NCBI RefSeq assembly: GCF_001941505.1 | Contig: NZ_CP009248.1 | Span: 1,984,001 to 2,048,000, forward strand | Direction of reading: 5' to 3' | DNA from: Corynebacterium sphenisci DSM 44792 | Lineage (GTDB): Bacteria; Actinomycetota; Actinomycetes; Mycobacteriales; Mycobacteriaceae | Length of the DNA: 64,000 nt | Part shown: one piece after another, positions 1 to 64,000 of the stretch | Layout of the letters: every line of letters begins with the position of its first letter | How positions within the stretch are numbered: position 1 is the first letter of the stretch | The notes under the pieces: model-generated | Databases searched by the model: none | Told to the model about the DNA's origin: nothing | Seen by the model: only the letters and a program-made list of their open reading frames with translations | Program-made: the position numbers and the translations under genes

Positions 1-1
1 C

Positions 2-346
2 TCGGCCACCGTGGTGGTGGTCAACCGCACCGCGGATCGGGCCACCGGGGTCGATGACGACCAGCTCGCCGAGCTGTTCGGGGCCCGCTGCCGGGCGGTG
101 CATCCGGTGCCCTTCGATCCGCATATCGCCCGCGGCGCGGATCTGGATCTGCGCCGGCTGCAGCCGGCGACGGCGCTGGCCTACCGGCGCCTGGCGGCGA
201 CCATCGCGGAGGATTTCGGCGCCCCCGCCGGCCGGCACGCCATGCCCGCCCCCGCCGCCCCGGCGGCGCCGCCGGGGCCGCCGGCCGGGCCGGCCGCCGG
301 TTGCGGGTCGGGGGATCAGCCGGCCGCGGCGAGCGCCTCCCGATAG
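2..346 (+). CDS. MinD/ParA-like ATPase, C-terminal end only
   Basis: The frame is open from the first bases of the window with no start codon, so the gene begins upstream and only its last 114 residues are here. The visible part starts with a hydrophobic strand (VVVVNRTAD), followed by a conserved-looking segment FDPHIARGADLDL and a short helix. This resembles the C-terminal third of actinobacterial MinD/ParA-family proteins, where an asparagine-containing strand contacts the nucleotide base. The Walker motifs would lie outside the window, so the ATPase call is by resemblance. From about residue 73 the tail is Ala/Pro/Gly-rich and probably disordered. Its last 31 bases overlap tail-to-tail with the minus-strand gene ending at 316. 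Confidence 0.6.
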   Translation, partial: SATVVVVNRTADRATGVDDDQLAELFGARCRAVHPVPFDPHIARGADLDLRRLQPATALAYRRLAATIAEDFGAPAGRHAMPAPAAPAAPPGPPAGPAAGCGSGDQPAAASASR

Positions 347-1365
347 GGCGCCGGGTCCACCGAGGCGGCCCGCTCCGGGTCGAAGCGGGGGGCGCGGTCC
401 TTGTCCACGAGCACCGCGCGCACCCCCTCGGCGAAATTGGGGTGCCGGCGCAGCAGGCCGCCGATGACCAGCTCATGGCCCAGGGCGGTGCGCAGGTCCA
501 CGTCCAGGTTCGCCCGGTAGAGCTCGACGGCGGCGACCAGGGAGGTCGGCGCCGCGGGGCGGAGCAGCCGCCCGACCTCGGCGCGGAAGCCCGGATCGCG
601 GTCCGGGGCGTCCAGGGCGGCCTCGATGGCCGCGTAGTCCCCGGCGCCGAAGACCGCGTCGATGTCGGCGCGCCAGCGGGCCAGGGCGGGCTCCCCGGCC
701 TCCGCCGGATCCCGGGCGAACTCGGCCAGGGCCGCGTCCACCCCCTCGGCGTCGGCGCGGTCCAGGAAGGCGGGGATGTCCGCGGAGCCGAGGTAGTGGG
801 TGGCCCAGCCCGCCCAGAGCAGCTCCGCGGCGTCCAGCCGGTAGCCGGTGAGCCCGAGGAAGCGGGCCACCGCCGGGTCGGCGGCCCCGCCGGCGACCGG
901 GGTGCGCTGGGAGAGGTGGCTCACCCCGACATCGGGGACGAAGCCGATGGCCATCTCCGGCATCGCCGCGCTGGCCCGCTCGGTGACCACCCGGTGGCTG
1001 CCGTGCAGGCTCACCCCCAGGCCGCCGCCCATGGCGATGCCGTCGATGAGGGCGAGGTAGGGCTTGGGGAACTCGGCGATGGCCGCGTTCATCCGGTACT
1101 CCACGGCGAAGAACTCGTCGCCGGAGGCGAAGTCCCCGGCGAGCTGGGCCTCGCGCACGGCGCGCACGTCGCCGCCGGCGCAGAAGGCCTTCGGATGCGC
1201 GGAGTCGAGGATCACCTGGGCGATGGCGTCGTCCTCGCGCCAGCGGTCCAGGGCCCCGGCGATGGCGCGCACCATCGCCGTGTCGAGGGAGTTGAGGGCC
1301 TTCGGCCGGTCCAGGGTGAGCCGCCCGGAGAGCCCGGAGACGGTCGCGTGCACGGTATCGCTCAT
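316..1365 (-). CDS. 3-hydroxyisobutyryl-CoA hydrolase / enoyl-CoA hydratase family
   Basis: A crotonase-fold enzyme of 349 residues, the usual length of the 3-hydroxyisobutyryl-CoA hydrolase branch (valine breakdown), longer than ordinary enoyl-CoA hydratases of about 260. Seen in the sequence: FCAGGD at 61-66 and GIAMGGGLGVS at 109-119, which form the CoA oxyanion hole, and PEMAIGFVPDVG at 136-147, the segment that carries the catalytic Glu/Asp in this family. The ATG start (MSDTVH) directly follows a short spacer with no other plausible start. It is likely cytosolic. It is transcribed alone, with about 70 bases to the PPK2 gene upstream. The exact substrate is inferred from family resemblance; another acyl-CoA hydratase or hydrolase activity is possible. 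Confidence 0.85.
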   Translation of the reverse strand: MSDTVHATVSGLSGRLTLDRPKALNSLDTAMVRAIAGALDRWREDDAIAQVILDSAHPKAFCAGGDVRAVREAQLAGDFASGDEFFAVEYRMNAAIAEFPKPYLALIDGIAMGGGLGVSLHGSHRVVTERASAAMPEMAIGFVPDVGVSHLSQRTPVAGGAADPAVARFLGLTGYRLDAAELLWAGWATHYLGSADIPAFLDRADAEGVDAALAEFARDPAEAGEPALARWRADIDAVFGAGDYAAIEAALDAPDRDPGFRAEVGRLLRPAAPTSLVAAVELYRANLDVDLRTALGHELVIGGLLRRHPNFAEGVRAVLVDKDRAPRFDPERAASVDPAPYREALAAAG

Positions 1366-1432
1366 GCCCCCAGTGTGACACAGGACACGTTTTCCCGCCG
1401 CGGGGGCGCCCCCGCCCCCGGCCCCGCCGGGC

Positions 1433-2344
1433 CTAGTCGCCCTTGGCCTTGCCCTTCGACTTCGCCTTGCCCTTGCCCTTGGCCTTCACCTTGGCCTTGT
1501 CCTTGCCGGCGTCGTCGTCCCGGCCCTTCTCCAGGCCGGCGGCGACATCGGGCACGTAGCGGAACTCGGTGCGCGGCGGGCGCTCGTAGGCCGCCTCCGA
1601 TTCGGGCCGCTCCGGGATCTCCGGCAGCTCCCGCTCGATGTGCTCGTAGGGGATGGTGGACAGCAGGTGGTTGATCACGTTGATCCGGGAGCGCTTCTTG
1701 TCCTCGGATTCGACGGTGTACCAGGGTGCGGAGGGGATGTCGGTGTGGATGAACATCTCGTCCTTGGCCCGGGAGTAGTCCTCCCAGCGGGTGATCGACT
1801 CCAGGTCCATCGGGGAGAGCTTCCAGCGGCGCAGCGGATCCTCCCGGCGGGACTCGAAGCGGCGCACCTGCTCCTCGTCGGAGACGGAGAACCAGTACTT
1901 GCGCAGCATGATCCCGTCCTCGACGAGCAGCCGCTCGAAGATCGGGGCCTGGTGCAGGAAGCGGCGGTACTCCTGGGAGGTGCAGAAGCCCATCACCCGC
2001 TCCACCCCGGCGCGGTTGTACCAGGAGCGGTCGAAGATGACGATCTCGCCGGCCGCGGGCAGCTTCTCCACGTAGCGCTGGAAGTACCACTGCCCCTGCT
2101 CCCGGGAGGTCGGCGCCGGCAGCGCCTCGATCCGGCAGGACCGGGGGTTGAGGTACTGGGTGATCCGCTTGATCGCGGAGCCCTTCCCGGCGGCGTCGCG
2201 GCCCTCCATGATGACCACGATCCGGGCGCCGGTCTCCACGACCCACTGCTGCATCTCCACCAGCTCGGCCTGGAGCCGCTTGAGCTCCTTCTCGTAGGCC
2301 TTCTTGTTCAGCTTCGGGGGCCGGGTCGGCTCGTCTTTGCTCAT
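1433..2344 (-). CDS. ppk2: Polyphosphate kinase 2 (PPK2) with Lys-rich tail
   Basis: PPK2 enzymes move phosphate between polyphosphate and nucleotides. The 303-residue protein shows the family Walker A GRDAAGKGS at 48-56, the Walker B-like IVIFDRSWYN at 101-110, and the lid region with conserved RRFESR-type basic residues. The ATG at 2344 is preferred over the in-frame start 33 bases upstream, because the family begins shortly before the KLNKKAYEKEL helix. The last 30 or so residues are an unusual tail alternating Lys with Ala/Gly, encoded by degenerate six-base repeats at about 1438-1510. Such a basic tail could bind polyphosphate or nucleic acid, but that is inference. Single-domain (class I-like) form. 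It lies directly downstream of ftsX, where C. glutamicum has smpB. Confidence 0.9.
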   Translation of the reverse strand: MSKDEPTRPPKLNKKAYEKELKRLQAELVEMQQWVVETGARIVVIMEGRDAAGKGSAIKRITQYLNPRSCRIEALPAPTSREQGQWYFQRYVEKLPAAGEIVIFDRSWYNRAGVERVMGFCTSQEYRRFLHQAPIFERLLVEDGIMLRKYWFSVSDEEQVRRFESRREDPLRRWKLSPMDLESITRWEDYSRAKDEMFIHTDIPSAPWYTVESEDKKRSRINVINHLLSTIPYEHIERELPEIPERPESEAAYERPPRTEFRYVPDVAAGLEKGRDDDAGKDKAKVKAKGKGKAKSKGKAKGD

Positions 2345-2403
2345 GATCGCAATGCTACAAGGTCGCCGCGGCCGCACCGGGGCGGATCCCGCGGGTCCCC
2401 GGC

Positions 2404-3306
2404 TCAGCGGCGGGTGTAGAGCCGCAGCGTCACCTGGGCGGTGATCGCGGAGAAGATCACCCCGACCGCGATCACCACCGGGGCCACGATCCAGATGTCC
2501 GCGGCCTGCACCGGGGCGATGAGCTGCGCCCGGTACAGGTTGCCCAGGGCCGGGTCCACCACCGCGGACTTGCCCAGGAACAGCCCGCCGATGGCGAGCA
2601 GCCCGCCGATCAGGCTCGCGATCACCGCCTCGAGCACGAAGGGCGCCTGGGTGAACAGCCGGGAGGCGCCGACCATGAGCATGATCTCGACCTCCTTGCG
2701 CCGGGAGTAGGCGGCGATCTGCACCATGTTCGCGATCAGGAACACCGCGGCCAGGGCCTGGATCGCGGCGATCACGAAGGTGGCGTTGCGGATCGAGTCG
2801 AGGTTGCCGACGGCCTCGCCGACGTCCTCGGCCTGGTCGGTGACGTGCACCACCTGGGGCAGCTCCCGGACCCCGGCCAGGGGGGAGAGGTCCGTGGGAT
2901 CGGCCAGGCGCACCAGCACCACGGCGGGCAGCGAATCGGCGGTGGTGTTCTCCACCAGCACCGGATCGGTGGCCTGGAACAGCTCCACGAAGTGGGCGTG
3001 GTTGGCCTCCCGGTTGCGGAAGGTCGCCGATTCCACGCCGGCGACCCCGTCGAGGGCGTCGAGCACCTCCCGGCAGGGCTCGGTGGTGCAGGCGTCGTCG
3101 CCGGCGGAGACCTCCTCGTCCAGCTCCAGCATCACCTCCACCCGGTCGAGGTACATGTCCTTGGTCCGCTTGGTCATGTCGGTGACCAGCAGCCCGGAGG
3201 CCAGCAGGGCCAGCGAGATCGCGGTGGTGATGATCATCGCCACGGTCATGGTGAGGTTCTTGCGCAGGCCGGCGAGGGCCTCGCCGAGGACGAACCGGGT
3301 CTTCAT
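2404..3306 (-). CDS. ftsX: Cell-division ABC transporter permease FtsX
   Basis: FtsX is the membrane half of the FtsEX complex, which couples ATP hydrolysis in the cytoplasm to activation of peptidoglycan hydrolases outside. The 300 residues show a basic N-terminus, TM1 at about 18-42, a large external loop at about 45-165, and three more membrane helices towards the C-terminus, the standard FtsX topology. The external loop has two Cys four residues apart (ACTTEPC), probably a disulfide. The ATG at 3306 (MKTRFVLGEAL) is chosen over an upstream in-frame ATG because AGGAGAG lies just before it. It follows ftsE after 28 bases and is surely co-transcribed with it and prfB. Confidence 0.95.
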   Translation of the reverse strand: MKTRFVLGEALAGLRKNLTMTVAMIITTAISLALLASGLLVTDMTKRTKDMYLDRVEVMLELDEEVSAGDDACTTEPCREVLDALDGVAGVESATFRNREANHAHFVELFQATDPVLVENTTADSLPAVVLVRLADPTDLSPLAGVRELPQVVHVTDQAEDVGEAVGNLDSIRNATFVIAAIQALAAVFLIANMVQIAAYSRRKEVEIMLMVGASRLFTQAPFVLEAVIASLIGGLLAIGGLFLGKSAVVDPALGNLYRAQLIAPVQAADIWIVAPVVIAVGVIFSAITAQVTLRLYTRR

Positions 3307-3334
3307 GTGCTTCTCTCCTGCTCGGGTTCGCGGC

Positions 3335-4024
3335 TCAGCGGCCGATGCCGTAGACGCCGGTGGCGTCATCGCGGACGAGTGTGCCCAGGGACAGCTCGAT
3401 CACCCGGCGGCGCATCGCGTCGACGGCGTCGTCGTCGTGGGTGGACATCACCACGGTGGTGCCGGTGCGGTTGATCCGGTCCAGCAGCAGCATGATGTCC
3501 CCGGAGGTGTCCGGGTCCAGGTTGCCGGTGGGCTCGTCGGCGAGCAGCACCAGCGGCCGGTTGACGAAGGCCCGGGCGATGGCCACCCGCTGCTGCTCCC
3601 CGCCGGAGAGCTCATGGGGCATCCGGTTGGCCTTGCCGTCGAGGCCGACCAGCTCCAGGGTCTCCGGGACCAGCCGGTCGATGGTCTTGCGGTCCTTGCC
3701 GATCACCTGCAGCGCGAAGGCGACGTTGTCGTGCACGTTCTTCTTCGGCAGCAGCCGGAAGTCCTGGAAGACGTAGCCGATCCGGCGGCGCAGCTTCGGC
3801 ACGTTGCGGGCGGAGAGCTTGGTGAGGTCCTCCCCGGCGACGGTGATGACGCCGGAGTCGGCGCGCTCCTCGCGCACCATCAGGCGCAGGAAGGTCGACT
3901 TCCCGGACCCGGAGGGGCCGATCAGGAAGACGAACTCGCCCTTGCCGATCTCCACGGAGACGTCGTCGAGGGCGGGCCGGGTCGAGGTGCGGTAGCTCTT
4001 GGTCACGTGGTCGAAGGTGATCAC
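3335..4024 (-). CDS. ftsE: Cell-division ATP-binding protein FtsE
   Basis: ATPase of the FtsEX complex, 229 residues, the normal length. Visible motifs: Walker [11 protein letters not shown]-loop FQDFRLL, signature LSGGEQQR, Walker [12 protein letters not shown] and the H-loop STHD. The start is the GTG at 4024 (reading [10 protein letters not shown] next), which matches the conserved family N-terminus; the longer in-frame extension upstream is low-complexity and unlikely to be translated. Order prfB-ftsE-ftsX on one strand is typical of Corynebacterium. Spacing to prfB is 76 bases, so a promoter or processing site could lie between, but none is obvious. Confidence 0.96.
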
Positions 4025-4100
4025 GTGGGCCACATTAGCCACTGGCGCCCCGCATGTCCCATCATCCCCGGCGGCGCGCCCCGCCGAACCCCCCGCGGGC

Positions 4101-5216
4101 TCAGTCGCCCTCGCCCTGCAGCTGGTCCATCCGCCAGCGGATCCCGGCCTCCAGGAAACCGTCCAGATCCCCGCCGAGCACCGCATCCGGGTTGTTCACC
4201 TCGTAGCCGGTGCGCAGGTCCTTGACCATCTGGTACGGGTGCAGCACGTAGGAGCGCATCTGGTTGCCCCAGGAGGCGTTGCCCCCGGCGCCGAGGGCGT
4301 CCATCTCCGCCTGCTCCTCCTGGCGCTTGCGCTCCAGCAGCTTCGCGGCGAGCACCCGCATCGCGGAGGCCTTGTTCTGGTGCTGGGACTTCTCGTTCTG
4401 GCAGGTCACCACGATCCCGGTGGGCAGGTGGGTGATCCGCACCGCGGAGTCGGTGGTGTTCACCGACTGCCCGCCCGGCCCGGAGGAGCGGTACACGTCG
4501 ACCTTGATCTCGGAGTCGGGCACCTCGATGGAGTCGGTCTGCTCCACCACCGGCAGCACCTCCACCTCGGCGAAGGAGGTCTGCCGGCGGCCCTGGTTGT
4601 CGAAGGGGCTCAGCCGGACCAGCCGGTGCGTGCCCTGCTCCACGGACAGGGTGCCGTAGGTGTACTCCCCGTGCACCACGAAGGTGGCGGACTTCAGGCC
4701 CGCCTCCTCGGCGTAGGAGGTGTCGTAGACGTCGACCTTGTGCCCGTGCTTCTCCGCCCAGCGCACGTACATCCGCATGAGCATCTCCGCGAAGTCGGCG
4801 GCGTCCACCCCGCCGGCGCCGGCCCGGATGTTGATGACCGCCTCGCGGGCGTCGTACTCCCCGCTGAGCATGGTGGTCACCTCCAGGGCGGCGATGTCCG
4901 CGCGCAGTTCGGCGCGTTCGGCGTCGGCGAGCTCCGCGGCGTCGGCGTCGCCCTCCTCCTCGGCGAGCTGGTACATCACCGGCAGGTCGCCGAGCCGCTC
5001 GCGCAGGGCGCGGACCTTCTTCAGCTGGGCCTGCTTGGCGGACAGCTCCGAGGTCACCGTCTGGGCATGATCCGGGTCATCCCACAGGGAGGGATCGGAG
5101 GCCTGCGCCTCGAGCTCGCGGATCCGGTCGGAGAGCTCCTCCGGATCCACCACCTTCTCGATGGTGGTCAGCGTCACGTCGAGGTCGGCGAGGTCTGCGG
5201 TCACGTCGGGATTCAC
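4101..5216 (-). CDS. prfB: Peptide chain release factor 2
   Basis: RF2 recognises UGA and UAA stop codons and triggers peptide release. The 371-residue protein has the stop-codon reading tripeptide SPF at 203-205 and the catalytic GGQ at 248-250, followed by the conserved [13 protein letters not shown] segment. The GTG at 5216 is taken as start because the alignable protein begins there ([12 protein letters not shown]); the upstream extension in the same frame is Pro/Arg-rich. The frame is uninterrupted around codons 20-30, so this gene lacks the in-frame UGA and programmed +1 frameshift that autoregulates RF2 in many bacteria. It is first gene of the prfB-ftsE-ftsX run and divergent from the phosphatase gene at 5303. 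Confidence 0.96.
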
Positions 5217-5302
5217 GGGCCCCACTCTAGCGCGGCGCCGGAGCGGCCCCCGCGGCCCCGCCCCGGCGGCGGGCGGCGGCCGCGGTGGGCACAATGGGGG
5301 CC

Positions 5303-6160
5303 ATGGATCAGCCCAACCCGCACGCCGCCCGCCTCCGTGCCCTGGATCCGGCCGCCGACGACGCCGAGGTGGCCGCCGCGGTCGTCGCCGCCGCCGCGGA
5401 GCTGGCCGCCCGGATGCGCGCGGATGGCCTGGACACCGAGTACAAGACCTCCGTCTCCGACGTGGTCACCGCCGCCGACCGGGCCGCCGAGGAGCTGGTG
5501 GTCTCCGCCCTGGCCCGGCTGCGCCCGGCCGACGGGATCCTCGGCGAGGAGGGCTCGGCGAAGGCCTCCGCCTCCGGGCGGACCTGGGTGGTCGATCCGG
5601 TCGACGGCACCTACAACTTCACCGCCGGCTCCGACTACTGGTGCTCGGCGGTGGCCCTGGTCGAGGGCCCCGCCGAGGACCCGGACCGGCTGCTGCTCGG
5701 CGCGGTGCACCGCGCCGCCGGCGACGCCGGCTGGGTGGGCGGCCCGGGCGCGCCCACCGTCACCAGCCGGCCCGGGGCGGACGGGGTGCGGCGCACCCGG
5801 GCGCTGCCCGGGGTGGCCGCGGCGGCCCCGGAGCGGATGTGCGCGGCGACCTACCTGCACGGCACCCACTTCGGCCCCGGCGCCGGCGCCGCCGATGCGG
5901 CGCTGGCGCGGCGCTGGACCACGGCGACCGGCCGCTTCGCCACCTGGCGGGTGCTCGGCTCGGCCTCGCTGGATCTCGCCGGGGTCGCCGAGGGCCGGCT
6001 GGGCGCCTGGTTCCAGCATTCGGTGGCGCCCTGGGACTGGCTGCCCGGGTTCGCCCTGGTCGCCGGGGCCGGGGGCGCCGGGGACCTCGCCGGCGGCTGG
6101 CGGATCGCCGGCGCCCCGGCGACGGTGCGGACCCTGGGCGGGATCCTCGGCGCCGACTAG
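5303..6160 (+). CDS. Inositol monophosphatase family phosphatase
   Basis: A metal-dependent sugar-phosphatase-fold enzyme of 285 residues. It has the family motifs LGEEGS (metal Glu, about 80-84), [11 protein letters not shown] (96-106, metal-binding Asp pair) and [15 protein letters not shown] near the C-terminus, the counterpart of the WDxAAG motif. The ATG at 5303 is preferred; two further in-frame starts lie 9 and 18 bases upstream, so the N-terminus is uncertain by six residues. Divergent from prfB and close to hisN at 6919, the same neighbourhood as the impA-like gene of C. glutamicum. The substrate (inositol phosphate, PAP or another sugar phosphate) cannot be told from sequence alone. 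Confidence 0.88.
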
Positions 6161-6190
6161 GCCCGCCCGCGCCGCGGGGACCGCGGGCGC

Positions 6191-6844
6191 TCAGATGAGC
6201 TGCAGCCCGCCGATCAGGATGAGCAGCGCCGAGACCAGGTAGCCGGCGCCGCGGGCGACCGCGGCCTGGTTCGCCCGGGCCGCGGCGAAGACCCGCCCGG
6301 CGGCGGAGTCGGGCCGGTGCCGGATTCCGCCCACCGCGACGGCCACCGCGGTGGGCAGGCTCAGCGCCAGCGAGGCGTAGGCGATGAGCCCCAGGTAGCG
6401 GGTGGCCGCGGGCAGGCCCTCGGCGGAGAGCACGGCCAGGCCCGCGAAGAAGGGCACCGAGGTCAACGACTGCACCGCGCCGAGGGCGAAGCCGGTGCCC
6501 ACGGTGAGGATGGAGGGGCGCAGCAGCGGGGCCAGGATCCGGTCCAGCACCCGCGGCGTGCCCCCGCCGCGCAGGGTGAGCGCCCCGGTGAGCACCCCGG
6601 TGGCCACCAGCAGGATGCCGAAGGCGGGGGACTCCACGAGCCGGCGCACCGTCTCGCCGAGGCCGTCGAAGACCAGCAGCACCGCCGCCGCCGGGACCAG
6701 CACGCCCAGCCAGTCCCCGGCGATGAGCAGCGGGGTGACCCGCCGGTACACCCCGGCCGGGGCGAGCACGCCCAGGGCCACCACGACCCCGATGAGCAGC
6801 ACGTTGATCGAGTCCACGAACGCGTAGGAGAGGGCGTGCAGCAT
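6191..6844 (-). CDS. Membrane protein, about six helices, function unknown
   Basis: 217 residues, mostly hydrophobic, with about six predicted membrane segments (roughly 1-30, 40-60, 70-92, 105-130, 140-165 and 195-217). N-terminal [17 protein letters not shown] and the repeat-like Gly/Ala-rich helices recall the LysE/GAP or cytochrome-biogenesis-like transporter superfamily, but no diagnostic motif is complete, so only an integral membrane role is supported. A good ribosome site (AGGAAGA) precedes the ATG at 6844. It sits alone on the minus strand between two phosphatase genes that are usually adjacent in Corynebacterium, and divergent from hisN with 74 bases between. Confidence 0.75.
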
Positions 6845-6918
6845 GCGGCGGGATCTTCCTGGGTGGCGGGCGTCGGGCGGGCCGGGGTGTGGCGCGCCTG
6901 CCGGATAGACTACCGGCC

Positions 6919-7746
6919 ATGACCGACTACGCCGCCGACCTCGCCCTCGCCCGCGACCTCGCCGACCTCGCCGATGAGCTGACCATGGCCCGCTTCGGCG
7001 CCGCCGACCTGTCGGTGTCGGCCAAGCCGGATCTGACCCCGGTCTCCGACGCCGACCTGGCCTGCGAGCGCCGGCTGCGCGCCGCCCTCGCCGAGGCCCG
7101 GCCCGGGGACGAGGTGCTCGGCGAGGAGTTCGGCGGCGCGACCGCGGGCTCGGGCCGGCAGTGGGTGCTCGACCCCATCGACGGGACGAAGAACTTCGTC
7201 CGCGGGGTGCCGGTGTGGGCCACCCTGATCGCCCTGCTGGTGGACGGGGAGCCGGTGGTCGGGGTGGTCAGCGCCCCGGCGCTGCGCCGGCGCTGGTGGG
7301 CCGCCGCCGGGGCGGGGGCGCACCTGGACTTCGCCGGGGCCCGGCGCCGGCTGGCGGTGAGCCGGGTCGCCGAGGTGGCGGACTGCTCGGTGTCGGTGTC
7401 CTCGCTCAGCGGCTGGCGGGACCGCGGCCTGCGGGACGATCTCATCGCGCTCACCGACGAGGCCTGGCGGCTGCGCGGCTACGGGGACTTCCTCTCCTAC
7501 TGCCTGGTCGCCGAGGGCGCGGTGGACGTCGCCGCGGAACCCGAGGTGAGCCTGTGGGATCTGGCGCCGCTGGCGGTGCTGGTCACCGAGGCCGGCGGGG
7601 CCTTCACCGCCCTGGACGGCACCCCCGGCCCGGCCGGCGGGGACGCGCTGGCCACCAACGGGCTGCTGCACGCCGCCGTGCTGGCGCGGATCGGCACCGG
7701 CGCGGCGGCCGCGGAGGGTGCCGCGGGGGCGGCCGACGGGGGGTAG
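6919..7746 (+). CDS. hisN: Histidinol-phosphatase, IMP-family type
   Basis: In actinobacteria histidinol-phosphate is dephosphorylated by an inositol-monophosphatase-like enzyme, HisN, the penultimate step of histidine synthesis. The 275 residues carry LGEEF (68-71), [15 protein letters not shown] (82-96) and [15 protein letters not shown], all metal-site motifs of the family. [20 protein letters not shown] is especially characteristic of HisN rather than of generic IMPases. ATG at 6919 ([16 protein letters not shown]) matches the usual N-terminus; an upstream in-frame start 30 bases earlier would add an unlikely peptide. The extreme C-terminus is Ala/Gly-rich. It lies away from the main his operon, as in C. 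glutamicum. Confidence 0.9.
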
Positions 7747-7806
7747 TGAAGCATATTCTCCACCTGGGCGAACGCCGCCGAGCAGGCGATGTTACGGGCG
7801 TATTTC

Positions 7807-7830
7807 GCATATCGGTGTTTGCGGATATGC
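7807..7830. promoter_or_regulatory. Perfect 7-base inverted repeat in AT-rich leader
   Basis: The arms GCATATC (7807-7813) and GATATGC (7824-7830) are exact inverse complements around a 10-base spacer, inside a patch distinctly richer in A/T than its surroundings. It lies 26 bases before the small Cys-rich gene at 7856, so it could be an operator overlapping the promoter. No strong -10/-35 pair was identified. Confidence 0.45.
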
Positions 7831-7855
7831 CGAAGGGTGGGCTAGCCTGCCCCCC

Positions 7856-8110
7856 ATGGGCAAGGACAAGCGCATGCGCCGGCTGGAGCGCTACGGCTCC
7901 GCACTCGACCTCGCCGAGGCGCGCCGCTCCTCCCCGCTGGAGGGCCTGAAGCTGGCCCTGGCCACCCCGAAGCCGCGGTGCTGCCAGAAGCGGGTGCGCT
8001 GCCGCAACTGCCCGGTGGTGGTGCACAAGCTGCAGCGCGCCGTGTACGCCGGGGAGGTCGACCGGGAGCGGCTGCGCGACATCGCCGACCGGGCCCGGAT
8101 CCGCGCCTGA
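7856..8110 (+). CDS. Small conserved Cys-rich protein, possible zinc ribbon
   Basis: 84 residues starting MGKDKRMRRLERYGSALDL. The central segment CCQKRVRCRNCPVV contains four Cys in a CC-x5-C-x2-C arrangement that could bind zinc or form disulfides. The protein is basic, with no signal peptide or membrane helix. It is reminiscent of short hypothetical proteins conserved across corynebacteria and related genera, but I assign no function. The ATG at 7856 is preferred because sequence further upstream in the same frame is non-conserved leader containing the inverted repeat. Convergent with the acyltransferase gene, with a shared terminator hairpin between. Confidence 0.75.
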   Translation: MGKDKRMRRLERYGSALDLAEARRSSPLEGLKLALATPKPRCCQKRVRCRNCPVVVHKLQRAVYAGEVDRERLRDIADRARIRA

Positions 8111-8125
8111 GGCCCCGCCCGCCCC

Positions 8126-8150
8126 GCGCGCCCGGAGCCCCCGGGCGCGC
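8126..8150. terminator. Convergent hairpin terminator
   Basis: Ten-base perfect arms (8126-8135 and 8141-8150) around a five-base loop, between the stop codons of two converging genes at 8110 and 8179. No U-tract, as is common in such GC-rich genomes. Confidence 0.55.
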
Positions 8151-8178
8151 CCTCATATCCGCGCCCGCGCCGGCCGGC

Positions 8179-9408
8179 TCAGCCGCCCAGCGGCGCCGCC
8201 CAGGGGCTCGCCGGGCCCCGGTGCGCGGTGATCCGATCGGTGACCCGGCGCAGCGCCCAGGCCAGCGGCACCGAGATCGCGGTGGTGACGATGAGCGCGC
8301 CGAGGAAGGAGCCCTGGAAGGCGCCGTAGCCCAGCATCGGCATGACGTGCTCCAGCACCACCAGGTGCACCAGGAAGAACTCGTAGGAGATCTCGCCCAG
8401 CCAATGCGGGGCGGGGTGGCGCAGCCAGCCCAGCCCGCGCGCCGCCGGGGCGCCGGCGGCGGGGCCCAGCGCCGCCGGGGCGATCAGGGCCACCGCGAAG
8501 ACCAGGTACACGAGGTTCTTCGCCAGCGCCTGGCCGAGCTCCTCGGGCACCAGGGTGGCCGGGCCGGCCACCGGGGTGACGGCCACCGCCAGCGCGGCGG
8601 CCGCCAGCGGCCAGGCCAGGTGCGCCGGGGCGCGCAGGCCCGCCCGGCGGGCCACCGCCAGGGCCATGCCCCCGGCGAACCAGTCGAAGTACCCCATCGG
8701 CCACAGCCGGGCGATGAAGGGCAGCGCCTCCACCCGGTGCGCCGCCACCGCCCAGGCCGGGCCGATGAGCCCGAAGGCGACCACGCAGCCGGCCAGCGCC
8801 ACCGGGCGCCAGCGCCCGCCGAGCAGCCGCCAGATGGCCCACCCGACCAGCGGCAGCACCAGGTAGAAGCCCACCTCGACGACCATGGACCACATCTGGG
8901 TGAGCCCCGCGTGGAACCAGCCGGCCTGGGCGGACTGGGTGAAGGTCAGGGTGCGCAGCAGCCCCGCCCAGCCGCCGGCGGCCATCGGCGTCCCCGTCTC
9001 GGCGGCGTCGATCCAGGCCGCGCCCCCGGGATGCGGCCCGCCCACGTCGATCGGGTGCAGGTCCAGCAGGTACACCGCGAGCACCGTGATCCAGTAGCCG
9101 GGCAGGATCCGGCGCACCCGGTGCCGGGCGTAGCGCCGGGCCGAGGGCGCCGCCCCGGGTGCGGCGCCCGCCCCGGCGAGGGCGGCCACCCAGGGCCGGA
9201 AGAGCAGGAACCCGGAGAGCACGAAGAAGACGGTGACCCCGATCTCCATCCGGCCGGCCAGCCGGCCGGCGAGATCGTCGGTGTAGCCGCCGGTCCAGAA
9301 GGCGGCGTGGGTGACGCAGACGGCGAAGGCGGCGACGGCGCGCAGCGAGGTCAGTTCCGGGATCCAGCCGCGGCTGGCGGCGGCGCGGGCGTCGATGGGG
9401 GCTGCCAT
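8179..9408 (-). CDS. Membrane acyltransferase, OafA/YrhL-type (acyltransferase 3)
   Basis: 409-residue integral membrane protein with about ten hydrophobic segments. The N-terminal part reads IPELTSLRAVAAFAVCVTHAAFW, where the His of the first helix is the conserved catalytic residue of acyltransferase-3 proteins; VTVFFVLSGFLLFRPW follows, the second hallmark. Such enzymes O-acylate cell-envelope polysaccharides or lipids. Corynebacteria have several, including those acting on mycolates or arabinogalactan; which target applies here is unknown. ATG at 9408. The gene stands alone on the minus strand, downstream of the DUF2382 gene but separated from it by a clear terminator. Confidence 0.85.
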   Translation of the reverse strand: MAAPIDARAAASRGWIPELTSLRAVAAFAVCVTHAAFWTGGYTDDLAGRLAGRMEIGVTVFFVLSGFLLFRPWVAALAGAGAAPGAAPSARRYARHRVRRILPGYWITVLAVYLLDLHPIDVGGPHPGGAAWIDAAETGTPMAAGGWAGLLRTLTFTQSAQAGWFHAGLTQMWSMVVEVGFYLVLPLVGWAIWRLLGGRWRPVALAGCVVAFGLIGPAWAVAAHRVEALPFIARLWPMGYFDWFAGGMALAVARRAGLRAPAHLAWPLAAAALAVAVTPVAGPATLVPEELGQALAKNLVYLVFAVALIAPAALGPAAGAPAARGLGWLRHPAPHWLGEISYEFFLVHLVVLEHVMPMLGYGAFQGSFLGALIVTTAISVPLAWALRRVTDRITAHRGPASPWAAPLGG

Positions 9409-9457
9409 TCGGCCAAGGATAGCGCCGGGCCGCCGGGGGCGGGCCCGGACGGCGCGA

Positions 9458-9492
9458 GGGCCCCCGCCGCAGCCGTGCTGCGGTGGGGGCCC
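9458..9492 (-). terminator. Hairpin terminator after the DUF2382 gene
   Basis: Fifteen-base arms (9458-9472 and 9478-9492) with a single mismatch and a five-base loop, about 65 bases past the stop of the minus-strand gene ending at 9556. It insulates the acyltransferase from that gene. Confidence 0.65.
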
Positions 9493-9555
9493 TGGCGGCG
9501 GCGGCCCCGCCGCGGTCCGGGGTGAGCGGTCCGGCCGCGGCGGGGAGGCCGGGTG

Positions 9556-10350
9556 CTACTTGCGCTCGCCGTCGACGTCGGTCTCGAAGCGCTCCTTGCG
9601 GACCTCGCCGGAGACGGTCTCGGTGTCCTGGATCTGCTCCTTGGACAGGCGCACCTTCTCCACCGGCACGGTCTCCTTCTCCACGTTGACGCGCTCCTCG
9701 TGCAGGGTGACCTCGGCGGTCTCCTCCCCGATCTCGCCGGCGTCCTTCATCCGGGCGGCCTCCTCGGCGGAGATCGGCTCGCGCTCCAGGCGCACCTCCT
9801 CGCGGGTCACCGGGACCTCCACGGTCTCGGTGTCGGTGACCACGTACTTGCGCAGCCGGGCGGTCTCGGTGGCGACGCGGTCCTTGGAGACGTTGAGGCG
9901 CTCCTCGGAGCGGATCATGGTGTCATCGGAGACGGTCTCGCCGCGGTCGGCGGCGCCGGTGGTCGCGGCGGCCTCGGTGCCGGCGGCGTGCCGCGGGGCG
10001 GTCTCCCGGCCGGCGTCGTAGCCCTGCACCTCGGCGGCGGTGTCCACGCCGTAGTGGGCGTAGATCTCCCGCTCCTCCTCCGGGGTGAGCGCCTTGTCGG
10101 CGTCGAAGTCGGGGGCGTCCTTGATCCGGTCCTTGTCGAAGGCCAGGGTCAGCTGGTCGCCCTCGAGGCGGTGCCCGCGCATCGGCACCAGGGAGCTGCT
10201 CATGCCGAACAGGCCGTGCCCAACCTCGACGAAGGTCGGCTGGCCGGTGCGGTCGTCGACGAAGACCTCCTTGACGTCGCCCAGCTTGTCGCCGGCCTTG
10301 TCGTAGGCGGTGGCGTCGAACAGGTCCCGGATGCTCTTCTTGTCGCTCAT
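9556..10350 (-). CDS. PRC-barrel plus DUF2382 (YsnF/AvaK) stress-type protein
   Basis: 264 residues. The first about 100 form a PRC-barrel-like domain (DKLGDVKEVFVDDRTGQPTF, then FDKDRIKDAPDFD and the YAHYGVD motif). After a Thr/Ala-rich linker comes a DUF2382 domain at about 145-255, recognisable by alternating charged segments such as RSEERLNVSKDRV, VEVPVTREEVRLEREP and ERVNVEKETVPVEKVRL. Proteins of this design are soluble, highly charged, and often general-stress induced; the biochemical role is unknown. A ribosome site AGAGGAG lies upstream of the ATG. Its leader (10351-10550) is AT-rich and contains a candidate direct-repeat operator at 10458-10474. Confidence 0.85.
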   Translation of the reverse strand: MSDKKSIRDLFDATAYDKAGDKLGDVKEVFVDDRTGQPTFVEVGHGLFGMSSSLVPMRGHRLEGDQLTLAFDKDRIKDAPDFDADKALTPEEEREIYAHYGVDTAAEVQGYDAGRETAPRHAAGTEAAATTGAADRGETVSDDTMIRSEERLNVSKDRVATETARLRKYVVTDTETVEVPVTREEVRLEREPISAEEAARMKDAGEIGEETAEVTLHEERVNVEKETVPVEKVRLSKEQIQDTETVSGEVRKERFETDVDGERK

Positions 10351-10457
10351 GCGGCGAATGCTCCTCTTAATCTTCGGATGATTCTGTCAAACCACTGAGT
10401 ATTTATCGTTCACTCTGTGGCGTTGACCCCACCATAACGCAGGTGCCCCGGATTTAC

Positions 10458-10474
10458 CGTCACAGGACGGCAAC
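10458..10474. promoter_or_regulatory. Candidate 11-base-period direct repeat (MtrA-like box), weak
   Basis: CGTCAC then GGCAAC with the half sites 11 bases apart, matching 12 of 17 positions of the stronger box at 15932-15948. It lies about 110 bases upstream of the DUF2382 start. Weakest of the four copies noted in this window. Confidence 0.35.
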
Positions 10475-10726
10475 GATCCGGCCAAGTGTTCATTACCATT
10501 GCCTTAGCGCAGGTCAATACCTTTAACCATTCAGTGCGGAATACCCCACGCGGTATCCTGCGGTCCCGGATCCGGGACCGCGGCCGGCCCGCGCCGCCTC
10601 GTCCGGGCCGGATCCGGGCCGCCGGCGGGCCTCCGCCCCGGCGCCCCGGCGGACCCCTCCCCCACCCCGCCGCGGGGGGCCCGCGGGCCCGGGGCGGGCG
10701 GGGCGGGGCCCGGGATCGCGGATACG

Positions 10727-10760
10727 GCGAAACCCCCGGACCGGAGTCCGGGGGTTTCGC
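10727..10760 (-). terminator. Terminator of the initiator tRNA gene
   Basis: Perfect 15-base arms (10727-10741 and 10746-10760) around a four-base loop, nine bases beyond the 3' end of the minus-strand tRNA. Confidence 0.8.
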
Positions 10761-10768
10761 CTTTCACG

Positions 10769-10845
10769 TGGTAGCGGGGGCAGGATTCGAACCTACGACC
10801 TCTGGGTTATGAGCCCAGCGAGCTACCGAGCTGCTCCACCCCGCG
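10769..10845 (-). tRNA. Initiator tRNA-fMet (CAU)
   Basis: A 77-base cloverleaf on the minus strand with anticodon CAU in the loop CTCATAA. Initiator hallmarks are visible: the first base C1 faces U72, leaving the acceptor end unpaired, and the anticodon stem has three consecutive G:C pairs (CTGGG/CCCAG). The T-loop is TTCGAAT. The 3' CCA is encoded (10771-10769). It is followed by a strong hairpin terminator. An elongator tRNA-Met would have a paired position 1-72 and lack the GGG/CCC stem. Confidence 0.93.
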
Positions 10846-10998
10846 TCGACTGCGGTCTCCCGCAGCGGGTGCCGGCCTCGCGGCCAACGAGTCACCACTC
10901 TAACGCCCTCCGCCGCAAAAGGCCAATCCCCAGTTCAGAGCGAGGATCCGCGGGACCCGGGCCGCGGCGGGCGCGCCGCCGGCGGGGCCGGATGCGGC

Positions 10999-11038
10999 GA
11001 CGGGGCCGGGGCGCGCGGGTGCGCGCCCCGGCCCCGTC
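10999..11038 (-). terminator. Terminator after the UPF0182 gene
   Basis: Perfect 18-base arms (10999-11016 and 11021-11038) around a GGGT loop, starting 20 bases after the stop codon of the minus-strand UPF0182 gene. Confidence 0.75.
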
Positions 11039-11057
11039 GGCGGGATCCGCCCGGCGG

Positions 11058-14048
11058 CTACTCCTGGCCGTTGGCGCGGCGGTACTCCGCCACCGCGGCG
11101 TCCAGATCCGCCAGGGCCTTGCCCTGGGCGGCGAAGTCGCCGTTCTTCTGCGCCTCCTGGAGGGCGTCCAGGGCGGCGTTGATCTTCTTCACCGCCGCAT
11201 CCCGGGCGGCCGGGTCGACCTGCCGGTCGGCCTCCCCGGAGTCCCCCGCATCCGCGGCCGGGGTTTCCGCGCCCTCGGCGTCCTCGGCCTCCTCCCCGTC
11301 GACCGGGTCGCCGGCGACCCGGGTGGCCGCCGAGGGATCGATGCCCACCTGCTTGAGGGCGGCGGCCACGGTGGCCCCGTAGCCGACCTCGCCGCGATAG
11401 CTGACCAGCACCCGCAGCAGTTTCGGGAAGGCCGTCTCCTGGCCCTTGCGCTTGGTGTAGATCGGCTCCACGTAGAGGATCTCGCCGTCGCCGACGGGCA
11501 GGGTGAGCAGGTTGCCGTTGGTCACCACGTTCGCGCCCTCCAGCAGGGTGCGGTCCTGGGCGACCTCGTCGGCGGACATCATGGTGTCCTGCGCCTGCTT
11601 CGGGCCCATCGTCTGGGTGTTCGTGGGCAGCGCCCGGATGGTGATCCGCCCGTAGTCGTCCGGGTCGGAGGAGGCGGTCATGTGCGCGGCGAGGAACTCG
11701 CGCTCCAGGCCGCGGAAGGCCGAGATCAGCTGGAAGCTGGGCTTGCCGGTCTGCGGGTCGGCGGCGACGACGTAGTACGGCGGCTGGGAGAGCTTCTTCT
11801 CCTCCGGGGCGGTCGGGTCATTGGGCACCGACCAGAACGCGTCGTTGGTGAAGAACACCCCCGGATCGGAGACGTGGTACTTCGCCATCAGCTCCCGCTG
11901 CACCTTGAACAGGTCCTCCGGGTAGCGGAAGTGCTCCCGCAGATCCTCGGTGATCGCGCTGGCCGGCTTGACCACCCCGGGGAAGACGCCCATCCAGGCG
12001 GAGAGCACCGGATCGGATTCGTCGAACTGGTAGAGGTCCACGGTGCCGTCGTAGGCGTCGACCACCGCCTTCACCGAGTTGCGGATGTAGCTGACCTCGG
12101 TGTTCGGCAGCGGCCGCGGGGTGCCGTCCGGGTTCTGCGAGTCGGTGGTGGTCTCCTGCAGGCTCATCCGCTGCGAGTAGGGCATGTCCGCCAGGGTGGT
12201 GTAGCCGTCCACGATCCACTTGATCCGGCCGTCGATCACCGCCGGGTAGGTGCGGGTGTCGGTGGTCAGCCAGGGGGCGACCTTCTGCACCCGGTCCCGG
12301 GGGTCGCGCTCGAAGATGATCTTCGACTCCGGCCCGATCCGGTCGGTGAGCAGGATGTTGAGCTCCTGGTAGCGGGTGGCGTACACCGCCCGGTCGAAGA
12401 GGTTGCCGATGCCCACCCCGCCGGAGCCGTCGTAGGTGAAGTTGCGGCCGTCGGCGTCGTACTCCACGTCCGAGCCGGACCCGTTGCCGCCGACGATGGC
12501 GTAGTCCGCGTCCGAGTCGGCGATCACCGGCCCGTAGTAGATGCGGGGCTGCTGCAGCTCCAGGTTCATCCCGTTGGGGTCCTCGGACTCGAAGAGGTCC
12601 GCCACCGTGTAGATGGGGTAGCCGCCGCGGGCGGAGCCGGCCTCGGTGGCGACCTCGTCGACCCGGTTCGCCGGGGCGGCGATGAAGCCGTTGCCGTGGG
12701 TGTAGACGGTGTGCCGGTTGATCCAGTTGGTCTGGTTGCCCTGCAGGGTCTGCGGGTTGAGCTCCCGGGCGGCGACCACGAAGTCGCGCATCCGCCCGTC
12801 GATCTCGTAGCGGTCGACGGTGAGCACCTCGGGGAAACCGTAAAAGTTCTTCAGCTGGCGCTGCTGGGTGAAGGTCGCCGGCAGCACCTCCGGATCCAGG
12901 ATCCGGATATTCGACATGGTGGACTCGTCGGCGGCGATGGACTTCGCGCCCTCCGCGGCGGAGGCGGCGTCGTCCTCCCGCTCGGGGGCGACCCCCCAGT
13001 CCCGTTCCACGGTGACCTTGTCCTCGGTCAGCCCGTAGAAGTAGCGGGTGGCGTCGATGTTGCGGGAGATGTACTCGCGCTCCTTGGCGGCCCGGTTCGG
13101 GTCCACGGAGAACTTCTCCACCATCAGCGGCCAGGCCACCCCGATGACCAGGGCGGAGACCAGCATGAGCACCGTGGCCATCGCCGGGATGGCCAGGTTG
13201 CGCAGGAAGATCGCGGCGAAGAAGGCCGCCGCGACCAGCATCGCGATCACCAGCAGCACGATCTTGGCGGGCAGCAGCGCGTTGACGTCGGTGTAGGAGG
13301 CGCCGGTGAAGGTCTCCTGCCGGTTGCCCAGCAGGTCGTAGCGGTCCAGCCAGTAGCTGGCCGCCTTGAGCAGCATGAAGGCGCCGGCCCACACCGCCAG
13401 CTGGGCCCGGGCCGGGGCGGAGACGCTCATCTTCTCCCCGGTGGCCGGGTTGCCCGCCCGGATCCCGCCGAGCAGGTAATGGGTGAGCAGGCAGAGCACC
13501 AGGGCGATGAGCACCGCGAGCACCAGGGTGCCCACGGTGAAGCGCAGGAAGGGCAGCTGGAAGGCGTAGAAGCCGTAGTCCTTGCCGAACTGCGGGTCGA
13601 CCTCGCCGAAGGGGCGGCGGTGGAGGAAGAGCTGGGCCTGCCGCCAGGCGGACTGGCCGATCATGCCCCCGAAGAGGCCGATCGCCACCGGCAGGCCGAT
13701 CAGCGCGGTGCGGGAGCCGGCCTCGGCGAGCCGCCGGTAGGCGGCCACCGGGCTGCGCGGGTCCAGGGCCGGGTCCTCCGGGGGCCGGGTCCGCCAGGCG
13801 GCGAGCAGGGCGAGGAACACCACCGCGCCGACCAGGGCGCCGACGATGAGGAAGAGCAGGATCCGGGTCAGCCACACGGTGGAGAACACCCCGCGGAAGC
13901 CGACCTCCCCGAACCACTGGAAGTCGGTGTACACGGACACGAGGACGGGGAAGACGAAGAGCAGGGCGGCGAGGACCGCGGCCACGACGGCCAGCGGCCG
14001 GGGCCGGCCCCGACCCTTCATCCCCGCGGGGGCTGCGCTTGCGGACAA
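11058..14048 (-). CDS. UPF0182 family large membrane protein
   Basis: 996 residues, the usual size of the UPF0182 (COG1615) family found across actinobacteria. About seven membrane helices lie in the first 300 residues, including LAVVAAVLAALLFVFPVLVSVYTDFQWF near the N-terminus. A large extracytoplasmic region follows, with family-typical stretches such as VTVERDWGVAPERE, NFYGFPEVLTVDRY, YIRNSVKAVVDAYDGTVDLY and WMGVFPGVVKP. The last about 90 residues are an acidic, helical tail. A TTG start at 14048 is chosen: AGGAG stands seven bases before it, whereas the ATG nine codons later has no ribosome site and earlier frame is low-complexity. Function is unknown. It is divergent from the PPA1309-family gene with about 200 bases between. 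Confidence 0.88.
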   Translation of the reverse strand: MSASAAPAGMKGRGRPRPLAVVAAVLAALLFVFPVLVSVYTDFQWFGEVGFRGVFSTVWLTRILLFLIVGALVGAVVFLALLAAWRTRPPEDPALDPRSPVAAYRRLAEAGSRTALIGLPVAIGLFGGMIGQSAWRQAQLFLHRRPFGEVDPQFGKDYGFYAFQLPFLRFTVGTLVLAVLIALVLCLLTHYLLGGIRAGNPATGEKMSVSAPARAQLAVWAGAFMLLKAASYWLDRYDLLGNRQETFTGASYTDVNALLPAKIVLLVIAMLVAAAFFAAIFLRNLAIPAMATVLMLVSALVIGVAWPLMVEKFSVDPNRAAKEREYISRNIDATRYFYGLTEDKVTVERDWGVAPEREDDAASAAEGAKSIAADESTMSNIRILDPEVLPATFTQQRQLKNFYGFPEVLTVDRYEIDGRMRDFVVAARELNPQTLQGNQTNWINRHTVYTHGNGFIAAPANRVDEVATEAGSARGGYPIYTVADLFESEDPNGMNLELQQPRIYYGPVIADSDADYAIVGGNGSGSDVEYDADGRNFTYDGSGGVGIGNLFDRAVYATRYQELNILLTDRIGPESKIIFERDPRDRVQKVAPWLTTDTRTYPAVIDGRIKWIVDGYTTLADMPYSQRMSLQETTTDSQNPDGTPRPLPNTEVSYIRNSVKAVVDAYDGTVDLYQFDESDPVLSAWMGVFPGVVKPASAITEDLREHFRYPEDLFKVQRELMAKYHVSDPGVFFTNDAFWSVPNDPTAPEEKKLSQPPYYVVAADPQTGKPSFQLISAFRGLEREFLAAHMTASSDPDDYGRITIRALPTNTQTMGPKQAQDTMMSADEVAQDRTLLEGANVVTNGNLLTLPVGDGEILYVEPIYTKRKGQETAFPKLLRVLVSYRGEVGYGATVAAALKQVGIDPSAATRVAGDPVDGEEAEDAEGAETPAADAGDSGEADRQVDPAARDAAVKKINAALDALQEAQKNGDFAAQGKALADLDAAVAEYRRANGQE

Positions 14049-14255
14049 CGCGAATCTCCTGACTGCGACGGGTGCGGGCGGATACCGGTGGACACGCCCC
14101 GGCCGCGCGGCGGCGGCGATTGCGCCGCCCGGCGGCGGCGGGCCTAGGGTTGACCCCACTCTAAAGAAAAACCGCGCCGCGGCGGCAATCCGCGCACCCG
14201 GCCCGCGGGGCGGGCCGGGGCCCCGCCGGGCACGTCGACGAGGAGGTCACCGAAG

Positions 14256-14837
14256 ATGTCGGATTCCCAGGCGGCGCCCTGGCGCAGCCCGCAGGCGCTC
14301 AACCGGGCCGCCCTGGAGGCCGTGGAGCTGGTGCACGCCGCCGGCTGGGACGAGCCCCCGCAGCTCATCGCCCTGGTGCCGGCGGAGCTGGTCGCCCGGG
14401 CCCTGGACGCCACCCTCGACGACTCGCCGCTGGCCCTGGTCACCCAGGAGCCGCTGCCGGCCGGCGTCGAGGGCGGCTCCCCGGAGCTGGCGGACTTCCT
14501 GGCCCGCACCACCTGGCCGGCCGGGGTGGTCGGCGCGGTGCTGGTGCAGGAAATCCTGGTGGTCGACCCCGCCGACGGCGAGGCCATCGGCGGGCTCAGC
14601 CTGGAGGAGGTCCGGGCCCGGGTGCCCGAGGGCCTGGCCCGGCAGGCGCGGCTGATCTCCGCCGTCCTCGCCGAGGGCCCGGAGCTGACCCTCATCCAGC
14701 CGCGGCCCACCGAGGCGGAGCTGGCCGAGGCCGGGCCCTTCGCCGAGGACCGGGTGGAGCTGCGCGACGGCACCGGGGTCGCCGACGGGGTGCTCGCGGC
14801 GCTGCGCGCCACCTTCGACGGCGGCGGGGCGGACTGA
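14256..14837 (+). CDS. PPA1309-family conserved actinobacterial protein
   Basis: 193 residues, acidic, no signal peptide or membrane segment. Segments such as LNRAALEAVELVHAAGWDEPPQL, WPAGVVGAVLVQEI and the final DGVLAALRATF are typical of the PPA1309 family, which in actinobacteria is commonly found beside the UPF0182 membrane protein, as here. AGGAGGT precedes the ATG at a good distance. The pair is divergently arranged. No biochemical function is known to me. Confidence 0.82.
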   Translation: MSDSQAAPWRSPQALNRAALEAVELVHAAGWDEPPQLIALVPAELVARALDATLDDSPLALVTQEPLPAGVEGGSPELADFLARTTWPAGVVGAVLVQEILVVDPADGEAIGGLSLEEVRARVPEGLARQARLISAVLAEGPELTLIQPRPTEAELAEAGPFAEDRVELRDGTGVADGVLAALRATFDGGGAD

Positions 14838-14925
14838 GCCGCACCCCCGGGGGGCGGGTGCCGCGGGACCCGAGCCCATCGCTGTGATTTGCATTTCAAA
14901 CAGTAATGGTGTTGGCTAGGTCGTC

Positions 14926-14942
14926 GTTACCCTTCCGTTATC
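14926..14942. promoter_or_regulatory. 11-base-period direct repeat upstream of SGNH hydrolase 1 (MtrA-like box)
   Basis: GTTACCCTTCCGTTATC; on the other strand this reads ATAAC then GTAAC with starts 11 bases apart, one helical turn. It is placed just downstream of a possible -10 (TAGGTC, 14917-14922) and 35 bases before the start codon, so binding would be expected to repress. Near-identical to the rpf2 copy at 33686-33702. Confidence 0.55.
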
Positions 14943-14977
14943 GCGCGCCCCGGCGCGCCGATTCCCGAGGAGCCCCG

Positions 14978-15853
14978 ATGCCGGTCCCCGCACCCCGCCA
15001 CCCCGCCCCCGCGACGCCCCGCCGCACCCGCCGCCCGCTGACCCTCGCGTTGGCCTCGGTCGCCGCGGCCGCGGGCCTGGTCGCCGCCCCGGCGGGGCCG
15101 GCCGGCGCGGCCCCGGCCGGCGGCTACGTCGCCTTCGGCGACTCCTTCCCGGCCAACCCCGGCCCCGGCGACGAGGTGCCCGGCGCGGGCGGTTGCCCGC
15201 AGGGCCGCGGCAATGTCGGCCGGCTGCTCGCCGGCACCCTCAACCTGCGGCTGCACGACCACACCTGCAACGGCTCCACCGCCTTCATGCCGAGCCAGCC
15301 GCAGAAGACCCTGCGGGGCCAGATCGAGGCCGCCACCGCCGCGGGGCACCTCAACGGCGCCACTCGCCTGGTCACCGTCTTCATCGGCGCCAACGACGCC
15401 GCCCAGGCCGGCTGGGCGCCCGCCCCCGCCCAGGACGCCGCCTTCCACGAGGCCGTGGTCGCCGCGCTCCGCGACATCCGCGCCCGGGCGCCCCGGGCCC
15501 AGGTGAAGCTCATCGGTTACCCGGAGCTGACCTCCCGCGACGACCGGCACTTCGCCTGCCCGGTGAACGTCGCCGGCGTCGCCCCGGAGGTGCCCGCCGC
15601 CCCGGTGCACGTCGCCGAGGCCCAGCTGCAGCACCGGCAGGCCGCGGCCGCGGCCGCGGCGGGCGCCCATTTCGTGGACATGAAGGACGTCGCCCACGTC
15701 CGGGCCGGGATGTGCGCCCCGGACGGGGAGCGCCTGGTCTCCGCGGTGCTCGACTCCGACGTGGCGCAGTACAACATGACCAACCACCTCACCCACCGCG
15801 GCTCCCGGGTCTTCGCCGACGTGATCGCGGTGCGCTACCACCGGGGCGACTGA
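14978..15853 (+). CDS. Secreted SGNH/GDSL hydrolase 1
   Basis: 291 residues with a signal peptide (basic RRTRR, hydrophobic core about 21-38, cleavage near GAAPA at 44-47). The catalytic serine lies in AFGDSFPAN (Ser56, block I). Block III is FIGANDA, keeping the oxyanion Asn and the following Asp. The catalytic His is probably His270 in NMTNH. Six or more Cys suggest disulfides. It would act outside the membrane on an acyl ester, perhaps an envelope lipid, but the substrate is unknown. The ATG at 14978 follows GAGGAG; an ATG 72 bases upstream lies before the regulatory box. Paralogous to the next gene. Confidence 0.88.
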   Translation: MPVPAPRHPAPATPRRTRRPLTLALASVAAAAGLVAAPAGPAGAAPAGGYVAFGDSFPANPGPGDEVPGAGGCPQGRGNVGRLLAGTLNLRLHDHTCNGSTAFMPSQPQKTLRGQIEAATAAGHLNGATRLVTVFIGANDAAQAGWAPAPAQDAAFHEAVVAALRDIRARAPRAQVKLIGYPELTSRDDRHFACPVNVAGVAPEVPAAPVHVAEAQLQHRQAAAAAAAGAHFVDMKDVAHVRAGMCAPDGERLVSAVLDSDVAQYNMTNHLTHRGSRVFADVIAVRYHRGD

Positions 15854-15921
15854 GCCCGGCCCCGCACCCCCGCGGGCACCCCCATCCGGGGACCGGCTGC
15901 GGCGGCCACTCGGGCACCGCC

Positions 15922-15948
15922 TACAATGACCGGTCACGGACCGGTAAC
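15922..15948 (+). promoter_or_regulatory. -10 TACAAT plus 11-base-period direct repeat upstream of SGNH hydrolase 2
   Basis: TACAAT (15922-15927) is a good -10 element. Four bases later, GGTCAC (15932-15937) and GGTAAC (15943-15948) repeat at exactly 11 bases. The placement just downstream of -10 mirrors the box before SGNH hydrolase 1. A family typical of this arrangement is the OmpR-type response regulators; MtrA is the obvious candidate in Corynebacterium. Confidence 0.55.
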
Positions 15949-16046
15949 AGTTCGCCCCATGCGTCACAGCGGGCGGAGGAACCGGCCGTCACCCGCGCCG
16001 CCGGCCACCGCCGGCGGGTTCCCGCACGACCCCCGGAGCCGCCCCG

Positions 16047-16982
16047 ATGACCACCTCCCCGAAGACCCCGCGCACCCCGCTGCGCCGCCTCATCGCCGCG
16101 ACCGCGGCCGCCGCCGCGATGGCCCTGGCCGCCCCCGCCGCCGGGGCCCTGCCCGCGCTGCCGCCGCTGCCCGGCGCCCCCGTCCCGGCCCCCGCCGGGG
16201 ACCGCGCCCCGGCCGCGCCGTGGGTGGTCTTCGGCGACTCCTACGCCGCCAACCCGGTGATCCCGGCGAGCTCCATCTTCGCCGGGCACGATCCCCGGGC
16301 CGCCGAGCGGCACCCGGTGCCCAGCTTCGCCCCCGGCTGCGAGCAGGACTTCCACAACTGGCCCCGGGTCGCCGCCCGCGCCGCCGGCGTCGGCGACCGC
16401 GGCCTGGCCGACTACTCCTGCAACGGCGACGGCCGGCTGCCGGTGAAGACCCTCTACGACCACGTCGACGCCGCCACCGCCCGCGGGCACCTCGGCCGCG
16501 GCACGCAGAAGGTCTTCCTCATGTACGGCGCCCTGAACACCCTGCAGTGGGCGGACACCGTCACCGGGGTGGCCGGCCAGTCCCCGCTGCCGCGGGCCTA
16601 CACCGCCGAGCTGCGCGGTTTCGCGGAGAAGGTCCGCGCCGCCGCCCCCGGCGCCGAGATCATCATCGTCGGCTACCCGGAGATCGCCGACGGCGACCGG
16701 GTCTGCCCGGTGGACACCACCGGCACCCCGCTGTCGCTCATCGTGCCCGGCGTCGCCGGCCTGGAGGAGGGCGTGCGCGGCACCCTGGCCACCTCCGCGG
16801 CCGCGGTCGGCGCCCGGTTCATCGACATGAAGCCGCTCACCGCCGGCCACGGCATGTGCGCCGCCCCCGAGCAGCGCTACGTCTCCGGGGTCTACGACAC
16901 GGTGAGCAACCACAACATGAAGTTCCACCCCACCATCGAGGGCTCGAAGGCGATGGGCGAGATCATCGCCCGCCAGGTCTAG
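16047..16982 (+). CDS. Secreted SGNH/GDSL hydrolase 2, altered block III
   Basis: 311 residues with a signal peptide (RRLIAATAAAAAMALAAPAAGA). Ser65 sits in VFGDSYAAN. The C-terminal NMKFHPTIEG aligns with NMTNHLTHRG of the paralogue, placing the catalytic His at 294. Block III differs: the expected GxND is MYGALNT, so the Asn is kept but the Asp is replaced, and spacing shifts by one. Activity is therefore probable but not certain. A 40-residue Pro/Ala-rich linker follows the signal peptide. ATG at 16047 is preceded by a modest CGGAG ribosome site. It is separated from the next gene by a strong hairpin. Confidence 0.85.
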   Translation: MTTSPKTPRTPLRRLIAATAAAAAMALAAPAAGALPALPPLPGAPVPAPAGDRAPAAPWVVFGDSYAANPVIPASSIFAGHDPRAAERHPVPSFAPGCEQDFHNWPRVAARAAGVGDRGLADYSCNGDGRLPVKTLYDHVDAATARGHLGRGTQKVFLMYGALNTLQWADTVTGVAGQSPLPRAYTAELRGFAEKVRAAAPGAEIIIVGYPEIADGDRVCPVDTTGTPLSLIVPGVAGLEEGVRGTLATSAAAVGARFIDMKPLTAGHGMCAAPEQRYVSGVYDTVSNHNMKFHPTIEGSKAMGEIIARQV

Positions 16983-17000
16983 GCCGCGCCGCGCCCCGCC

Positions 17001-17033
17001 GGGGGCGGGCCCCGCACCCCGGGGCCCGCCCCC
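17001..17033 (+). terminator. Hairpin terminator after SGNH hydrolase 2
   Basis: Thirteen-base perfect arms (17001-17013 and 17021-17033), 18 bases after the stop codon. Confidence 0.65.
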
Positions 17034-17074
17034 GCGGCGCATCCCCGATCGCCCGAGCCACCCCGGATTCCGCC

Positions 17075-18175
17075 ATGCCCCCGACGCCCGGCCGCCCGCC
17101 CCGCGCCCTCGCCGCCGCCGCGGCGGGCCTGCTCGCCCTCGGCGGCTGCGCCGGCGGCGGGCCCGATGCGGCGGCCACCGCCGATCCCGCCCCGGCGCGC
17201 GCCCTCACCATGGCCTTCGGCGGGGACGTGATGTTCGAGGCCCATCTCGCGCCCCTGGCCGAGGACCCGGATTCGCTGGCCGAACTCGCCGGCACCCTGG
17301 GCGCGGCGGATCTCTCCGTGGTGAACCTGGAGACCGCGGTCACCCGCGGCGGCGGGGCGCCGATCCCCGGCAAGCCCTTCACCTTCCGCACCGGCCCCGG
17401 CGCCCTGGACGCCCTCGCCGGCGCCGGGGTGGACGCGGTGAGCCTGGCCAACAACCACGCCGCCGACCACGGCGCCGCCGGCCTCGCGGAGACCCTGGCG
17501 ATCCGGGAGGACTCGCCGATCCCGATGGCCGGGATCGGCCGGGATGCCGCGGAGGCCTACGCCCCGGTCACCCTCACCGCCGGCGGGGCCCGGGTGGCGC
17601 TGCTCGCCGGCAACGACCTCCTCGAGGAGACCACGCAGCACCACACCGCCGGGGCGTCCACCCCGGGCATCGCGGCGACCCGCACCGCGGAGGGCCGGCG
17701 GCGCCTCGCCGAGGCGGTGACCGCGGCGAAGGGCACCCACGACCTGGTGGTGGTGATGATGCACGGCGGGGTCGAGGGCACGCACTGCCCCGGGGAGCAC
17801 CTCATCGACACCGTCGACGCGCTCGCCGCCGCCGGGGCGGACGCGGTGATCTCCGCGCACAACCACCGGGTCGCCGGCCGCGGCTGGGTGGGCGACACCT
17901 ACGTGCACTACGGGCTCGGCAACTTCGTCTACTACCTCAACCGCGGCGAGGCCGGGCACACCGGGGTGCTCACCCTGGACGTCGAGATCCCCGCCGGCGA
18001 CGCCCCCGCCGCCGAGCGGGACCGGCCCCGGGTCACCGGCGCGCGGTGGACCCCGATGCTGGTCGGCGGCGACGGGATCCCGCGGCCGGCGGACGCCGCC
18101 ACCACCGAAGACCTGGCCGCGCTCGCCGACTCCTACCGGGAGTGCACCCCGGCCGCGGCGGACCACGCCGGCTGA
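17075..18175 (+). CDS. CapA-family lipoprotein (PgsA/metallophosphatase-like)
   Basis: 366 residues. The N-terminus has a lipoprotein signal ending LLALGGC, making Cys25 the lipid-modified residue. Then come CapA-domain motifs: AFGGDVMFE, VVNLETAVT, SLANNHAADHG, MMHGGVEG, SAHNHRV and HYGLGNFVYY. The Asp, Asn and His residues in these match the metal-binding positions of calcineurin-like phosphoesterases. CapA proteins take part in poly-gamma-glutamate or other capsule polymer formation; in actinobacteria the role is unclear. No capB/capC partner is in this window, so a polymer-synthesis role is only a family-level guess. ATG at 17075 precedes the signal sequence directly. Confidence 0.87.
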   Translation: MPPTPGRPPRALAAAAAGLLALGGCAGGGPDAAATADPAPARALTMAFGGDVMFEAHLAPLAEDPDSLAELAGTLGAADLSVVNLETAVTRGGGAPIPGKPFTFRTGPGALDALAGAGVDAVSLANNHAADHGAAGLAETLAIREDSPIPMAGIGRDAAEAYAPVTLTAGGARVALLAGNDLLEETTQHHTAGASTPGIAATRTAEGRRRLAEAVTAAKGTHDLVVVMMHGGVEGTHCPGEHLIDTVDALAAAGADAVISAHNHRVAGRGWVGDTYVHYGLGNFVYYLNRGEAGHTGVLTLDVEIPAGDAPAAERDRPRVTGARWTPMLVGGDGIPRPADAATTEDLAALADSYRECTPAAADHAG

Positions 18176-18276
18176 GCCGGCCACGACCCGGCGCCGGCGG
18201 GGAACATCGGGGCCGCCCGGCGCGTCCCAGCGGCGACCCCGGCACCGGGCCGGGGCCGCCGACAGGAGATCCCGCG

Positions 18277-18894
18277 ATGCCCCTCCCCGCCCCGACCCCG
18301 CCGCACCGCATGCGCGGCGCCGCCGCGCTGCTCGCCGCCGGCCTGACCGCGCTGACCGCCGGGTGCGCGACCCCGCCCGCGGCGCCGGATCCGGTCGCGG
18401 ATACGGCGCAGATGACGCCGGATCCGGCGGCCGCGGCGATCGCCCCGGTGCCCGGGCAGCTCGCCGAGGAGCTCGACGCGGAGACCGCCACCGGGATCTA
18501 CAACCGGCTGCAGGCCGCGCTGCGCGAGGGCGACCCGGCCGCCGGGCTGCTCGCCGACCGGGCCTTCCTGGCGGCCACCGCCGCCCGCTTCGACGTGGCC
18601 GGCCCCGCGGAGCTCGCGCCCATCCTGGACACCGCCTCCCGGTCGGTGGGCGCCTATGAGCTGCACGATCCGCATCTCGCCGGGCTCCGGCCCACCGCCG
18701 GCGGGATGATTATGGACGCCGACTACACGCTGCTGGACAGCACCGACCCCACCGACCAGAGGCGCGGCGAATGCTCCCGCAGCTACCGGCTGGCCCGCCT
18801 CCCCCTCGGCGGGGGATCGGATGCCCCGGCCTGGAAGATCGTCGCCCTGGATCGCGACGGCTGCGAACCCGCCCGGTACCTGCTCGTCCCCTGA
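18277..18894 (+). CDS. Predicted lipoprotein, function unknown
   Basis: 205 residues. The signal peptide ends LTALTAGC (Cys30 lipidated). A Pro/Ala linker follows, then a domain at about 60-205 with GIYNRLQAALREGD near its start, a single tryptophan (AWKIVALDRDG), and two Cys (GECSRSY, DGCEPARY) that could be paired. I recognise no family. AGGAGAT precedes the ATG at 18277. It lies 18 bases before the protease gene, so the two are probably co-transcribed. Confidence 0.78.
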   Translation: MPLPAPTPPHRMRGAAALLAAGLTALTAGCATPPAAPDPVADTAQMTPDPAAAAIAPVPGQLAEELDAETATGIYNRLQAALREGDPAAGLLADRAFLAATAARFDVAGPAELAPILDTASRSVGAYELHDPHLAGLRPTAGGMIMDADYTLLDSTDPTDQRRGECSRSYRLARLPLGGGSDAPAWKIVALDRDGCEPARYLLVP

Positions 18895-18912
18895 CCCGCC
18901 GAAGGAGCCCCC

Positions 18913-19650
18913 ATGCGCCCGCGTACCCGCATCCGCCGCCTGATCCCCGCCCGCCTCCGCCGCCCGGCCGCGGCGGCCCTGGCCGCGGCCCTGCTCGCCC
19001 TGCCCGCCGGGCCGGCCGCCGCGGAGCCCCAGGTCGACCTGCGCGACTACGGCAGCATCGCCCCGGGCACCATGTTCTACAACCTGGATCGGGCCGATGG
19101 GCGCACCATCTGCACCTTCGGCTTCCAGGTGCTCTCCCACGCGGATCCCGGGCTGGACTTCGCCACCGCCGGGCACTGCGGCGACCCGGGCGACCGGATC
19201 GGGATCCTGCACGGGGATCGGAAAATCGAGGTCGGCCACGTCCGTTACGCCAACCCGGGCGACGCCGCCGCCCACGGCGATATCGGGGTGGTCCGGATCA
19301 CCGATCCGGCCATCCCCTATGAGCGCACCATCGCGGTGCTCAACGTCGCCCCGGACCCGGTGCCGGGGGATGCGGCGTGGCTGCGGGCGCACCGGCCCAC
19401 CGTGTGCAAGGTCGGGGTGAAGACGGGGCTGGGCTGCGGCCCCTGGCATCGCCGGAACGGTTCCTTCGACGACTACCGGATGCTCAGCATCAAGGGCGAT
19501 TCCGGTTCCCCGGTGTTCCTGGTCACGAACTCGGGGGCGGCGCTGCCGGTGGGCATCCTCACCGGCAGCCCGACCGACCTGGGTGAGGAATACATGCGTT
19601 TCACCCACCTCGAGGAGCTCGCCGAGGCGGGCTGGGAGGTCATCGCCTGA
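18913..19650 (+). CDS. Secreted trypsin-like serine protease (S1 family)
   Basis: 245 residues with a signal peptide cleaved near AAAEP (about 37-39). The catalytic triad is visible: His88 in TAGHC, Asp123 in AHGDIGVV and Ser197 in GDSGSPVF. Cys67-Cys89 and Cys165-Cys175 are likely disulfides, the first bracketing the catalytic His as in chymotrypsin-fold enzymes. The mature domain of about 205 residues is compact with no pro-domain of the streptogrisin type. GAAGGAG precedes the ATG. Likely substrates are extracellular proteins; specificity is unknown. Last gene of the exported-protein row. Confidence 0.88.
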   Translation: MRPRTRIRRLIPARLRRPAAAALAAALLALPAGPAAAEPQVDLRDYGSIAPGTMFYNLDRADGRTICTFGFQVLSHADPGLDFATAGHCGDPGDRIGILHGDRKIEVGHVRYANPGDAAAHGDIGVVRITDPAIPYERTIAVLNVAPDPVPGDAAWLRAHRPTVCKVGVKTGLGCGPWHRRNGSFDDYRMLSIKGDSGSPVFLVTNSGAALPVGILTGSPTDLGEEYMRFTHLEELAEAGWEVIA

Positions 19651-19669
19651 GACCGGGATGCAGGGAAAA

Positions 19670-19696
19670 CCCCCGACCCGGGGACCGGGTCGGGGG
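19670..19696 (-). terminator. Rho-independent terminator of ssrA
   Basis: Eleven-base arms CCCCCGACCCG (19670-19680) and its complement (19686-19696). On the minus strand the stem is followed by TTTTCCC, a U-run at the correct side, just past the tmRNA 3' end. It may also serve the protease gene on the other strand. Confidence 0.85.
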
Positions 19697-19702
19697 GAGC
19701 AG

Positions 19703-20078
19703 TGGAGCCGCCGGGAATTGAACCCGGGTCCTCCGCCATCTCGCCAGGGCTTCTCCGTGCGCAGTTCGCGCGGGGTCTCTGCTCGGCCCTCCGGCTCAGG
19801 CGAACATGTCCGGATGACGGGCCCAGCCGCAAGGAAGGTGTCCCAGCCCGGCCTTGCGGCCAACCGGGCTGGCGAGCCCCTCTTAGTCGATGCCAGGGTC
19901 CGGGACGGGGGCCATCCCGGTCTGACAGACACGCGGTCGCTGCTTAGGCAGCGAGGGCGTAGTCGCGCTGAGTGTTCTCGGCGCTTGATTGTTTGCTGCG
20001 ACGCTTGCGGTGGTCCTCAGCCTGCACCGGCACGCTTCCCCTGGCTCGCTGTACGGAGTCGAAACCAGAATCGGCCCC
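19703..20078 (-). ncRNA. ssrA: Transfer-messenger RNA (tmRNA)
   Basis: tmRNA frees stalled ribosomes with SmpB and tags the unfinished protein. On the minus strand the RNA starts GGGGCCGATTCTGG and ends CGGCTCCA; these form the tRNA-like acceptor stem, next to a T-arm with TTCAATT. The tag frame is at 19982-19944 (minus), coding AENTQRDYALAA then TAA, very close to other actinobacterial tags (xxxxQRDYALAA). CCA does not appear to be encoded. Ends are placed by base pairing, so could shift by a base or two. It lies 90 bases downstream of smpB on the same strand. Confidence 0.95.
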
Positions 20079-20168
20079 TTGTGCGCCGCCGGGCGGGTCA
20101 TGCGTTTACCCGGCGGATATCCCAGGATAGCGCGGGCCGGGCCCCGGGTCAACGGCGGTTGGCGCCGC

Positions 20169-20675
20169 TCAGCCCTTGATGCCCTTGATCCGCCGGCCCA
20201 GGTCCCGGGTGATCTCGCGCTCCTCGGTGCGGCGCTTGATGTCCTGGCGCTTGTCGTAGTCCTGCTTGCCGCGGGCCAGGGCCAGCTCCACCTTCAGCCG
20301 GCCGTTGACGAAGTACAGCGACAGCGGGATGAGGGTGTTGTTGCCGTCGCGGACCTTGCCCGCGATGGAGTCGATCTCCCGGCGGTGCAGCAGCAGCTTG
20401 CGGTTGCGCCGCGGGGCGTGGTTCGTCCAGGAGCCGTGCGAGTACTCCGGGATGTGCAGCCCGCGCAGCCACACCTCGCCCTCGTCGACGGTGGCGAAGG
20501 CGTCGACCAGGCTGGCCCGGCCCTCGCGCAGGCTCTTGATCTCGGTGCCCACGAGCACGATGCCGCACTCCCAGGTCTCCAGGATGTGGTAGTCGTGCCG
20601 GGCGCGCCGATTGGTCGCGATGACCGGGTTCGCCCCGGCCGCCCGGCCCTTCTTCGACTTCCGCTTCTTCGCCAT
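20169..20675 (-). CDS. smpB: SsrA-binding protein SmpB
   Basis: SmpB binds the tRNA-like part of tmRNA and carries it to stalled ribosomes. The 168 residues hold the full family pattern: [55 protein letters not shown] and a basic tail [13 protein letters not shown] that folds in the ribosome mRNA channel. The start could be the ATG at 20675 (MAKKRK, preferred, a common SmpB opening) or one four codons earlier. Next to ssrA, its partner RNA. In C. glutamicum smpB follows ftsX instead; here it sits about 17 kb away from that operon. Confidence 0.96.
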
Positions 20676-20847
20676 AACCCGACCCATCCTAGCCCGCGGC
20701 CCGGCGCGGCGGCCATGGGCGGTCCGCCCCGGCCACGGGCCGTCGCGGGCGGGCGCGGGGTTTTTCCGCCGAAACCTCGCGCCCGGCGGTGAAACCCGTT
20801 ATTTTGGTGAACCCCGCGTACCTGTCCCCTATCGGCCGAGGATGACC

Positions 20848-22524
20848 ATGACCGACACCCCGACCACCACCGGCGCCGATCCGGGCGCCGCCACCCGCGG
20901 CGGAGCCGCCGACCGGCCGGGCGGCGTCCTCGCCGCCCTGGAGCGGATCGGCAACCGGCTGCCCAACCCCTTCTGGCTCTTCGTCATCCTGGCGCTGGCG
21001 GTGATCGCGTCCTCCTGGGCCGGCGCCACCGCCGGGATGAGCGCCACCGATCCCGCCAGCGGCGAGGAGATCCGGGTGGAGAGCCTGCTCACCGCCGAAT
21101 ACGCCTCCCGGATGATCACCGACGCGGTGGAGAACTTCACCTCCTTCGCCCCGCTGGGCCTGATCCTGGTGTGCATGCTCGGCGTCGCGGTCGCCGAGTA
21201 CTCCGGGTTCATCGGCGCGGCGATCCGCGCCGCGGTGGGCCGGATCCACGGCGGCTGGCAGCTCACCTTCGCCATCGCCCTGGCCGGGGTCACCGGCTCG
21301 GTGGCCTCCGACGCGGTGTACGTGATCCTGATCCCGCTGGGCGCGGCGGCGTTCCGCTCGGTGGGCCGCAACCCGGTGGTCGGCGCGATGGTCGCCTTCG
21401 CCGCCTCCTCCGCCGGGTTCAACTCCTCCCTGGTGCTCAACATCACCGATGTGCTGCTCGCCGGCATCTCCACCTCCGCGGCCGGGTTCGTCGACCCGGA
21501 CTACGTGGTCAGCCCGCTGTCGAACTACTTCTTCTCCATGGCCTCGGCGATCGTGCTGTCCATCATCATCACCGTGGTCACGGAGCTCTTCGTCACCGCC
21601 CACGCCGCGCGCACCATGCACGATGACGAGATCAACTACGAGGCCGCGGCCTTCACCAAACCCGGCAACGGCGAGGACGCCGCCGCGGGCGGGGGCGGGG
21701 CCCCGGAGGCCCCGCGGGCCGGCGGGGACTCCGCCTCCGCCGAGGAGCTCGCCGAGGAGCTGGCCCTGGACCCGGTGGAGCGCCGCGGCCTGGTCGCCGG
21801 GGCGCTGGCCGGGGCCGCGGTGCTCGCCGCCTGGTCGGCGGCGCTGTTCATCCCCGGCTCCCCGCTGCGCGGGGCCGGCGACGGGATCCTCAACTCCCCG
21901 CTGCTCACCGACATCGTGGTGCCGATCGCGATCCTCTTCGCCGCCGTGGGCATCGCCTACGGGATGCGGGTGGGCTCCATCCGCGGGTCGGCGGACGTGC
22001 CCGCCTTCATGGAGCGCGGCATGGGCACGCTGACCACCATGCTGGTGCTGTTCTTCGCGGTGGCCCAGTTCACCGCCTACTTCGACTGGTCGAACCTGGG
22101 CCGGTGGACCGCGATCCGCGGCGCCGAGCTGCTCACCCGCGCCGACCTGCCGCCCCTGGTGCTCTTCGCCGCCCTGGTGCTCATGGTCGCCGCGCTGAAC
22201 CTGTTCATCACCTCCGGGTCGGCGCAGTGGGCGCTGATGGCCCCGGTGGTGGTGCCGATGCTCATGTACGTCGGGATCGCCCCCGAGGTCACCCAGATGC
22301 TGTTCCGGATCGGCGATTCGCCGACGAACATCATCACCCCGATGTCGCCCTATTTCGCGCTGGCGCTGACCTTCCTGCAGAAGTACCGGCCGGCCTCCGG
22401 GGTGGGCACCCTGATGTCGCTGACCATCCCCTACTCGCTGGCGATGCTCATCGGCTGGTTCGCCTTCTTCGTCTGCTGGTACCTGCTCGGCATCGACCTC
22501 GGCCCCGGGGTGGCGGTGCGCTGA
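20848..22524 (+). CDS. AbgT-family transporter
   Basis: 558-residue inner membrane transporter with 10-12 hydrophobic helices. AbgT motifs are clear: LPNPFWLFVILALAVIASS at the start, VASDAVYVILIPLGAAAF, AASSAGFNSSLVLNITD (helix-hairpin region) and the C-terminal SPTNIITPMSPYF. Family members import p-aminobenzoyl-glutamate (a folate breakdown product) or export sulfonamides; which applies here cannot be told. The cytoplasmic loop around residues 265-310 is unusually Ala/Glu-rich. ATG at 20848 is preferred to one two codons earlier because of GAGG six bases before. Not obviously in an operon; converges with the DUF454 gene. Confidence 0.88.
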   Translation: MTDTPTTTGADPGAATRGGAADRPGGVLAALERIGNRLPNPFWLFVILALAVIASSWAGATAGMSATDPASGEEIRVESLLTAEYASRMITDAVENFTSFAPLGLILVCMLGVAVAEYSGFIGAAIRAAVGRIHGGWQLTFAIALAGVTGSVASDAVYVILIPLGAAAFRSVGRNPVVGAMVAFAASSAGFNSSLVLNITDVLLAGISTSAAGFVDPDYVVSPLSNYFFSMASAIVLSIIITVVTELFVTAHAARTMHDDEINYEAAAFTKPGNGEDAAAGGGGAPEAPRAGGDSASAEELAEELALDPVERRGLVAGALAGAAVLAAWSAALFIPGSPLRGAGDGILNSPLLTDIVVPIAILFAAVGIAYGMRVGSIRGSADVPAFMERGMGTLTTMLVLFFAVAQFTAYFDWSNLGRWTAIRGAELLTRADLPPLVLFAALVLMVAALNLFITSGSAQWALMAPVVVPMLMYVGIAPEVTQMLFRIGDSPTNIITPMSPYFALALTFLQKYRPASGVGTLMSLTIPYSLAMLIGWFAFFVCWYLLGIDLGPGVAVR

Positions 22525-22546
22525 GCCGCCTCCGCGGGCGCGCCGG

Positions 22547-23023
22547 TCAGCGCCGGCGCATGCTCAGCAGATGCCAGCTCACCGCGATGCCGATGACGGC
22601 GAGCACCACCCACACCACGGGCTTGGCCACGATCACCGAGGACAGGACGAGGCTCGCCCAGAGCAGCCCGATGGTGCGGGTCAGCTGGCCGCGGGTCATG
22701 GCGCCGTTGCGGTAGTCGCGGATGTAGGGCCCGAGCACCCGGTGCGCCAGCAGCGCGTCATGCAGCCGGGTCGAGGCCCGGGCGAAGCACACCGCGGCCA
22801 GCAGCAGGAAGGGCGTGGTGGGCAGCAGCGGCAGCACCACCCCGAGGGCGCCGATGCCCGCGCAGATGGTGCCGAGCACCAGCAGCAGCACCCGCAGCGG
22901 GCCGCGCACCGGCCGCGGGCCCGCCCGCCCGGCGGGCCCCTCCGGCGCCGCCGGCCCGGTCGGCGCCGGCACGGTCGGCACTGCGGCCCCGGCGGGCTCG
23001 GCGGGGATCTCGGGCTCGGCCAT
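22547..23023 (-). CDS. DUF454 (YbaN) family membrane protein
   Basis: 158 residues. A Pro/Ala-rich N-terminal 40 residues precedes the DUF454 domain: LGVVLPLLPTTPFLLLAAVCFARASTRLHDALL and GPYIRDYRNGAMTR are the family signature (PLLPTTPF, then YIRDYR). About three to four membrane helices. Function unknown in any organism I know of; in E. coli ybaN is a heme-related gene neighbour. Converges with the AbgT gene with 22 bases between stop codons. Confidence 0.85.
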   Translation of the reverse strand: MAEPEIPAEPAGAAVPTVPAPTGPAAPEGPAGRAGPRPVRGPLRVLLLVLGTICAGIGALGVVLPLLPTTPFLLLAAVCFARASTRLHDALLAHRVLGPYIRDYRNGAMTRGQLTRTIGLLWASLVLSSVIVAKPVVWVVLAVIGIAVSWHLLSMRRR

Positions 23024-23111
23024 GGGTCCACCTCCGTCTTAGTCGACCCTCACCTTAGCGCCGTGGCCGGATCGCCGGAACCCGCCGCGCCGCCCCGTTA
23101 CCCTGGTGCCC

Positions 23112-23867
23112 ATGGCCACCGAACATCTCCGGCTGCCCGGGGCCGCCGGCGAGCTCGCGGCGAGCATCGATCATCCGGCCGGGCCGGTGCGCGGCTGGGC
23201 GCTCATCGCGCACTGCTTCGCCTGCGGCCGCAAATCCCCCGCCGCCGCCCGGATCGCCCGCGGCCTGGCCGCGCACGGGATCGGCGCGGCGCGGATCGAC
23301 TTCACCGGGGTGGGCGACTCCCCCGGGGACCTCGCCGACAGCGGCCTCAACCGGGACATCGCGGATCTGCGCGCGGCGCATGCGGCCCTGGCCGCCGCCG
23401 GCCGCGCCCCGGGGCTGCTGGTCGGGCACAGCCTGGGCGGGGCCGCGGCGCTGGGCGCCGCGGTCGACCTGCCCGGGGTGCGGGCGGTGGCCACGGTGGC
23501 CGCCCCCTACCGGCCGGGCCCGGTGATCCACCGCTTCGCCGAGCTCTTCGGCGCCCCCGATGCGCGCGGGGTGCGCGAGATCACCCTGGCCGGGCGCACG
23601 GTGCGGCTCTCCGACTCCTTCATCGCCACCCTGGACGCCCATGATCCGGCGGCGACGCTGGCCGCGCTGGGGGTGCCGCTGCTGGTGCTGCACTCCCCCG
23701 ACGACGAGGTGATCGGCCTCGACCACGCCGAGGCGCTCTTCGCCGGGGCGGCCTGGCCGAAGGCGCTGGCCACCCTGGACGGGGCGGATCACCGGCTGGT
23801 GCACCGCGGTGCGGCGGCGCGGGCCGCGGATCTCATCGCCTGCTGGGCGGGACCCTACCTGGCGTGA
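23112..23867 (+). CDS. Alpha/beta hydrolase
   Basis: 251 residues. The nucleophile elbow is VGHSLGG, the acid is Asp in HSPDDEVIGLDHA and the His is in LDGADHRLVH, completing a hydrolase triad. ALIAHCFACGRKSPAAARIARGLA with FTGVGDS is the pattern of the OsmC-associated or YhhA-like hydrolases sometimes found fused to OsmC, but no OsmC domain is present here. Probably an esterase or lipase-like enzyme in the cytoplasm. ATG at 23112 (MATEHL) preferred over a GTG six bases earlier. It is 12 bases upstream of the carboxylesterase gene and likely co-transcribed. Confidence 0.86.
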   Translation: MATEHLRLPGAAGELAASIDHPAGPVRGWALIAHCFACGRKSPAAARIARGLAAHGIGAARIDFTGVGDSPGDLADSGLNRDIADLRAAHAALAAAGRAPGLLVGHSLGGAAALGAAVDLPGVRAVATVAAPYRPGPVIHRFAELFGAPDARGVREITLAGRTVRLSDSFIATLDAHDPAATLAALGVPLLVLHSPDDEVIGLDHAEALFAGAAWPKALATLDGADHRLVHRGAAARAADLIACWAGPYLA

Positions 23868-23879
23868 CAGTATCGGGGC

Positions 23880-25202
23880 ATGAAGGATCCCCATGGCCCG
23901 GTGGCCGAAGCCCCGGCGGGCCGGTTCCTAGGGCTCGCCGATGGCCCGGTGGAGCGCTTCCGCGGCATCCGCTACGCCCGCGCCGAGCGCTACGCCGCCC
24001 CCGCCCCGGTGGCCGACGCCACCCCGGCGACGACGGTGGACGCGCGTGCGGCGGGCCCGGCCTGCCCGCAGAACCCCTCGGCGGTGGCGGCACTGCTCGC
24101 CCCGCACGCGGCCGCCCCGGCCCAGGACGAGGACTGCCTGCGGCTGTCCGTGACCGCCCCGGCCGGCGCCGCCGGGGACGGCGGCGGCCGCCCGGTGCTG
24201 GTCTGGGTGCACGGCGGGGCCTACACCTCCGGGGCCGCCGACGCGGCGGCCAATGACCCGGCCCGGCTGGTCGCCGAGCAGGACGTGGTGGTGGTCACCG
24301 TGGGCTACCGGCTCGGCGTCTACGGCTTCCTCGGGGAGGCGAACCTGGCGCTGCTGGACATCGACCGGGCACTGGCGTGGACCGCGCGCAATATCGCCGG
24401 CTTCGGCGGGGACCCGGCGAACATCACCCTGGCCGGCCAGTCCGCGGGCGCGGACGCGGTGCTGGGCATCCTCGCCGCGGTCGGCGCCGGGGCGCTGCCG
24501 CTGCGGGTGGCCCGCGCGATCGTGCAGAGCGCCCCGGTGGGCTTCATCCGCGGCCGGTCGCCGATGCTCGCGGCGATGCGGGACGCCGCCGGCCCACCGC
24601 CGGCGGACGCCCCGACCGCGGAGATGCTCGCCGCGGCGCGGCGCGCCGAGGCCGCCGCGCGGGGGCTCGGCCCCCAGGCGGCGATGCCCTTCGGGCTCGC
24701 CTACGGCGCACCCCCGCTGCCGCCGGAGGAGGAGCTCGACGCCGCCTGGCGCGCGGTGGCCGGCCGGGTGGGGCTGCTCATCGGGCGCACCGCCCGGGAG
24801 CCGGCGCTGTTCATGGCGGATCACCCGGCGCTGCGCCGGGTGCGCCGGCTGCCCGGCGGGGGCCGGGTCTTCGACGCCCTGGTCTCCCGCTACGCCGAGC
24901 GCACCTACGGCCTGGACGGCTTTCTCGCCAACTGGGTCGCCGGGGGCGGCCGGGGGTACCGCTACCTGCTGGACTGGGGCGGGCCCGGCAATCCGCTGCG
25001 CGCGGCGCACACCTCGGACCTGCCGCTGCTCTTCGGCGACCGGGAATGCTGGCGCGGCAGCGCGCTGACCTCGGACGTGCCCTGGTCGCGGACGCATGCC
25101 GAGGGCGCCGAGCTGCGCCGGATCTGGGCGGATTTCGCGCGCACCGGCCGGATCCGGGAGCCGCAACGCGCAGCGGCCTTCCTGCAGCTCGGCACATTCT
25201 AG
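23880..25202 (+). CDS. Carboxylesterase type B
   Basis: 440 residues with the type-B esterase motifs: GGAYTSG oxyanion loop in LVWVHGGAYTSG, DEDCLRLSV, and the nucleophile in LAGQSAGADAVLGIL. The Glu of the triad should be in the middle region and the His near the HTSDLPLLF segment (the family has HxxDxxxvF), seen near residues 375-383. No signal peptide, so cytosolic. Slightly shorter than the usual 480-550 residues, with compressed loops. Substrates unknown. Probable two-gene unit with the preceding hydrolase. Confidence 0.87.
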   Translation: MKDPHGPVAEAPAGRFLGLADGPVERFRGIRYARAERYAAPAPVADATPATTVDARAAGPACPQNPSAVAALLAPHAAAPAQDEDCLRLSVTAPAGAAGDGGGRPVLVWVHGGAYTSGAADAAANDPARLVAEQDVVVVTVGYRLGVYGFLGEANLALLDIDRALAWTARNIAGFGGDPANITLAGQSAGADAVLGILAAVGAGALPLRVARAIVQSAPVGFIRGRSPMLAAMRDAAGPPPADAPTAEMLAAARRAEAAARGLGPQAAMPFGLAYGAPPLPPEEELDAAWRAVAGRVGLLIGRTAREPALFMADHPALRRVRRLPGGGRVFDALVSRYAERTYGLDGFLANWVAGGGRGYRYLLDWGGPGNPLRAAHTSDLPLLFGDRECWRGSALTSDVPWSRTHAEGAELRRIWADFARTGRIREPQRAAAFLQLGTF

Positions 25203-25287
25203 GCCTTATTGAAAACGCCTACGCATTTACGCAGGTAGACGGGGCATCGCTTTTCCATTAGCCTTGCGGGCAACCCAAGGAGGACGC
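25203..25287 (+). promoter_or_regulatory. AT-rich promoter region of the cation exporter with TACGCA direct repeat
   Basis: A sharply AT-richer patch before the CDF gene. TTGAAA at 25209-25214 is a possible -35. TACGCA is repeated at 25220-25225 and 25228-25233, and CTAC/GTAG flank the repeats. A metal sensor might bind here, but no site matches a consensus I can state. AAGGAGG at 25277-25283 is the ribosome site. Confidence 0.4.
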
Positions 25288-26406
25288 ATGAGCGATCATC
25301 CGGATCACCGGCATCCGCATGACCACGACGACCACGACCACGGCACCTGCCGCGACACCGAGGCCGGCCACCGCGACCACGCCCACGGCGCCTGCTGCGC
25401 CGCCGGGGCCGAGGCCCACGAATGCCACGACCACGACGACCCCGGGCACCACGGCCACGATCGCGGCCACGGCGGGCTGCTCGGCCACGATCACGGCCAC
25501 GGACACGGCCATGACCACGACCACTCCCATGTGCCCGACTCCCCGCGCCGGCTGCTCGCCGTCGTCGCGCTGACCACCACCATCTTCCTCGCCGAGGCGA
25601 TCGGCGGCTGGCTCACCGGCTCCCTGGCGCTGCTCGCCGACGCCGGGCACATGCTCACCGACGCCGCCGGGCTGATCATGGCCCTGGTGGCGCTGCTCAT
25701 CGGCCGGCGCGCGGCCACGGACAGCTCCACCTACGGGCTGCGCCGCGCCGAGGTGCTCGCCGCCCTGGTCAACGCGCTCACCGTGCTGGGCATCGGGATC
25801 GTCATCGCCTACGGCGCGGTGCGCCGGATGACCGGCGAGGAGGTGGAGATCCACACCACCCCGATGATCATCGTCGCCGTGGTCGGCCTGGTGGCCAACC
25901 TCATCGGCATGATGCTGCTGGCCGCCCCGGCGAAGGACTCGGTGAACATCCGCGGCGCCTACCTGCACGTGCTGGTCGACGCCCTGGGCTCGGTGGCGGT
26001 GATCATCTCCGGCATCGTCATCGCGGCCACCGGCTGGAACGCCATCGACGCGGTGATCTCCCTGCTGCTGGCCGGGCTCATCGTGCCGCGCAGCGTGCAG
26101 CTGCTGCTGCGCTGCCTGGGCATCCTCATGGAGCGCACCCCCGCCGGCATCGACGCCGCCGAGATCCGCGCCGCCCTGGAGGCCATCGACGGGGTCGCCG
26201 AAGTGCACGATCTGCACGTCTGGTCGGTCTCCGGCACCGAGGTGCTGCTCACCGCGCACCTGGTCGCCGATCCGGCGGCGGATCCGGGCTGCGACCTGCT
26301 CGACGCCGCCCAGGACGTGCTGCGCGAACGCTTCGGCATCGACCACTCCACCATCCAGATCGAGGAGCCGGCGCATGCCGGCCATGAGGCGGACATGCAC
26401 CCCTGA
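25288..26406 (+). CDS. Cation diffusion facilitator, zinc-type, His-rich N-terminus
   Basis: 372 residues. The first 81 contain 25 His and four Cys, forming a probable metal-binding domain. Six membrane helices follow. The transport site has the zinc-type HD-HD pairing: TM2 LLADAGHMLTDA and TM5 HVLVDALGS. A cytoplasmic domain at about 285-365 (VHDLHVWSVSGTEVLLTAHLV) is typical of CDF dimers. This exports Zn2+ (or Co2+/Cd2+) in exchange for protons. Start is the ATG at 25288 after AAGGAGG. Converges with the ABC-F gene. Confidence 0.93.
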   Translation: MSDHPDHRHPHDHDDHDHGTCRDTEAGHRDHAHGACCAAGAEAHECHDHDDPGHHGHDRGHGGLLGHDHGHGHGHDHDHSHVPDSPRRLLAVVALTTTIFLAEAIGGWLTGSLALLADAGHMLTDAAGLIMALVALLIGRRAATDSSTYGLRRAEVLAALVNALTVLGIGIVIAYGAVRRMTGEEVEIHTTPMIIVAVVGLVANLIGMMLLAAPAKDSVNIRGAYLHVLVDALGSVAVIISGIVIAATGWNAIDAVISLLLAGLIVPRSVQLLLRCLGILMERTPAGIDAAEIRAALEAIDGVAEVHDLHVWSVSGTEVLLTAHLVADPAADPGCDLLDAAQDVLRERFGIDHSTIQIEEPAHAGHEADMHP

Positions 26407-26427
26407 CCCGCCCGGCCACCCCGCTCC

Positions 26428-26465
26428 CGGCGCCGCCGGAGATCCCCGGATCCCCGGCGGCGCCG
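26428..26465. terminator. Convergent hairpin terminator
   Basis: Twelve-base perfect arms (26428-26439 and 26454-26465) with a 14-base loop between the converging cation exporter and ABC-F genes. Confidence 0.55.
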
Positions 26466-26493
26466 CCGCATCCGCCCCGCGCTCGGGCCGGGC

Positions 26494-28335
26494 TCAGCCC
26501 TCCAGGGCCTCGCCGAGGCCCAGCCACTCCAGCTCGATCCCCTCGCGTTCGCCGGCCAGCTCCGCCAGCTCCGCGTCCAGGGCGGCGAGCTTCGCCGCGT
26601 CCAGGTTCGCCGGGTCCGCGCTGGCCGCGGCCATCTCCCGGTGGATCGCCCCCTCGCGCTCCTCGAGCTTCGCCAGCCGCCGCTCCAGGGCGCGCATCTC
26701 CTTCTGCATCCGGCGCTGCTCCGCCGACCCCGGCGCGGGGGCGGCCGACCCGTCCCCGCCCGACCCGGCGGCGTCCGGGCCCCCCGCGGCGGGCGCGGCC
26801 CGGCCGGCGCCCTTGCCGGCGTCCCCGGCGGCGGCCAGGTCCCGGCGGCGCCGCAGGTACTCGTCGATCCCGCCGGGCAGGTGGGTCAGCTCCCCGTCGC
26901 CGAACAGCGCCCAGGTGGAGTCGCAGACCCGCTCCACCAGGTAGCGGTCGTGGGAGATCACCACCAGGGTGCCCGGCCAGCCGTCGAGCAGATCCTCCAG
27001 CTCCTGCAGGGTGTCGATGTCCAGGTCATTGGTCGGCTCATCGAGCAGCAGCACATTCGGCTCCCCCATCAGCACCCGGGTGAGCTGCAGCCGGCGGCGC
27101 TCCCCGCCGGAGAGATCGCCGACCGGGGTGCGCTGCCGCTTCGGCGGGAAGCCGAGCCGCTCCGCGAGCTGCGCGGCGGTGAACTCCCGGCCGCCCATCT
27201 CGATCCGGGCGGCGACGTCCTCCACCGCCTCGATCACCCGCATGCCGGTGGGCAGATCGTCGAGCTCCTGGCGCAGCTGGCCCACCCGGGTGGTCACCCC
27301 CTGCACCCGGCGCCCGGCGGCCAGCGGATGCTCCCCGGCGAGGGCGCGCAGCAGGGTGGTCTTCCCGGAGCCGTTCACCCCGACCAGGCCGATCCGCTCC
27401 CCCGGGGCCAGCCGCCAGGTGAGATCGGCGACCAGCACCCGGCCATCGGGGCTGCGCACCTCCGCGTCCTCCAGATCGATCACGGTGCGGCCCTGCCGGG
27501 TGCGGGCGAAGCTCATCAGCTGCACGGTGTCCCGCGGGGGCGGCACATCGGCGATCAACGCCTCGGCGGCCTCCACCCGGTAACGGGGCTTCGAGGTCCG
27601 CGCCGGGGCGCCCCGGCGCAGCCAGGCCAGCTCCTTGCGGGCCAGGTTGCGCCGCCGGGCATCCGCGGCATCGGCCTGCCGGGCGCGTTCGGCCCGGGCG
27701 AAGGTCCAGTCGTTGTAGCCGCCCTCGTACTGGTCCACCACCCCGTCGTGGACCTCCCAGGTGCGGGTGGCCACGGTGTCCAGGAACCAGCGGTCGTGGG
27801 TGACCACCACCAGCGCGGAGCGCCGGGCCAGCACATGATCGGCCAGCCAGCGCACCCCCTCGATGTCCAGGTGGTTCGTCGGCTCGTCGAGCACCAGCAG
27901 GTCCAGATCCCGCACCAGCGCCGCGGCGAGGTTCACCCGGCGGCGCTCCCCGCCGGAGAGCCCGCCGACCTTCGTGTCCAGGCCCAGCGCCCCGATGCCC
28001 AGGCCGTCGAGGACCTCGCGCACCCGGGCGTCGCCGGCCCACTCGTGCTCGGCGAGGCCCAGCGGGGCGATCACCGAGTCGAAGACGGTGGCCCCCGGAT
28101 CCAGGCCCACGTCCTGGGCGACCAGCGCCATGGTCATGTCCCCGTTGTGCGAGACCCGGCCGGCATCGGCCGGCTCCACCCCGGCGAGGATCCGCAGCAG
28201 CGTGGACTTGCCGCCCCCGTTGAGGCCGACCACCCCGATCCGGTCGCCGGAGTGCACCCCCAGGCTCACCTCGTCGAGCAGCGTCTTCAGCCCGAAGGAC
28301 TTCGACACCTTCTCCAGGTTCACCAGGTTGGCCAT
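26494..28335 (-). CDS. ABC-F ATPase (Uup-like)
   Basis: 613 residues with two ABC domains and no membrane segment. Domain 1: Walker A GLNGGGKST, signature LSGGERRRV, Walker B LLVLDEPTNHLD. Domain 2: GVNGSGKTT, LSGGERRRL, VLLLDEPTNDLD. Between them lies the basic ABC-F linker (about 225-290), and the C-terminal 80 residues form a coiled coil (RRMQKEMRALERRLAKLEER), as in Uup. ABC-F proteins act on the ribosome; Uup/EttA-like members resolve stalled or paused states. In C. glutamicum a similar gene follows ispE, and here too it follows the ispE-like gene. ATG at 28335; preceding frame is GC-rich shadow. Confidence 0.9.
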   Translation of the reverse strand: MANLVNLEKVSKSFGLKTLLDEVSLGVHSGDRIGVVGLNGGGKSTLLRILAGVEPADAGRVSHNGDMTMALVAQDVGLDPGATVFDSVIAPLGLAEHEWAGDARVREVLDGLGIGALGLDTKVGGLSGGERRRVNLAAALVRDLDLLVLDEPTNHLDIEGVRWLADHVLARRSALVVVTHDRWFLDTVATRTWEVHDGVVDQYEGGYNDWTFARAERARQADAADARRRNLARKELAWLRRGAPARTSKPRYRVEAAEALIADVPPPRDTVQLMSFARTRQGRTVIDLEDAEVRSPDGRVLVADLTWRLAPGERIGLVGVNGSGKTTLLRALAGEHPLAAGRRVQGVTTRVGQLRQELDDLPTGMRVIEAVEDVAARIEMGGREFTAAQLAERLGFPPKRQRTPVGDLSGGERRRLQLTRVLMGEPNVLLLDEPTNDLDIDTLQELEDLLDGWPGTLVVISHDRYLVERVCDSTWALFGDGELTHLPGGIDEYLRRRRDLAAAGDAGKGAGRAAPAAGGPDAAGSGGDGSAAPAPGSAEQRRMQKEMRALERRLAKLEEREGAIHREMAAASADPANLDAAKLAALDAELAELAGEREGIELEWLGLGEALEG

Positions 28336-28363
28336 CGTCCGCCCATCCCGCCTTCCACGTCGA

Positions 28364-29389
28364 CTACCGCACCGGCTCCAGCCGGGCGCCCGGGCCGGCC
28401 TGCGCCGCCGCGAGCGTCCACGCCCCGGCGCCGGTGGTGGCCAGCTGCGCCGCCGCATCCAGCGCCGCGGCCCGATCCGGCCAGGCCAGCGCCACCGCCG
28501 AACCCGCCCCGCACACGATACCGGCCAGGGCGCCCAGGTCCGCACCCGCCTTGAGGGTCCGGCGCAGCCGGGGCAGCAGCGACACCGTCGCCGGGGCCAG
28601 GTCGTTGACCATGGCCGCCGCCGCGGCGGCGGCGTCCCCGGCGGCCAGCGCCCGCAGCAGCGGCCCCGGGTCCCCGGCCCGGGGCACCGCCCGGGTGGCG
28701 CGGATCCGGGCCAGGGTGGCCAGCACCGCGTCCCGGCCCGGGTCCTCGTTGACCAGGGAGAGCACCCAGTGCACGGCGCCGCGATCGAGCACCGGGCTGT
28801 GCCGGGTTGGCGCGGCGGGCTCCCCGGGTGCGAGCCGGGGGAGGCGAGCCAGCGCGGCGGAGCCGGCCAGCGCCACCCCGGCCAGCGGGGCGCCGCCGGC
28901 CACCGGCGGGCAGCCGGCGACCTCCGCGAGCCCGGCCGCGCCGAGCCGGGTGCCGGCCACCGCGTCCGCGGCGACCAGGGCGGCGGCCACGGCCGCGTCC
29001 ACCGCGGCGAGGCCGGCCTGCGGCGGGGCCGGGATCGTCGCGGCCACCTCCAGGGCGGCGCCGGCCGGGGCGGTGCCCGCGGCGGCGGCGGCGCGGGCCA
29101 CCGCGGCCGCCGCGGCATGCAGCGGCGAGCCCGGCGCGGTGGCCGCCGGCGGGGTCCAGAACCCGTGGTAGGCCACCCGCACCGGCGGATCCGCCGGCCC
29201 GAACGGGGCCGGGGCCGCATCGCCGGCGGTCGCCCACCGGGCGCGGGCCCGCACCCGCTGGGACAGCGGGACCACCACCGCGGTGGCCGAGCCGTCCCCG
29301 GCCAGCGCCAGATGCGGGGCGAGCAGCAGCGGCGCCGTGGCGACCGCGGCCGCGCCCGCGGCGGGGTCGGCGGAGGTGGCGAGGCGCAT
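28364..29389 (-). CDS. ispE: Degenerate IspE-like protein (4-diphosphocytidyl-2-C-methylerythritol kinase remnant)
   Basis: 341 residues. Synteny (rsmA upstream, ABC-F downstream) and several blocks mark it as IspE: RGAVHWVLSL, VNDLAPATVSLLPRLR and GALAGIVCGAGSAVA align well with the C-terminal half of C. glutamicum IspE as I remember it. Essential features are missing. The N-terminal AKxNLHL...DDGxHE region with the catalytic Lys is absent. The glycine-rich ATP loop GGMAGGSAD is replaced by PPQAGLAAVD, with only its final Asp kept at the right spacing. GSGPT is GAGSA. The frame is intact over 340 codons and no frameshift restores the motifs, so it is a pseudo-enzyme candidate rather than a broken gene. 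ATG at 29389; ribosome site is weak. Could alternatively have gained a new function. Confidence 0.65.
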   Translation of the reverse strand: MRLATSADPAAGAAAVATAPLLLAPHLALAGDGSATAVVVPLSQRVRARARWATAGDAAPAPFGPADPPVRVAYHGFWTPPAATAPGSPLHAAAAAVARAAAAAGTAPAGAALEVAATIPAPPQAGLAAVDAAVAAALVAADAVAGTRLGAAGLAEVAGCPPVAGGAPLAGVALAGSAALARLPRLAPGEPAAPTRHSPVLDRGAVHWVLSLVNEDPGRDAVLATLARIRATRAVPRAGDPGPLLRALAAGDAAAAAAAMVNDLAPATVSLLPRLRRTLKAGADLGALAGIVCGAGSAVALAWPDRAAALDAAAQLATTGAGAWTLAAAQAGPGARLEPVR

Positions 29390-29475
29390 GATGCCCGATC
29401 CTATCCGCGCCCGCCGGCGGGGAACGCTCCTCGCGCCACTGGCCCGGCGGGGCCGCCCCGCGGTGTGCTCGGCCC

Positions 29476-31533
29476 ATGAGCACCGCAGCCGCCACCCGCG
29501 CCACCGCCGCGGGGACCTCATGCGTGGTCCCCGACTGCCTGAAATGGACCCAGCGGCGGCAGGAATCCGCCCTGGGCGAGGCCGAGGCCGCCCTGCTGGC
29601 CGACCCGGCCCGGTGCGGCGACCGGTTCCGCCTGGTCCTGATGAGCGTGATCATCCCGGTGAACCTCTGCTCCCCCGGGGCGGAGGCCGCCCTGGGCAAC
29701 CGCTTCCACCCGGGCCGCTACCGGGGCATCGCCGCGGTCCGCCAGCCCGACGGCGGGGAGCTCGCCGGCGTCTACCGGGCGCCGGAGCAGTGGTTCCCGC
29801 GCCGGCTGTGGCGGGCCACCGGCAGCCTCCCCGACGCCGGGGCCACCTGCAGCGCGGACGGCACCGTCTTCCCGGATCCGGGGATCAACCTCGATTCGAC
29901 GCTGCTGGAACGGGAGCGCCGCGGCGGCAACGGGCACTGGGGGGAGGCCGAGGACTGCCAGGCGAGCCTCCGCGGCACCCTGCGCATCGCGGACCTGGCG
30001 CACCGGGGCCATATCGACCTGCGCAGCGTGGAGGTGCTCCGGTTCACCGGCCAGCACCGCACCGACAGCATGGACTTCCTCGTCGCCCAGCTCGCCCTGG
30101 AGGCCCCGCATGCCCAGGATCTGGTGGCCTTCCGGCAGAGCCTGCGCACCGGGGCGCCCACCGCGGCGCTGCGCCCGCCCACCGGGGAGGTCAAGCCGTA
30201 CGCGCGGATGGCCTTCGACGCCGGCGACGGGGTGGCGCCGCGCACGCTCAGCGCCTCGGAGCTGCTGGAGTACCACGTCAAGGTGATCCTCCTGGAGCAC
30301 CGGCACTACGATGCCGCCACCCGGAAACCGGATCATGCGGCGATCGCGGCGGAGCTGCTCGCCGCCGCCGATCCGCGGGGCCTGCACCTGCCGCAGGAGC
30401 TGGATCTCGCCCCGGCGGGGGAGGCCGGCGGGACCAGCGTCATCTTCGCCATCCGGGCCGGCCACACCCGGGTGCGCTCCGAGGCCCGGCAGGAGAACGA
30501 CGCCTCCGATCGGCGGCGGCTGTACACCACCGTCGCGGCGCTGCCGGTGCCCGGCCGGGGGCTGCCGGCCTGCCCGATCGCCGAGGCCACGGACCTCAGC
30601 TACGCCGACCCCGCGTGGACCCGGGCACGGCAGTGGGGGCTGCTGCTGTCCACCGGCGCCGACACCTCCTCCGCGCTGCCCCCGGACACCGCCGAGGGCG
30701 CCGGGCGCGACAGCCTGGAGCTGCGCGAGGGGTGGGCGGATTACGTCACCGGCTGGGGGATGACCACGATCCGCACCGAGCCGGACTCCTCCCGGTACGG
30801 GGAGCCGCTGCGCCTGGCGCAGACCCGGGACGTCGACCTGGCGGTGCTGGCGATGCGGCAGCTCTACGGGCTGGAGTACCTCGCCGAGGCCGCGGACGCG
30901 CTCGACGCCACCCCCGCGGAGGGCGCCGCGGCGGTGGACCCCCGGCACGGCGATGGCGGGGATCCGCCGGACCGCGCCGCCGGCAGGGAGATCGCCCGCG
31001 CCTACGCGGGGCTGACCAGGTTGAACGGCATGATGCTGGATTACCGCAAGAACCTGTGGTTCGGCCATGTGCCCCGCCGGCCGGTGGCCTCCGCGATGCT
31101 GCAGGCGATGCAGGATCGGCTGGACATCCCGGCGCAGCTCGCCGAGCTCACCGAGGACCTCACCCTGCGCCACGAGATCCTCTCCGGCCTCGCCGGGCAG
31201 CAGAAGGCCGAGGCGGCCCAGCGCAAGCGCGATCGGGAGGAGCGCAAGCGCACCCGGATGGAGCGGGGTCTGGCGGTGGCCTCGCTGCTGGTGGCGGTGC
31301 CCTCCTTCACCGGGGCGGTGCTGGAGCCCTCGCCGATGAACTTCGCCTGGACCGCGGGGATCACCCTGGCGCTCGCCCTGGTCGTGGTGATCCTCGGCCG
31401 GCACGGCAAGCTCACCTGCTTCTTCAACCGGCTGCTCGGCATCTCCGAGCCCGCCGCGGGCGCCGATGCGGCCCCCGGCGCCGCCGCCCCGGCGGCGGCC
31501 GGCCCCGGGGGCCGGGATCGGCCCGCGGGCTGA
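29476..31533 (+). CDS. Unknown 685-residue protein with two C-terminal membrane helices
   Basis: I do not recognise this protein. The first about 580 residues look soluble with no motif I can name; Cys occur at the start (TSCVVPDC). At 575-597 a charged helix rich in Arg/Lys/Glu (AAQRKRDREERKRTR) leads into two hydrophobic helices (about 598-616 and 622-641), joined by a short loop containing PMNF, then a Pro/Ala tail. The order charged coil, TM, short loop, TM resembles CorA-type channels, whose loop has GMN; this is a topological likeness only. It lies on the opposite strand inside the otherwise conserved rsmA-ispE-uup run. GC content appears similar to neighbours. Confidence 0.7.
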   Translation: MSTAAATRATAAGTSCVVPDCLKWTQRRQESALGEAEAALLADPARCGDRFRLVLMSVIIPVNLCSPGAEAALGNRFHPGRYRGIAAVRQPDGGELAGVYRAPEQWFPRRLWRATGSLPDAGATCSADGTVFPDPGINLDSTLLERERRGGNGHWGEAEDCQASLRGTLRIADLAHRGHIDLRSVEVLRFTGQHRTDSMDFLVAQLALEAPHAQDLVAFRQSLRTGAPTAALRPPTGEVKPYARMAFDAGDGVAPRTLSASELLEYHVKVILLEHRHYDAATRKPDHAAIAAELLAAADPRGLHLPQELDLAPAGEAGGTSVIFAIRAGHTRVRSEARQENDASDRRRLYTTVAALPVPGRGLPACPIAEATDLSYADPAWTRARQWGLLLSTGADTSSALPPDTAEGAGRDSLELREGWADYVTGWGMTTIRTEPDSSRYGEPLRLAQTRDVDLAVLAMRQLYGLEYLAEAADALDATPAEGAAAVDPRHGDGGDPPDRAAGREIARAYAGLTRLNGMMLDYRKNLWFGHVPRRPVASAMLQAMQDRLDIPAQLAELTEDLTLRHEILSGLAGQQKAEAAQRKRDREERKRTRMERGLAVASLLVAVPSFTGAVLEPSPMNFAWTAGITLALALVVVILGRHGKLTCFFNRLLGISEPAAGADAAPGAAAPAAAGPGGRDRPAG

Positions 31534-31553
31534 TCCGCGGCGGGGCCGGCGCG

Positions 31554-32492
31554 CTACCGGCCGGCGGCCACCCCGGCGAGGCGGACGAAATCGGCGACGC
31601 CCAGGCGCTCCCCGCGCAGGCCGGGGTCGACGCCGGCGGCGCGCAGCGCCGCCTCCGCGGCCGCCGCGGAGCCGTAGTGCCCGGCCAGCGCCGCGCGCAG
31701 GGTCTTCCGGCGTTGCGCGAAGGCGGCGTCCACCAGGGGCCACACCGCCTCCCGGGTGGCGGCGTCCACCGGCCAGGGGGCCTCCCCGGCCGGGGAGCCG
31801 GGGCCGAAGACGTCGATCCGCACCAGCCCGGAGTCGACCTTCGGGGCGGGCCAGAAGACGGTGCGGCCGATGGCGCCGGCCCGGCGCACCCGGCCGTGGA
31901 AGGCGGCCTTGACGCTGGGCACCCCGTAGGCCCGGGACCCGGGGGCCGCGGCGAGCCGGTCGGCGACCTCGGCCTGCACCATCACCAGCACGGTGCGGAT
32001 GCCGGGGAACTCGGCGAGCATGTGCAGCAGCACCGGCACGGAGACGTTGTAGGGCAGGTTCGCCACCAGGGCGGTGGGCGGGTCGGCGAGCGCGGCGGCG
32101 GTGCCGCCGTGCACCTCCGCGGCGGCGAGATCGGCGGCGGTGACGGTCATGGCGTCGGCGCGCACCAGCCGCAGCGGGCGGCCGGGGGCGCGTTCGGCGC
32201 AGGTGGCGGGCAGCAGCTCGGCGAGCCGGGGGTCGATTTCCACGGCGCTGGCCCGGCCGCAGCGGTCCAGCAGGGCGAGGGTGAGCGAGCCCAGGCCGGG
32301 GCCGACCTCCACGGGGTGGTCGCCGGGGCCGATGCCGGCGGCGTCGACGATCCGGCGCACCGTGTTGGGGTCGTGCACGAAGTTCTGGCCCAGCTTCTTC
32401 GTCGGCGAGAGCCCCAGGCCGGTGGCGAGATCGCGGATCTCGGCGGGGCCGAGGTAGCGCACCGGGGGCGCGCCGGGGTGGTCGGCGGCCAA
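31554..32492 (-). CDS. rsmA: 16S rRNA dimethyladenosine transferase RsmA (KsgA)
   Basis: RsmA dimethylates A1518 and A1519 of 16S rRNA in late 30S assembly. The 312 residues show the SAM-binding motif [15 protein letters not shown], the catalytic [11 protein letters not shown], and the conserved N-terminal [15 protein letters not shown] and C-terminal [13 protein letters not shown]. The start is a TTG at 32492, four bases after the rpf2 stop, suggesting translational coupling; the next candidate (a GTG 10 codons later) also lacks a clear ribosome site. Part of tatD-rpf2-rsmA on one strand. Downstream the conserved ispE has been displaced by the opposing orphan gene. Confidence 0.95.
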
Positions 32493-32496
32493 GGCC

Positions 32497-33621
32497 CTAG
32501 ATGAGGCCCAGCTGGGCGGAGCAGGCGGGCCAGGCGCCCCAGCCCTGCCCGGCCTGGACGCGCTCGGCGACCGCGATCTGCTGCTCCCGGCTGGCCTGGC
32601 TGGCCCGCGGGGCGTACTCGGTGCCGCCGTAGGCGGCCCAGGTGGAGTCGGTGAACTGCAGCCCGCCGGAGAAGCCGTTGCCGTTGTCGATGTGCCAGTC
32701 GCCGCCGGACTCGCACTGGGCGAGCTCGTCCCAGACGCCGTAGCCGGCGGCCGGGGCGGCGGGGCGGGCCTTGGTGCCGCGGCGCACCAGGGTGGCGGTG
32801 GCCTCGCGCATCGGCTCCTCGGCGACGACGTCGCGGGCGAGCTCCTCGCCGTCGCGGGTGGTCACCTTGTAGGTGACCCGCTTCTGCCCGGGGACGCCCT
32901 CCTCGATGACCTCCCACTCGTCCTCGAACATCTCCGGGTCCTCGATGACCTCCTCCCCGGGGGCCACCTCGACGTCCTCCACGATCTCGCGCTCGATGAT
33001 CCGGGACACCGCGATGCGCAGGCCCTGCACCACCTTCGTGGCCGGGTCGGGGGTGACGCTGTCGCCGGGGCCGAGCTCGATGCCGCGCATCTTCAGCACC
33101 TCGGCGACGGTGGCCGCGGGCAGGCTCATCCGGGCGACGTGGCCGTCATCGGCGAGCTCGATCTCCTTCGGGGTGGTGATCGCCAGCTCCACCCCGTCGG
33201 CGGGGATCCGGCCGGAGCCGTCGACGGCGGCGCCGTCCAGGTCGGGCAGTTCGGCGAGCATCTCGCGCACGGTGGCGGCGGTGGTGGTCAGCTCCCGGCG
33301 CACCCCGTCGACGACGAGGGTGACCGGCTTGGCGGTGCGCACGATGATCCGGTCGCCGTCGGTGACGGTGTCCTGGGCGATGACCTCGTCGCCGGCGCCG
33401 AGATCGACCTCGGCGGAGTCGAGCACCCGGTCCAGGCCGCCGTAGATGACGGAGACCTGGCGCACCTGGCCGTCGACCTCGACGGTGACGGTCTTCTGGG
33501 TGGCGGCGGCGACCCCGCCGCCGGCGGCCATGGCCACGACCAGGGTGGCGGCCCCGAACTTCATGGGCGCGGCGGCCCGGGTGTTGCGGGGGTTGACGGT
33601 GCGCTTGGCGGTGTTGCTCAC
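32497..33621 (-). CDS. rpf2: Resuscitation-promoting factor Rpf2
   Basis: Secreted or membrane-tethered muralytic factor that promotes exit from dormancy. 374 residues from the GTG at 33621. A signal/anchor helix lies at about 22-41. Then come three DUF348-type repeats (about 45-205: [25 protein letters not shown] and a third), a G5-type domain at about 205-285 and the Rpf lysozyme-like domain from about 294. That domain has the catalytic Glu304 in AQCESGGDW and two Cys. This is the Rpf2 architecture of Corynebacterium. Upstream is a direct-repeat box (33686-33702) compatible with MtrA control; rpf2 is reported as an MtrA target in C. glutamicum. Confidence 0.95.
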
Positions 33622-33685
33622 GTGCGGGGGTTCCTCGGGTGCTCGGGGGCCGCGTGGCCCGGATGCCCCGGGCCCGCGATATCGC

Positions 33686-33702
33686 AATAACAGTACGGTA
33701 AC
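33686..33702. promoter_or_regulatory. 11-base-period direct repeat upstream of rpf2 (MtrA-like box)
   Basis: AATAACAGTACGGTAAC: TAAC half sites start 11 bases apart (33688 and 33699). It lies 65-81 bases upstream of the rpf2 start in an AT-rich patch of a GC-rich gap. Same layout and near-consensus with the boxes before the two SGNH genes. Confidence 0.6.
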
Positions 33703-33819
33703 GGCGCCGCGGCTGTCCACCCCGGTCCGGGGCGATCCGCGCAGCTCAACGCGCATCCGCCCCAGCCGACCCGTCCGCCACATCCGCCACGGCCGCCGGC
33801 GGCGCGGCGCGGGCCCGGC

Positions 33820-34653
33820 TCAGCCCAGGTCGATGCCGTAGATCCGCGCGGCGTTGCCGGTGAGCAGCGCGGCCATCTCCTCGGCGGCGACCCCGCGGAC
33901 CTCCGCCATGCAGCGCACCTGGTGGCCGATGAAGGCCGGCTCATTGCGCGCGCCCCGGTGGGGTTCGGCGGTCATGTAGGGCGCGTCGGTCTCCACCAGC
34001 AGCTGCCCCGCCGGGGCCTCGGCGACCGCGGCGCGCAGGTGGTCGTTGCGCTTGAAGGTGACGTTGCCGGTGAAGGAGAGCACGTAGCCGCGGCCCAGCG
34101 CCTCCCGGGCGACCGCCGGCGGGGAGCTGAAGCAGTGCAGGATCACCGGATGGTCGTAGCCCTCGAGCGCGGCGAGGAGGTCCTCGTCGGCCTCCCGGTT
34201 GTGGATCATCAGCGGTTTGCCGACCTCGCGGGCGAGATCCATATGCCAGCGCAGGGCCTCGAGCTGGGTCCCCCGGTCCGCGCAGCCGTCCATTTTGCCC
34301 AGCCAGTACCAGTCCAGGCCGGTCTCCCCGACGGCGACCACCCGGGGTTCGGCGGCGAGCTCGGCGAGCCGGGCCCGGGCGGCTTCGTCGAGCTCCCCGG
34401 CCCGGGTGGGGTGGATCGCGGCGGCCGCCCACACCCGGTCGTGGCCGCGGGCGGCCGCGGCGGCGAGCTCGGTCTCGGCCAGGCCGTCGCCGACGGTGCA
34501 CACCCCCACCACCCCGGCCGCGGCGGCGCGGTCCATGAGCGCGGCGACGGCCGCGTCATCGCGGGCGCCGCAGGAGGCGAGGTGGGTGTGCGCGTCGAAC
34601 AGCGGCCCCATCGGGGCGGCGGGGCGGGCGACGGGGCGCTTCTTCCTGGACAT
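33820..34653 (-). CDS. tatD: TatD family metal-dependent hydrolase
   Basis: 277 residues of the TatD DNase family. FDAHTHLASCG carries the first metal-binding His pair; EVGKPLMIHNREA, VILHCFSSPPAVA, GYVLSFTGNVTF and LLVETDAPYMTAEPHRG provide the remaining His, His and Asp ligands, with GETGLDWYW the bridging Glu. TatD enzymes are 3'-5' exonucleases or quality-control nucleases. The ATG at 34653 (MSRKKRP) is preferred to earlier in-frame starts, which precede an unconserved leader. First gene of tatD-rpf2-rsmA, though 198 bases separate it from rpf2, which has its own promoter region. Confidence 0.9.
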   Translation of the reverse strand: MSRKKRPVARPAAPMGPLFDAHTHLASCGARDDAAVAALMDRAAAAGVVGVCTVGDGLAETELAAAAARGHDRVWAAAAIHPTRAGELDEAARARLAELAAEPRVVAVGETGLDWYWLGKMDGCADRGTQLEALRWHMDLAREVGKPLMIHNREADEDLLAALEGYDHPVILHCFSSPPAVAREALGRGYVLSFTGNVTFKRNDHLRAAVAEAPAGQLLVETDAPYMTAEPHRGARNEPAFIGHQVRCMAEVRGVAAEEMAALLTGNAARIYGIDLG

Positions 34654-34685
34654 GGGCCCCGAGTGTAGGCGCGGGGCGCGGACAC

Positions 34686-34713
34686 TTGACCTAATGCCCT
34701 TAGCTGTTAGGAT
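34686..34713 (+). promoter_or_regulatory. Promoter with TTAGG-rich operator 1, upstream of the ECF operon
   Basis: TTGACC (34686-34691) and TAGGAT (34708-34713) form a -35/-10 pair with a 16-base spacer. Across this spacer lies the 22-base element 34690-34711: CCTAA at one end, then CCCTTAG, then TGTTAGG, with CCTAA and TTAGG as inverted ends. It matches the element at 37709-37730 in 18 of 22 positions. The TTAGG/CCTAA composition recalls DtxR/IdeR boxes, but it is not the exact consensus. Position over the promoter predicts repression. Confidence 0.6.
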
Positions 34714-34765
34714 AGGCGGGGTTTTCGGGCGCGCCCGCGCCCGCCATGAGAAAGGGGACCACCGC

Positions 34766-35380
34766 ATGGCCACCACGAACACCGCCGTCGCCGCCGGCCG
34801 GCTCGGCACCCGCGACTTCATCAACGTCGGCGTCTTCGCCGCCCTCTACTTCGTCGTCGTCTTCGGCACCGGGATGCTCGGCATCATCGCCCCCTGGGTG
34901 ATGTTCCTCGGCTACGGGCTGGGCATCCTGCTCAACGGCATCGTGATCGCGCTCTACGTCTCCCGCACCCCGAAGTTCGGCGCCCTGGCCCTCATCGGCC
35001 TCGTCAACGGGCTGCTCTTCTGGGCCACCGGGCACCCCTGGTTCACCCCGATCCTCGCCCCGCTGCTGGGCCTGGCCGGCGACGCCATCCTCGCCGCCCG
35101 CCGCCGCGACGGCCTGTCCGCGAAGCGCTTCCCCCTCGCCTACGCGGTGATGAGCCTGTGGTACATGGTGCCGCTGCTGCCCATCGTGCTCGACCCGGCC
35201 GGGTACTGGACCTACGTCGACGAGACCATGGGCGCCGACTACTCGCGGCGGATGCAGGAGCTCTTCCAGGGCTGGGTGCTGCCGGCCTGGGCGGTGGCCG
35301 TGTTCATCCTCGGCCTGCTCGGCGGGCTGCTCGGGGTGCGCGCCACCCGCCGCCACTTCGAGCGCTCCGGTCTGGCGTGA
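34766..35380 (+). CDS. ECF transporter S component, MptD/Trep_Strep-like
   Basis: Substrate-binding membrane subunit of an energy-coupling-factor importer. 204 residues with about six helices: INVGVFAALYFVVVFGTG, WVMFLGYGLGILLNGIVIALYVS, ALALIGLVNGLLFW and others. The FINVGVFAALYF start and the GHPWFTPILAPLLGLAGDAI centre are typical of the MptD/Trep_Strep family of S components, whose ligands are mostly unproven; homologues occur with YbtPQ-like transporters in streptococcal siderophore loci (from memory). ATG at 34766 follows AAAGGGGA. Its stop overlaps the GTG of the next gene by four bases. Confidence 0.88.
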   Translation: MATTNTAVAAGRLGTRDFINVGVFAALYFVVVFGTGMLGIIAPWVMFLGYGLGILLNGIVIALYVSRTPKFGALALIGLVNGLLFWATGHPWFTPILAPLLGLAGDAILAARRRDGLSAKRFPLAYAVMSLWYMVPLLPIVLDPAGYWTYVDETMGADYSRRMQELFQGWVLPAWAVAVFILGLLGGLLGVRATRRHFERSGLA

Positions 35381-36147
35381 CCGGGCCCGCCCCCGCCGCC
35401 GCGGCCGGGGAGGCCGCCGCGGACCCGATCGCCGCCGCCCGGGTGCGCCCGGCGGCCCGCCCGGATCCGCGCACCGTGCTGCTCTTCCTGCTCACCGCGA
35501 ACGTGCTCGCCCTGGGCGCGCCCACCCTGAGCGTGCCCACCGCCGCCTCGGCCTGCGCGGTGGCGCTGCTCGCCGTGGCCGGCCGGCGCCGGGCCGCGGT
35601 GCGCTTCGCCCTGGTCTTCCTGATCTGCTTCGGCGCCGCCGTCGCCGCCCCGCGGCTCGCGGCCAACGGCCTCACCGCGGCGGTGAGCCTCTTCGGCTTC
35701 TGGTTCGGCCGCTTCTCGGTGGCAATCGCCGCCGGCTGGTGGGCGGTGACCTCGCTCAAGCCCACCGAGCTGATCGAGGCGCTGCGCCGGCTGCGGCTGC
35801 CGAACGCGGTGGTGGTGCCGCTGGCGGTGGTGCTGCGCGTCCTGCCGGTGATCGCGGTGGAGGCCGCCGCGGTCATCGACGCGATGACCCTGCGCGGGCT
35901 GCGCCCCGATTCCCGGGGCCTGGCCGCGCATCCGGTGCGCACCGGGGAGCTGGTGCTCATCCCGCTGCTGACCACCGTGGTGCGCGCCGGCGATGAGCTG
36001 GCCGCCGCCGCCATGGTGCGCGGCCTGGGCGCCCCGGGCAGGCCCCGGGGCATCGCCCCGCTGGGCCCGCGCGCCGTCGACGCGGTGGTGCTCGCCATGA
36101 TCGTGGGCCTGCTCGTGGCCAACTACGGCGGCTGGGGGCTGCCGTGA
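35377..36147 (+). CDS. ECF transporter T component (EcfT)
   Basis: Coupling membrane subunit of the ECF importer, 256 residues. Starts with GTG overlapping the previous stop codon (GTGA), a strong sign of coupled translation. The N-terminal 35 residues are Ala/Pro-rich and probably cytosolic. Then come about five helices and two long coupling helices carrying Arg-Gly motifs (MTLRGLRPDSRG and MVRGLGAPGRPRG) that dock into the ATPases, diagnostic of EcfT (CbiQ-like). The next gene overlaps by four bases. Confidence 0.88.
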   Translation: MTGPAPAAAAGEAAADPIAAARVRPAARPDPRTVLLFLLTANVLALGAPTLSVPTAASACAVALLAVAGRRRAAVRFALVFLICFGAAVAAPRLAANGLTAAVSLFGFWFGRFSVAIAAGWWAVTSLKPTELIEALRRLRLPNAVVVPLAVVLRVLPVIAVEAAAVIDAMTLRGLRPDSRGLAAHPVRTGELVLIPLLTTVVRAGDELAAAAMVRGLGAPGRPRGIAPLGPRAVDAVVLAMIVGLLVANYGGWGLP

Positions 36148-37610
36148 GCGCCGGGGCGGATCCCGCGGTGCGGGTCGCCGGGGCGGGGTTCCGCTACGCC
36201 CGCGGCACCGCCGGGGACCTCGCCGCGGAGGGAGTGTCCGGGATCTCCTTCGAGCTCGCCCCGGGCACGGTGACCCTGCTGTGCGGGCCCTCCGGCTCCG
36301 GCAAGACCACCGCGCTGCGGTTGCTCAACGGGCTGGTGCCGCAGTTCCACCGCGGCGAGCTCACCGGGGAGATCACCGTCGCCGGGGAGGCGGTGCCGAA
36401 CCGCCCGCTGCACGAGGCCGGGCGCAGCACCGGGATGGTCTTCCAGAACCCGCGCACCGGCTTCTTCACCGACGCGGTGCTCGCCGAACTGGCCTTCGGC
36501 TCGGAGAACCTGGGCGCCGACCGGGCCACCACGGTCGCCCGGGTGCGCGCCGCCGCGGCCGCCACCGGGGTCACCGGGCTGCTCGGCCGGGGCCTGGGCG
36601 AGCTCTCCGGCGGGCAGACCCAGCAGGTCGCCTTCGCCGCCGCGATCGCCGCCGAGCCACCGGTGCTGCTGCTCGACGAGCCCACCTCGAACCTCTCCGC
36701 CGAGGCGATCGGCCGGCTACGCCGGCTGATCGCGGAGCAGAAGGCCGCGGGCCGGGCGGTGGTCGTCGCCGAGCACCGGCTGCACTTCCTGCGCGATCTG
36801 GTGGACCAGGTGCTGTACTTCCGGAACGGCCGGATCGAGCGCCGCTTCGACGGGGAGTCCTTCTTCGCCCTCGACGAGGCCACCCGGCGCGGCCTCGGCC
36901 TGCGCCGGCTGGCCGCCCCGGAGCGGCCGGCGCCCCCGGCCCCGCCGGCGGAGGCCGCGGCGGACGGCCTGGAGCTGCGCTCGGTGCGCTTCGGCTACCG
37001 GGGCCGGCCGGTGCTGGACATCGACCGGGCGGTGTTCCCGGCCGGCCGGATCACCGCGCTCACCGGGCCCAACGGCTGCGGCAAGACCACCCTGGCCCGG
37101 CTCATCTGCGGGCTGGCGGACCCGGCCCGCGGCGGGGAGATCCGGCTGGCCGGGCGCCGGCTGCGCGGCCCGGCCCGGGCCCGGGCCAGCTACATCGTGA
37201 TGCAGGACGTGGGCCGGCAGCTCTTCGCCGACACCGTCGCCCACGAGGTCACCCTGGGCCTGGACCGCGCCGCCGCGGCCGCGGTGGACGTCGCCGGGCT
37301 GCTCGCCGACCTGGATCTCGCCGGGCTGCAGGACCGGCATCCGCAGTCGCTCTCCGGCGGGCAGCGCCAGCGCCTGGTGCTCGCCTCGGCGCTGGCCCAG
37401 GACAAGCGGGTGCACATCCTCGACGAGCCGACCTCCGGGGTGGGCCGGGCGCATCTGGAGGCGATCGCCGCCCGGATGCGGGCCCTGGCCGATGCCGGGT
37501 CGGTGGTGGTCGTGGTCACCCATGACGAGGAGCTGATCGAGGCCTGCGCCGATCATGAGGTGCACCTGCCGGCGGTGAACCGGGTGGCCGGGCCGGGTTC
37601 GCCGCGCTGA
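36144..37610 (+). CDS. ECF transporter ATPase, two ABC domains fused
   Basis: 488 residues holding both ATPases of an ECF transporter in one chain. Domain 1: Walker A GPSGSGKTT, FQNPRTGFF (Q-loop), signature LSGGQTQQV, Walker B LLLDEPTSNL. Domain 2: GPNGCGKTT, MQDVGRQLF, LSGGQRQRL, HILDEPTSGVG. FQNP and the Gln after VMQD are EcfA-type grooves for EcfT. EcfA1 and EcfA2 are usually separate genes; the fusion fixes them as an asymmetric dimer. GTG start overlaps the EcfT stop (GTGA). Confidence 0.92.
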   Translation: MSAGADPAVRVAGAGFRYARGTAGDLAAEGVSGISFELAPGTVTLLCGPSGSGKTTALRLLNGLVPQFHRGELTGEITVAGEAVPNRPLHEAGRSTGMVFQNPRTGFFTDAVLAELAFGSENLGADRATTVARVRAAAAATGVTGLLGRGLGELSGGQTQQVAFAAAIAAEPPVLLLDEPTSNLSAEAIGRLRRLIAEQKAAGRAVVVAEHRLHFLRDLVDQVLYFRNGRIERRFDGESFFALDEATRRGLGLRRLAAPERPAPPAPPAEAAADGLELRSVRFGYRGRPVLDIDRAVFPAGRITALTGPNGCGKTTLARLICGLADPARGGEIRLAGRRLRGPARARASYIVMQDVGRQLFADTVAHEVTLGLDRAAAAAVDVAGLLADLDLAGLQDRHPQSLSGGQRQRLVLASALAQDKRVHILDEPTSGVGRAHLEAIAARMRALADAGSVVVVVTHDEELIEACADHEVHLPAVNRVAGPGSPR

Positions 37611-37708
37611 GCCCGCCGCGGGCCGCCACCGCCGCGGGCGCCCGCCCTGCCACCGCGCATCCCCGCCGCCGGGAAGCGTCGCGGAAAAATACATCGCACA
37701 CCCTTCCC

Positions 37709-37732
37709 ACTAAGCCCCTTAGGTGTTAGGTT
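37709..37732 (+). promoter_or_regulatory. Promoter region with TTAGG-rich operator 2, upstream of the ABC pair
   Basis: The element 37709-37730 reads ACTAAGCCCCTTAG followed by GTGTTAGG; within it CTAAG and CTTAG are an exact inverted pair. 18 of 22 bases equal those of operator 1. TAGGTT (37727-37732) is a possible -10 overlapping its end. It lies about 30 bases before the first ABC half-transporter. Confidence 0.6.
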
Positions 37733-37760
37733 CGGATCACGACACCGGAAAGGGGAGCAC

Positions 37761-39665
37761 ATGAGCAGCAGCGCAGCATCCGCACCACCCGGGCCCGCCC
37801 CGGGCGGCCCGGCCGAACCCGACCCGCGGCCGCCGGCGGGCACCCCGCCGGCGACGGACCCGGCGGCCAAGCGTGCCGCCGGCCAGGCGGCCCTGAAGGA
37901 GCTGCTCGCCCCGGTGCGCGGCCGGCTGTGGCTGGGCCGGATCCTCGGCGCCGCCTCCGGGATCCTGGCCATCGCCCCCTACATCGCCCTGGTCCGCCTC
38001 GGCGAGGTGCTGCTCGCCGCCCGCGCCGCCGGGGTCGCCCCCGACGCCGATCGGGTGCACCGGATCGCGATGCTGCTCATCGGCACCTTCCTCGGCCAGC
38101 TGGTGCTGCTCTTCACCGCCCTGGCCGCCACCCATTTCGCGGATCTGCGGCTCGGCGCCATCCTCCGCGACCGGATCATCGACCGGGTCTCCCGGGCGCC
38201 GCTGTCCTGGTTCACGGAGAAGACCTCCGGGCGGATCCGCAAGGCCGTCCAGGATGACGTGAGCACCCTGCACGCCCTGGTCGCGCATGCCCCGGTGGAC
38301 ACCACCGTCGCCGTGGTCACCCCGCTGGCCCTGGTCGGCTACGCGATGAGCATCGACTGGCGCCTGGGCCTGCTCACCATCGCCATGATCCCCATCTACC
38401 TGGGGCTGCAGGCGCTGATGCTGCGCGGCATGGGCGAGAAGACCGCGGAGATGGACACCCGCCTGGGCCACGTCTCCGCCACCGCGGTGGAGTTCGCCGA
38501 CGGCATCGCCGTGGTGAAGGCCTTCGGGACGGTGGGCCGCTCACACGCCCGCTTCGCGCGGGCCGCCGACGAGTTCGGCGACTTCTACTACGACTGGGTC
38601 AAGCCCATGCTGCGCTCCTCGGCGATTTCGCTGTCCGCGGTCAGCGTGCCGGTGCTGGTGCTCATCAACGTCGCCGGCGGGGCCGCCCTGGTCCGCGCCG
38701 GGGCGGTCGGGCCGGCCGACGTCGTCGCCACCGCGCTCATCGCCCTGGTGCTGCCCGGCAGCATCGAGACCCTGATGAACATGGCCTGGTCCTATGAGCT
38801 GGCGGGGGCGGCGGCGCACCGGCTGCACGAGATCCTGGCCACCGGGGAACTGCCCGCCGGCGAGGCCGAGGCCCCCGCCGGCGCCGGGAGGGTCGAGTTC
38901 CGGGGCGTGGGCTTCTCCTACGGCGAGCACCGCGCCCTGGACGGGGTGGACCTCACGCTCGAACCGGGCACGGTCACCGCGCTGCTCGGCGAATCCGGAT
39001 CCGGCAAATCCACCCTGGCCACCATGCTGGCCCGCTTCCAGGACCCCGACGAGGGCGAGATCCTGCTCGACGGGGCGCCCATCGCCGACCTGCGCCCGGC
39101 GGAGCTCTACCGCCGGGTGGCCTTCGTGCTGCAGGACCCGCAGCTGCCCCGGCTGAGCCTGCGCGAGAACATCGCCCTGGCCCGCCCGGAGGCCACCGAG
39201 GAGGAGATCTGGGCCGCCGCCCGGGACGCCGCCATCGACCAGGAGATCGCCGCCCTGCCGGAGGGCCTGGACACCGTCTACGGGGAGGACTCGGTGCTCT
39301 CCGGTGGGCAGGCACAGCGAATCGCGATCGCCCGCGCCCTGCTCGCCGACGCCGACGTGCTCATCCTCGACGAGGCGATGTCGGCCACCGACCCGGACGC
39401 CCAGGCGGACATCCAGACCGCCCTGAACCGGCTCACCGCCGGGCGCACCGTGCTGGTCATCGCGCACCGCCCGGAATCCGTGCTCGGCGCCGACCAGGTG
39501 GTGGTGCTCGACCGCGGCCGGGTGGCCGAGCGCCTCGCCGGCGCGGAGATCACCGGATCCGCGCTGCGCCGGATCACGCTCGCCCGCGGCGCCGCCGGCG
39601 CCGCCGACCACGCCGCCGGGGCCGCCCCGGCCGGCGCCGAGGGGAAGGACGCCACCGATGAATGA
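37761..39665 (+). CDS. ABC exporter-fold half-transporter 1 (YbtP/IrtA-like)
   Basis: 634 residues: an Ala/Pro-rich cytosolic N-terminus of about 40, six membrane helices (about 55-330) and an ABC domain (about 365-600). Walker A GESGSGKST, Q-loop VLQDPQL, signature LSGGQAQRI, Walker B VLILDEAMSATD with catalytic Glu present, H-loop AHRPES. No FAD-binding siderophore-interaction domain, unlike IrtA. Exporter-fold half-transporters of the YbtPQ/IrtAB type in fact import iron-siderophores. The ATG at 37761 follows AAAGGGGAG. It overlaps the next gene by eight bases, which indicates a heterodimer. Confidence 0.85.
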   Translation: MSSSAASAPPGPAPGGPAEPDPRPPAGTPPATDPAAKRAAGQAALKELLAPVRGRLWLGRILGAASGILAIAPYIALVRLGEVLLAARAAGVAPDADRVHRIAMLLIGTFLGQLVLLFTALAATHFADLRLGAILRDRIIDRVSRAPLSWFTEKTSGRIRKAVQDDVSTLHALVAHAPVDTTVAVVTPLALVGYAMSIDWRLGLLTIAMIPIYLGLQALMLRGMGEKTAEMDTRLGHVSATAVEFADGIAVVKAFGTVGRSHARFARAADEFGDFYYDWVKPMLRSSAISLSAVSVPVLVLINVAGGAALVRAGAVGPADVVATALIALVLPGSIETLMNMAWSYELAGAAAHRLHEILATGELPAGEAEAPAGAGRVEFRGVGFSYGEHRALDGVDLTLEPGTVTALLGESGSGKSTLATMLARFQDPDEGEILLDGAPIADLRPAELYRRVAFVLQDPQLPRLSLRENIALARPEATEEEIWAAARDAAIDQEIAALPEGLDTVYGEDSVLSGGQAQRIAIARALLADADVLILDEAMSATDPDAQADIQTALNRLTAGRTVLVIAHRPESVLGADQVVVLDRGRVAERLAGAEITGSALRRITLARGAAGAADHAAGAAPAGAEGKDATDE

Positions 39666-41457
39666 GACCACCGCGCACGGCCACGGGGTCGCCGACTGGC
39701 GGGATCCGCTGCTGCTCGGCCGCTACCGGGCCATGATGACCCCCGCGGGGCGCCGGCTGCTCACCCGGGCGCTGATCCTGCACGCCCTCGGCGGGGTGCT
39801 GGAGGGCCTCGGCCTGCTCGCCCTGCTGCCGGCGGCCACGGTGCTCGCCACCGGCTCCCCCTCCCTCGGCCTGGGCCTGGCCGGCTGGCTGTGGGTGCTC
39901 GCCGGACTGGCCGTCGCCGCCGCGGTGCTGCGCTACGCGCAGGCCCGGGTGGGCTACGCCGCGGCCATCGACTTCCTGCGCACCGGGCACCGCGCCATCG
40001 GCGACCAGCTGGCCCGGCTGCCGCTGGGCTGGTTCACCAAGGAGCGCACCGGGGGCCTGTCCCGGCTCATGTCCGACGGGTTCATGGCCGCCGCCGGCGG
40101 GGTGGCGCACATCATGCCGGAGGCGGTGACCTCCGCCTTCGCGGTGCTCACCCTGATCCTCGGCGGCTGGTTCTGGGATCCCCGGATCGGGCTCACCCTC
40201 ACCCTGCTCGCCCCGGTGGCGCTGGCCGCGATGGTCGCCGCCCAGGCGCTCAAGCGCGCCAAGGACCGGCCGATGAGCGCCGCCCAGGCGGAGCTGTCCG
40301 CCCGCCTGGTGGAGTACGCCGCCTGCCAGCCGGCGCTGCGCGCGGCCGGCCGGGCCGAGGACTTCGCGCCCCTGGGCGGGGCCTGCGCCCGGGTGGACCG
40401 GGCCCGGTGGGTGAACATGTGGTGGTCGCTGCTGGCGCTCACCCTCAACGGGATCGTGGTGCAGGCCTTCGTGGTGCTGCTCATCACCGGGGTGGCCGCG
40501 CTGGCGGTGTCCGGGGACGTCGCCCCGGTGCAGGCGGTGGCCTTCATCGGGTTGACCCTGCGGTTCAGCCGCAGTCTGGACGCGATCGGCCGGTTCGTGG
40601 TGAGCATGGAGATCGCCCGGCCCCCGCTGGAGGAGGCCGGCGCCATCATCGGGGCGCCCGGGCTGCCGGAGCCGGACCCCGCCGCGACCGCGGCGCGCAC
40701 CGCCCCCGGCCGGGTCGAGTTCGACCACGTCACCTTCGGCTACGACCCGGACCACCCGGTGCTGCGGGATCTCTCCTTCACCGCCGAACCGGGCACGATG
40801 ACCGCCCTGGTGGGGCCCTCGGGCTGCGGCAAGACCACCGTGCACCGGCTGATCTCGAGGTTCTGGGACGTCGACTCCGGCACCGTGCGCGTCGATGGCG
40901 CGGACATCCGGGAGCTGCCCACGGAAACCCTCATGGCGCAGCTCTCCCTGGTCTTCCAGGACGTGTACCTCTTCGACGACACCCTGGAGGCGAACATCCG
41001 GGTGGGCCGGCCGGAGGCCACCGGGGCCGAGGTGCGCGCCGCCGCGGATCTCGCCGGGGTCACCGCGATCGCCGAGCGGCTGCCCGGCGGCTGGGCGGCG
41101 AGGGTCGGCGAGGGCGGCCGGGGCCTGTCCGGCGGGGAGCGCCAGCGCGTCTCCATCGCCCGGGCGCTGCTGAAGAGGGCCCCGATCGTGCTCTTCGACG
41201 AGGCGACCAGCGCCCTGGACGCGGAGAACGAGGCCAACGTCCTGGCCAGCGTGGAGACGCTGCGCGCGGAGTCGACCTTCATCGTGATCGCGCACCGGCT
41301 GGACACCATCCGCGACGCCGACCGGATCATCGTCCTCGACGAGCACGGCCGGGTGGCGGAAACCGGCACCCACGAGCAGCTGCACGCCGCCGGCGGCGCC
41401 TACCGCAGGTTCTGGGACCGCCGGGAGGCCGCCACCGGCTGGACCCTGGCCGGCTGA
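39658..41457 (+). CDS. ABC exporter-fold half-transporter 2 (YbtQ/IrtB-like)
   Basis: 599 residues with six helices (about 30-310) and an ABC domain from about 345. Motifs: Walker A GPSGCGKTT, FQDVYLF, signature LSGGERQRV, Walker B IVLFDEATSALD, H-loop AHRLDT. The catalytic Glu is intact, so the pair has two competent ATP sites. Start ATGAATGA overlaps the previous stop. The N-terminal ALILHALGGVLEGLGLLALLP and the GWFTKERTGG segment before ICL1 are typical of this IrtB-like subgroup. Terminated by a long GC hairpin. Confidence 0.85.
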   Translation: MNETTAHGHGVADWRDPLLLGRYRAMMTPAGRRLLTRALILHALGGVLEGLGLLALLPAATVLATGSPSLGLGLAGWLWVLAGLAVAAAVLRYAQARVGYAAAIDFLRTGHRAIGDQLARLPLGWFTKERTGGLSRLMSDGFMAAAGGVAHIMPEAVTSAFAVLTLILGGWFWDPRIGLTLTLLAPVALAAMVAAQALKRAKDRPMSAAQAELSARLVEYAACQPALRAAGRAEDFAPLGGACARVDRARWVNMWWSLLALTLNGIVVQAFVVLLITGVAALAVSGDVAPVQAVAFIGLTLRFSRSLDAIGRFVVSMEIARPPLEEAGAIIGAPGLPEPDPAATAARTAPGRVEFDHVTFGYDPDHPVLRDLSFTAEPGTMTALVGPSGCGKTTVHRLISRFWDVDSGTVRVDGADIRELPTETLMAQLSLVFQDVYLFDDTLEANIRVGRPEATGAEVRAAADLAGVTAIAERLPGGWAARVGEGGRGLSGGERQRVSIARALLKRAPIVLFDEATSALDAENEANVLASVETLRAESTFIVIAHRLDTIRDADRIIVLDEHGRVAETGTHEQLHAAGGAYRRFWDRREAATGWTLAG

Positions 41458-41495
41458 GCGGGAGCGGCGCCGGTCATGCGAGGCACCCGGGCCCA

Positions 41496-41525
41496 CCCCG
41501 CCCCGGCCCCGCGGCCGGGGCGGGG
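41496..41525 (+). terminator. Terminator after the ABC pair
   Basis: Thirteen-base perfect arms (41496-41508 and 41513-41525) with a four-base loop, 38 bases past the stop codon and before the TetR gene. Confidence 0.65.
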
Positions 41526-41555
41526 GCCGCGGCGGCCCCCGCTAGGATCGTCGGC

Positions 41556-42185
41556 ATGAATGCAGCGCGCGTGGGACGCAAGACCGGTCCGAAGCCCATC
41601 TTCACGCTGGCCGACGTCGAGGCCGCGGCGCTGCGCCTGGGCATCCGGGACTTCACCCTCACCGGGGTCGCCAAGGAGCTCGGGGTGGCCACCCCGAGCC
41701 TGTACCGGGTGGTGGACTCCCGCCAGGACCTGCTCGACCGGCTGCTCGCCCGGCTGGCGGCGGATTTCCGGGTGCCGGATCCGACGCTGTCCTGGCAGGA
41801 CCAGCTGCGCCGCTTCGCCGACGACTGCTGGGCCGGCTACGAGGCGAACCCGGGCCTGGCCGAGGTGCTGCTGGACAACCCCGGGATACACGCGCACATC
41901 CAGGGCTACCTGGACCAGATGGTCACCGGCCTACGCGGCGCCGGCTTCCCCGGCGACGAGGCCCGGATGGAGTTCGCCCTGGACTTCATCGGGGACACCG
42001 CGCTGGTCACCCATATCGCGGTCGCCGCGATCCGCCGGGAGGGGCTGGACGCCGCCCGGGAGCGGATGGACCGGATCCGCCCCGAGGGATCGCGGCGCTT
42101 CGTCCCCGACGACACCTGGCTGGACCGGGGCTTCCTCGACGGCAAGGTCGAGTTCATTATCGCCGGGCTGGAGGCCGGGCACTAG
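41556..42185 (+). CDS. TetR-type transcriptional regulator
   Basis: 209 residues. The N-terminal helix-turn-helix reads FTLTGVAKELGVATPSLYRVVDSRQDLLDRLL, the TetR pattern, at about 30-62. The ligand domain (about 75-205) has no recognisable specificity. It directly follows the ABC pair, so it could sense the same substrate or an iron or heme signal. It is not the expected owner of the TTAGG boxes if those are DtxR sites. ATG at 41556; no strong ribosome site, only GGATC nearby. Confidence 0.88.
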   Translation: MNAARVGRKTGPKPIFTLADVEAAALRLGIRDFTLTGVAKELGVATPSLYRVVDSRQDLLDRLLARLAADFRVPDPTLSWQDQLRRFADDCWAGYEANPGLAEVLLDNPGIHAHIQGYLDQMVTGLRGAGFPGDEARMEFALDFIGDTALVTHIAVAAIRREGLDAARERMDRIRPEGSRRFVPDDTWLDRGFLDGKVEFIIAGLEAGH

Positions 42186-42293
42186 CCGCGCCCGGCGCGC
42201 CCCGCGCCCGCCGCCCGGGCGGGGCATGCCGGAGGTGCCCCTCCCCCATCGACGCGTCCCGCCGACGGGCACACGCCACCGGCACGTGGCCCG

Positions 42294-42343
42294 GACATGC
42301 CCGGACCGCCCCCGCCCCCTTCGGCACGTCCACCGGGCATGTC
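42294..42343. repeat. Inverted repeat in convergent gap
   Basis: Arms GACATGCCCGG (42294-42304) and CCGGGCATGTC (42333-42343) are exact complements around 28 bases, in the 195-base gap between the TetR and metG genes. May be a terminator variant or a protein site. Confidence 0.4.
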
Positions 42344-42354
42344 GCGCCGGCGGG

Positions 42355-42381
42355 GCGCCCCATCCCCGTCGGGGAGGGGCT
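42355..42381 (-). terminator. Likely terminator of metG
   Basis: GCCCC-ATCCCC pairs with GGGGAGGGGC with one bulge, directly downstream of the minus-strand metG stop. Confidence 0.4.
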
Positions 42382-44210
42382 CAGCGCACCACCGGCGCCC
42401 ACTCCGGACCGGTCTCGCCGAGCTCCGGGTCGAGCTTCGCGAACAGCGGCTTCGGCTTGGCCAGGGGCGTGCCCGGGACCATGTCGCGGCGGCCCCAGCG
42501 GGCGGCGCCGGCGGCGTAGTCGCCGCGGATCACCGGGTAGCCGCGGCCGGGCTCCGGCAGGCCCACGCCCACCGGCTGCACCGGCATATCGTCGACGACC
42601 TCGTCGACCCGGGGCATCGCCGCCCACAGGCCCTCCCCGCCGAGGGTCTCGTGCACCTTCTGCGCCGAGGCCGGCAGGAAGGGGGTGAGCATCACGTTGC
42701 AGTCCGCGACGACCTGCAGGGCGGTCCACAGCACGGTGGCCAGGCGCCCCCGGGCCTCGGGGTCCTTCGCCAGCTTCCACGGCTCCTGGGCGGCGATGTA
42801 GGCGTTGGCCTCCCCCACCACGTGCATGATCGCGGTGGTCCCGGTGCGGAAGCGGGAGGCGCCGATGGCCTCCCCGGCGCTGCCGAAGGTGCGCTCGGCG
42901 AGCTCCAGCAGCTCCCGGTCCGCCGCGGTGAGCTCCCCGGGTTCGGGCACCTCGCCGAAGTTCTTGTGCGCCATGGACACGGTGCGGTTGACCAGGTTGC
43001 CCCAGCCGTTGGCCAGCTCGTTGTTCACCCGGCGGACGAACTCGTCCCAGGTGAAGTCGGTGTCCTGGTTCTCCGGACCGGCCACCGCGATGAAGTAGCG
43101 CAGCGGGTCGGCGCCGAACTCGGCGAGGAAGTCCTTGACGTAGATGACCACGCCCTTGGAGGAGGAGAACTTCGACCCGCTCATGGTGAGGTACTCGCTG
43201 GAGACCACCTCGGTGGGCAGCCGCAGTTCGCCGAGCTCGCCGACCTCGCCGCCGCGGGCGCCCTCGCCCCGGTAGCCGAGCAGCTCCGCCGGCCAGATCT
43301 GGGAGTGGAAGGTGATGTTGTCCTTGCCCATGAAGTAGAAGGACCGCGCCTCCGGGTCGTTCCACCAGCGCCGCCAGGCCTCCGGGTCGCCGATCCGGTG
43401 CGCCCATTCGATGGAGGCCGAAAGGTAGCCGACCACGGCGTCGAACCACACGTAGAGCTTCTTCGAGGCCTCCTCGCTCCAGCCCTCCAGGGGGATCGGC
43501 ACCCCCCAGTCGATGTCCCGGCTCATCGCCCGGGGCCGGATGTCCTCGAGCAGGTTGAGGGAGAACTTCAGCACGTTCGGCCGCCAGTCGTCGCGGCCAC
43601 GCAGCCACTCGGCGAGCTTCTCGGCCAGGGCGGGCAGGTCGAGCAGGAAATGCTCGGTCTCCACGAACTCGGGGGTCTCGCCGTTGATCTTGGACACCGG
43701 GTCGATGAGATCGGCCGGGTCGAGCTGGTTGCCGCAGTTGTCGCACTGGTCGCCGCGGGCGCCGCCGGCGCCGCAGATGGGGCAGGTGCCCTCGATGTAG
43801 CGGTCCGGCAGGGTGCGGCCGGTCGAGGGGCTGATCGCGCCCATCATGGTCTCCCGCACCAGGTAGCCGTTGTCGTGCAGGCCCCGGAAGAGCTCCTGCA
43901 CCACCGCGTAGTGGTTGCGGGTGGTGGTGCGGGTGAACAGGTCATAGGACAGGCCCAGCCCGGCGAGGTCCTCGACGATCTGCCGGTTGTACCGGTCGGC
44001 GAGCTCCTGGACGGCGACGCCCTCCTTCTCCGCCTGCACCAGCAGCGGGGTGCCGTGCTCGTCGGTGCCGGAGATCATCAGCACCTCGTTGCCGATCATC
44101 CGCTGGTAGCGGGCGAAGACGTCCGAGGGGACCCCGAACCCGGCGACGTGTCCGATATGGCGGGGACCGTTGGCGTAGGGCCAGGCGACGGCGACGAGGA
44201 TGCGAGACAT
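42381..44210 (-). CDS. metG: Methionyl-tRNA synthetase
   Basis: Charges tRNA-Met. 609 residues. HIGH is present (18-21, RHIGH), the zinc-binding CPICG and CDNCG knuckles lie at about 127-150, and the KMSKS position reads KFSSSKG, a known variant in this class. No C-terminal dimerisation or tRNA-binding domain, consistent with the shorter corynebacterial form. ATG at 44210 ([15 protein letters not shown]) matches the family start. Divergent from the small membrane protein at 44302. Confidence 0.96.
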
Positions 44211-44301
44211 GCCATCCAGGGTAAACCATGGCCCGACCACGGCGGACGCCGCCGCCGGGCCGCCTGCCGCACCTCCCGATTCGGCACCTAGACTCGGCGG
44301 C

Positions 44302-44616
44302 ATGCAGCTGCTCACCCCGATCCTGCTCATCGCGCTGGCCCTGTACACCGCCACCGGCGCTGCGGCCGCCTCCCGCGGCCGGCCGCACCCGATGCTGCCC
44401 GCCGGGATCACCCCGGGGACCCGGGCCACGGTGCTGCTCACCGTCTCCGCGCTGCTGTACACGGTCGCCGCGGCGGTGGTCTACAACGGCCATGTCGGCC
44501 CGGGCCTGGGTGTGGCCCTGGCGGGCCTGGCCGCCTGGGCGGTGGCCTCCCGGGGGATCGGCGCGGACGGGGCGAAGCCCGGCGCCGCCGGCGACGGGAA
44601 GCCGCGCCGGCGATGA
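44302..44616 (+). CDS. Small membrane protein, function unknown
   Basis: 104 residues with three hydrophobic segments (about 3-22, 43-60 and 66-84) and a basic tail. No family recognised. ATG at 44302 ([11 protein letters not shown]) is preferred over an earlier in-frame start inside the metG leader. Its stop overlaps the ATG of the pabB-like gene (ATGA), so the two are translationally coupled. Confidence 0.7.
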
Positions 44617-45845
44617 GCCCACGCCGGCCGGATCCGGCGGCCGCCGCGGAGGCGGGCCGGGTGCTCGGCAACCTCACCGCCGCCGGTGTGCCGGCCGCGG
44701 TGCTCGCCGGGGACTGGTTCGGGGTGGACGCGGTGGTCGCCCCCGGCGCCGTCACCCGGCCGATGGCCTTCGACGAGGTCTTCCCCGGGCCGGCGGCGCC
44801 CTCCTCCCCCGCCGGGGACGAGGGGCCCGGCCCGGGGCTGCGGCTGGGCTGGCTGCCCTACTCCGGTGAGGCCTACGCTGCGGTCGCCGACCGCGGGGTG
44901 CTGGTGCTCGCCGGGGGCCGGTGGGAGAACCGCGGCGTGGCCGCGGGGCTGGCCGCGACCGCCCTGGCCGACTCCCCCGCACCCGCGCCGGCGCCTCCGG
45001 CGCTCACCTGGGACTCCGGGGACCGGGCGGCGCATCAGCGCGGGGTGGCGGCCATCCTGGAGCACATCCGGGCCGGGGACATCTACCAGGCCTGCCTGTC
45101 CACCCGGCTGCACGCCAGCGCGGCCCTGCCCGGCGGCGGGGCCGGCCCGGCGCCGGCGCAGCTGGCCGCCCAGGCCTGGTTCGCCGCGAAACTGCGCGCC
45201 CACCACCCGGCCCGGGCGGCGTTCCTCCCGGGCGTTGCCGCGGACGGGGCCGGGGTGGCGACGGCCTCGCTGAGCCCCGAGGAGTTCCTGATCCGCGATG
45301 GCGCGGCGGTGCGCTCCTCCCCGATCAAGGGCACCGTGCCGGCCGGGGCGGATCCGGCGGAGCTGACCGGCAGTGGCAAGGACGTGGCGGAGAACATCAT
45401 GATCGTGGACCTGGTGCGCCATGACCTGGGCCGGGTCGCCCGCGTCGGCGGGGTGCGGGTGGACCGGCTCCTCGAGGTCCGCCCCGCGCCCGGGGTGCTG
45501 CACCTGGTGTCCACGGTGGCCGCGGAGCTCGATCCCGCCCTGCCGCATGCGGGGCTCATCGACGCCTGCTTCCCGCCGGCCTCGGTGACCGGCACCCCGA
45601 AGCTCCGGGCGGCGGGGATCATCGGGGAGCTCGAGCCGGAGCCGCGCGGGGTGCACTGCGGGGCGGTGGGCGCCGCCGCCGGGGTCCGGCTGGAGCTCAA
45701 CGTGGCGATCCGCACCGTGGAGTTCCGCGGCGAACCCGGCCGGCTGCGCGCCGAGGCCGGGGTTGGCGGGGGCATCACCATCGACTCGGAGGCCGCGGCG
45801 GAATGGGCCGAGATCGCCGCCAAGGCGGCGCCGCTGCTGGACTGA
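44613..45845 (+). CDS. pabB: Chorismate-binding enzyme, PabB-like
   Basis: 410 residues. The C-terminal chorismate-binding domain (about 130-410) has the family motifs IRAGDIYQACLSTRL, PIKGTVP, GSGKDVAENIMIVDLVRHDLGRV, ASVTGTPKL and the final AGGGI-like GVGGGITIDSE. The PIKGT Lys is the diagnostic residue of aminodeoxychorismate synthase component I (p-aminobenzoate, folate path); anthranilate synthases usually have PIAGT. So PabB is favoured. The N-terminal region is short and diverged. Coupled to the small membrane protein upstream. Confidence 0.85.
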   Translation: MSPRRPDPAAAAEAGRVLGNLTAAGVPAAVLAGDWFGVDAVVAPGAVTRPMAFDEVFPGPAAPSSPAGDEGPGPGLRLGWLPYSGEAYAAVADRGVLVLAGGRWENRGVAAGLAATALADSPAPAPAPPALTWDSGDRAAHQRGVAAILEHIRAGDIYQACLSTRLHASAALPGGGAGPAPAQLAAQAWFAAKLRAHHPARAAFLPGVAADGAGVATASLSPEEFLIRDGAAVRSSPIKGTVPAGADPAELTGSGKDVAENIMIVDLVRHDLGRVARVGGVRVDRLLEVRPAPGVLHLVSTVAAELDPALPHAGLIDACFPPASVTGTPKLRAAGIIGELEPEPRGVHCGAVGAAAGVRLELNVAIRTVEFRGEPGRLRAEAGVGGGITIDSEAAAEWAEIAAKAAPLLD

Positions 45846-45873
45846 GCGGCTCGCCGGACGGGCGGCGGGGGAC

Positions 45874-47757
45874 CTAGCGGATCGGGGGTTTCGCCGGCGC
45901 CGGGCCGGGGTTGTCCTCCGGTTCCGGGATCACCCGGTCGCGGGTGATGGACTTCGCCGCCGCGTCCATGCCGCCCTCCCCCCGGCGGGCCCGGATGCGC
46001 TGCTCCCGGGCCAGCCGGGCGTAGGCGAAGCGGGCCTTGCGGTCCTCCAGGTGCGCCGGGTCGGTGGTCACCCCGCGCCACAGCGAGACCAGCAGCGCCA
46101 CCACCACGAAGAGGAAGGGCGACCCGGCGACGATGATGATGACCTGCAGCGAATCCATCACGTCGGTGCCGCCGGAGAGCAGGATGGCCACCGCGATGAG
46201 GGTGGTCATCAGCCCCCAGACGCCGGTGACCCACGGGGTGGGGTTGACCCGGCCGCGCTGGCTCATGGTGCCCATCACCGTGGAGGCGCTGTCCGCGGTG
46301 GTGATGAAGAAGGTGCCCAGCAGGACGATCGCCAGCACCGAGGAGATGCCGGTCAGCGGCAGCCGGTCCAGCATGGCGAAGAGCATCTTCTCCGGGGTGC
46401 CGTCGCCCCAGATGGAGCGGCCCTCCCGTTCCAGGGTGATCGCGTTGCCGCCGAAGACCGCGAACCAGAGCAGGGTGAGCACGCTGGGCACCAGCACGAT
46501 CCCGCCGACGAATTCGCGGATGGTGCGGCCCCGGGAGATCCGGGCCAGGAACATGCCCACGAAGGGGGTCCAGGACACCCACCACACCCAGTAAAAGATG
46601 GTCCAGTTGGACAGCCACTGGCCGGCCTTGCCGTCATCGTCGCCCGCGGTGCGGGAGAGCATCTCCGGCAGCTGGTCGAAGAAGGAGCCCACGGACAGCG
46701 GCAGCAGGTTGAGGATCGCCACCGTCGGCCCGGCGATGAGCAGGAACACCAGCAGCAGCCCGGCCATGGACATGTTGAGGTTGGACAGCCACTGCACCCC
46801 GCGGGCCACCCCGGACATCGCCGAGGCGAGGTAGCCGATGGACAGCACCCCGATCACCCACAGCATGGAGGTGATGGTGGGCGCGTCGATCCAGCCGACC
46901 GCGGCCAGGCCCGCGGAGATCTGCGCCGAGCCCAGGCCCAGGGACATGGCGGTGCCGAAGACGGTGGCGAAGATGGCGGCGATGTCGATGAGCTTGCCGA
47001 GCAGCCCGCGGGCCCGGCGGGGGCCGATGAGCGGGATGCAGGCGGCGGAGATGAGCTGCGGCCGGCCCAGCCGGAAGGTGCCGTAGGCGATGGCGCAGCC
47101 GACCACGGCGTAGGTGGCCCAGGCCACCGGGCCGAAGTGCAGCATGGTGGTGGCGAAGGCGGTGCCGACCTCCCGGGGCTGATGCTCCGGTACCCCGTTG
47201 AGGTAGTGCGAGAGCGGCTCGTAGGGGCCGTAGAACAGCAGGCCGATGCCCATCCCGGCGGCGAACATCATGGCCACCCAGGACGTGGTGGAGAACTCCG
47301 GCTTCTCATCGTCCCGGCCGAGCTTGATGTGCCCGTGCCGGCTGATCGCGAGGCCCACCATGGCGAAGAAGAACAGGCTGGCGGCGAGCACGAAGATCCA
47401 GCCGAGGTCGGTGATCAGCCACTGGAAGGCGGCGGTGGAGACCCGGTCGAAGCTGGCCGGCGAGGCGATCGCCCAGATCGCGATCGCGAGGATCACGATC
47501 AGCGCCGGGGCGGCGACGGCGTAGTCGACGATGCCGGTGGGTCGGCCGGAGGCGTCGCGGCCCTCGGCGAGCAGCGCGGCGGCCTCGGCGCGATCCGGGG
47601 TGCCGGCCGGGGCCGGCGGGTCCTCCCCCTCGGCGTCCTCGGCCGCCCGGTCGGCGCGGTCGGCGATGGCGGCGGCCTCCTCCTGGGTCCAGCGCTCGTC
47701 GCCGGCGCCGGGCCCGCCGGGGCCTCCGGCGCGGTTCGGGTCATCGGGGTTGGCCAT
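45874..47757 (-). CDS. BCCT transporter A (betaine/choline/carnitine family)
   Basis: 627 residues: a 75-residue acidic N-terminus, 12 helices and a 60-residue mixed-charge C-terminal tail. The BCCT signature [20 protein letters not shown] is exact; the substrate/Na+ loop is [16 protein letters not shown]. At the TM4 aromatic box BetP has W189, W194, Y197; here it reads HFGPVAWATY, with the first Trp replaced by Phe. Substrate therefore may differ from glycine betaine. Its own ribosome site GAAAGGA. Last gene of the tandem array of five. Confidence 0.9.
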   Translation of the reverse strand: MANPDDPNRAGGPGGPGAGDERWTQEEAAAIADRADRAAEDAEGEDPPAPAGTPDRAEAAALLAEGRDASGRPTGIVDYAVAAPALIVILAIAIWAIASPASFDRVSTAAFQWLITDLGWIFVLAASLFFFAMVGLAISRHGHIKLGRDDEKPEFSTTSWVAMMFAAGMGIGLLFYGPYEPLSHYLNGVPEHQPREVGTAFATTMLHFGPVAWATYAVVGCAIAYGTFRLGRPQLISAACIPLIGPRRARGLLGKLIDIAAIFATVFGTAMSLGLGSAQISAGLAAVGWIDAPTITSMLWVIGVLSIGYLASAMSGVARGVQWLSNLNMSMAGLLLVFLLIAGPTVAILNLLPLSVGSFFDQLPEMLSRTAGDDDGKAGQWLSNWTIFYWVWWVSWTPFVGMFLARISRGRTIREFVGGIVLVPSVLTLLWFAVFGGNAITLEREGRSIWGDGTPEKMLFAMLDRLPLTGISSVLAIVLLGTFFITTADSASTVMGTMSQRGRVNPTPWVTGVWGLMTTLIAVAILLSGGTDVMDSLQVIIIVAGSPFLFVVVALLVSLWRGVTTDPAHLEDRKARFAYARLAREQRIRARRGEGGMDAAAKSITRDRVIPEPEDNPGPAPAKPPIR

Positions 47758-47837
47758 GGGGTCCTTTCGGGCCGCGGCGGCGGGGCCGGCGGCCGGGGTT
47801 CTGCGATGCTCCGGGCCGGCGGGGTGGCGCCCCGCCC

Positions 47838-47862
47838 GCCCGATGTCATTTTAGCGGGCTAA
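47838..47862 (-). promoter_or_regulatory. Promoter region of BCCT A with TTAGC/GCTAA repeat
   Basis: On the minus strand TAAAAT is a good -10, preceded by an inverted repeat TTAGC-GG-GCTAA (47851-47862). It lies just after the terminator of BCCT B and about 85 bases before the start of BCCT A, so A has its own promoter. Confidence 0.45.
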
Positions 47863-47866
47863 GCTC

Positions 47867-47890
47867 CCCGCCCCGGGGCCCCGGGGCGGG
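47867..47890 (-). terminator. Palindromic terminator after BCCT B
   Basis: A perfect 24-base palindrome (halves 47867-47878 and 47879-47890) directly downstream of the BCCT B stop codon. Confidence 0.55.
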
Positions 47891-47898
47891 CGGGGGCC

Positions 47899-49614
47899 TC
47901 AGCCCCACTTCTTCGCCAGATCCTCGGGGGCGTCGGCGGTGATCGACCCGGAGTGCGCGGAGTCGTCGATCACCCCGCGGCGCTCCCGGTTGCGCTGCTC
48001 GCGCAGCAGCCGCACGTAGGCCTTGCGGGCCTCCTTCTCCTCCAGGAACATCGGGTCCTCCTGCACCGCGACGGCCAGGGAGAGCATCAGGGCGATGACC
48101 ACCAGCAGGAAGGGGGCGCCGGCAACGATGATGATGGTCTGCAGCGAGTTGAGGATGTCGGTGCCGCCGGAGAGCAGCAGCACCGAGGCGATGATGGTGG
48201 TCATCAGCCCCCAGATGCCGGTGACCCAGGGCGTGGGGTTGACCCGGCCGCGCTGGCTCATGGTGCCCATCACGGTGGAGGCGCTGTCCGCGGTAGTGAT
48301 GAAGAAGGTGGCCAGCAGCACCACCACGATGACCGAGACCACCCCGGGGAAGGGCAGTTCGCCGAGCATGTTGAACAGCATCGCCTCCGGGGAGCCGTCG
48401 CCCCACACGGAGTCGCCGGAGCGCTCCATCTGGATGGTGGTGCCGCCGAAGATGGCGAACCAGACCAGCACCAGCACGGTGGGCACGATCACGATGCCGA
48501 CGGTGAACTCGCGGATGGTCCGGCCCCGGGAGATCCGGGCCAGGAACATGCCCACGAAGGGCGTCCAGGACACCCACCAGGCCCAGTAGAAGATGGTCCA
48601 GGAGCCCATCCACTCCCCGGCGGTGCCGTCCACGCTGCCGGCGGAGCGGCCGAGCATCTCGAAGGCCTGGTCCAGGAAGGACCCGGCGGCGGTGGGGATG
48701 GTGTTGAGGATCGCCACGGTGGGCCCGAAGACGAGGATGAACACCGCCACCGCGCCGGCGAGCAGCATATTGGTGTTGGACAGCCACTGCACGCCGCGGG
48801 CCACCCCGGACATCGCCGAGGCCAGGTAGGCCACGGCGAGCACCCCGATGGCGCCGAGCATCACGGTGACCGTGGTGCCGTCGATCCAGCCCACCGCGGT
48901 GAGGCCGGCCGCGATCTGGCCGGCGCCCAGGCCCAGGGACATGGCGGTGCCAAAGACGGTGACGAAGATGGCGGCGATGTCGATGAGCTTGCCCAGCCAG
49001 CCGTTGGCGCGGCGCTCCCCGATGAGCGGGATGCAGGCGGCGGAGATGAGCTGCGGCCGGCCCAGCCGGAAGGTGCCGTAGGCGATGGTCACCCCGACGA
49101 TGGCGTAGGTGGCCCAGGCCACCGGGCCCCAGTGCAGCAGGGTGGTCGCGAAGGCGGTGCCCACCTCGTGCTTGGCGTGGCCGGGTACGCCCTCCCGGTA
49201 GTGGTAGAGCGGCTCGTAGGGGCCGTAGAACAGCAGGCCGATGCCCATCCCGGCGGCGAACATCATGGCCACCCAGGAGGGCGTGGAGAACTCCGGCTTC
49301 TCATCATCCCGGCCGAGCTTGATGTGCCCGTAGCGGGAGAAGGCGATGCCGAACATGACGAAGAAGAACACCGTCGCCATGAGGATGAAGGCCCAGCCCA
49401 TGTCATTGACCAGCCAGGAAAAGGAGGAGGTCGAGGCGACGTCGAAGGAATCCCGGCCGAACATGGCCCAGGCGGCGATGCCGAGGATGAGCAGCAGGGC
49501 GGGCACGGCCACGCCGAAGTCGATCCTGGCCAGCGCGCTCGTCGTGGCGACGGGGTCGTCGGGGACCCCGGTGGCGTCGTCATGATGGGCGGATCGGGTT
49601 ACGGGACTATTCAC
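47899..49614 (-). CDS. BCCT transporter B
   Basis: 571 residues with a short N-terminus. The signature [20 protein letters not shown] and the loop [19 protein letters not shown] are present. TM4 reads HWGPVAWATY, keeping both Trp and the Tyr of the BetP box but with GPVA between them where BetP-like paralogues have TLHP. Closest sister in the array is A. The C-terminal tail EARKAYVRLLREQRNRERRG is charged like an osmosensing helix. Start is a GTG at 49614 with GGAAAG upstream. Confidence 0.9.
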   Translation of the reverse strand: MNSPVTRSAHHDDATGVPDDPVATTSALARIDFGVAVPALLLILGIAAWAMFGRDSFDVASTSSFSWLVNDMGWAFILMATVFFFVMFGIAFSRYGHIKLGRDDEKPEFSTPSWVAMMFAAGMGIGLLFYGPYEPLYHYREGVPGHAKHEVGTAFATTLLHWGPVAWATYAIVGVTIAYGTFRLGRPQLISAACIPLIGERRANGWLGKLIDIAAIFVTVFGTAMSLGLGAGQIAAGLTAVGWIDGTTVTVMLGAIGVLAVAYLASAMSGVARGVQWLSNTNMLLAGAVAVFILVFGPTVAILNTIPTAAGSFLDQAFEMLGRSAGSVDGTAGEWMGSWTIFYWAWWVSWTPFVGMFLARISRGRTIREFTVGIVIVPTVLVLVWFAIFGGTTIQMERSGDSVWGDGSPEAMLFNMLGELPFPGVVSVIVVVLLATFFITTADSASTVMGTMSQRGRVNPTPWVTGIWGLMTTIIASVLLLSGGTDILNSLQTIIIVAGAPFLLVVIALMLSLAVAVQEDPMFLEEKEARKAYVRLLREQRNRERRGVIDDSAHSGSITADAPEDLAKKWG

Positions 49615-49934
49615 TTTTCCACTTTCCGTCGGCGGGCCCGGAGCCCGTTCCCGCGGTGCGGGTGCGCTGCCGGACGTTTACTTGACAAAGAAAACCGGGA
49701 ATAACAATAGAGCAATGCCCGCAGCGCCGGGGGTGCATTGCCCCCTTATGGGTGAACCTCGACCACCGGATTCGGACGCCCCGATCCGGGGGCCGGGGCC
49801 CGGATCCGGGGCCGATCCGGGCCCCGGCGGGCCCCCGGGGGCCGCCCGGGATTCGCCCCCGGATCCGGGTGCGTCCGGGCGCGATCGACGATCGCCGCGC
49901 CCGTCCGGGCGGCCGCGGCCGCGGGCCGCGGGGA
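49615..49934. other. 320-base gap between BCCT B and C
   Basis: No gene is supported. 49675-49715 is AT-rich (TTGACAAAG, GGAATAACAATAG) and probably holds the promoter of BCCT B on the minus strand, though I could not pair a convincing -35/-10. 49780-49930 is G/C-only and repeats CCGGATCCGGG-like words, likely including the BCCT C terminator. Confidence 0.5.
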
Positions 49935-51641
49935 TCAGGGCCGGCGGCCCGCCCCCTCGGCCGCCGCGGCCCCGGCGGGGTCCCCCGGCGCCTCGGGGTC
50001 GCCGACCAGGAAGCGCTCCCGGGCCAGGCGCCGCTCATGCCGGCGGCGCTCCCGCTCGTCGAGGAAGAGCGGGTCGGCGGCGATGCCCTTGGCCACGGAG
50101 ACCACCAGCAGCGCGGCGACGATGAGGAAGGGGGTGCCGGAGACCACCAGGATGGTCTGCAGCGCCGACAGCGTGTCCTCCCCGCCGGTGACCAGGAAGA
50201 GCACCGCGACCAGGCCGGTCATCGACCCCCAGATGGCGGACATCCACGGCGCCGGGGTGACCCGGCCGCCCTGGCTCATCGTGCCCATCACCGTGGAGGC
50301 GGAGTCCGCGGAGGTGATGAAGAAGGTGGCCAGCAGGATCATCGCCACCGCGGAGGCGATGGTCGCCGCCGGCAGATGGCCCAGCATCCGGAACAGGATC
50401 CCCTCCGGGGAGCCGTCGCCCCACACCGATTCGCCGTTGCGCTCCAGGTGGATCGCGGAGCCGCCGAAGATGGCGAACCAGACCGCGGAGACCACGGTGG
50501 GCACCACGAGCACCCCGCCGATGAACTCCCGGATGGTGCGGCCCCTGGAGATCCGGGCCAGGAACATGCCCACGAAGGGGGTCCAGGACACCCACCAGGC
50601 CCAGTAGAACAGGGTCCAGGCGGAGAGCCACTCCCCCGCCCCGCCGTCCTGGTTCGCGGCGGTGCGGAAGGACATCCGGGGCAGCTGGTCGAGGTAGGAG
50701 CCCAGCGCCACCGGGATGGAGTCCAGGGCGGCGACGGTGGGCCCGAAGATGATGAGGAAGCCCGCCAGGATCCCGGCGAGCACCATGTTGCCGTTGGACA
50801 GCCAGCGGATGCCGCGGCCCACCCCGGACATCGCCGAGGCCAGGTAGCACACCCCGAGCACCACGACCACGCCGAGGTAGAGCCCGGTGGAGGCGCCGTC
50901 GATGAGCCCGATGTAGGTCAGCCCCGCCCCGATCTGGGTGGCGCCGACGGCCAGGGAGGCGGCGGTGCCGAAGACGGTGGAGAACACCGCGAGCACGTCG
51001 ATCACCCGGCCGATCGGGCCGGCGGCGCGGCGGGCGCCGATGAGCGGCACGAAGGCGGAGGAGATGAGCTGGCGCCGGCCCATCCGGAAGGTGGAGTAGC
51101 CGATCGCCAGGCCGACGATGGCGTACATCGCCCAGGGGTGCAGGGTCCAGTGCAGCAGGGCGTGCGCGAAGGCGCCGGCGGCATCGCGCTCGGGGCGGCC
51201 CGGGGGCGGGCTCATGTAGTGCTGCAGCGGCTCGTAGGTGCCGTAGAACAGCAGCCCGATGCCCATCCCGGCGGCGAACATCATGGCCAGCCATTCCGGG
51301 GTGGAGAACTCCGGCTCCTCCTCATCGGCGCCGAGCTTGATCCGGCCGTAGCCGGAGAAGCCCAGGGCGATCACGAAGGCGACGATCCCGGTGGCGACCA
51401 GGGCGAACAACCAGCCCAGGTCGGTGAGGATCCAGTCCAGGGCGGCGCCGGCGACGGCGGTGAACCCGGCCGGGGCGGTGAGCCCCCACACCACGATGCC
51501 GATGATCAGCGCCAGCGCCGGGAGGGTGACCCGCAGGTCCACCCCCGAGCTGTCGTCGTCCGGGGCGGGTCCGGGGGCCTGCAGGGTCTCGGGCAGCGCC
51601 TGCGCGGCGCCGGATGCGGAGGCGTGCGACGCCTCGGTCAT
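49935..51641 (-). CDS. BCCT transporter C
   Basis: 568 residues. The signature is [20 protein letters not shown] and the loop [21 protein letters not shown]4 reads HWTLHPWAMY, identical in pattern to BetP (Trp, Trp, Tyr aromatic box), so a betaine-type quaternary ammonium substrate is likely. The C-terminal tail is basic only for about 15 residues (DERERRRHERRLARER) and then ends in a Gly/Ala stretch, so osmotic control may be weaker. GGAAGGA ribosome site. Sister of D. Confidence 0.91.
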   Translation of the reverse strand: MTEASHASASGAAQALPETLQAPGPAPDDDSSGVDLRVTLPALALIIGIVVWGLTAPAGFTAVAGAALDWILTDLGWLFALVATGIVAFVIALGFSGYGRIKLGADEEEPEFSTPEWLAMMFAAGMGIGLLFYGTYEPLQHYMSPPPGRPERDAAGAFAHALLHWTLHPWAMYAIVGLAIGYSTFRMGRRQLISSAFVPLIGARRAAGPIGRVIDVLAVFSTVFGTAASLAVGATQIGAGLTYIGLIDGASTGLYLGVVVVLGVCYLASAMSGVGRGIRWLSNGNMVLAGILAGFLIIFGPTVAALDSIPVALGSYLDQLPRMSFRTAANQDGGAGEWLSAWTLFYWAWWVSWTPFVGMFLARISRGRTIREFIGGVLVVPTVVSAVWFAIFGGSAIHLERNGESVWGDGSPEGILFRMLGHLPAATIASAVAMILLATFFITSADSASTVMGTMSQGGRVTPAPWMSAIWGSMTGLVAVLFLVTGGEDTLSALQTILVVSGTPFLIVAALLVVSVAKGIAADPLFLDERERRRHERRLARERFLVGDPEAPGDPAGAAAAEGAGRRP

Positions 51642-51800
51642 GGTCGGTTCCTTCCGCCGGCTCGCGGCGGGCGCCGCGGGCGGGATGGCGCATCCGGCGG
51701 TCGCCGGACGCGGTCGAGCGGGTCGAGCAGGCGGGCTGGTGCGGCGGCTGCCGCGGGTGGGGCGGGTGACGCGGGTCGAGCGGGTGGGGCAGGCGCCGGC

Positions 51801-53519
51801 TCAGCCGAGCGCGGCGGCCTCGTCGCGGCTGATCCGGCGCTCCCGGGCGAGCCGGAGCGCGAATCTGCGCCGCTCCCGCTCGTCGAGGTAGAGCGGGTCC
51901 TTGGCCACCCCGGCGGCCACCGAGACGGCCAGGCCCGCGGCGACCAGCAGGAAGGGCGAACCGGCCACGATCAGGATGGTCTGCAGCGCGGTGAGGGTGT
52001 CCTCCCCGCCGGTGACCAGGAAGAGCACCGCGACCAGCCCGGTCATGGTGCCCCAGATGGCGGACAGCCACGGCGAGGGGGTGGTGCGCCCGTACTGGCT
52101 CATCGTGGCCATCACCGTGGAGGCCGAATCCGCGGAGGTGATGAAGAAGGTGCCGAGCAGCACCATCGCCACCCCGGAGGCCGCCGCCGCGAAGGGCAGC
52201 TGGTCGAGCAGCCGGAAGAGGATGAACTCCGGGGTGCCGTCGCCCCAGATGCCGCGGCCGTCCCGCTCCAGGTGGATCGCGGAGCCGCCGAAGATGGCGA
52301 ACCAGGCCGCGGAGACCACCGAGGGCACCAGGATCACCCCGGCGAGGAACTCCCGGATGGTCCGGCCCCGGGAGATCCGGGCCAGGAACATGCCCACGAA
52401 GGGCGACCAGGAGATCCACCAGGCCCACCAGAACAGGGTCCAGGAGCTCAGCCACTCCCCGGCGCTGCCGTCCTGGTTCGCGGCGGTGCGGAAGGCCATC
52501 CGGGGCAGCTGGTCCAGGTAGGAGCCCACCGCCATGGGCAGCGCGTCCAGGGCGGCCACGGTGGGCCCGAGCAGCAGCACGAACAGGGCGAGCACCGAGG
52601 CGAGCACCATGTTGATGTTGGACAGCCAGCGGATACCGCGGCCCACCCCGGACATCGCCGAGGCCAGGTAGGCCACGCCGAGCACCACCACCACGGTGAC
52701 GAAGAGCCCGGTGCCGGCGGAGCCGACCAAGCCGGTGAACTCCATCCCGGCGCCGATCTGGGTGGCGCCGACCGCCAGCGAGGCGGCGGTGCCGAAGACG
52801 GTGGAGAACACCGCGAGCACGTCGATCGTCCGGCCCAGCGGGCCGGCGGCGCGTTTCGCGCCGATGAGCGGGATGAAGGCCGCGGAGATGAGCTGGGGCC
52901 GGCCCAGCCGGAAGGTGCCGTAGGCGATCGCCAGGCCCACGATGGCGTACATGGACCACGGGTGCAGGGTCCAGTGCAGCAGGGCGTGCGCGAAGGCCGC
53001 GGAGACGTCCTCCCCGGCGACCCCGGGGGGCGCGTTGCGGTAGTGGTTGAGCGGCTCGTAGGCGCCGTAGAACAGCAGGCCAATGCCCATCCCGGCGGCG
53101 AACATCATCGCGATCCAGGCCGGGGTGGAGAACTCGGGGCGCTCCTCGTCGCCGCCGAGCCGGATCGCCCCGTAGCGGGAGAAGCCCAGGGCGATCACGA
53201 ACACCACGATGGCGGTGGCGATGGTGGCGAAGAGCCAGCCCAGGTTGTCCAGGATCCAGCCCAGCGCCGCCCCGGTGACCGCGGCGAAGCCCTCCTGATC
53301 GGCCAGGCCCCAGATCACGATCCCGATCACGGCGGCCAGGGCGGGGCCGGCGACCTTGAGGTCCACCCCGCCGGGGGCGCCCTCGTCGGCGACCGCCTCG
53401 GGGGCGGCGACGGGTTCGCCGCGGCCGATCGGGTCCACCGCGGCGGCCTCGGCGGCCAGCGGGCCGCCGGCGGCGTCCCCGCCGGGGCGGCGGTCGGCGC
53501 TGTCGTCGTGCTGCTGCAT
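51801..53519 (-). CDS. BCCT transporter D
   Basis: 572 residues. ATG at 53519 (MQQHDDSADRR) with GAAAGGA before it; the frame upstream is non-coding. The signature is [20 protein letters not shown] and the loop [21 protein letters not shown]4 reads [10 protein letters not shown], a full BetP-type aromatic box. C-terminal tail DERERRRFALRLARERRIS, basic and helical but short. About 85 residues of acidic/Ala-rich N-terminus, a feature BetP uses together with the C-tail in osmosensing. Most similar to C and E. Confidence 0.91.
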   Translation of the reverse strand: MQQHDDSADRRPGGDAAGGPLAAEAAAVDPIGRGEPVAAPEAVADEGAPGGVDLKVAGPALAAVIGIVIWGLADQEGFAAVTGAALGWILDNLGWLFATIATAIVVFVIALGFSRYGAIRLGGDEERPEFSTPAWIAMMFAAGMGIGLLFYGAYEPLNHYRNAPPGVAGEDVSAAFAHALLHWTLHPWSMYAIVGLAIAYGTFRLGRPQLISAAFIPLIGAKRAAGPLGRTIDVLAVFSTVFGTAASLAVGATQIGAGMEFTGLVGSAGTGLFVTVVVVLGVAYLASAMSGVGRGIRWLSNINMVLASVLALFVLLLGPTVAALDALPMAVGSYLDQLPRMAFRTAANQDGSAGEWLSSWTLFWWAWWISWSPFVGMFLARISRGRTIREFLAGVILVPSVVSAAWFAIFGGSAIHLERDGRGIWGDGTPEFILFRLLDQLPFAAAASGVAMVLLGTFFITSADSASTVMATMSQYGRTTPSPWLSAIWGTMTGLVAVLFLVTGGEDTLTALQTILIVAGSPFLLVAAGLAVSVAAGVAKDPLYLDERERRRFALRLARERRISRDEAAALG

Positions 53520-53543
53520 GGGGGTCGTCCTTTCCCGGCGCCG

Positions 53544-53565
53544 CCCGCCCCGGATGCGGGGCGGG
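53544..53565 (-). terminator. Hairpin between BCCT E and D
   Basis: Arms CCCGCCCCG (53544-53552) and CGGGGCGGG (53557-53565) around GATG, with further imperfect pairing outside, in the 88-base gap downstream of BCCT E. Confidence 0.5.
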
Positions 53566-53607
53566 CCGCGGCGCCGGCGGTGCTGGTGCCGGTCCCGTCT
53601 CCGGGGC

Positions 53608-55332
53608 CTAGTCCCGGGCGCCGGCGCGCCCGCGGCCGTGGCCGCGGGACCGCCCGGCGTTCTTGCGCGCCTCGTGCTCGGCCATCCGGCGTTCCCGGGC
53701 GAGCTTGAGCGCGAAGCGGCGCTTCTCCTTCTCGTCGAGGTACATCGGGTCATCGCCGAGGCCGCGCACGATGGCGAACATCAGGGCGATGATGATGATC
53801 AGGAAGGGGCTGGCGGCGAGGATGGTGACGTTCTGCAGGTTGTTCAGCGCGTCCTCGCCGCCGGAGACCAGCAGCACCACGGCGATGGTGGCGGTGGTCA
53901 CGCCCCAGAAGGCGGTCACCGGCTTGGCGGCGGTGAGCCGGCCGGACTGGCTCATGGTGCCCATCACCGTGGAGGCGGAGTCCGCGGAGGTGATGAAGAA
54001 GGTGGCCAGCAGCACCATCGCGATGATCGCGGCGACCTTGCCGGCGGGCATGGTGGCCAGCAGATCGAAGAGCTGGTTCTCCGCGGTCCCGTCGCCCCAG
54101 ATGGACTCGCCGGCCTGCTCCAGGTCGATGGCGGAGCCGCCGAAGATGGCGAACCAGACCAGGGAGACCAGGGAGGGCACCAGCACCACGGTGAAGACGA
54201 ACTCGCGGATGGTCCGGCCCCGGGAGATCCGGGCGATGAACATGCCCACGAAGGGCGACCAGGACACCCACCAGGCCCAGTAGAAGATGGTCCAGCCGGC
54301 CAGCCAGTCCCCGGCGGAGGCGTTGGCGGAGCTGGCGGTGCGCGAGGCCATCTGGAAGAACTGGTCCAGGTAGGAGCCCATCGCGGTGGGGATGGTGTTG
54401 AGGATGGCCACGGTGGGGCCGACGATCAGCACGAACACCGCCAGGATGAGCGCGGCGACCATGTTGAAGTTGGAGATGTACTGGATGCCCTTGCTCACCC
54501 CGGACAGGGCGGAGACCAGGAAGGCGGCGCCGAGGACGACGATGATGCCGACCAGGGTCCAGGTGCCCGGGTTGGCCAGGATCCCGGTCTTGCCCAGCCC
54601 CGCGGCGATCTGCAGCACGCCGATGCCCAGGGAGGCGGCGGTGCCGAAGACGGTGGCGAAGATGGCCAGGATGTCGATCACCCGGCCCAGCGGGCCCTCG
54701 GCGCGCTTGGCGCCGATGAGCGGGATGAAGGCCGCGGAGATGAGCTGCTTGCGGCCCAGCCGGAAGGTGCCGTAGGCGATCGCCAGGCCCACGATGGCGT
54801 AGAGCGACCAGGGGTGCAGCGTCCAGTGGAACATGGTGGTGGCCAGGGCGGTGCCCACCTCGTGCTCGCCGTGGCCGGGCACCGGGGTGCGGTAGTGGCT
54901 GAGCGGTTCGGCGACGCCGTAGAACAGCAGGCCGATGCCCATCCCGGCGGCGAACATCATCGCGATCCAGCTGGGCGTGGTGAACTCGGGCTCCTCATCG
55001 TCCTGGCCGAGGCGGATATGCCCGAACTTGGACACCGCGATGGCGATGATGAAGAAGACGAACACGGTGCCGGCGAGCACGAACAGCCAGCCGAAGTCGG
55101 CGACCACGGAGTCCAGCGCGGAGCCGGCGAAGCCGGAGAAGGATTCCGGGGCGATGAGCCCCCAGGCGACGACGGCGAGCAGCAGCACCCCGGCGGGGCC
55201 GGCGACCTTCCAGTCGATCGGCGCGGAATCGTCCTCGGCCGGTGGCGCGGGCATGTGCTCGGTGGCGACGGGCGCGAGGGCCTCGGGGTCGGCCCCGGGC
55301 GCGCCGGCCCCGGAAGGAGTCGAGTCAGTCAT
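53608..55332 (-). CDS. betP: BCCT transporter E, closest to glycine-betaine carrier BetP
   Basis: 574 residues. The loop is [21 protein letters not shown]4 [10 protein letters not shown] and the signature [20 protein letters not shown]. Its C-tail ([26 protein letters not shown] followed by Arg/Gly) resembles the long, basic osmosensor tail of C. glutamicum BetP, the longest tail of the five. It lies next to rsmI and pmt, the same neighbourhood as betP in C. glutamicum. It is therefore the best BetP orthologue; the others look like copies or additions. ATG at 55332; ribosome site is weak. Na+-coupled betaine uptake in hyperosmotic stress is inferred. Confidence 0.88.
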
Positions 55333-55478
55333 GCGAACAGGGTGACCGGGGTGCGGGGGGCTTTTCAAATCGGGGCAGGCCCGTACGCTGCGCCTTTTCG
55401 TTTTCGTGCAGTTGGTGAACGCCGATAGCGGCAGGTAGATCGCGCCTTCGACGGCAAAACATCACAGGTTCATAACAA

Positions 55479-56387
55479 TTATCCGGGAGCCTCCCCGGCG
55501 CCGCCGGATCGGGCCCGCAGCACCTCCTCGTAGAGCTCCCGGGGGCGCACCCCGGACCCCGGGTGGGCGGCGAGGACCTCCCGGCAGGCCTGCTTCAGCC
55601 GCACCCCGGACGCGGCCCGCCGCTCCACGGCGGCGACCAGCTCCGCCGGATCCGCCGCCGGGGCCTCCCCCGCCCCGTCGAGCACCACCGTGATCTCCCC
55701 GCGCAGCCCGCCGGCGGCCCAGTCCGCGAGCTCGCCGAGGCCGCCGCGGCGGACCTCCTCATGGGTCTTGGTCAGCTCCCGGGCCACCGCCGCCCGCCGC
55801 TCCGCGCCGAGCACCTCCGCGGCGTCGGCGAGGGTGGCCGCGATCCGGTGCGGGGACTCGAAGAAGCACACCGCCCGGCGTTCGCCGCGCAGCGACTCCA
55901 GCCAGGCCCGGCGGGGCCCGGCCTTGCGCGGGGCGAAGCCGTCGAAGATGAACCGGCCCACCCCCAGCCCGGACAGCGCCAGCGCCGCGGTCACCGCCGA
56001 GGGCCCGGGCAGGCAGGTCACCGGCACCCCGGCGGCATGCGCGGCGGCGACCACGCCCAGGCCCGGGTCCGAGACCACCGGCATCCCGGCGTCGCTGACC
56101 ACCAGCACCTTCGCCCCGGCCCGGGCCGCGTCGACGAGCTCCGCGGCGCGGCCGTCCTCGTTGTGGTCGAAATTGGACACCACCCGGGCGCGGATCGGCA
56201 CCTCCAGGGCGGCGGCCAGCGCCCGGGTGCGCCGGGTGTCCTCGGCGGCGATCAGGTCCGCATCCGCCAGCGCATCGCGCAGCCGCTCCCCGGCGTCGCC
56301 GGCATTGCCCAGCGGGGTGGCGGCCAGGGTGATCCCGGGACGCAGCGGATGCCGGGGGCGGGCGGGGCGGGCGGGGCGATCGGGCAT
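55479..56387 (-). CDS. rsmI: 16S rRNA (cytidine1402-2'-O)-methyltransferase
   Basis: RsmI methylates the ribose of C1402 in 16S rRNA, at the P site. 302 residues: N-terminal LAATPLGNAGD, AAEDTRRTRALA, SNFDHNE, LVVSDAGMPVVSDPG and LPGPSAVTAALALSGL are the tetrapyrrole-methylase-fold motifs of this enzyme; the C-terminal KTHEEVRRGG and GEITVVL follow. Lies between the BCCT array and divergent pmt, matching the C. glutamicum order. ATG at 56387. Confidence 0.95.
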   Translation of the reverse strand: MPDRPARPARPRHPLRPGITLAATPLGNAGDAGERLRDALADADLIAAEDTRRTRALAAALEVPIRARVVSNFDHNEDGRAAELVDAARAGAKVLVVSDAGMPVVSDPGLGVVAAAHAAGVPVTCLPGPSAVTAALALSGLGVGRFIFDGFAPRKAGPRRAWLESLRGERRAVCFFESPHRIAATLADAAEVLGAERRAAVARELTKTHEEVRRGGLGELADWAAGGLRGEITVVLDGAGEAPAADPAELVAAVERRAASGVRLKQACREVLAAHPGSGVRPRELYEEVLRARSGGAGEAPG

Positions 56388-56506
56388 GCGGCCAGCCTAT
56401 CCCCCGCAGCCGCGGCCCCGCGCCCGGCGGCCGGGGTCACCCGGGGCGGCCCCCGCCCGGCGCGACCGGGGCGGGCCGGCGCCGCGCAGGCCCTAGACTC
56501 GACCGG

Positions 56507-58198
56507 GTGAGCCCCGAGCCCCCGACCCGCGAGGACCCCGCCGCCGCCGCACCGGCCGCCGCCCGCCCGGCGCGGCCCGGCCGGCGCGGCGCCCTTGCCC
56601 GGCTGCGCGGCCGGTGGCGCCGGCGCCGCCGCGGGGGCGCGCACCGGCTGCCCGCCGCCCCCCGGGGCCCCCGGGAGCCGGTGCCGCTGACCCGCCTGGA
56701 CCGGGTGATCCTCACCGTGCTCGGGCTGCTCGCCGCGCTGACCCGGCTGACCGGGCTGACCCGGCCCACCGACCACGGCACCCCGGTGTTCGACGAGAAG
56801 CACTACGTGCCGCAGGCCTGGCAGATGCTGCGCTCCACCCGGGGCACCCTCGCCGGGATCGCCGGCGGCGGCATCGAGGACAACCCCGGATTCGGCCTGG
56901 TGGTGCACCCGCCGGTGGCCAAGCGGGTGCTCGCCATCGGGGAATGGCTGCTCGGCTACGGCCCCGCCGGCTGGCGGGTGATGTCCGCCCTGGCCGGGGT
57001 GGCGGTGGTGCTGCTGCTGGTCGACGCCGCCCGCCGGCTCACCGGCTCCCGGGTCGCGATGGTCGCCGCCGGGGTGCTCGGCATCTGCGACGGGGTGCTC
57101 TTCGTCGGCTCCCGGGTGGGCATGCTGGACATGATCCAGACCCTGTTCATCCTCGCCGCGGCCTGGGCGCTGCTGGTGGACCGGGATCGGCAGGCCCGCC
57201 GGCTCGCCGACTGGGCGCGGGGGCGCGAGGCCGCCGCCGCGGCGGGACCGGCCGGCGCGGCCGCCGCCGCCGACGCCGCCTTCGGCCCCCGGCTTCCCTG
57301 GCGCTGGTGGCGCTTCGCCGCCGGGGTGGCCCTCGGCCTGGCCCTGGGCGTGAAATGGTCCGGGCTGTACTACATGGCGGCCTTCGGGCTGTGGAGCGTG
57401 TTCACCGATCTCGCGGACCGGCGCCGGGCCGGGGCGGCGCACCCGGTGCTCGGCGCCCTGCGCCGGGACACCCTCCCGGCGCTGGGCCACCTGGTGGCGG
57501 TGCCGCTGGGGACCTACCTCATGTCCTGGCGCTCCTGGTTCGCCCAGGAGACCTCGGTGTACCGGCACCTGCCCGCCGACCAGGCCGAACCGGGGTTCGC
57601 CGCCGCGGCCGGCTGGCCGGAGCCGATCCGCAATTTCCTGCACTACCAGCGCGGGGTGCTGGAGTTCCACGCCTCGCTGACCACCTCCGGGGGCCACCAC
57701 CACCCCTGGGAGTCGAAGCCCTGGCAGTGGCTGTGGGCGGGCCGGCCGATGCTCTACTACTCCAGCGAGGGCGACTGCGCCGAGGGGATGCGCTGCACCG
57801 CCCGGCAGATGCTCTTCGGCACCCCGCCGATCTGGTGGCTGCTCACCCCGGTGCTGGCCTGGGCGGCATGGCGGCTGATCCGGCGCCTGGACCGCCGGCT
57901 GGCGCTGCCGGTGACCGGGGCGGTGGCCTCCTGGCTGCCCTGGGCGGTGGCCCAGGACCGGCAGATGTACTTCTTCTACGCCACCGCGCTCATCCCCTTC
58001 GGGATCCTGGCCTTCGCCACCGCGGCCGCCGATCTCGCCGGTTGGCGGGTCCGCGGCCGCCGGGTGGGCCTGGGCCTGGTCGCCCTGTACCTGGCCCTGG
58101 TGGTGGCCGCCTTCGCCTTCTGGTACCCGATCCTGGCCGGGCTGGCGCTGCCGGAGGCCTCCGCCGGGCTGCGCTTCTGGCTGCCCTCCTGGCGCTGA
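56507..58198 (+). CDS. pmt: Polyprenyl-phosphate-mannose protein mannosyltransferase
   Basis: Integral membrane O-mannosyltransferase acting on secreted proteins from polyprenyl-phosphate mannose (GT39/PMT). 563 residues from a GTG at 56507. The first about 65 are basic and Pro-rich, then about ten helices. The external loop 1 has the catalytic acidic pair in PVFDEKHYVPQAW (Asp-Glu), the hallmark of the family; later KWSGLYYMAAFGLW and ESKPWQWLWAGRP, also PMT-conserved. Divergent from rsmI. Its promoter lies in the 119-base gap. Confidence 0.93.
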   Translation: MSPEPPTREDPAAAAPAAARPARPGRRGALARLRGRWRRRRRGGAHRLPAAPRGPREPVPLTRLDRVILTVLGLLAALTRLTGLTRPTDHGTPVFDEKHYVPQAWQMLRSTRGTLAGIAGGGIEDNPGFGLVVHPPVAKRVLAIGEWLLGYGPAGWRVMSALAGVAVVLLLVDAARRLTGSRVAMVAAGVLGICDGVLFVGSRVGMLDMIQTLFILAAAWALLVDRDRQARRLADWARGREAAAAAGPAGAAAAADAAFGPRLPWRWWRFAAGVALGLALGVKWSGLYYMAAFGLWSVFTDLADRRRAGAAHPVLGALRRDTLPALGHLVAVPLGTYLMSWRSWFAQETSVYRHLPADQAEPGFAAAAGWPEPIRNFLHYQRGVLEFHASLTTSGGHHHPWESKPWQWLWAGRPMLYYSSEGDCAEGMRCTARQMLFGTPPIWWLLTPVLAWAAWRLIRRLDRRLALPVTGAVASWLPWAVAQDRQMYFFYATALIPFGILAFATAAADLAGWRVRGRRVGLGLVALYLALVVAAFAFWYPILAGLALPEASAGLRFWLPSWR

Positions 58199-58208
58199 GC
58201 GCGGGGCC

Positions 58209-58934
58209 TCAGCGGCCCGGGCCGGCCCCGGGCCGGGGCGGCACCCCGGCGACCGGCAGCCCGGCGGCGGCCCGCCACGCCTCGGCGATCGCCCGCGGGG
58301 TGTAGCCGCCCAACCACACCACGGTGAGCACCCCGGCGGTGGCGAACATCAGCGCCAGCCGCACCAGATCCGCGGCATCCGCGGCGCCGAGCACCAGCGC
58401 CCGGGTGGCGAAGCCGGCGGAGAACATCGCCGCCGCCCCGTAGACCGGGGCCATCGCCGCGGCCACCTGCGGCCGCCACGCCGCCCAGAACAGCCCCGCG
58501 GCCAGGGCCAGGCGCAGCGCCGCCGCGTCCACCGCGTAGCCCGCGCCGGGATCCTCCACGGCGGCGCCGGCGGCCCCGCCGAGCAGCCGCCCCGCGGCGA
58601 CGAGATCGCCGATGCCCCACACCACGTAGGCCAGGCCGAAGGCGATGAGCACCCCGCGGGCGGCGCCGGCGACCAGCCGCCAGGCCCGCTCCCGGCGGCG
58701 GCGCTGCGGTTCCACGGTGGTGAGGATCCGCTCGGAGAGCTCCGCGAAATCCACCCCGGGCGGTTCCGCGGCCGGGCCCATGAGCAGGGAGCGGTTCACC
58801 GCCACGGCCTTCTCGAACCAGCCGCGGCAGTCGGCGCAGGCGTCGAGGTGGGCGTCGACGACGTCATCCTCGCCGGGGGCGTCCTCCCCGTCCAGGCGGG
58901 CGGACAGGGCGGCGCGCACCGCCTCGCAATCCAC
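58209..58934 (-). CDS. Zinc-finger (HC2) membrane protein, anti-sigma-like
   Basis: 241 residues. The N-terminal 60 residues hold HLDACADCRGW with an upstream Cys (MDCEAV), the zf-HC2 motif of ZAS anti-sigma factors. A linker follows, then about five membrane helices (about 90-235). Anti-sigma factors usually lie beside an ECF sigma gene; none is here, so the protein could be an orphan regulator or a membrane protein that merely carries a zinc finger. Start is a GTG at 58934. It follows the DoxX gene by nine bases, so the two are likely coupled. Confidence 0.82.
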   Translation of the reverse strand: MDCEAVRAALSARLDGEDAPGEDDVVDAHLDACADCRGWFEKAVAVNRSLLMGPAAEPPGVDFAELSERILTTVEPQRRRRERAWRLVAGAARGVLIAFGLAYVVWGIGDLVAAGRLLGGAAGAAVEDPGAGYAVDAAALRLALAAGLFWAAWRPQVAAAMAPVYGAAAMFSAGFATRALVLGAADAADLVRLALMFATAGVLTVVWLGGYTPRAIAEAWRAAAGLPVAGVPPRPGAGPGR

Positions 58935-58943
58935 GGCCGCCGC

Positions 58944-59348
58944 CTACCGGGTGAAGGCCCGGTCGAGGCTGGCCCGGCCGGCGCCGAAGGCGACCACCAC
59001 GACCAGGCCGGCGATGAGGGCGAGCACCAGCTCGGCGCCGCCGTCGGCGACGAAGAGGCCGTGGCCCAGGTGCACGAACCAGAAGGCGCCGGCCATCTCG
59101 ATGAGCAGCACCCCGGCCACCGCGGGGGCGAGCAGGCCGAGGATGAGCAGCGCCCCGCAGACCATCTCCACCACGGCGACCAGCCACACGGTGAGCTTCG
59201 CCTGCGGGATCCCGGCGGCGACGAAGTAGCCCACGGTGGCATCCACGCCGACGCCGAAGACCTTGTCGAACCCGTGCGCGACGAAGATGATCCCCAGCAC
59301 CAGGCGGAGGATCAGCAGCGCTGCATCGCGTACGGCGGGTCGGTCCAT
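58944..59348 (-). CDS. DoxX family membrane protein 1
   Basis: 134 residues with four helices: ALLILRLVLGIIFVAHGFDKVF, KLTVWLVAVVEMVCGALLILGL, AVAGVLLIEMAGAFWFVHLG and ELVLALIAGLVVVVAFGAGR, the DoxX pattern. In mycobacteria a DoxX works with SodA and SseA in redox protection. A start three codons earlier is also possible. Shares about 40 percent obvious identity with DoxX 2 at 60428 by eye. Confidence 0.85.
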   Translation of the reverse strand: MDRPAVRDAALLILRLVLGIIFVAHGFDKVFGVGVDATVGYFVAAGIPQAKLTVWLVAVVEMVCGALLILGLLAPAVAGVLLIEMAGAFWFVHLGHGLFVADGGAELVLALIAGLVVVVAFGAGRASLDRAFTR

Positions 59349-59426
59349 GGCGGTCATGCTACCGCGCGTCGCCCCCGCCCCGGGCGAGGCCGCCCGGCCC
59401 CGCGGCGCATCGGATACGTTCAGGGC

Positions 59427-60362
59427 ATGAACATCATCCGCGCCCGCCGCACCCCACCGGATCTGCGGGGTCGGGTGGCGCTGGTGGTCGGCGCCCGCGG
59501 CGGCATCGGCGCCGCGGTGACCGCCGCCCTGGCCGCCGCCGGGGCCGAGGTGATCGCCGCGGATCTGCCGGCGGTCCCGCCGGCCCCGGCCGCGCCGGCC
59601 CCCGGGTCGGGCCGGATCACCCAGGTCGCCGCCCGGGCCGGGGACGCCGCCGGGGCCGCGGCCCTGGTGGACCGGGTGGCCGCCGCGCATGGCCGGATCG
59701 ACCTGCTCGTGCACGCCGCCGGCCGGGTGTCCCTGGAGCCCTTCGCCGAGCGGGATCCGGGGGACGTCGCCGATGAGCTGCACCTGAACCTGCACTCCCC
59801 GCTGCACCTCATCTCCGCCGCGCTGCCCGCACTGCGCGCCGGCCGGCTGGCCGGGGCGCACCCGACCCGGCGCGGGCCCCGCCGCCGGCGCCCGCCCCGG
59901 GCCCAGGTGGTGGTGCTCTGCTCCCTCGGCGGGGTCATGCCGATGCCCGGCCAGGCGATCTACGCCGCCTCCAAGTTCGGGCTGCGCGGGGCGCTGCTCT
60001 CCCTGGCCATGGAGCTGCGCGCCGAGGGGGTGGCGGTGACCTCGGTGCTGCCCGGGGCGGTGGACACCCCGATGCTCGCCGCGGAGGCCGCCGGCGGCGG
60101 CAATGCGCTGCAGTTCCTCGGCGACCCGGCCACCCCCGCCGACGTCGCGGGGCGGATCCTGGGCGCGGTGGGCGCCGCGATCGCCGGCCGGCCGGTGGCC
60201 GAGGTCTACCCGGGCCGGGTGGAGGGCCTCGCCGCCCGGGTGGCGATGCTGCACCCGCCGGTGCTGCCGGCGGCGCTGACCCTGCTGGAGCCGCTGGGCC
60301 GGCGGGGCATGGCCCGGTACCGCCGGCGGCTCCGCGCCCGCCCGGCGCCGCCGGCGGGCTGA
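59427..60362 (+). CDS. Short-chain dehydrogenase/reductase
   Basis: 311 residues. Rossmann motif ALVVGARGGIGAAV, a NAG-like HAAGRVS, and the catalytic region LCSLGG with YAASK. The position after YAASK (FGLRGALLSLAMELRAEGVAV) fits classical SDRs. Residues about 145-155 contain an unusual Arg-rich insertion (TRRGPRRRRPP) before the catalytic strand. Cofactor is likely NADP(H) or NAD(H); not decidable. It is divergent from DoxX 1 and converges on DoxX 2. Confidence 0.88.
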   Translation: MNIIRARRTPPDLRGRVALVVGARGGIGAAVTAALAAAGAEVIAADLPAVPPAPAAPAPGSGRITQVAARAGDAAGAAALVDRVAAAHGRIDLLVHAAGRVSLEPFAERDPGDVADELHLNLHSPLHLISAALPALRAGRLAGAHPTRRGPRRRRPPRAQVVVLCSLGGVMPMPGQAIYAASKFGLRGALLSLAMELRAEGVAVTSVLPGAVDTPMLAAEAAGGGNALQFLGDPATPADVAGRILGAVGAAIAGRPVAEVYPGRVEGLAARVAMLHPPVLPAALTLLEPLGRRGMARYRRRLRARPAPPAG

Positions 60363-60387
60363 AGGAGGGGCCGCCGGGCACGGCGAC

Positions 60388-60411
60388 GGCCCCCGCCATC
60401 TGGCGGGGGCC
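60388..60411. terminator. Convergent hairpin terminator
   Basis: Eleven-base arms GGCCCCCGCCA (60388-60398) and its complement (60401-60411) around a two-base loop, between the dehydrogenase and DoxX 2. Confidence 0.7.
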
Positions 60412-60427
60412 GGGGGTCGGGCGGGGC

Positions 60428-60865
60428 TCAGGCCTTAGCGGGGGCGGGGGTGCGCGCGGAGCGGATCAGGTGGTGCAGGGAGATCCGGCCGGGGCCCATG
60501 AGCAGCGGCACCACCAGCGCGGCGATGATCACCACGACCAGCTGGGCGCCGCCCTCGTCGGTGACCAGCGGGGTGCCGGCGTGCACGAAGACGTAGGCGC
60601 CCACCATGATGAACAGCAGCACCCCGGCGGCGATCCGGGTGAGCAGCCCGATGAGCAGGGCCACCCCGCAGACCAGCTCGCCGACCGCGGTGAACCACGC
60701 GGAGGCCTCCGCCAGCGGCACCCCGGACTTGGCGAACATCCCGCCGAGGGCCTCCGGGCCGGTGAAGAAGAGCTTGTGCCACCCGTGGGCGACGAAGACG
60801 ATCCCGAGGCCCAGCCGGAGGATGAGGAGGGCCACGTCCTGTGAGGTTTGCCTGTTCATCATCAT
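60428..60865 (-). CDS. DoxX family membrane protein 2
   Basis: 145 residues, four helices in the DoxX arrangement (ALLILRLGLGIVFVAHGWHKLFF and so on), with a C-terminal basic tail. Three consecutive ATG codons (60865, 60862, 60859) make the exact start uncertain; GAGG lies 13 bases before the first. Paralogue of DoxX 1, on the other side of the dehydrogenase. Confidence 0.85.
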   Translation of the reverse strand: MMMNRQTSQDVALLILRLGLGIVFVAHGWHKLFFTGPEALGGMFAKSGVPLAEASAWFTAVGELVCGVALLIGLLTRIAAGVLLFIMVGAYVFVHAGTPLVTDEGGAQLVVVIIAALVVPLLMGPGRISLHHLIRSARTPAPAKA

Positions 60866-60920
60866 GACGTTACGCCTCACCGGGCGCCGGCGGAACCCTT
60901 TCCCCGCCCCCGGAACGCCC

Positions 60921-60950
60921 ACGACCCCCGCCCTGGCGGGCGGGGGTCGT
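60921..60950 (-). terminator. Terminator of tRNA-Ala
   Basis: Twelve-base perfect arms (60921-60932, 60939-60950), seven bases beyond the tRNA 3' end on the minus strand. Confidence 0.75.
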
Positions 60951-60956
60951 GGCCGG

Positions 60957-61032
60957 TGGTGGAGCTAAGGGGAATCGAACCCCTGACCTTCTCGATGCGA
61001 ACGAGACGCGCTACCAACTGCGCTATAGCCCC
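60957..61032 (-). tRNA. tRNA-Ala (CGC)
   Basis: 76 bases including encoded CCA. Acceptor stem GGGGCTA / TAGCTCC, D-arm AGCGCAGTTGGTAGCGC, anticodon loop TTCGCAT (anticodon CGC, reads GCG), T-arm AGGGG-TTCGATT-CCCCT. The acceptor includes a G:T wobble at the third pair, as usual in tRNA-Ala. Confidence 0.93.
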
Positions 61033-61146
61033 GGACGCAACCGCGGCCCGGCGGGGACCGCGATTGCGACGTCGCTCATCCTAGCAACGCCGCCGCCGCG
61101 GGGCCAAACCGCCCGGTCGGGCGGGCGCCGCGGCCGGCGGCGGACC

Positions 61147-62295
61147 TCAGCCGGCGACCCGGTGCCGGTCGTCGCCCCAGCGGTCGTCGAGGTGGCCGTA
61201 GGGCAGGTCCGCGAAATCGGGGTCCTCGTCGTCGAGCTCGACGACGATGGCGCCGGGCCGCAGCAGCCGCTCCGGCACCCCCAGCTCCGCATCGGCGCTG
61301 GTGCGCACGCCCAGCCGGCGGCGCTTCATCATCCGGATCCGGCGCTCGCGCAGCTCGCGCTCCATGACCACGGTGCGCCGCAGCGAGGCCAGGTAGGCCA
61401 CCAGCAGCACCGCGGCGGCGACCGCCGCCCAGACCAGCCAGCCGCCGAGCCAGCCGGCCAGGCCGGCGAGCACCACGGCGAGCGCCGCCAGGCCGACCAC
61501 GCTGCGCCGGCGGCGGATGTGCCGGGTCTCCGCGTAGCGGTCCTCCCGCTCCGGCTCGTAGCCGCCGCGGCCGCGCCGGGAGCGGGCGTAGGCGATGTCC
61601 TCCTCGGTGAGCTCGGCGTCGAACTCCTCGGCCAGATCATCGTCGATCGGCTCCGCGGGGTCGTCGGCGCCGGCGTCCTCCGCGGCGGATTCCGGGGCCG
61701 CGTCGGCGTCCGGGGCGGCGCCCCGGTCGGGGGCGAGGCCGGCGGCGACCAGGGCGTCGTCGTCATAGGGCTCGTCGGCGTCCTCGACCAGCCGGCCCAC
61801 CTCCGCCTCGGCGGCGGCATCGTCCTCGGCGACCTCGGCGACGGCGTCGCCGGGCGCATCGGCGAGCAGCGCGGAGGCGGCGGTGGAGCCGCCCGCGCGG
61901 GCCGGTTCCGCGGGCTCCGCATCGGCGGCGTCCCCGGCCTCGGCCGCGGCGGGCTCCAGCTCCAGCACCAGCTCGCCCTCGATCACCTCCGGGGTGCCCG
62001 GGTCCCCGTCGACGTCGTCGATGAGCAGCCCGTCGACCCCGTCGGCGGGGTCCTCGACCTCGGCGTGCACCATCTCCAGGTCCTCGGCCCCGGCGTCCGC
62101 GCCGCGGCGGACCTCCTCGGCGCTGAACCGGGGCCGGCGGCGCGCGGCCACCGGCTCGCCCCCGGTGTGCAGCAGCCGGGTGCGGCCCAGCGCCTCCGAG
62201 GTGCGCCGAATCGGTTCCCTGTTGCGCACCACCAGCGGCGCGAGCACGAAGGCCCACACCACGACGATGAGCACAAGGAGAAGTGAACTGGACAT
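61147..62295 (-). CDS. glpR: Glp membrane receptor GlpR (SepX-like divisome protein)
   Basis: 382 residues. N-terminal membrane anchor (about 1-22, LLLVLIVVVWAFVLAPLVV), then a long acidic, disordered linker (about 60-240), then two closely spaced helices (about 270-312), and a C-terminal basic segment plus a short acidic end with PGAIVVELDDEDPDF. This architecture, in line with RimJ and the gephyrin-like gene upstream, matches GlpR (SepX in Streptomyces), which binds Glp at the septum and helps place division and polar growth in Corynebacterium. AGGAGA before the ATG at 62295. The assignment rests on layout and neighbours. Confidence 0.78.
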   Translation of the reverse strand: MSSSLLLVLIVVVWAFVLAPLVVRNREPIRRTSEALGRTRLLHTGGEPVAARRRPRFSAEEVRRGADAGAEDLEMVHAEVEDPADGVDGLLIDDVDGDPGTPEVIEGELVLELEPAAAEAGDAADAEPAEPARAGGSTAASALLADAPGDAVAEVAEDDAAAEAEVGRLVEDADEPYDDDALVAAGLAPDRGAAPDADAAPESAAEDAGADDPAEPIDDDLAEEFDAELTEEDIAYARSRRGRGGYEPEREDRYAETRHIRRRRSVVGLAALAVVLAGLAGWLGGWLVWAAVAAAVLLVAYLASLRRTVVMERELRERRIRMMKRRRLGVRTSADAELGVPERLLRPGAIVVELDDEDPDFADLPYGHLDDRWGDDRHRVAG

Positions 62296-62409
62296 GCGGG
62301 GTCTCCTCCTGTTGCCGTGACGACCAGGCCCTTCCCCGACCTGAAGCACTGTCACGATCCACCCTAAACGCCGGGGCGGCCGCACCGGCCCCGCCACGCC
62401 GGGCCCGGC

Positions 62410-63087
62410 TCAGCCCGGGGCCAGGCCGTAGACCGAGGAATCATCGGGGCCCCCGTGGTCCCCGGCGACCGGCTCGGCCCACCCGGCGGCGAGGATCGAC
62501 TGCACCGCCCCGGGCTCGCCCGGCCCCGGGGCGAGCCGGGCGGCGAGCAGATGATCCCGCCAGCGCCCGTCGACGCGCAGGCTGGCGCGCAGCAGCCCCT
62601 CCCGGCGGAAGCCGCAGCGGGCGAGCACCGCCCGGGAGGCGGCGTTGTCCGGCAGCACCGTGGCGGTCACCCGGTGCACCCCCACCGCATGGGCGTGGTC
62701 GGCGGCCAGGGCCAGCGCCGCGGTGGCCACCCCGCCGCCGCGCGCGGCCGGGGCCACCCAGTAGCCGACGCTGCACTCGGCCTCCGGGAAGGGCCGCCAG
62801 TCGGCGAGGGTGAGCTGGCCGGCGAAGCGGCCGTCGAGCTCGATGGCGGCGCTGGCCACCCCGCCGGGCGGGGCGCCCGCGCCGACCCCGGCCCGGGAGG
62901 CGGTGAGGTAGGCGCGGAAGGCGCGCCGGGAGTGCCGGGCCGCCCAGGGCCCGCGGGCCTCCGGCTCCACGGCGCGCAGGCCTGCCTCGTCGGCGGCCCG
63001 CGCCGCCCGCCACGCCGGGTGATCGGCGCGGCGCAGCGGGCGCAGCCGCACGATCCCGGCCGGCACCCGCAGCCGCTCGGTGCGCAT
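62410..63087 (-). CDS. rimJ: GNAT acetyltransferase, RimJ/RimL type
   Basis: 225 residues of the GNAT fold. VRLRPLRRADHPAW starts the domain; AECSVGYWVAPAARGGGVATAALALAADHA is the acetyl-CoA loop (the RxxGxG-like RGGGVA), and VTATVLPDNAASRAVLARCGFRREGLLR is the conserved C-terminal half. Likely N-terminal protein acetylation; the RimJ name comes from the neighbourhood glp-rimJ-glpR in C. glutamicum. Coupled to Glp, 23 bases apart. Confidence 0.88.
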   Translation of the reverse strand: MRTERLRVPAGIVRLRPLRRADHPAWRAARAADEAGLRAVEPEARGPWAARHSRRAFRAYLTASRAGVGAGAPPGGVASAAIELDGRFAGQLTLADWRPFPEAECSVGYWVAPAARGGGVATAALALAADHAHAVGVHRVTATVLPDNAASRAVLARCGFRREGLLRASLRVDGRWRDHLLAARLAPGPGEPGAVQSILAAGWAEPVAGDHGGPDDSSVYGLAPG

Positions 63088-63110
63088 CGCCGCCCCGGCC
63101 CCGCCCGCGC

Positions 63111-64000
63111 CTAGGCCTGCCGGGACAGGAAGAGCACGTCGACGACCTCGCCGGCGCGCACCCGGTCCACCTCGTCGGGCACCACGATGAGGCAGTTGGC
63201 CTCGCTGAGCCCGGCGAGCAGATGCGCGCCCCGGCCGCCGGGGGCGCCCAGCGGCTGCACCAGGTACTCCCCGGTGTCCCGGTCCCGCATCAGCTGGCCG
63301 CGCACGTAGCCGCGCCGGCCCGGGGTGGACTCCACCGGGGCGGCGGCCCGGGCGGCGACCATCCGGCGCCGCGGGTTGCGCTTGCCCAGGGCGATCCGCA
63401 CCAGGGGCCGCACCATCACCTCGAAGACCACCAGGGCGGCCAGGGAGTTGGCGGGCAGCAGGAAGGTGGGCACCCGGTCCTCGCCGAGCAGCCCGAAGCC
63501 CTGCACCGACCCGGGGTGCATCGCCACCCGGGTGACGTCGACCTCGCCGAGTTCGGCGAGCACCTCGCGCACCGCCGCCCCGGCGGCGCCGCCCACCGCC
63601 CCGGAGATCACCAGGATCTCGGACTTGATGAGCTGGCCCTCCAGGATCTCCCGGATCCGGCGGGGCTCCCCGGCGGCGATGCCCACCCGGTGCACCTCCG
63701 CCCCGGCGTCCCGGCCGGCCGCGGCCAGGGCGTAGGAGTTGACGTCGAAGACCTGGCCGAGGCCGGGGTCCCGGTCGATGTCCACCAGCTCCGGGCCCAC
63801 CGAGACCACCGACATCCGGGGCCGGGGGTGCACCAGCACCTTCGCCCGGCCCACCGCGGCGAGCAGCCCCACCTGGGCCGGGGAGATCACCGAGCCGGTG
63901 GACACGGCCACGTCCCCGGTCTGCACGTCATCGCCGACCCGGCGCACGAAATCCCCGGAGGACACCGGGCGCAGCGCGGTGACCCGGCGCCGGCCCCGGT
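63111..64000 (-). CDS. glp: Gephyrin/MoeA-like protein Glp, partial
   Basis: The frame runs off the window end, leaving about 296 C-terminal residues of an expected 400 or so. Visible: the MoeA domain with PVSSGDFVRRVGDDVQTGDV, VLVHPRPRMSVVSVGPELVDI, an MPT-binding-like LVISGAVGGAAGAA, MHPGSVQGFGLL and the domain-4 tail EVDRVRAGEVVDVLFL. In Corynebacterium this second MoeA homologue (Glp) no longer serves molybdenum cofactor synthesis but works with GlpR in division. GGVS/GDYD-type MoeA catalytic residues are replaced (SGAVGG), which agrees. The distinction from a true MoeA rests on this and on the neighbours. Confidence 0.8.
   Translation of the reverse strand, partial: RGRRRVTALRPVSSGDFVRRVGDDVQTGDVAVSTGSVISPAQVGLLAAVGRAKVLVHPRPRMSVVSVGPELVDIDRDPGLGQVFDVNSYALAAAGRDAGAEVHRVGIAAGEPRRIREILEGQLIKSEILVISGAVGGAAGAAVREVLAELGEVDVTRVAMHPGSVQGFGLLGEDRVPTFLLPANSLAALVVFEVMVRPLVRIALGKRNPRRRMVAARAAAPVESTPGRRGYVRGQLMRDRDTGEYLVQPLGAPGGRGAHLLAGLSEANCLIVVPDEVDRVRAGEVVDVLFLSRQA

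Follow-up and report, generated by a model that had tools for sequence, protein, structure and literature searches.

The six-gene block described here, in Corynebacterium sphenisci DSM 44792, raises the question of what an ECF-type transporter and a pair of exporter-fold ABC half-transporters do side by side, and of what switches them on and off. The block lies in the window, by which we mean the whole 64-kb stretch of DNA that was analysed (GC content 74.9%; genome size 2.59 Mb). Our reading, held tentatively and with slightly less than even confidence, is that it encodes a two-machine system for the uptake of a metal chelate, which has moved from iron control to the control of a local TetR-like regulator.

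Two transporters and a regulator gene

Six plus-strand genes, S, T, EcfAA', P, Q and R, lie between metG and the tatD, rpf and ksgA genes (Table 1). Their order, strands and coordinates, the four-base overlaps of S with T and of T with EcfAA', and the overlap of the two half-transporter genes (8 bases, 39658-39665) agree with those given in an earlier note on this DNA. EcfAA' and P are separated by a gap of 150 bases, and R is the last gene of the P-Q-R unit.

Table 1. Features of the block and its neighbours, in window coordinates.
Feature	Position	Strand	Basis or comment
Shared element, copy 1	34690..34711	+	inverted repeat CTAA-TGCCC-TTAG (34691-34703), then CTG, TTAGG
S, ECF S component, MptD/Trep_Strep family, 204 aa	34766..35380	+	Pfam, NCBIfam
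T, ECF T component (CbiQ/EcfT), 256 aa, GTG start	35377..36147	+	CbiQ match
EcfAA', fused EcfA-EcfA' double ATPase, 488 aa, GTG start	36144..37610	+	two ABC_tran stretches
Shared element, copy 2	37709..37730	+	inverted repeat CTAA-GCCCC-TTAG (37710-37722), then GTG, TTAGG
P, ABC half-transporter 1, IrtA/YbtP-like, 634 aa	37761..39665	+	ABC_membrane and ABC_tran, PDB matches
Q, ABC half-transporter 2, IrtB/YbtQ-like, 599 aa	39658..41457	+	ABC_membrane and ABC_tran, PDB matches
R, TetR-like regulator, 209 aa, N-terminal RKTGPKP arm	41556..42185	+	phmmer against PDB
metG	42381-44462	minus	neighbour of the block
tatD, rpf, ksgA		minus	neighbours on the other side of the block

S belongs to the Trep_Strep family of Pfam (E 2.4e-50) and to a recognised family of ECF S components, NCBIfam TIGR02185 ('MptD family putative ECF transporter S component'; 98.6 bits against a cut-off of 76.45). 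Profile searches identified T as a CbiQ protein and found two ABC_tran stretches in EcfAA', and the grouping of dedicated genes for S, T and the ATPase in a single operon, with their short overlaps, is that of a group I ECF transporter. The T components of such transporters carry two Arg-Gly motifs, and two are seen by eye in the translation of T (TLRGL and MVRGL). No PDB relative of S was found by sequence, and no assigned ligand for MptD-type ECF transporters was found among the literature matches listed.

The earlier note had likened the half-transporters to YbtPQ and IrtAB, and full-length PDB matches bear out this comparison. P scores 329.8 bits with IrtA (over residues 6-596) and 233.6 bits with chain A of 6p6i, which we take to be YbtP, against at most 216.3 bits for MsbA-type proteins. 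Q scores 278.2 bits with IrtB, 256.2 bits with chain B of 6p6i (the same subunit as YbtQ in 8vsi) and 247.5 bits with IrtA, and there is no MsbA chain among its best 60 PDB matches. Double-length P-glycoprotein-type chains score higher in sum because two stretches add up. In NCBIfam, P is ranked first with MsbA and Q with a glucan exporter, all with scores far below the cut-offs. By PDB bit score, each half-transporter is thus closest to the corresponding subunit, which supports the kinship of P-Q with IrtAB and YbtPQ and the pairing of P with IrtA and of Q with IrtB. IrtA bears an N-terminal siderophore-interaction domain; no such domain was found on P with Pfam. Like IrtAB of mycobacteria and YbtPQ of Yersinia, P-Q would be an exporter-fold heterodimer, but it differs from them in this domain and in being joined to ECF genes and a TetR-like gene.

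R scores weakly against both Pfam TetR (17.5 bits, cut-off 24) and NCBIfam MftR2 (30.5 bits, cut-off 285). Its PDB matches are TetR-family regulators (phmmer; 1z0x, E 1.7e-5), and it is through these that a TetR-type DNA-binding domain was recognised, Pfam TetR_N being below its cut-off. The sequence TGPKP, present in the N-terminal arm of the window's R, is found near the N-terminus of 30 of 36 R proteins.

Occurrence of the pairing in relatives

The S family was found in 52 of 201 genomes of the genus, in 48 of them above the family cut-off. The 56 stretches compared comprise all S matches in the genus minus the window's own and three second hits within stretches already included. P and Q occur together with S in 47 of these 56, class B loci counted, a check of co-occurrence that the earlier note had proposed. 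Six stretches have S without P-Q, two of which (L064 and L085) end at contig ends; three of the genomes of the other four (L033, L045, L047 and L056) have an orthologous pair elsewhere. In the remaining 3 of the 56, S was not re-found. Two classes of pair were distinguished by the identity of Q, 44-63% in class A, which we consider orthologous, and 37-43% in class B. Two or three S components stand next to a single T-EcfAA' set in L125, L090, L043 and L045, as if one ECF module served several ligands.

Seen from the pair, the association is looser. Class A Q occurs 59 times, the window's own included, in genomes that were also searched for S. By hand tally, S adjoins it in 37 cases, one of them (G046) only as a weak 79-aa frame, and is missing from 21, with one further case cut off. 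In 20 of these 21 S-less stretches, which we examined further, neither S nor T was found, L109 keeps a piece of EcfAA', and R lies near P-Q in 16. Since P-Q pairs are often without S and R is so frequently near them, P-Q-R is a module able to stand alone, of which the MptD-type ECF transporter is, on this genomic comparison, a frequent companion. The two halves, which the earlier note expected to travel together, therefore do so for S, which is usually found beside the pair, and only in part for the pair itself.

Of 89 related loci compared, 11 have metG, tatD or rpf, or more than one of these, within the stretch. Two of these (L103 and L123) have P-Q without ECF genes or R in place of the window's block, with a Q 63% identical to that of the window. 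Set against window positions 32497-44462, they show the same metG/tatD/rpf site occupied by P-Q only, with the closest Q found; we note in passing that ECF and R may have been gained or lost at a single chromosomal place. In L107 (7122-10605), the third-position GC of P-Q is 0.50-0.52, compared with 0.79-0.88 for the outer genes and 0.53-0.68 for the nearest ones, which suggests a recent horizontal transfer.

A scan of named genomes with S gave only three Corynebacterium loci. Across the phylum, the S family occurs in 22 of 396 genomes, the window's genome counted, and 20 stretches selected from 13 other genomes have two half-transporters in 17 cases, one in two (L143 and L145) and none at L137, where each call is a match to profiles built here and no proof of orthology.

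The block has a predecessor in print. The C. jeikeium genes JK0434-0438 appear as an 'ABC transport system' of five genes behind a 19-bp DtxR site, TTAGGTAAGCCTTACCTTT, and as predicted to be DtxR-regulated, in the portion of the 2006 report that concerns us (PMC1382209). The identical site precedes S-T-EcfAA'-P-Q in L036, L037 and L038 and is also found in L128, and the block would therefore already have been listed in 2006 as a predicted DtxR target; from the identity of the site and the number of genes, we infer that JK0434-0438 is the orthologous block. Unlike the window, the matching loci have the iron box, and no R gene was found in them. With this entry, and with S found in about a quarter of the genomes searched, mostly together with the pair, the suggestion that the pairing might be undescribed in Corynebacterium is not supported. 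Among the matches listed, drawn from a literature in which subscription journals are thinly covered, no other Corynebacterium paper on the block was found, apart from this entry in a table and from a report that mentions an irtAB operon for isolates of C. striatum and whose relevant passages are silent on an ECF partner (PMC11271431).

Some class B blocks stand next to NRPS-type genes. Four class B loci were scanned for such neighbours: L060 encodes a thioesterase and a protein that combines two stretches each of the condensation, AMP-binding and carrier types, and L046, L072 and L074 have methyltransferase-thioesterase proteins.

Iron boxes and inverted repeats at the promoters

Potential DtxR boxes were scored with a weight matrix made from 31 C. 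glutamicum sites taken from part of Brune et al., 2006 (PMC1382209), which themselves score 7.6-21.5 bits. The threshold of 15.9 bits is the 99th percentile of 2730 random stretches and is strict because the random set includes true boxes. For each locus the strongest promoter was counted, and loci are called P-Q-only when no S was found in the stretch. Boxes at or above the threshold are present in 24 of 30 ECF loci without R and in 5 of 17 with R; the corresponding figures for P-Q-only loci are 3 of 6 and 3 of 18 (6 of 24 together). None of the 15 class B loci reaches it, counting L135, which is class B by borderline identity and whose score, printed as 15.9, lies just under the threshold. 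At 12 bits or more, 8 of the 17 ECF loci and 5 of the 18 P-Q-only loci among R-bearing relatives have a box. In many class A blocks a strong box lies before the leading gene, irrespective of which gene that is, and in the relatives the block is probably held off by iron-loaded DtxR.

At the two promoters of the window's block no DtxR box was found with the weight matrix, the scores being 2.3 and 2.7 bits. We therefore rejected DtxR as the main control of this block, its best score being 2.7 bits, although TTAGG half-sites are present. In the same genome, which has two matches to the DtxR-type family PF02742, an 18.1-bit box lies directly before a class B half-transporter pair, and two FecCD stretches (L096 and L097) score 14.5 and 13.5 bits. 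The best scores in the other four (L095, L098, L099 and L100) are only 7.0-9.6 bits, and the weak score of the window's block is therefore less telling than it would be in the relatives. An initial DtxR consensus search of this genome gave 2 weak places, compared with 3 and 3 in a reversed control, and was uninformative. The best DtxR-like site in the window (14.8 bits) is at 23039-23057, a few bases before what appears by eye to be a minus-strand start.

What the two units share instead is the 22-base element that the earlier note had pointed out. The two copies are identical at 18 of 22 positions, against a best match of 17 when the two intergenic stretches were shuffled 200 times. Each consists of CTAA-N5-TTAG, three bases and TTAGG. 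This TTAGG overlaps the putative -10, and copy 1 sits between a putative -35 (TTGACC) and -10 (TAGGAT), hexamers that were assigned by eye; TTAGG could be half a DtxR site or merely the -10. A degenerate form of the element matches two places only in the window, with 0 expected, and, allowing up to 3 mismatches, only the same two copies genome-wide (2 forward, 0 reverse; 0 and 1 for the reversed pattern), as for a local regulator. The copies are most likely the candidate operator of R, and the co-regulation of the two units proposed in the earlier note gains support from the sequence. The element before the block is, in its exact form, confined to the C. sphenisci genome among 242 genomes of the genus: the single further match with up to 2 mismatches, in G229, was rejected as a related operator, lying within the 3' end of an open frame and not before the block.

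A more general form of the repeat does recur in relatives. A perfect xxAA-N5-TTxx repeat is present in 14 of 36 promoter regions of R-bearing loci and in none of 37 from loci without R (some loci contributing more than one region), where shuffling predicts 1.6 and 1.9, respectively. This contrast is significant (Fisher 1e-5; 4e-5 excluding the two window regions), on the understanding that the form was defined after inspection of several loci and that many loci are related, L079, L081 and L116 being near copies and L115 and L117 alike. With other spacers of 2-9 bases, repeats occur in 1 to 5 regions with R and in 2 to 9 of the 37 without, and such palindromes are therefore not rare per se. The arms vary in a paired fashion (CTAA/TTAG, CGAA/TTCG, TGAA/TTCA) and reach nine bases in L042 and L112. 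In L065 and L070, CGAA/TTCG replaces the window's CTAA/TTAG at an equal distance to TTAGG. Such a position, 2-3 bases before TTAGG, is found only in the window, in these two loci and in L127; otherwise the repeat lies elsewhere in the region. A perfect repeat is absent from 22 of the 36 regions. Three R loci have several promoter regions (L043, L065 and the window's block), and the window's alone shows the repeat at two of them.

The prediction was recorded beforehand for a held-out set of 13 stretches new to the analysis. The repeat was found in 3 of 5 regions with R and in none of 9 without (p 0.027), two of the three positives resembling earlier loci (L134 and L135). In L127, from the held-out set, a new variant (CCGAA-N5-TTCGG) lies two bases ahead of TTAGG. 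Binding of the repeat by R would be the most economical interpretation; the palindrome at R's own promoter is linked to R through comparison of loci, as an association. Overall, the comparative set shows a contrast between predicted iron boxes and putative TetR operators across a single genus.

Ligand, transport direction and competing explanations

Related combinations have been described in other bacteria. The equibactin locus of S. equi, the closest experimentally tested parallel known to us, combines a YbtPQ-like pair with an importer of three genes within a single siderophore locus; unlike the window's block, it provides for synthesis of the siderophore itself and includes a DtxR-like regulator. 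Passages of the study of this locus describe that deletion of eqbHIJ lowered 55Fe accumulation, most equibactin-dependent accumulation of iron requiring these genes, that loss of eqbHIJ but not of eqbKL prevented a small-colony (iron toxicity) phenotype, and that the eqbKL deletion data suggested siderophore efflux, so that eqbKL may export (PMC3672683). In M. avium ssp. paratuberculosis, IrtAB-like genes adjoin mptDEF, the first gene of which has the same name as the MptD family, and the cluster is metal-controlled: induction of mptA-F by zinc starvation and repression of mptABC by FurB are reported (PMC4298942, PMC4132290). This cluster differs from the window in its three IrtAB-like genes, in the zinc/FurB control of mptABC and in being part of an island with siderophore synthesis genes. 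Bifidobacterium sifABCDE was dropped as a counterpart, being described with FtsX-like permeases. With mpt, eqb and JK0434-0438 in print, the pairing of an ECF transporter with an ABC pair is not new; the transporters are of a known kind, and it is the regulatory wiring that looks new.

The metal-chelate role put forward in the earlier note is supported, by inference, by the predicted DtxR boxes of orthologues and by the NRPS-type genes beside class B blocks. The ligand would be a scarce metal chelate, and a ferric siderophore of foreign origin is the likeliest candidate; because the M. paratuberculosis counterpart answers to zinc, the metal could also be another. The group I ECF transporter would be the likely importer, with S binding the ligand in the membrane, T coupling and EcfAA' burning ATP. 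P-Q would act on the same ligand, either as a second importer, like IrtAB and YbtPQ, or by returning the emptied chelator. Import by the ECF transporter, and import or recycling by P-Q, are proposed by analogy with equibactin. R most likely binds the palindromic element of each unit, which would keep both off until R's own ligand appears. A more detailed and speculative scenario, which we consider somewhat unlikely, is that the block was freed from DtxR and that a ligand-sensing TetR protein captured the ECF genes via an additional copy of its operator; the block would then be on only with a foreign chelate. If this were true, the logic would shift from 'iron short' to 'ligand present'. If R senses the inducer of the block, a compound that frees R from the element would be a strong candidate for the block's ligand.

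These genes could be read differently. Efflux pumps are commonly arranged as a heterodimeric exporter followed by a TetR gene, and P-Q-R might accordingly export drugs or toxic compounds under its own TetR repressor, the ECF genes serving an unrelated nutrient and the element being a duplicated promoter. The many P-Q-R loci without ECF genes and the efflux suggested for eqbKL would suit such an exporter. We nevertheless regard it as unlikely, given that P and Q match IrtA and IrtB over their full length, with MsbA lower for P, that the S family usually adjoins the pair, and that strong DtxR boxes at a quarter of the P-Q-only loci are unexpected for a drug pump. It is similarly doubtful that the element is no operator and that the promoters are alike because one was copied from the other: they do share, by eye, a similar AAAGGGGA ribosome-binding stretch, but the remaining parts of the regions differ to the eye, and relatives with R again show inverted repeats with this spacing, the letters of the arms being others.

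Two further alternatives keep the idea of uptake and change the ligand. An ECF-type heme scavenger is known from Staphylococcus lugdunensis, as part of one report describes (PMC7299338), and the iron control of the relatives would be equally compatible with a heme importer of this kind; we think this quite improbable, the NRPS-type genes that adjoin class B relatives pointing to siderophores instead. A zinc chelate, as suggested for the mpt cluster on the strength of its response to zinc, appears very improbable in view of the predicted iron boxes of the orthologous corynebacterial blocks. We thus keep to a metal chelate, most likely a ferric siderophore, as the ligand of both machines.

C. 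sphenisci also has a second IrtAB-like pair, of class B, at 373-376 kb; FecCD genes lie in the same region, and a 2296-aa NRPS-type frame is about 15 kb off. The earlier note had seen no siderophore synthesis genes in the window; condensation domains, sought genome-wide, turned up only in this NRPS-type frame, far outside the window. The region as a whole (G000:C1:346000-379000; L095 and L096) holds the NRPS-type frame, FecCD genes, a binding protein and the second pair with its DtxR box, and is likely a native siderophore region.
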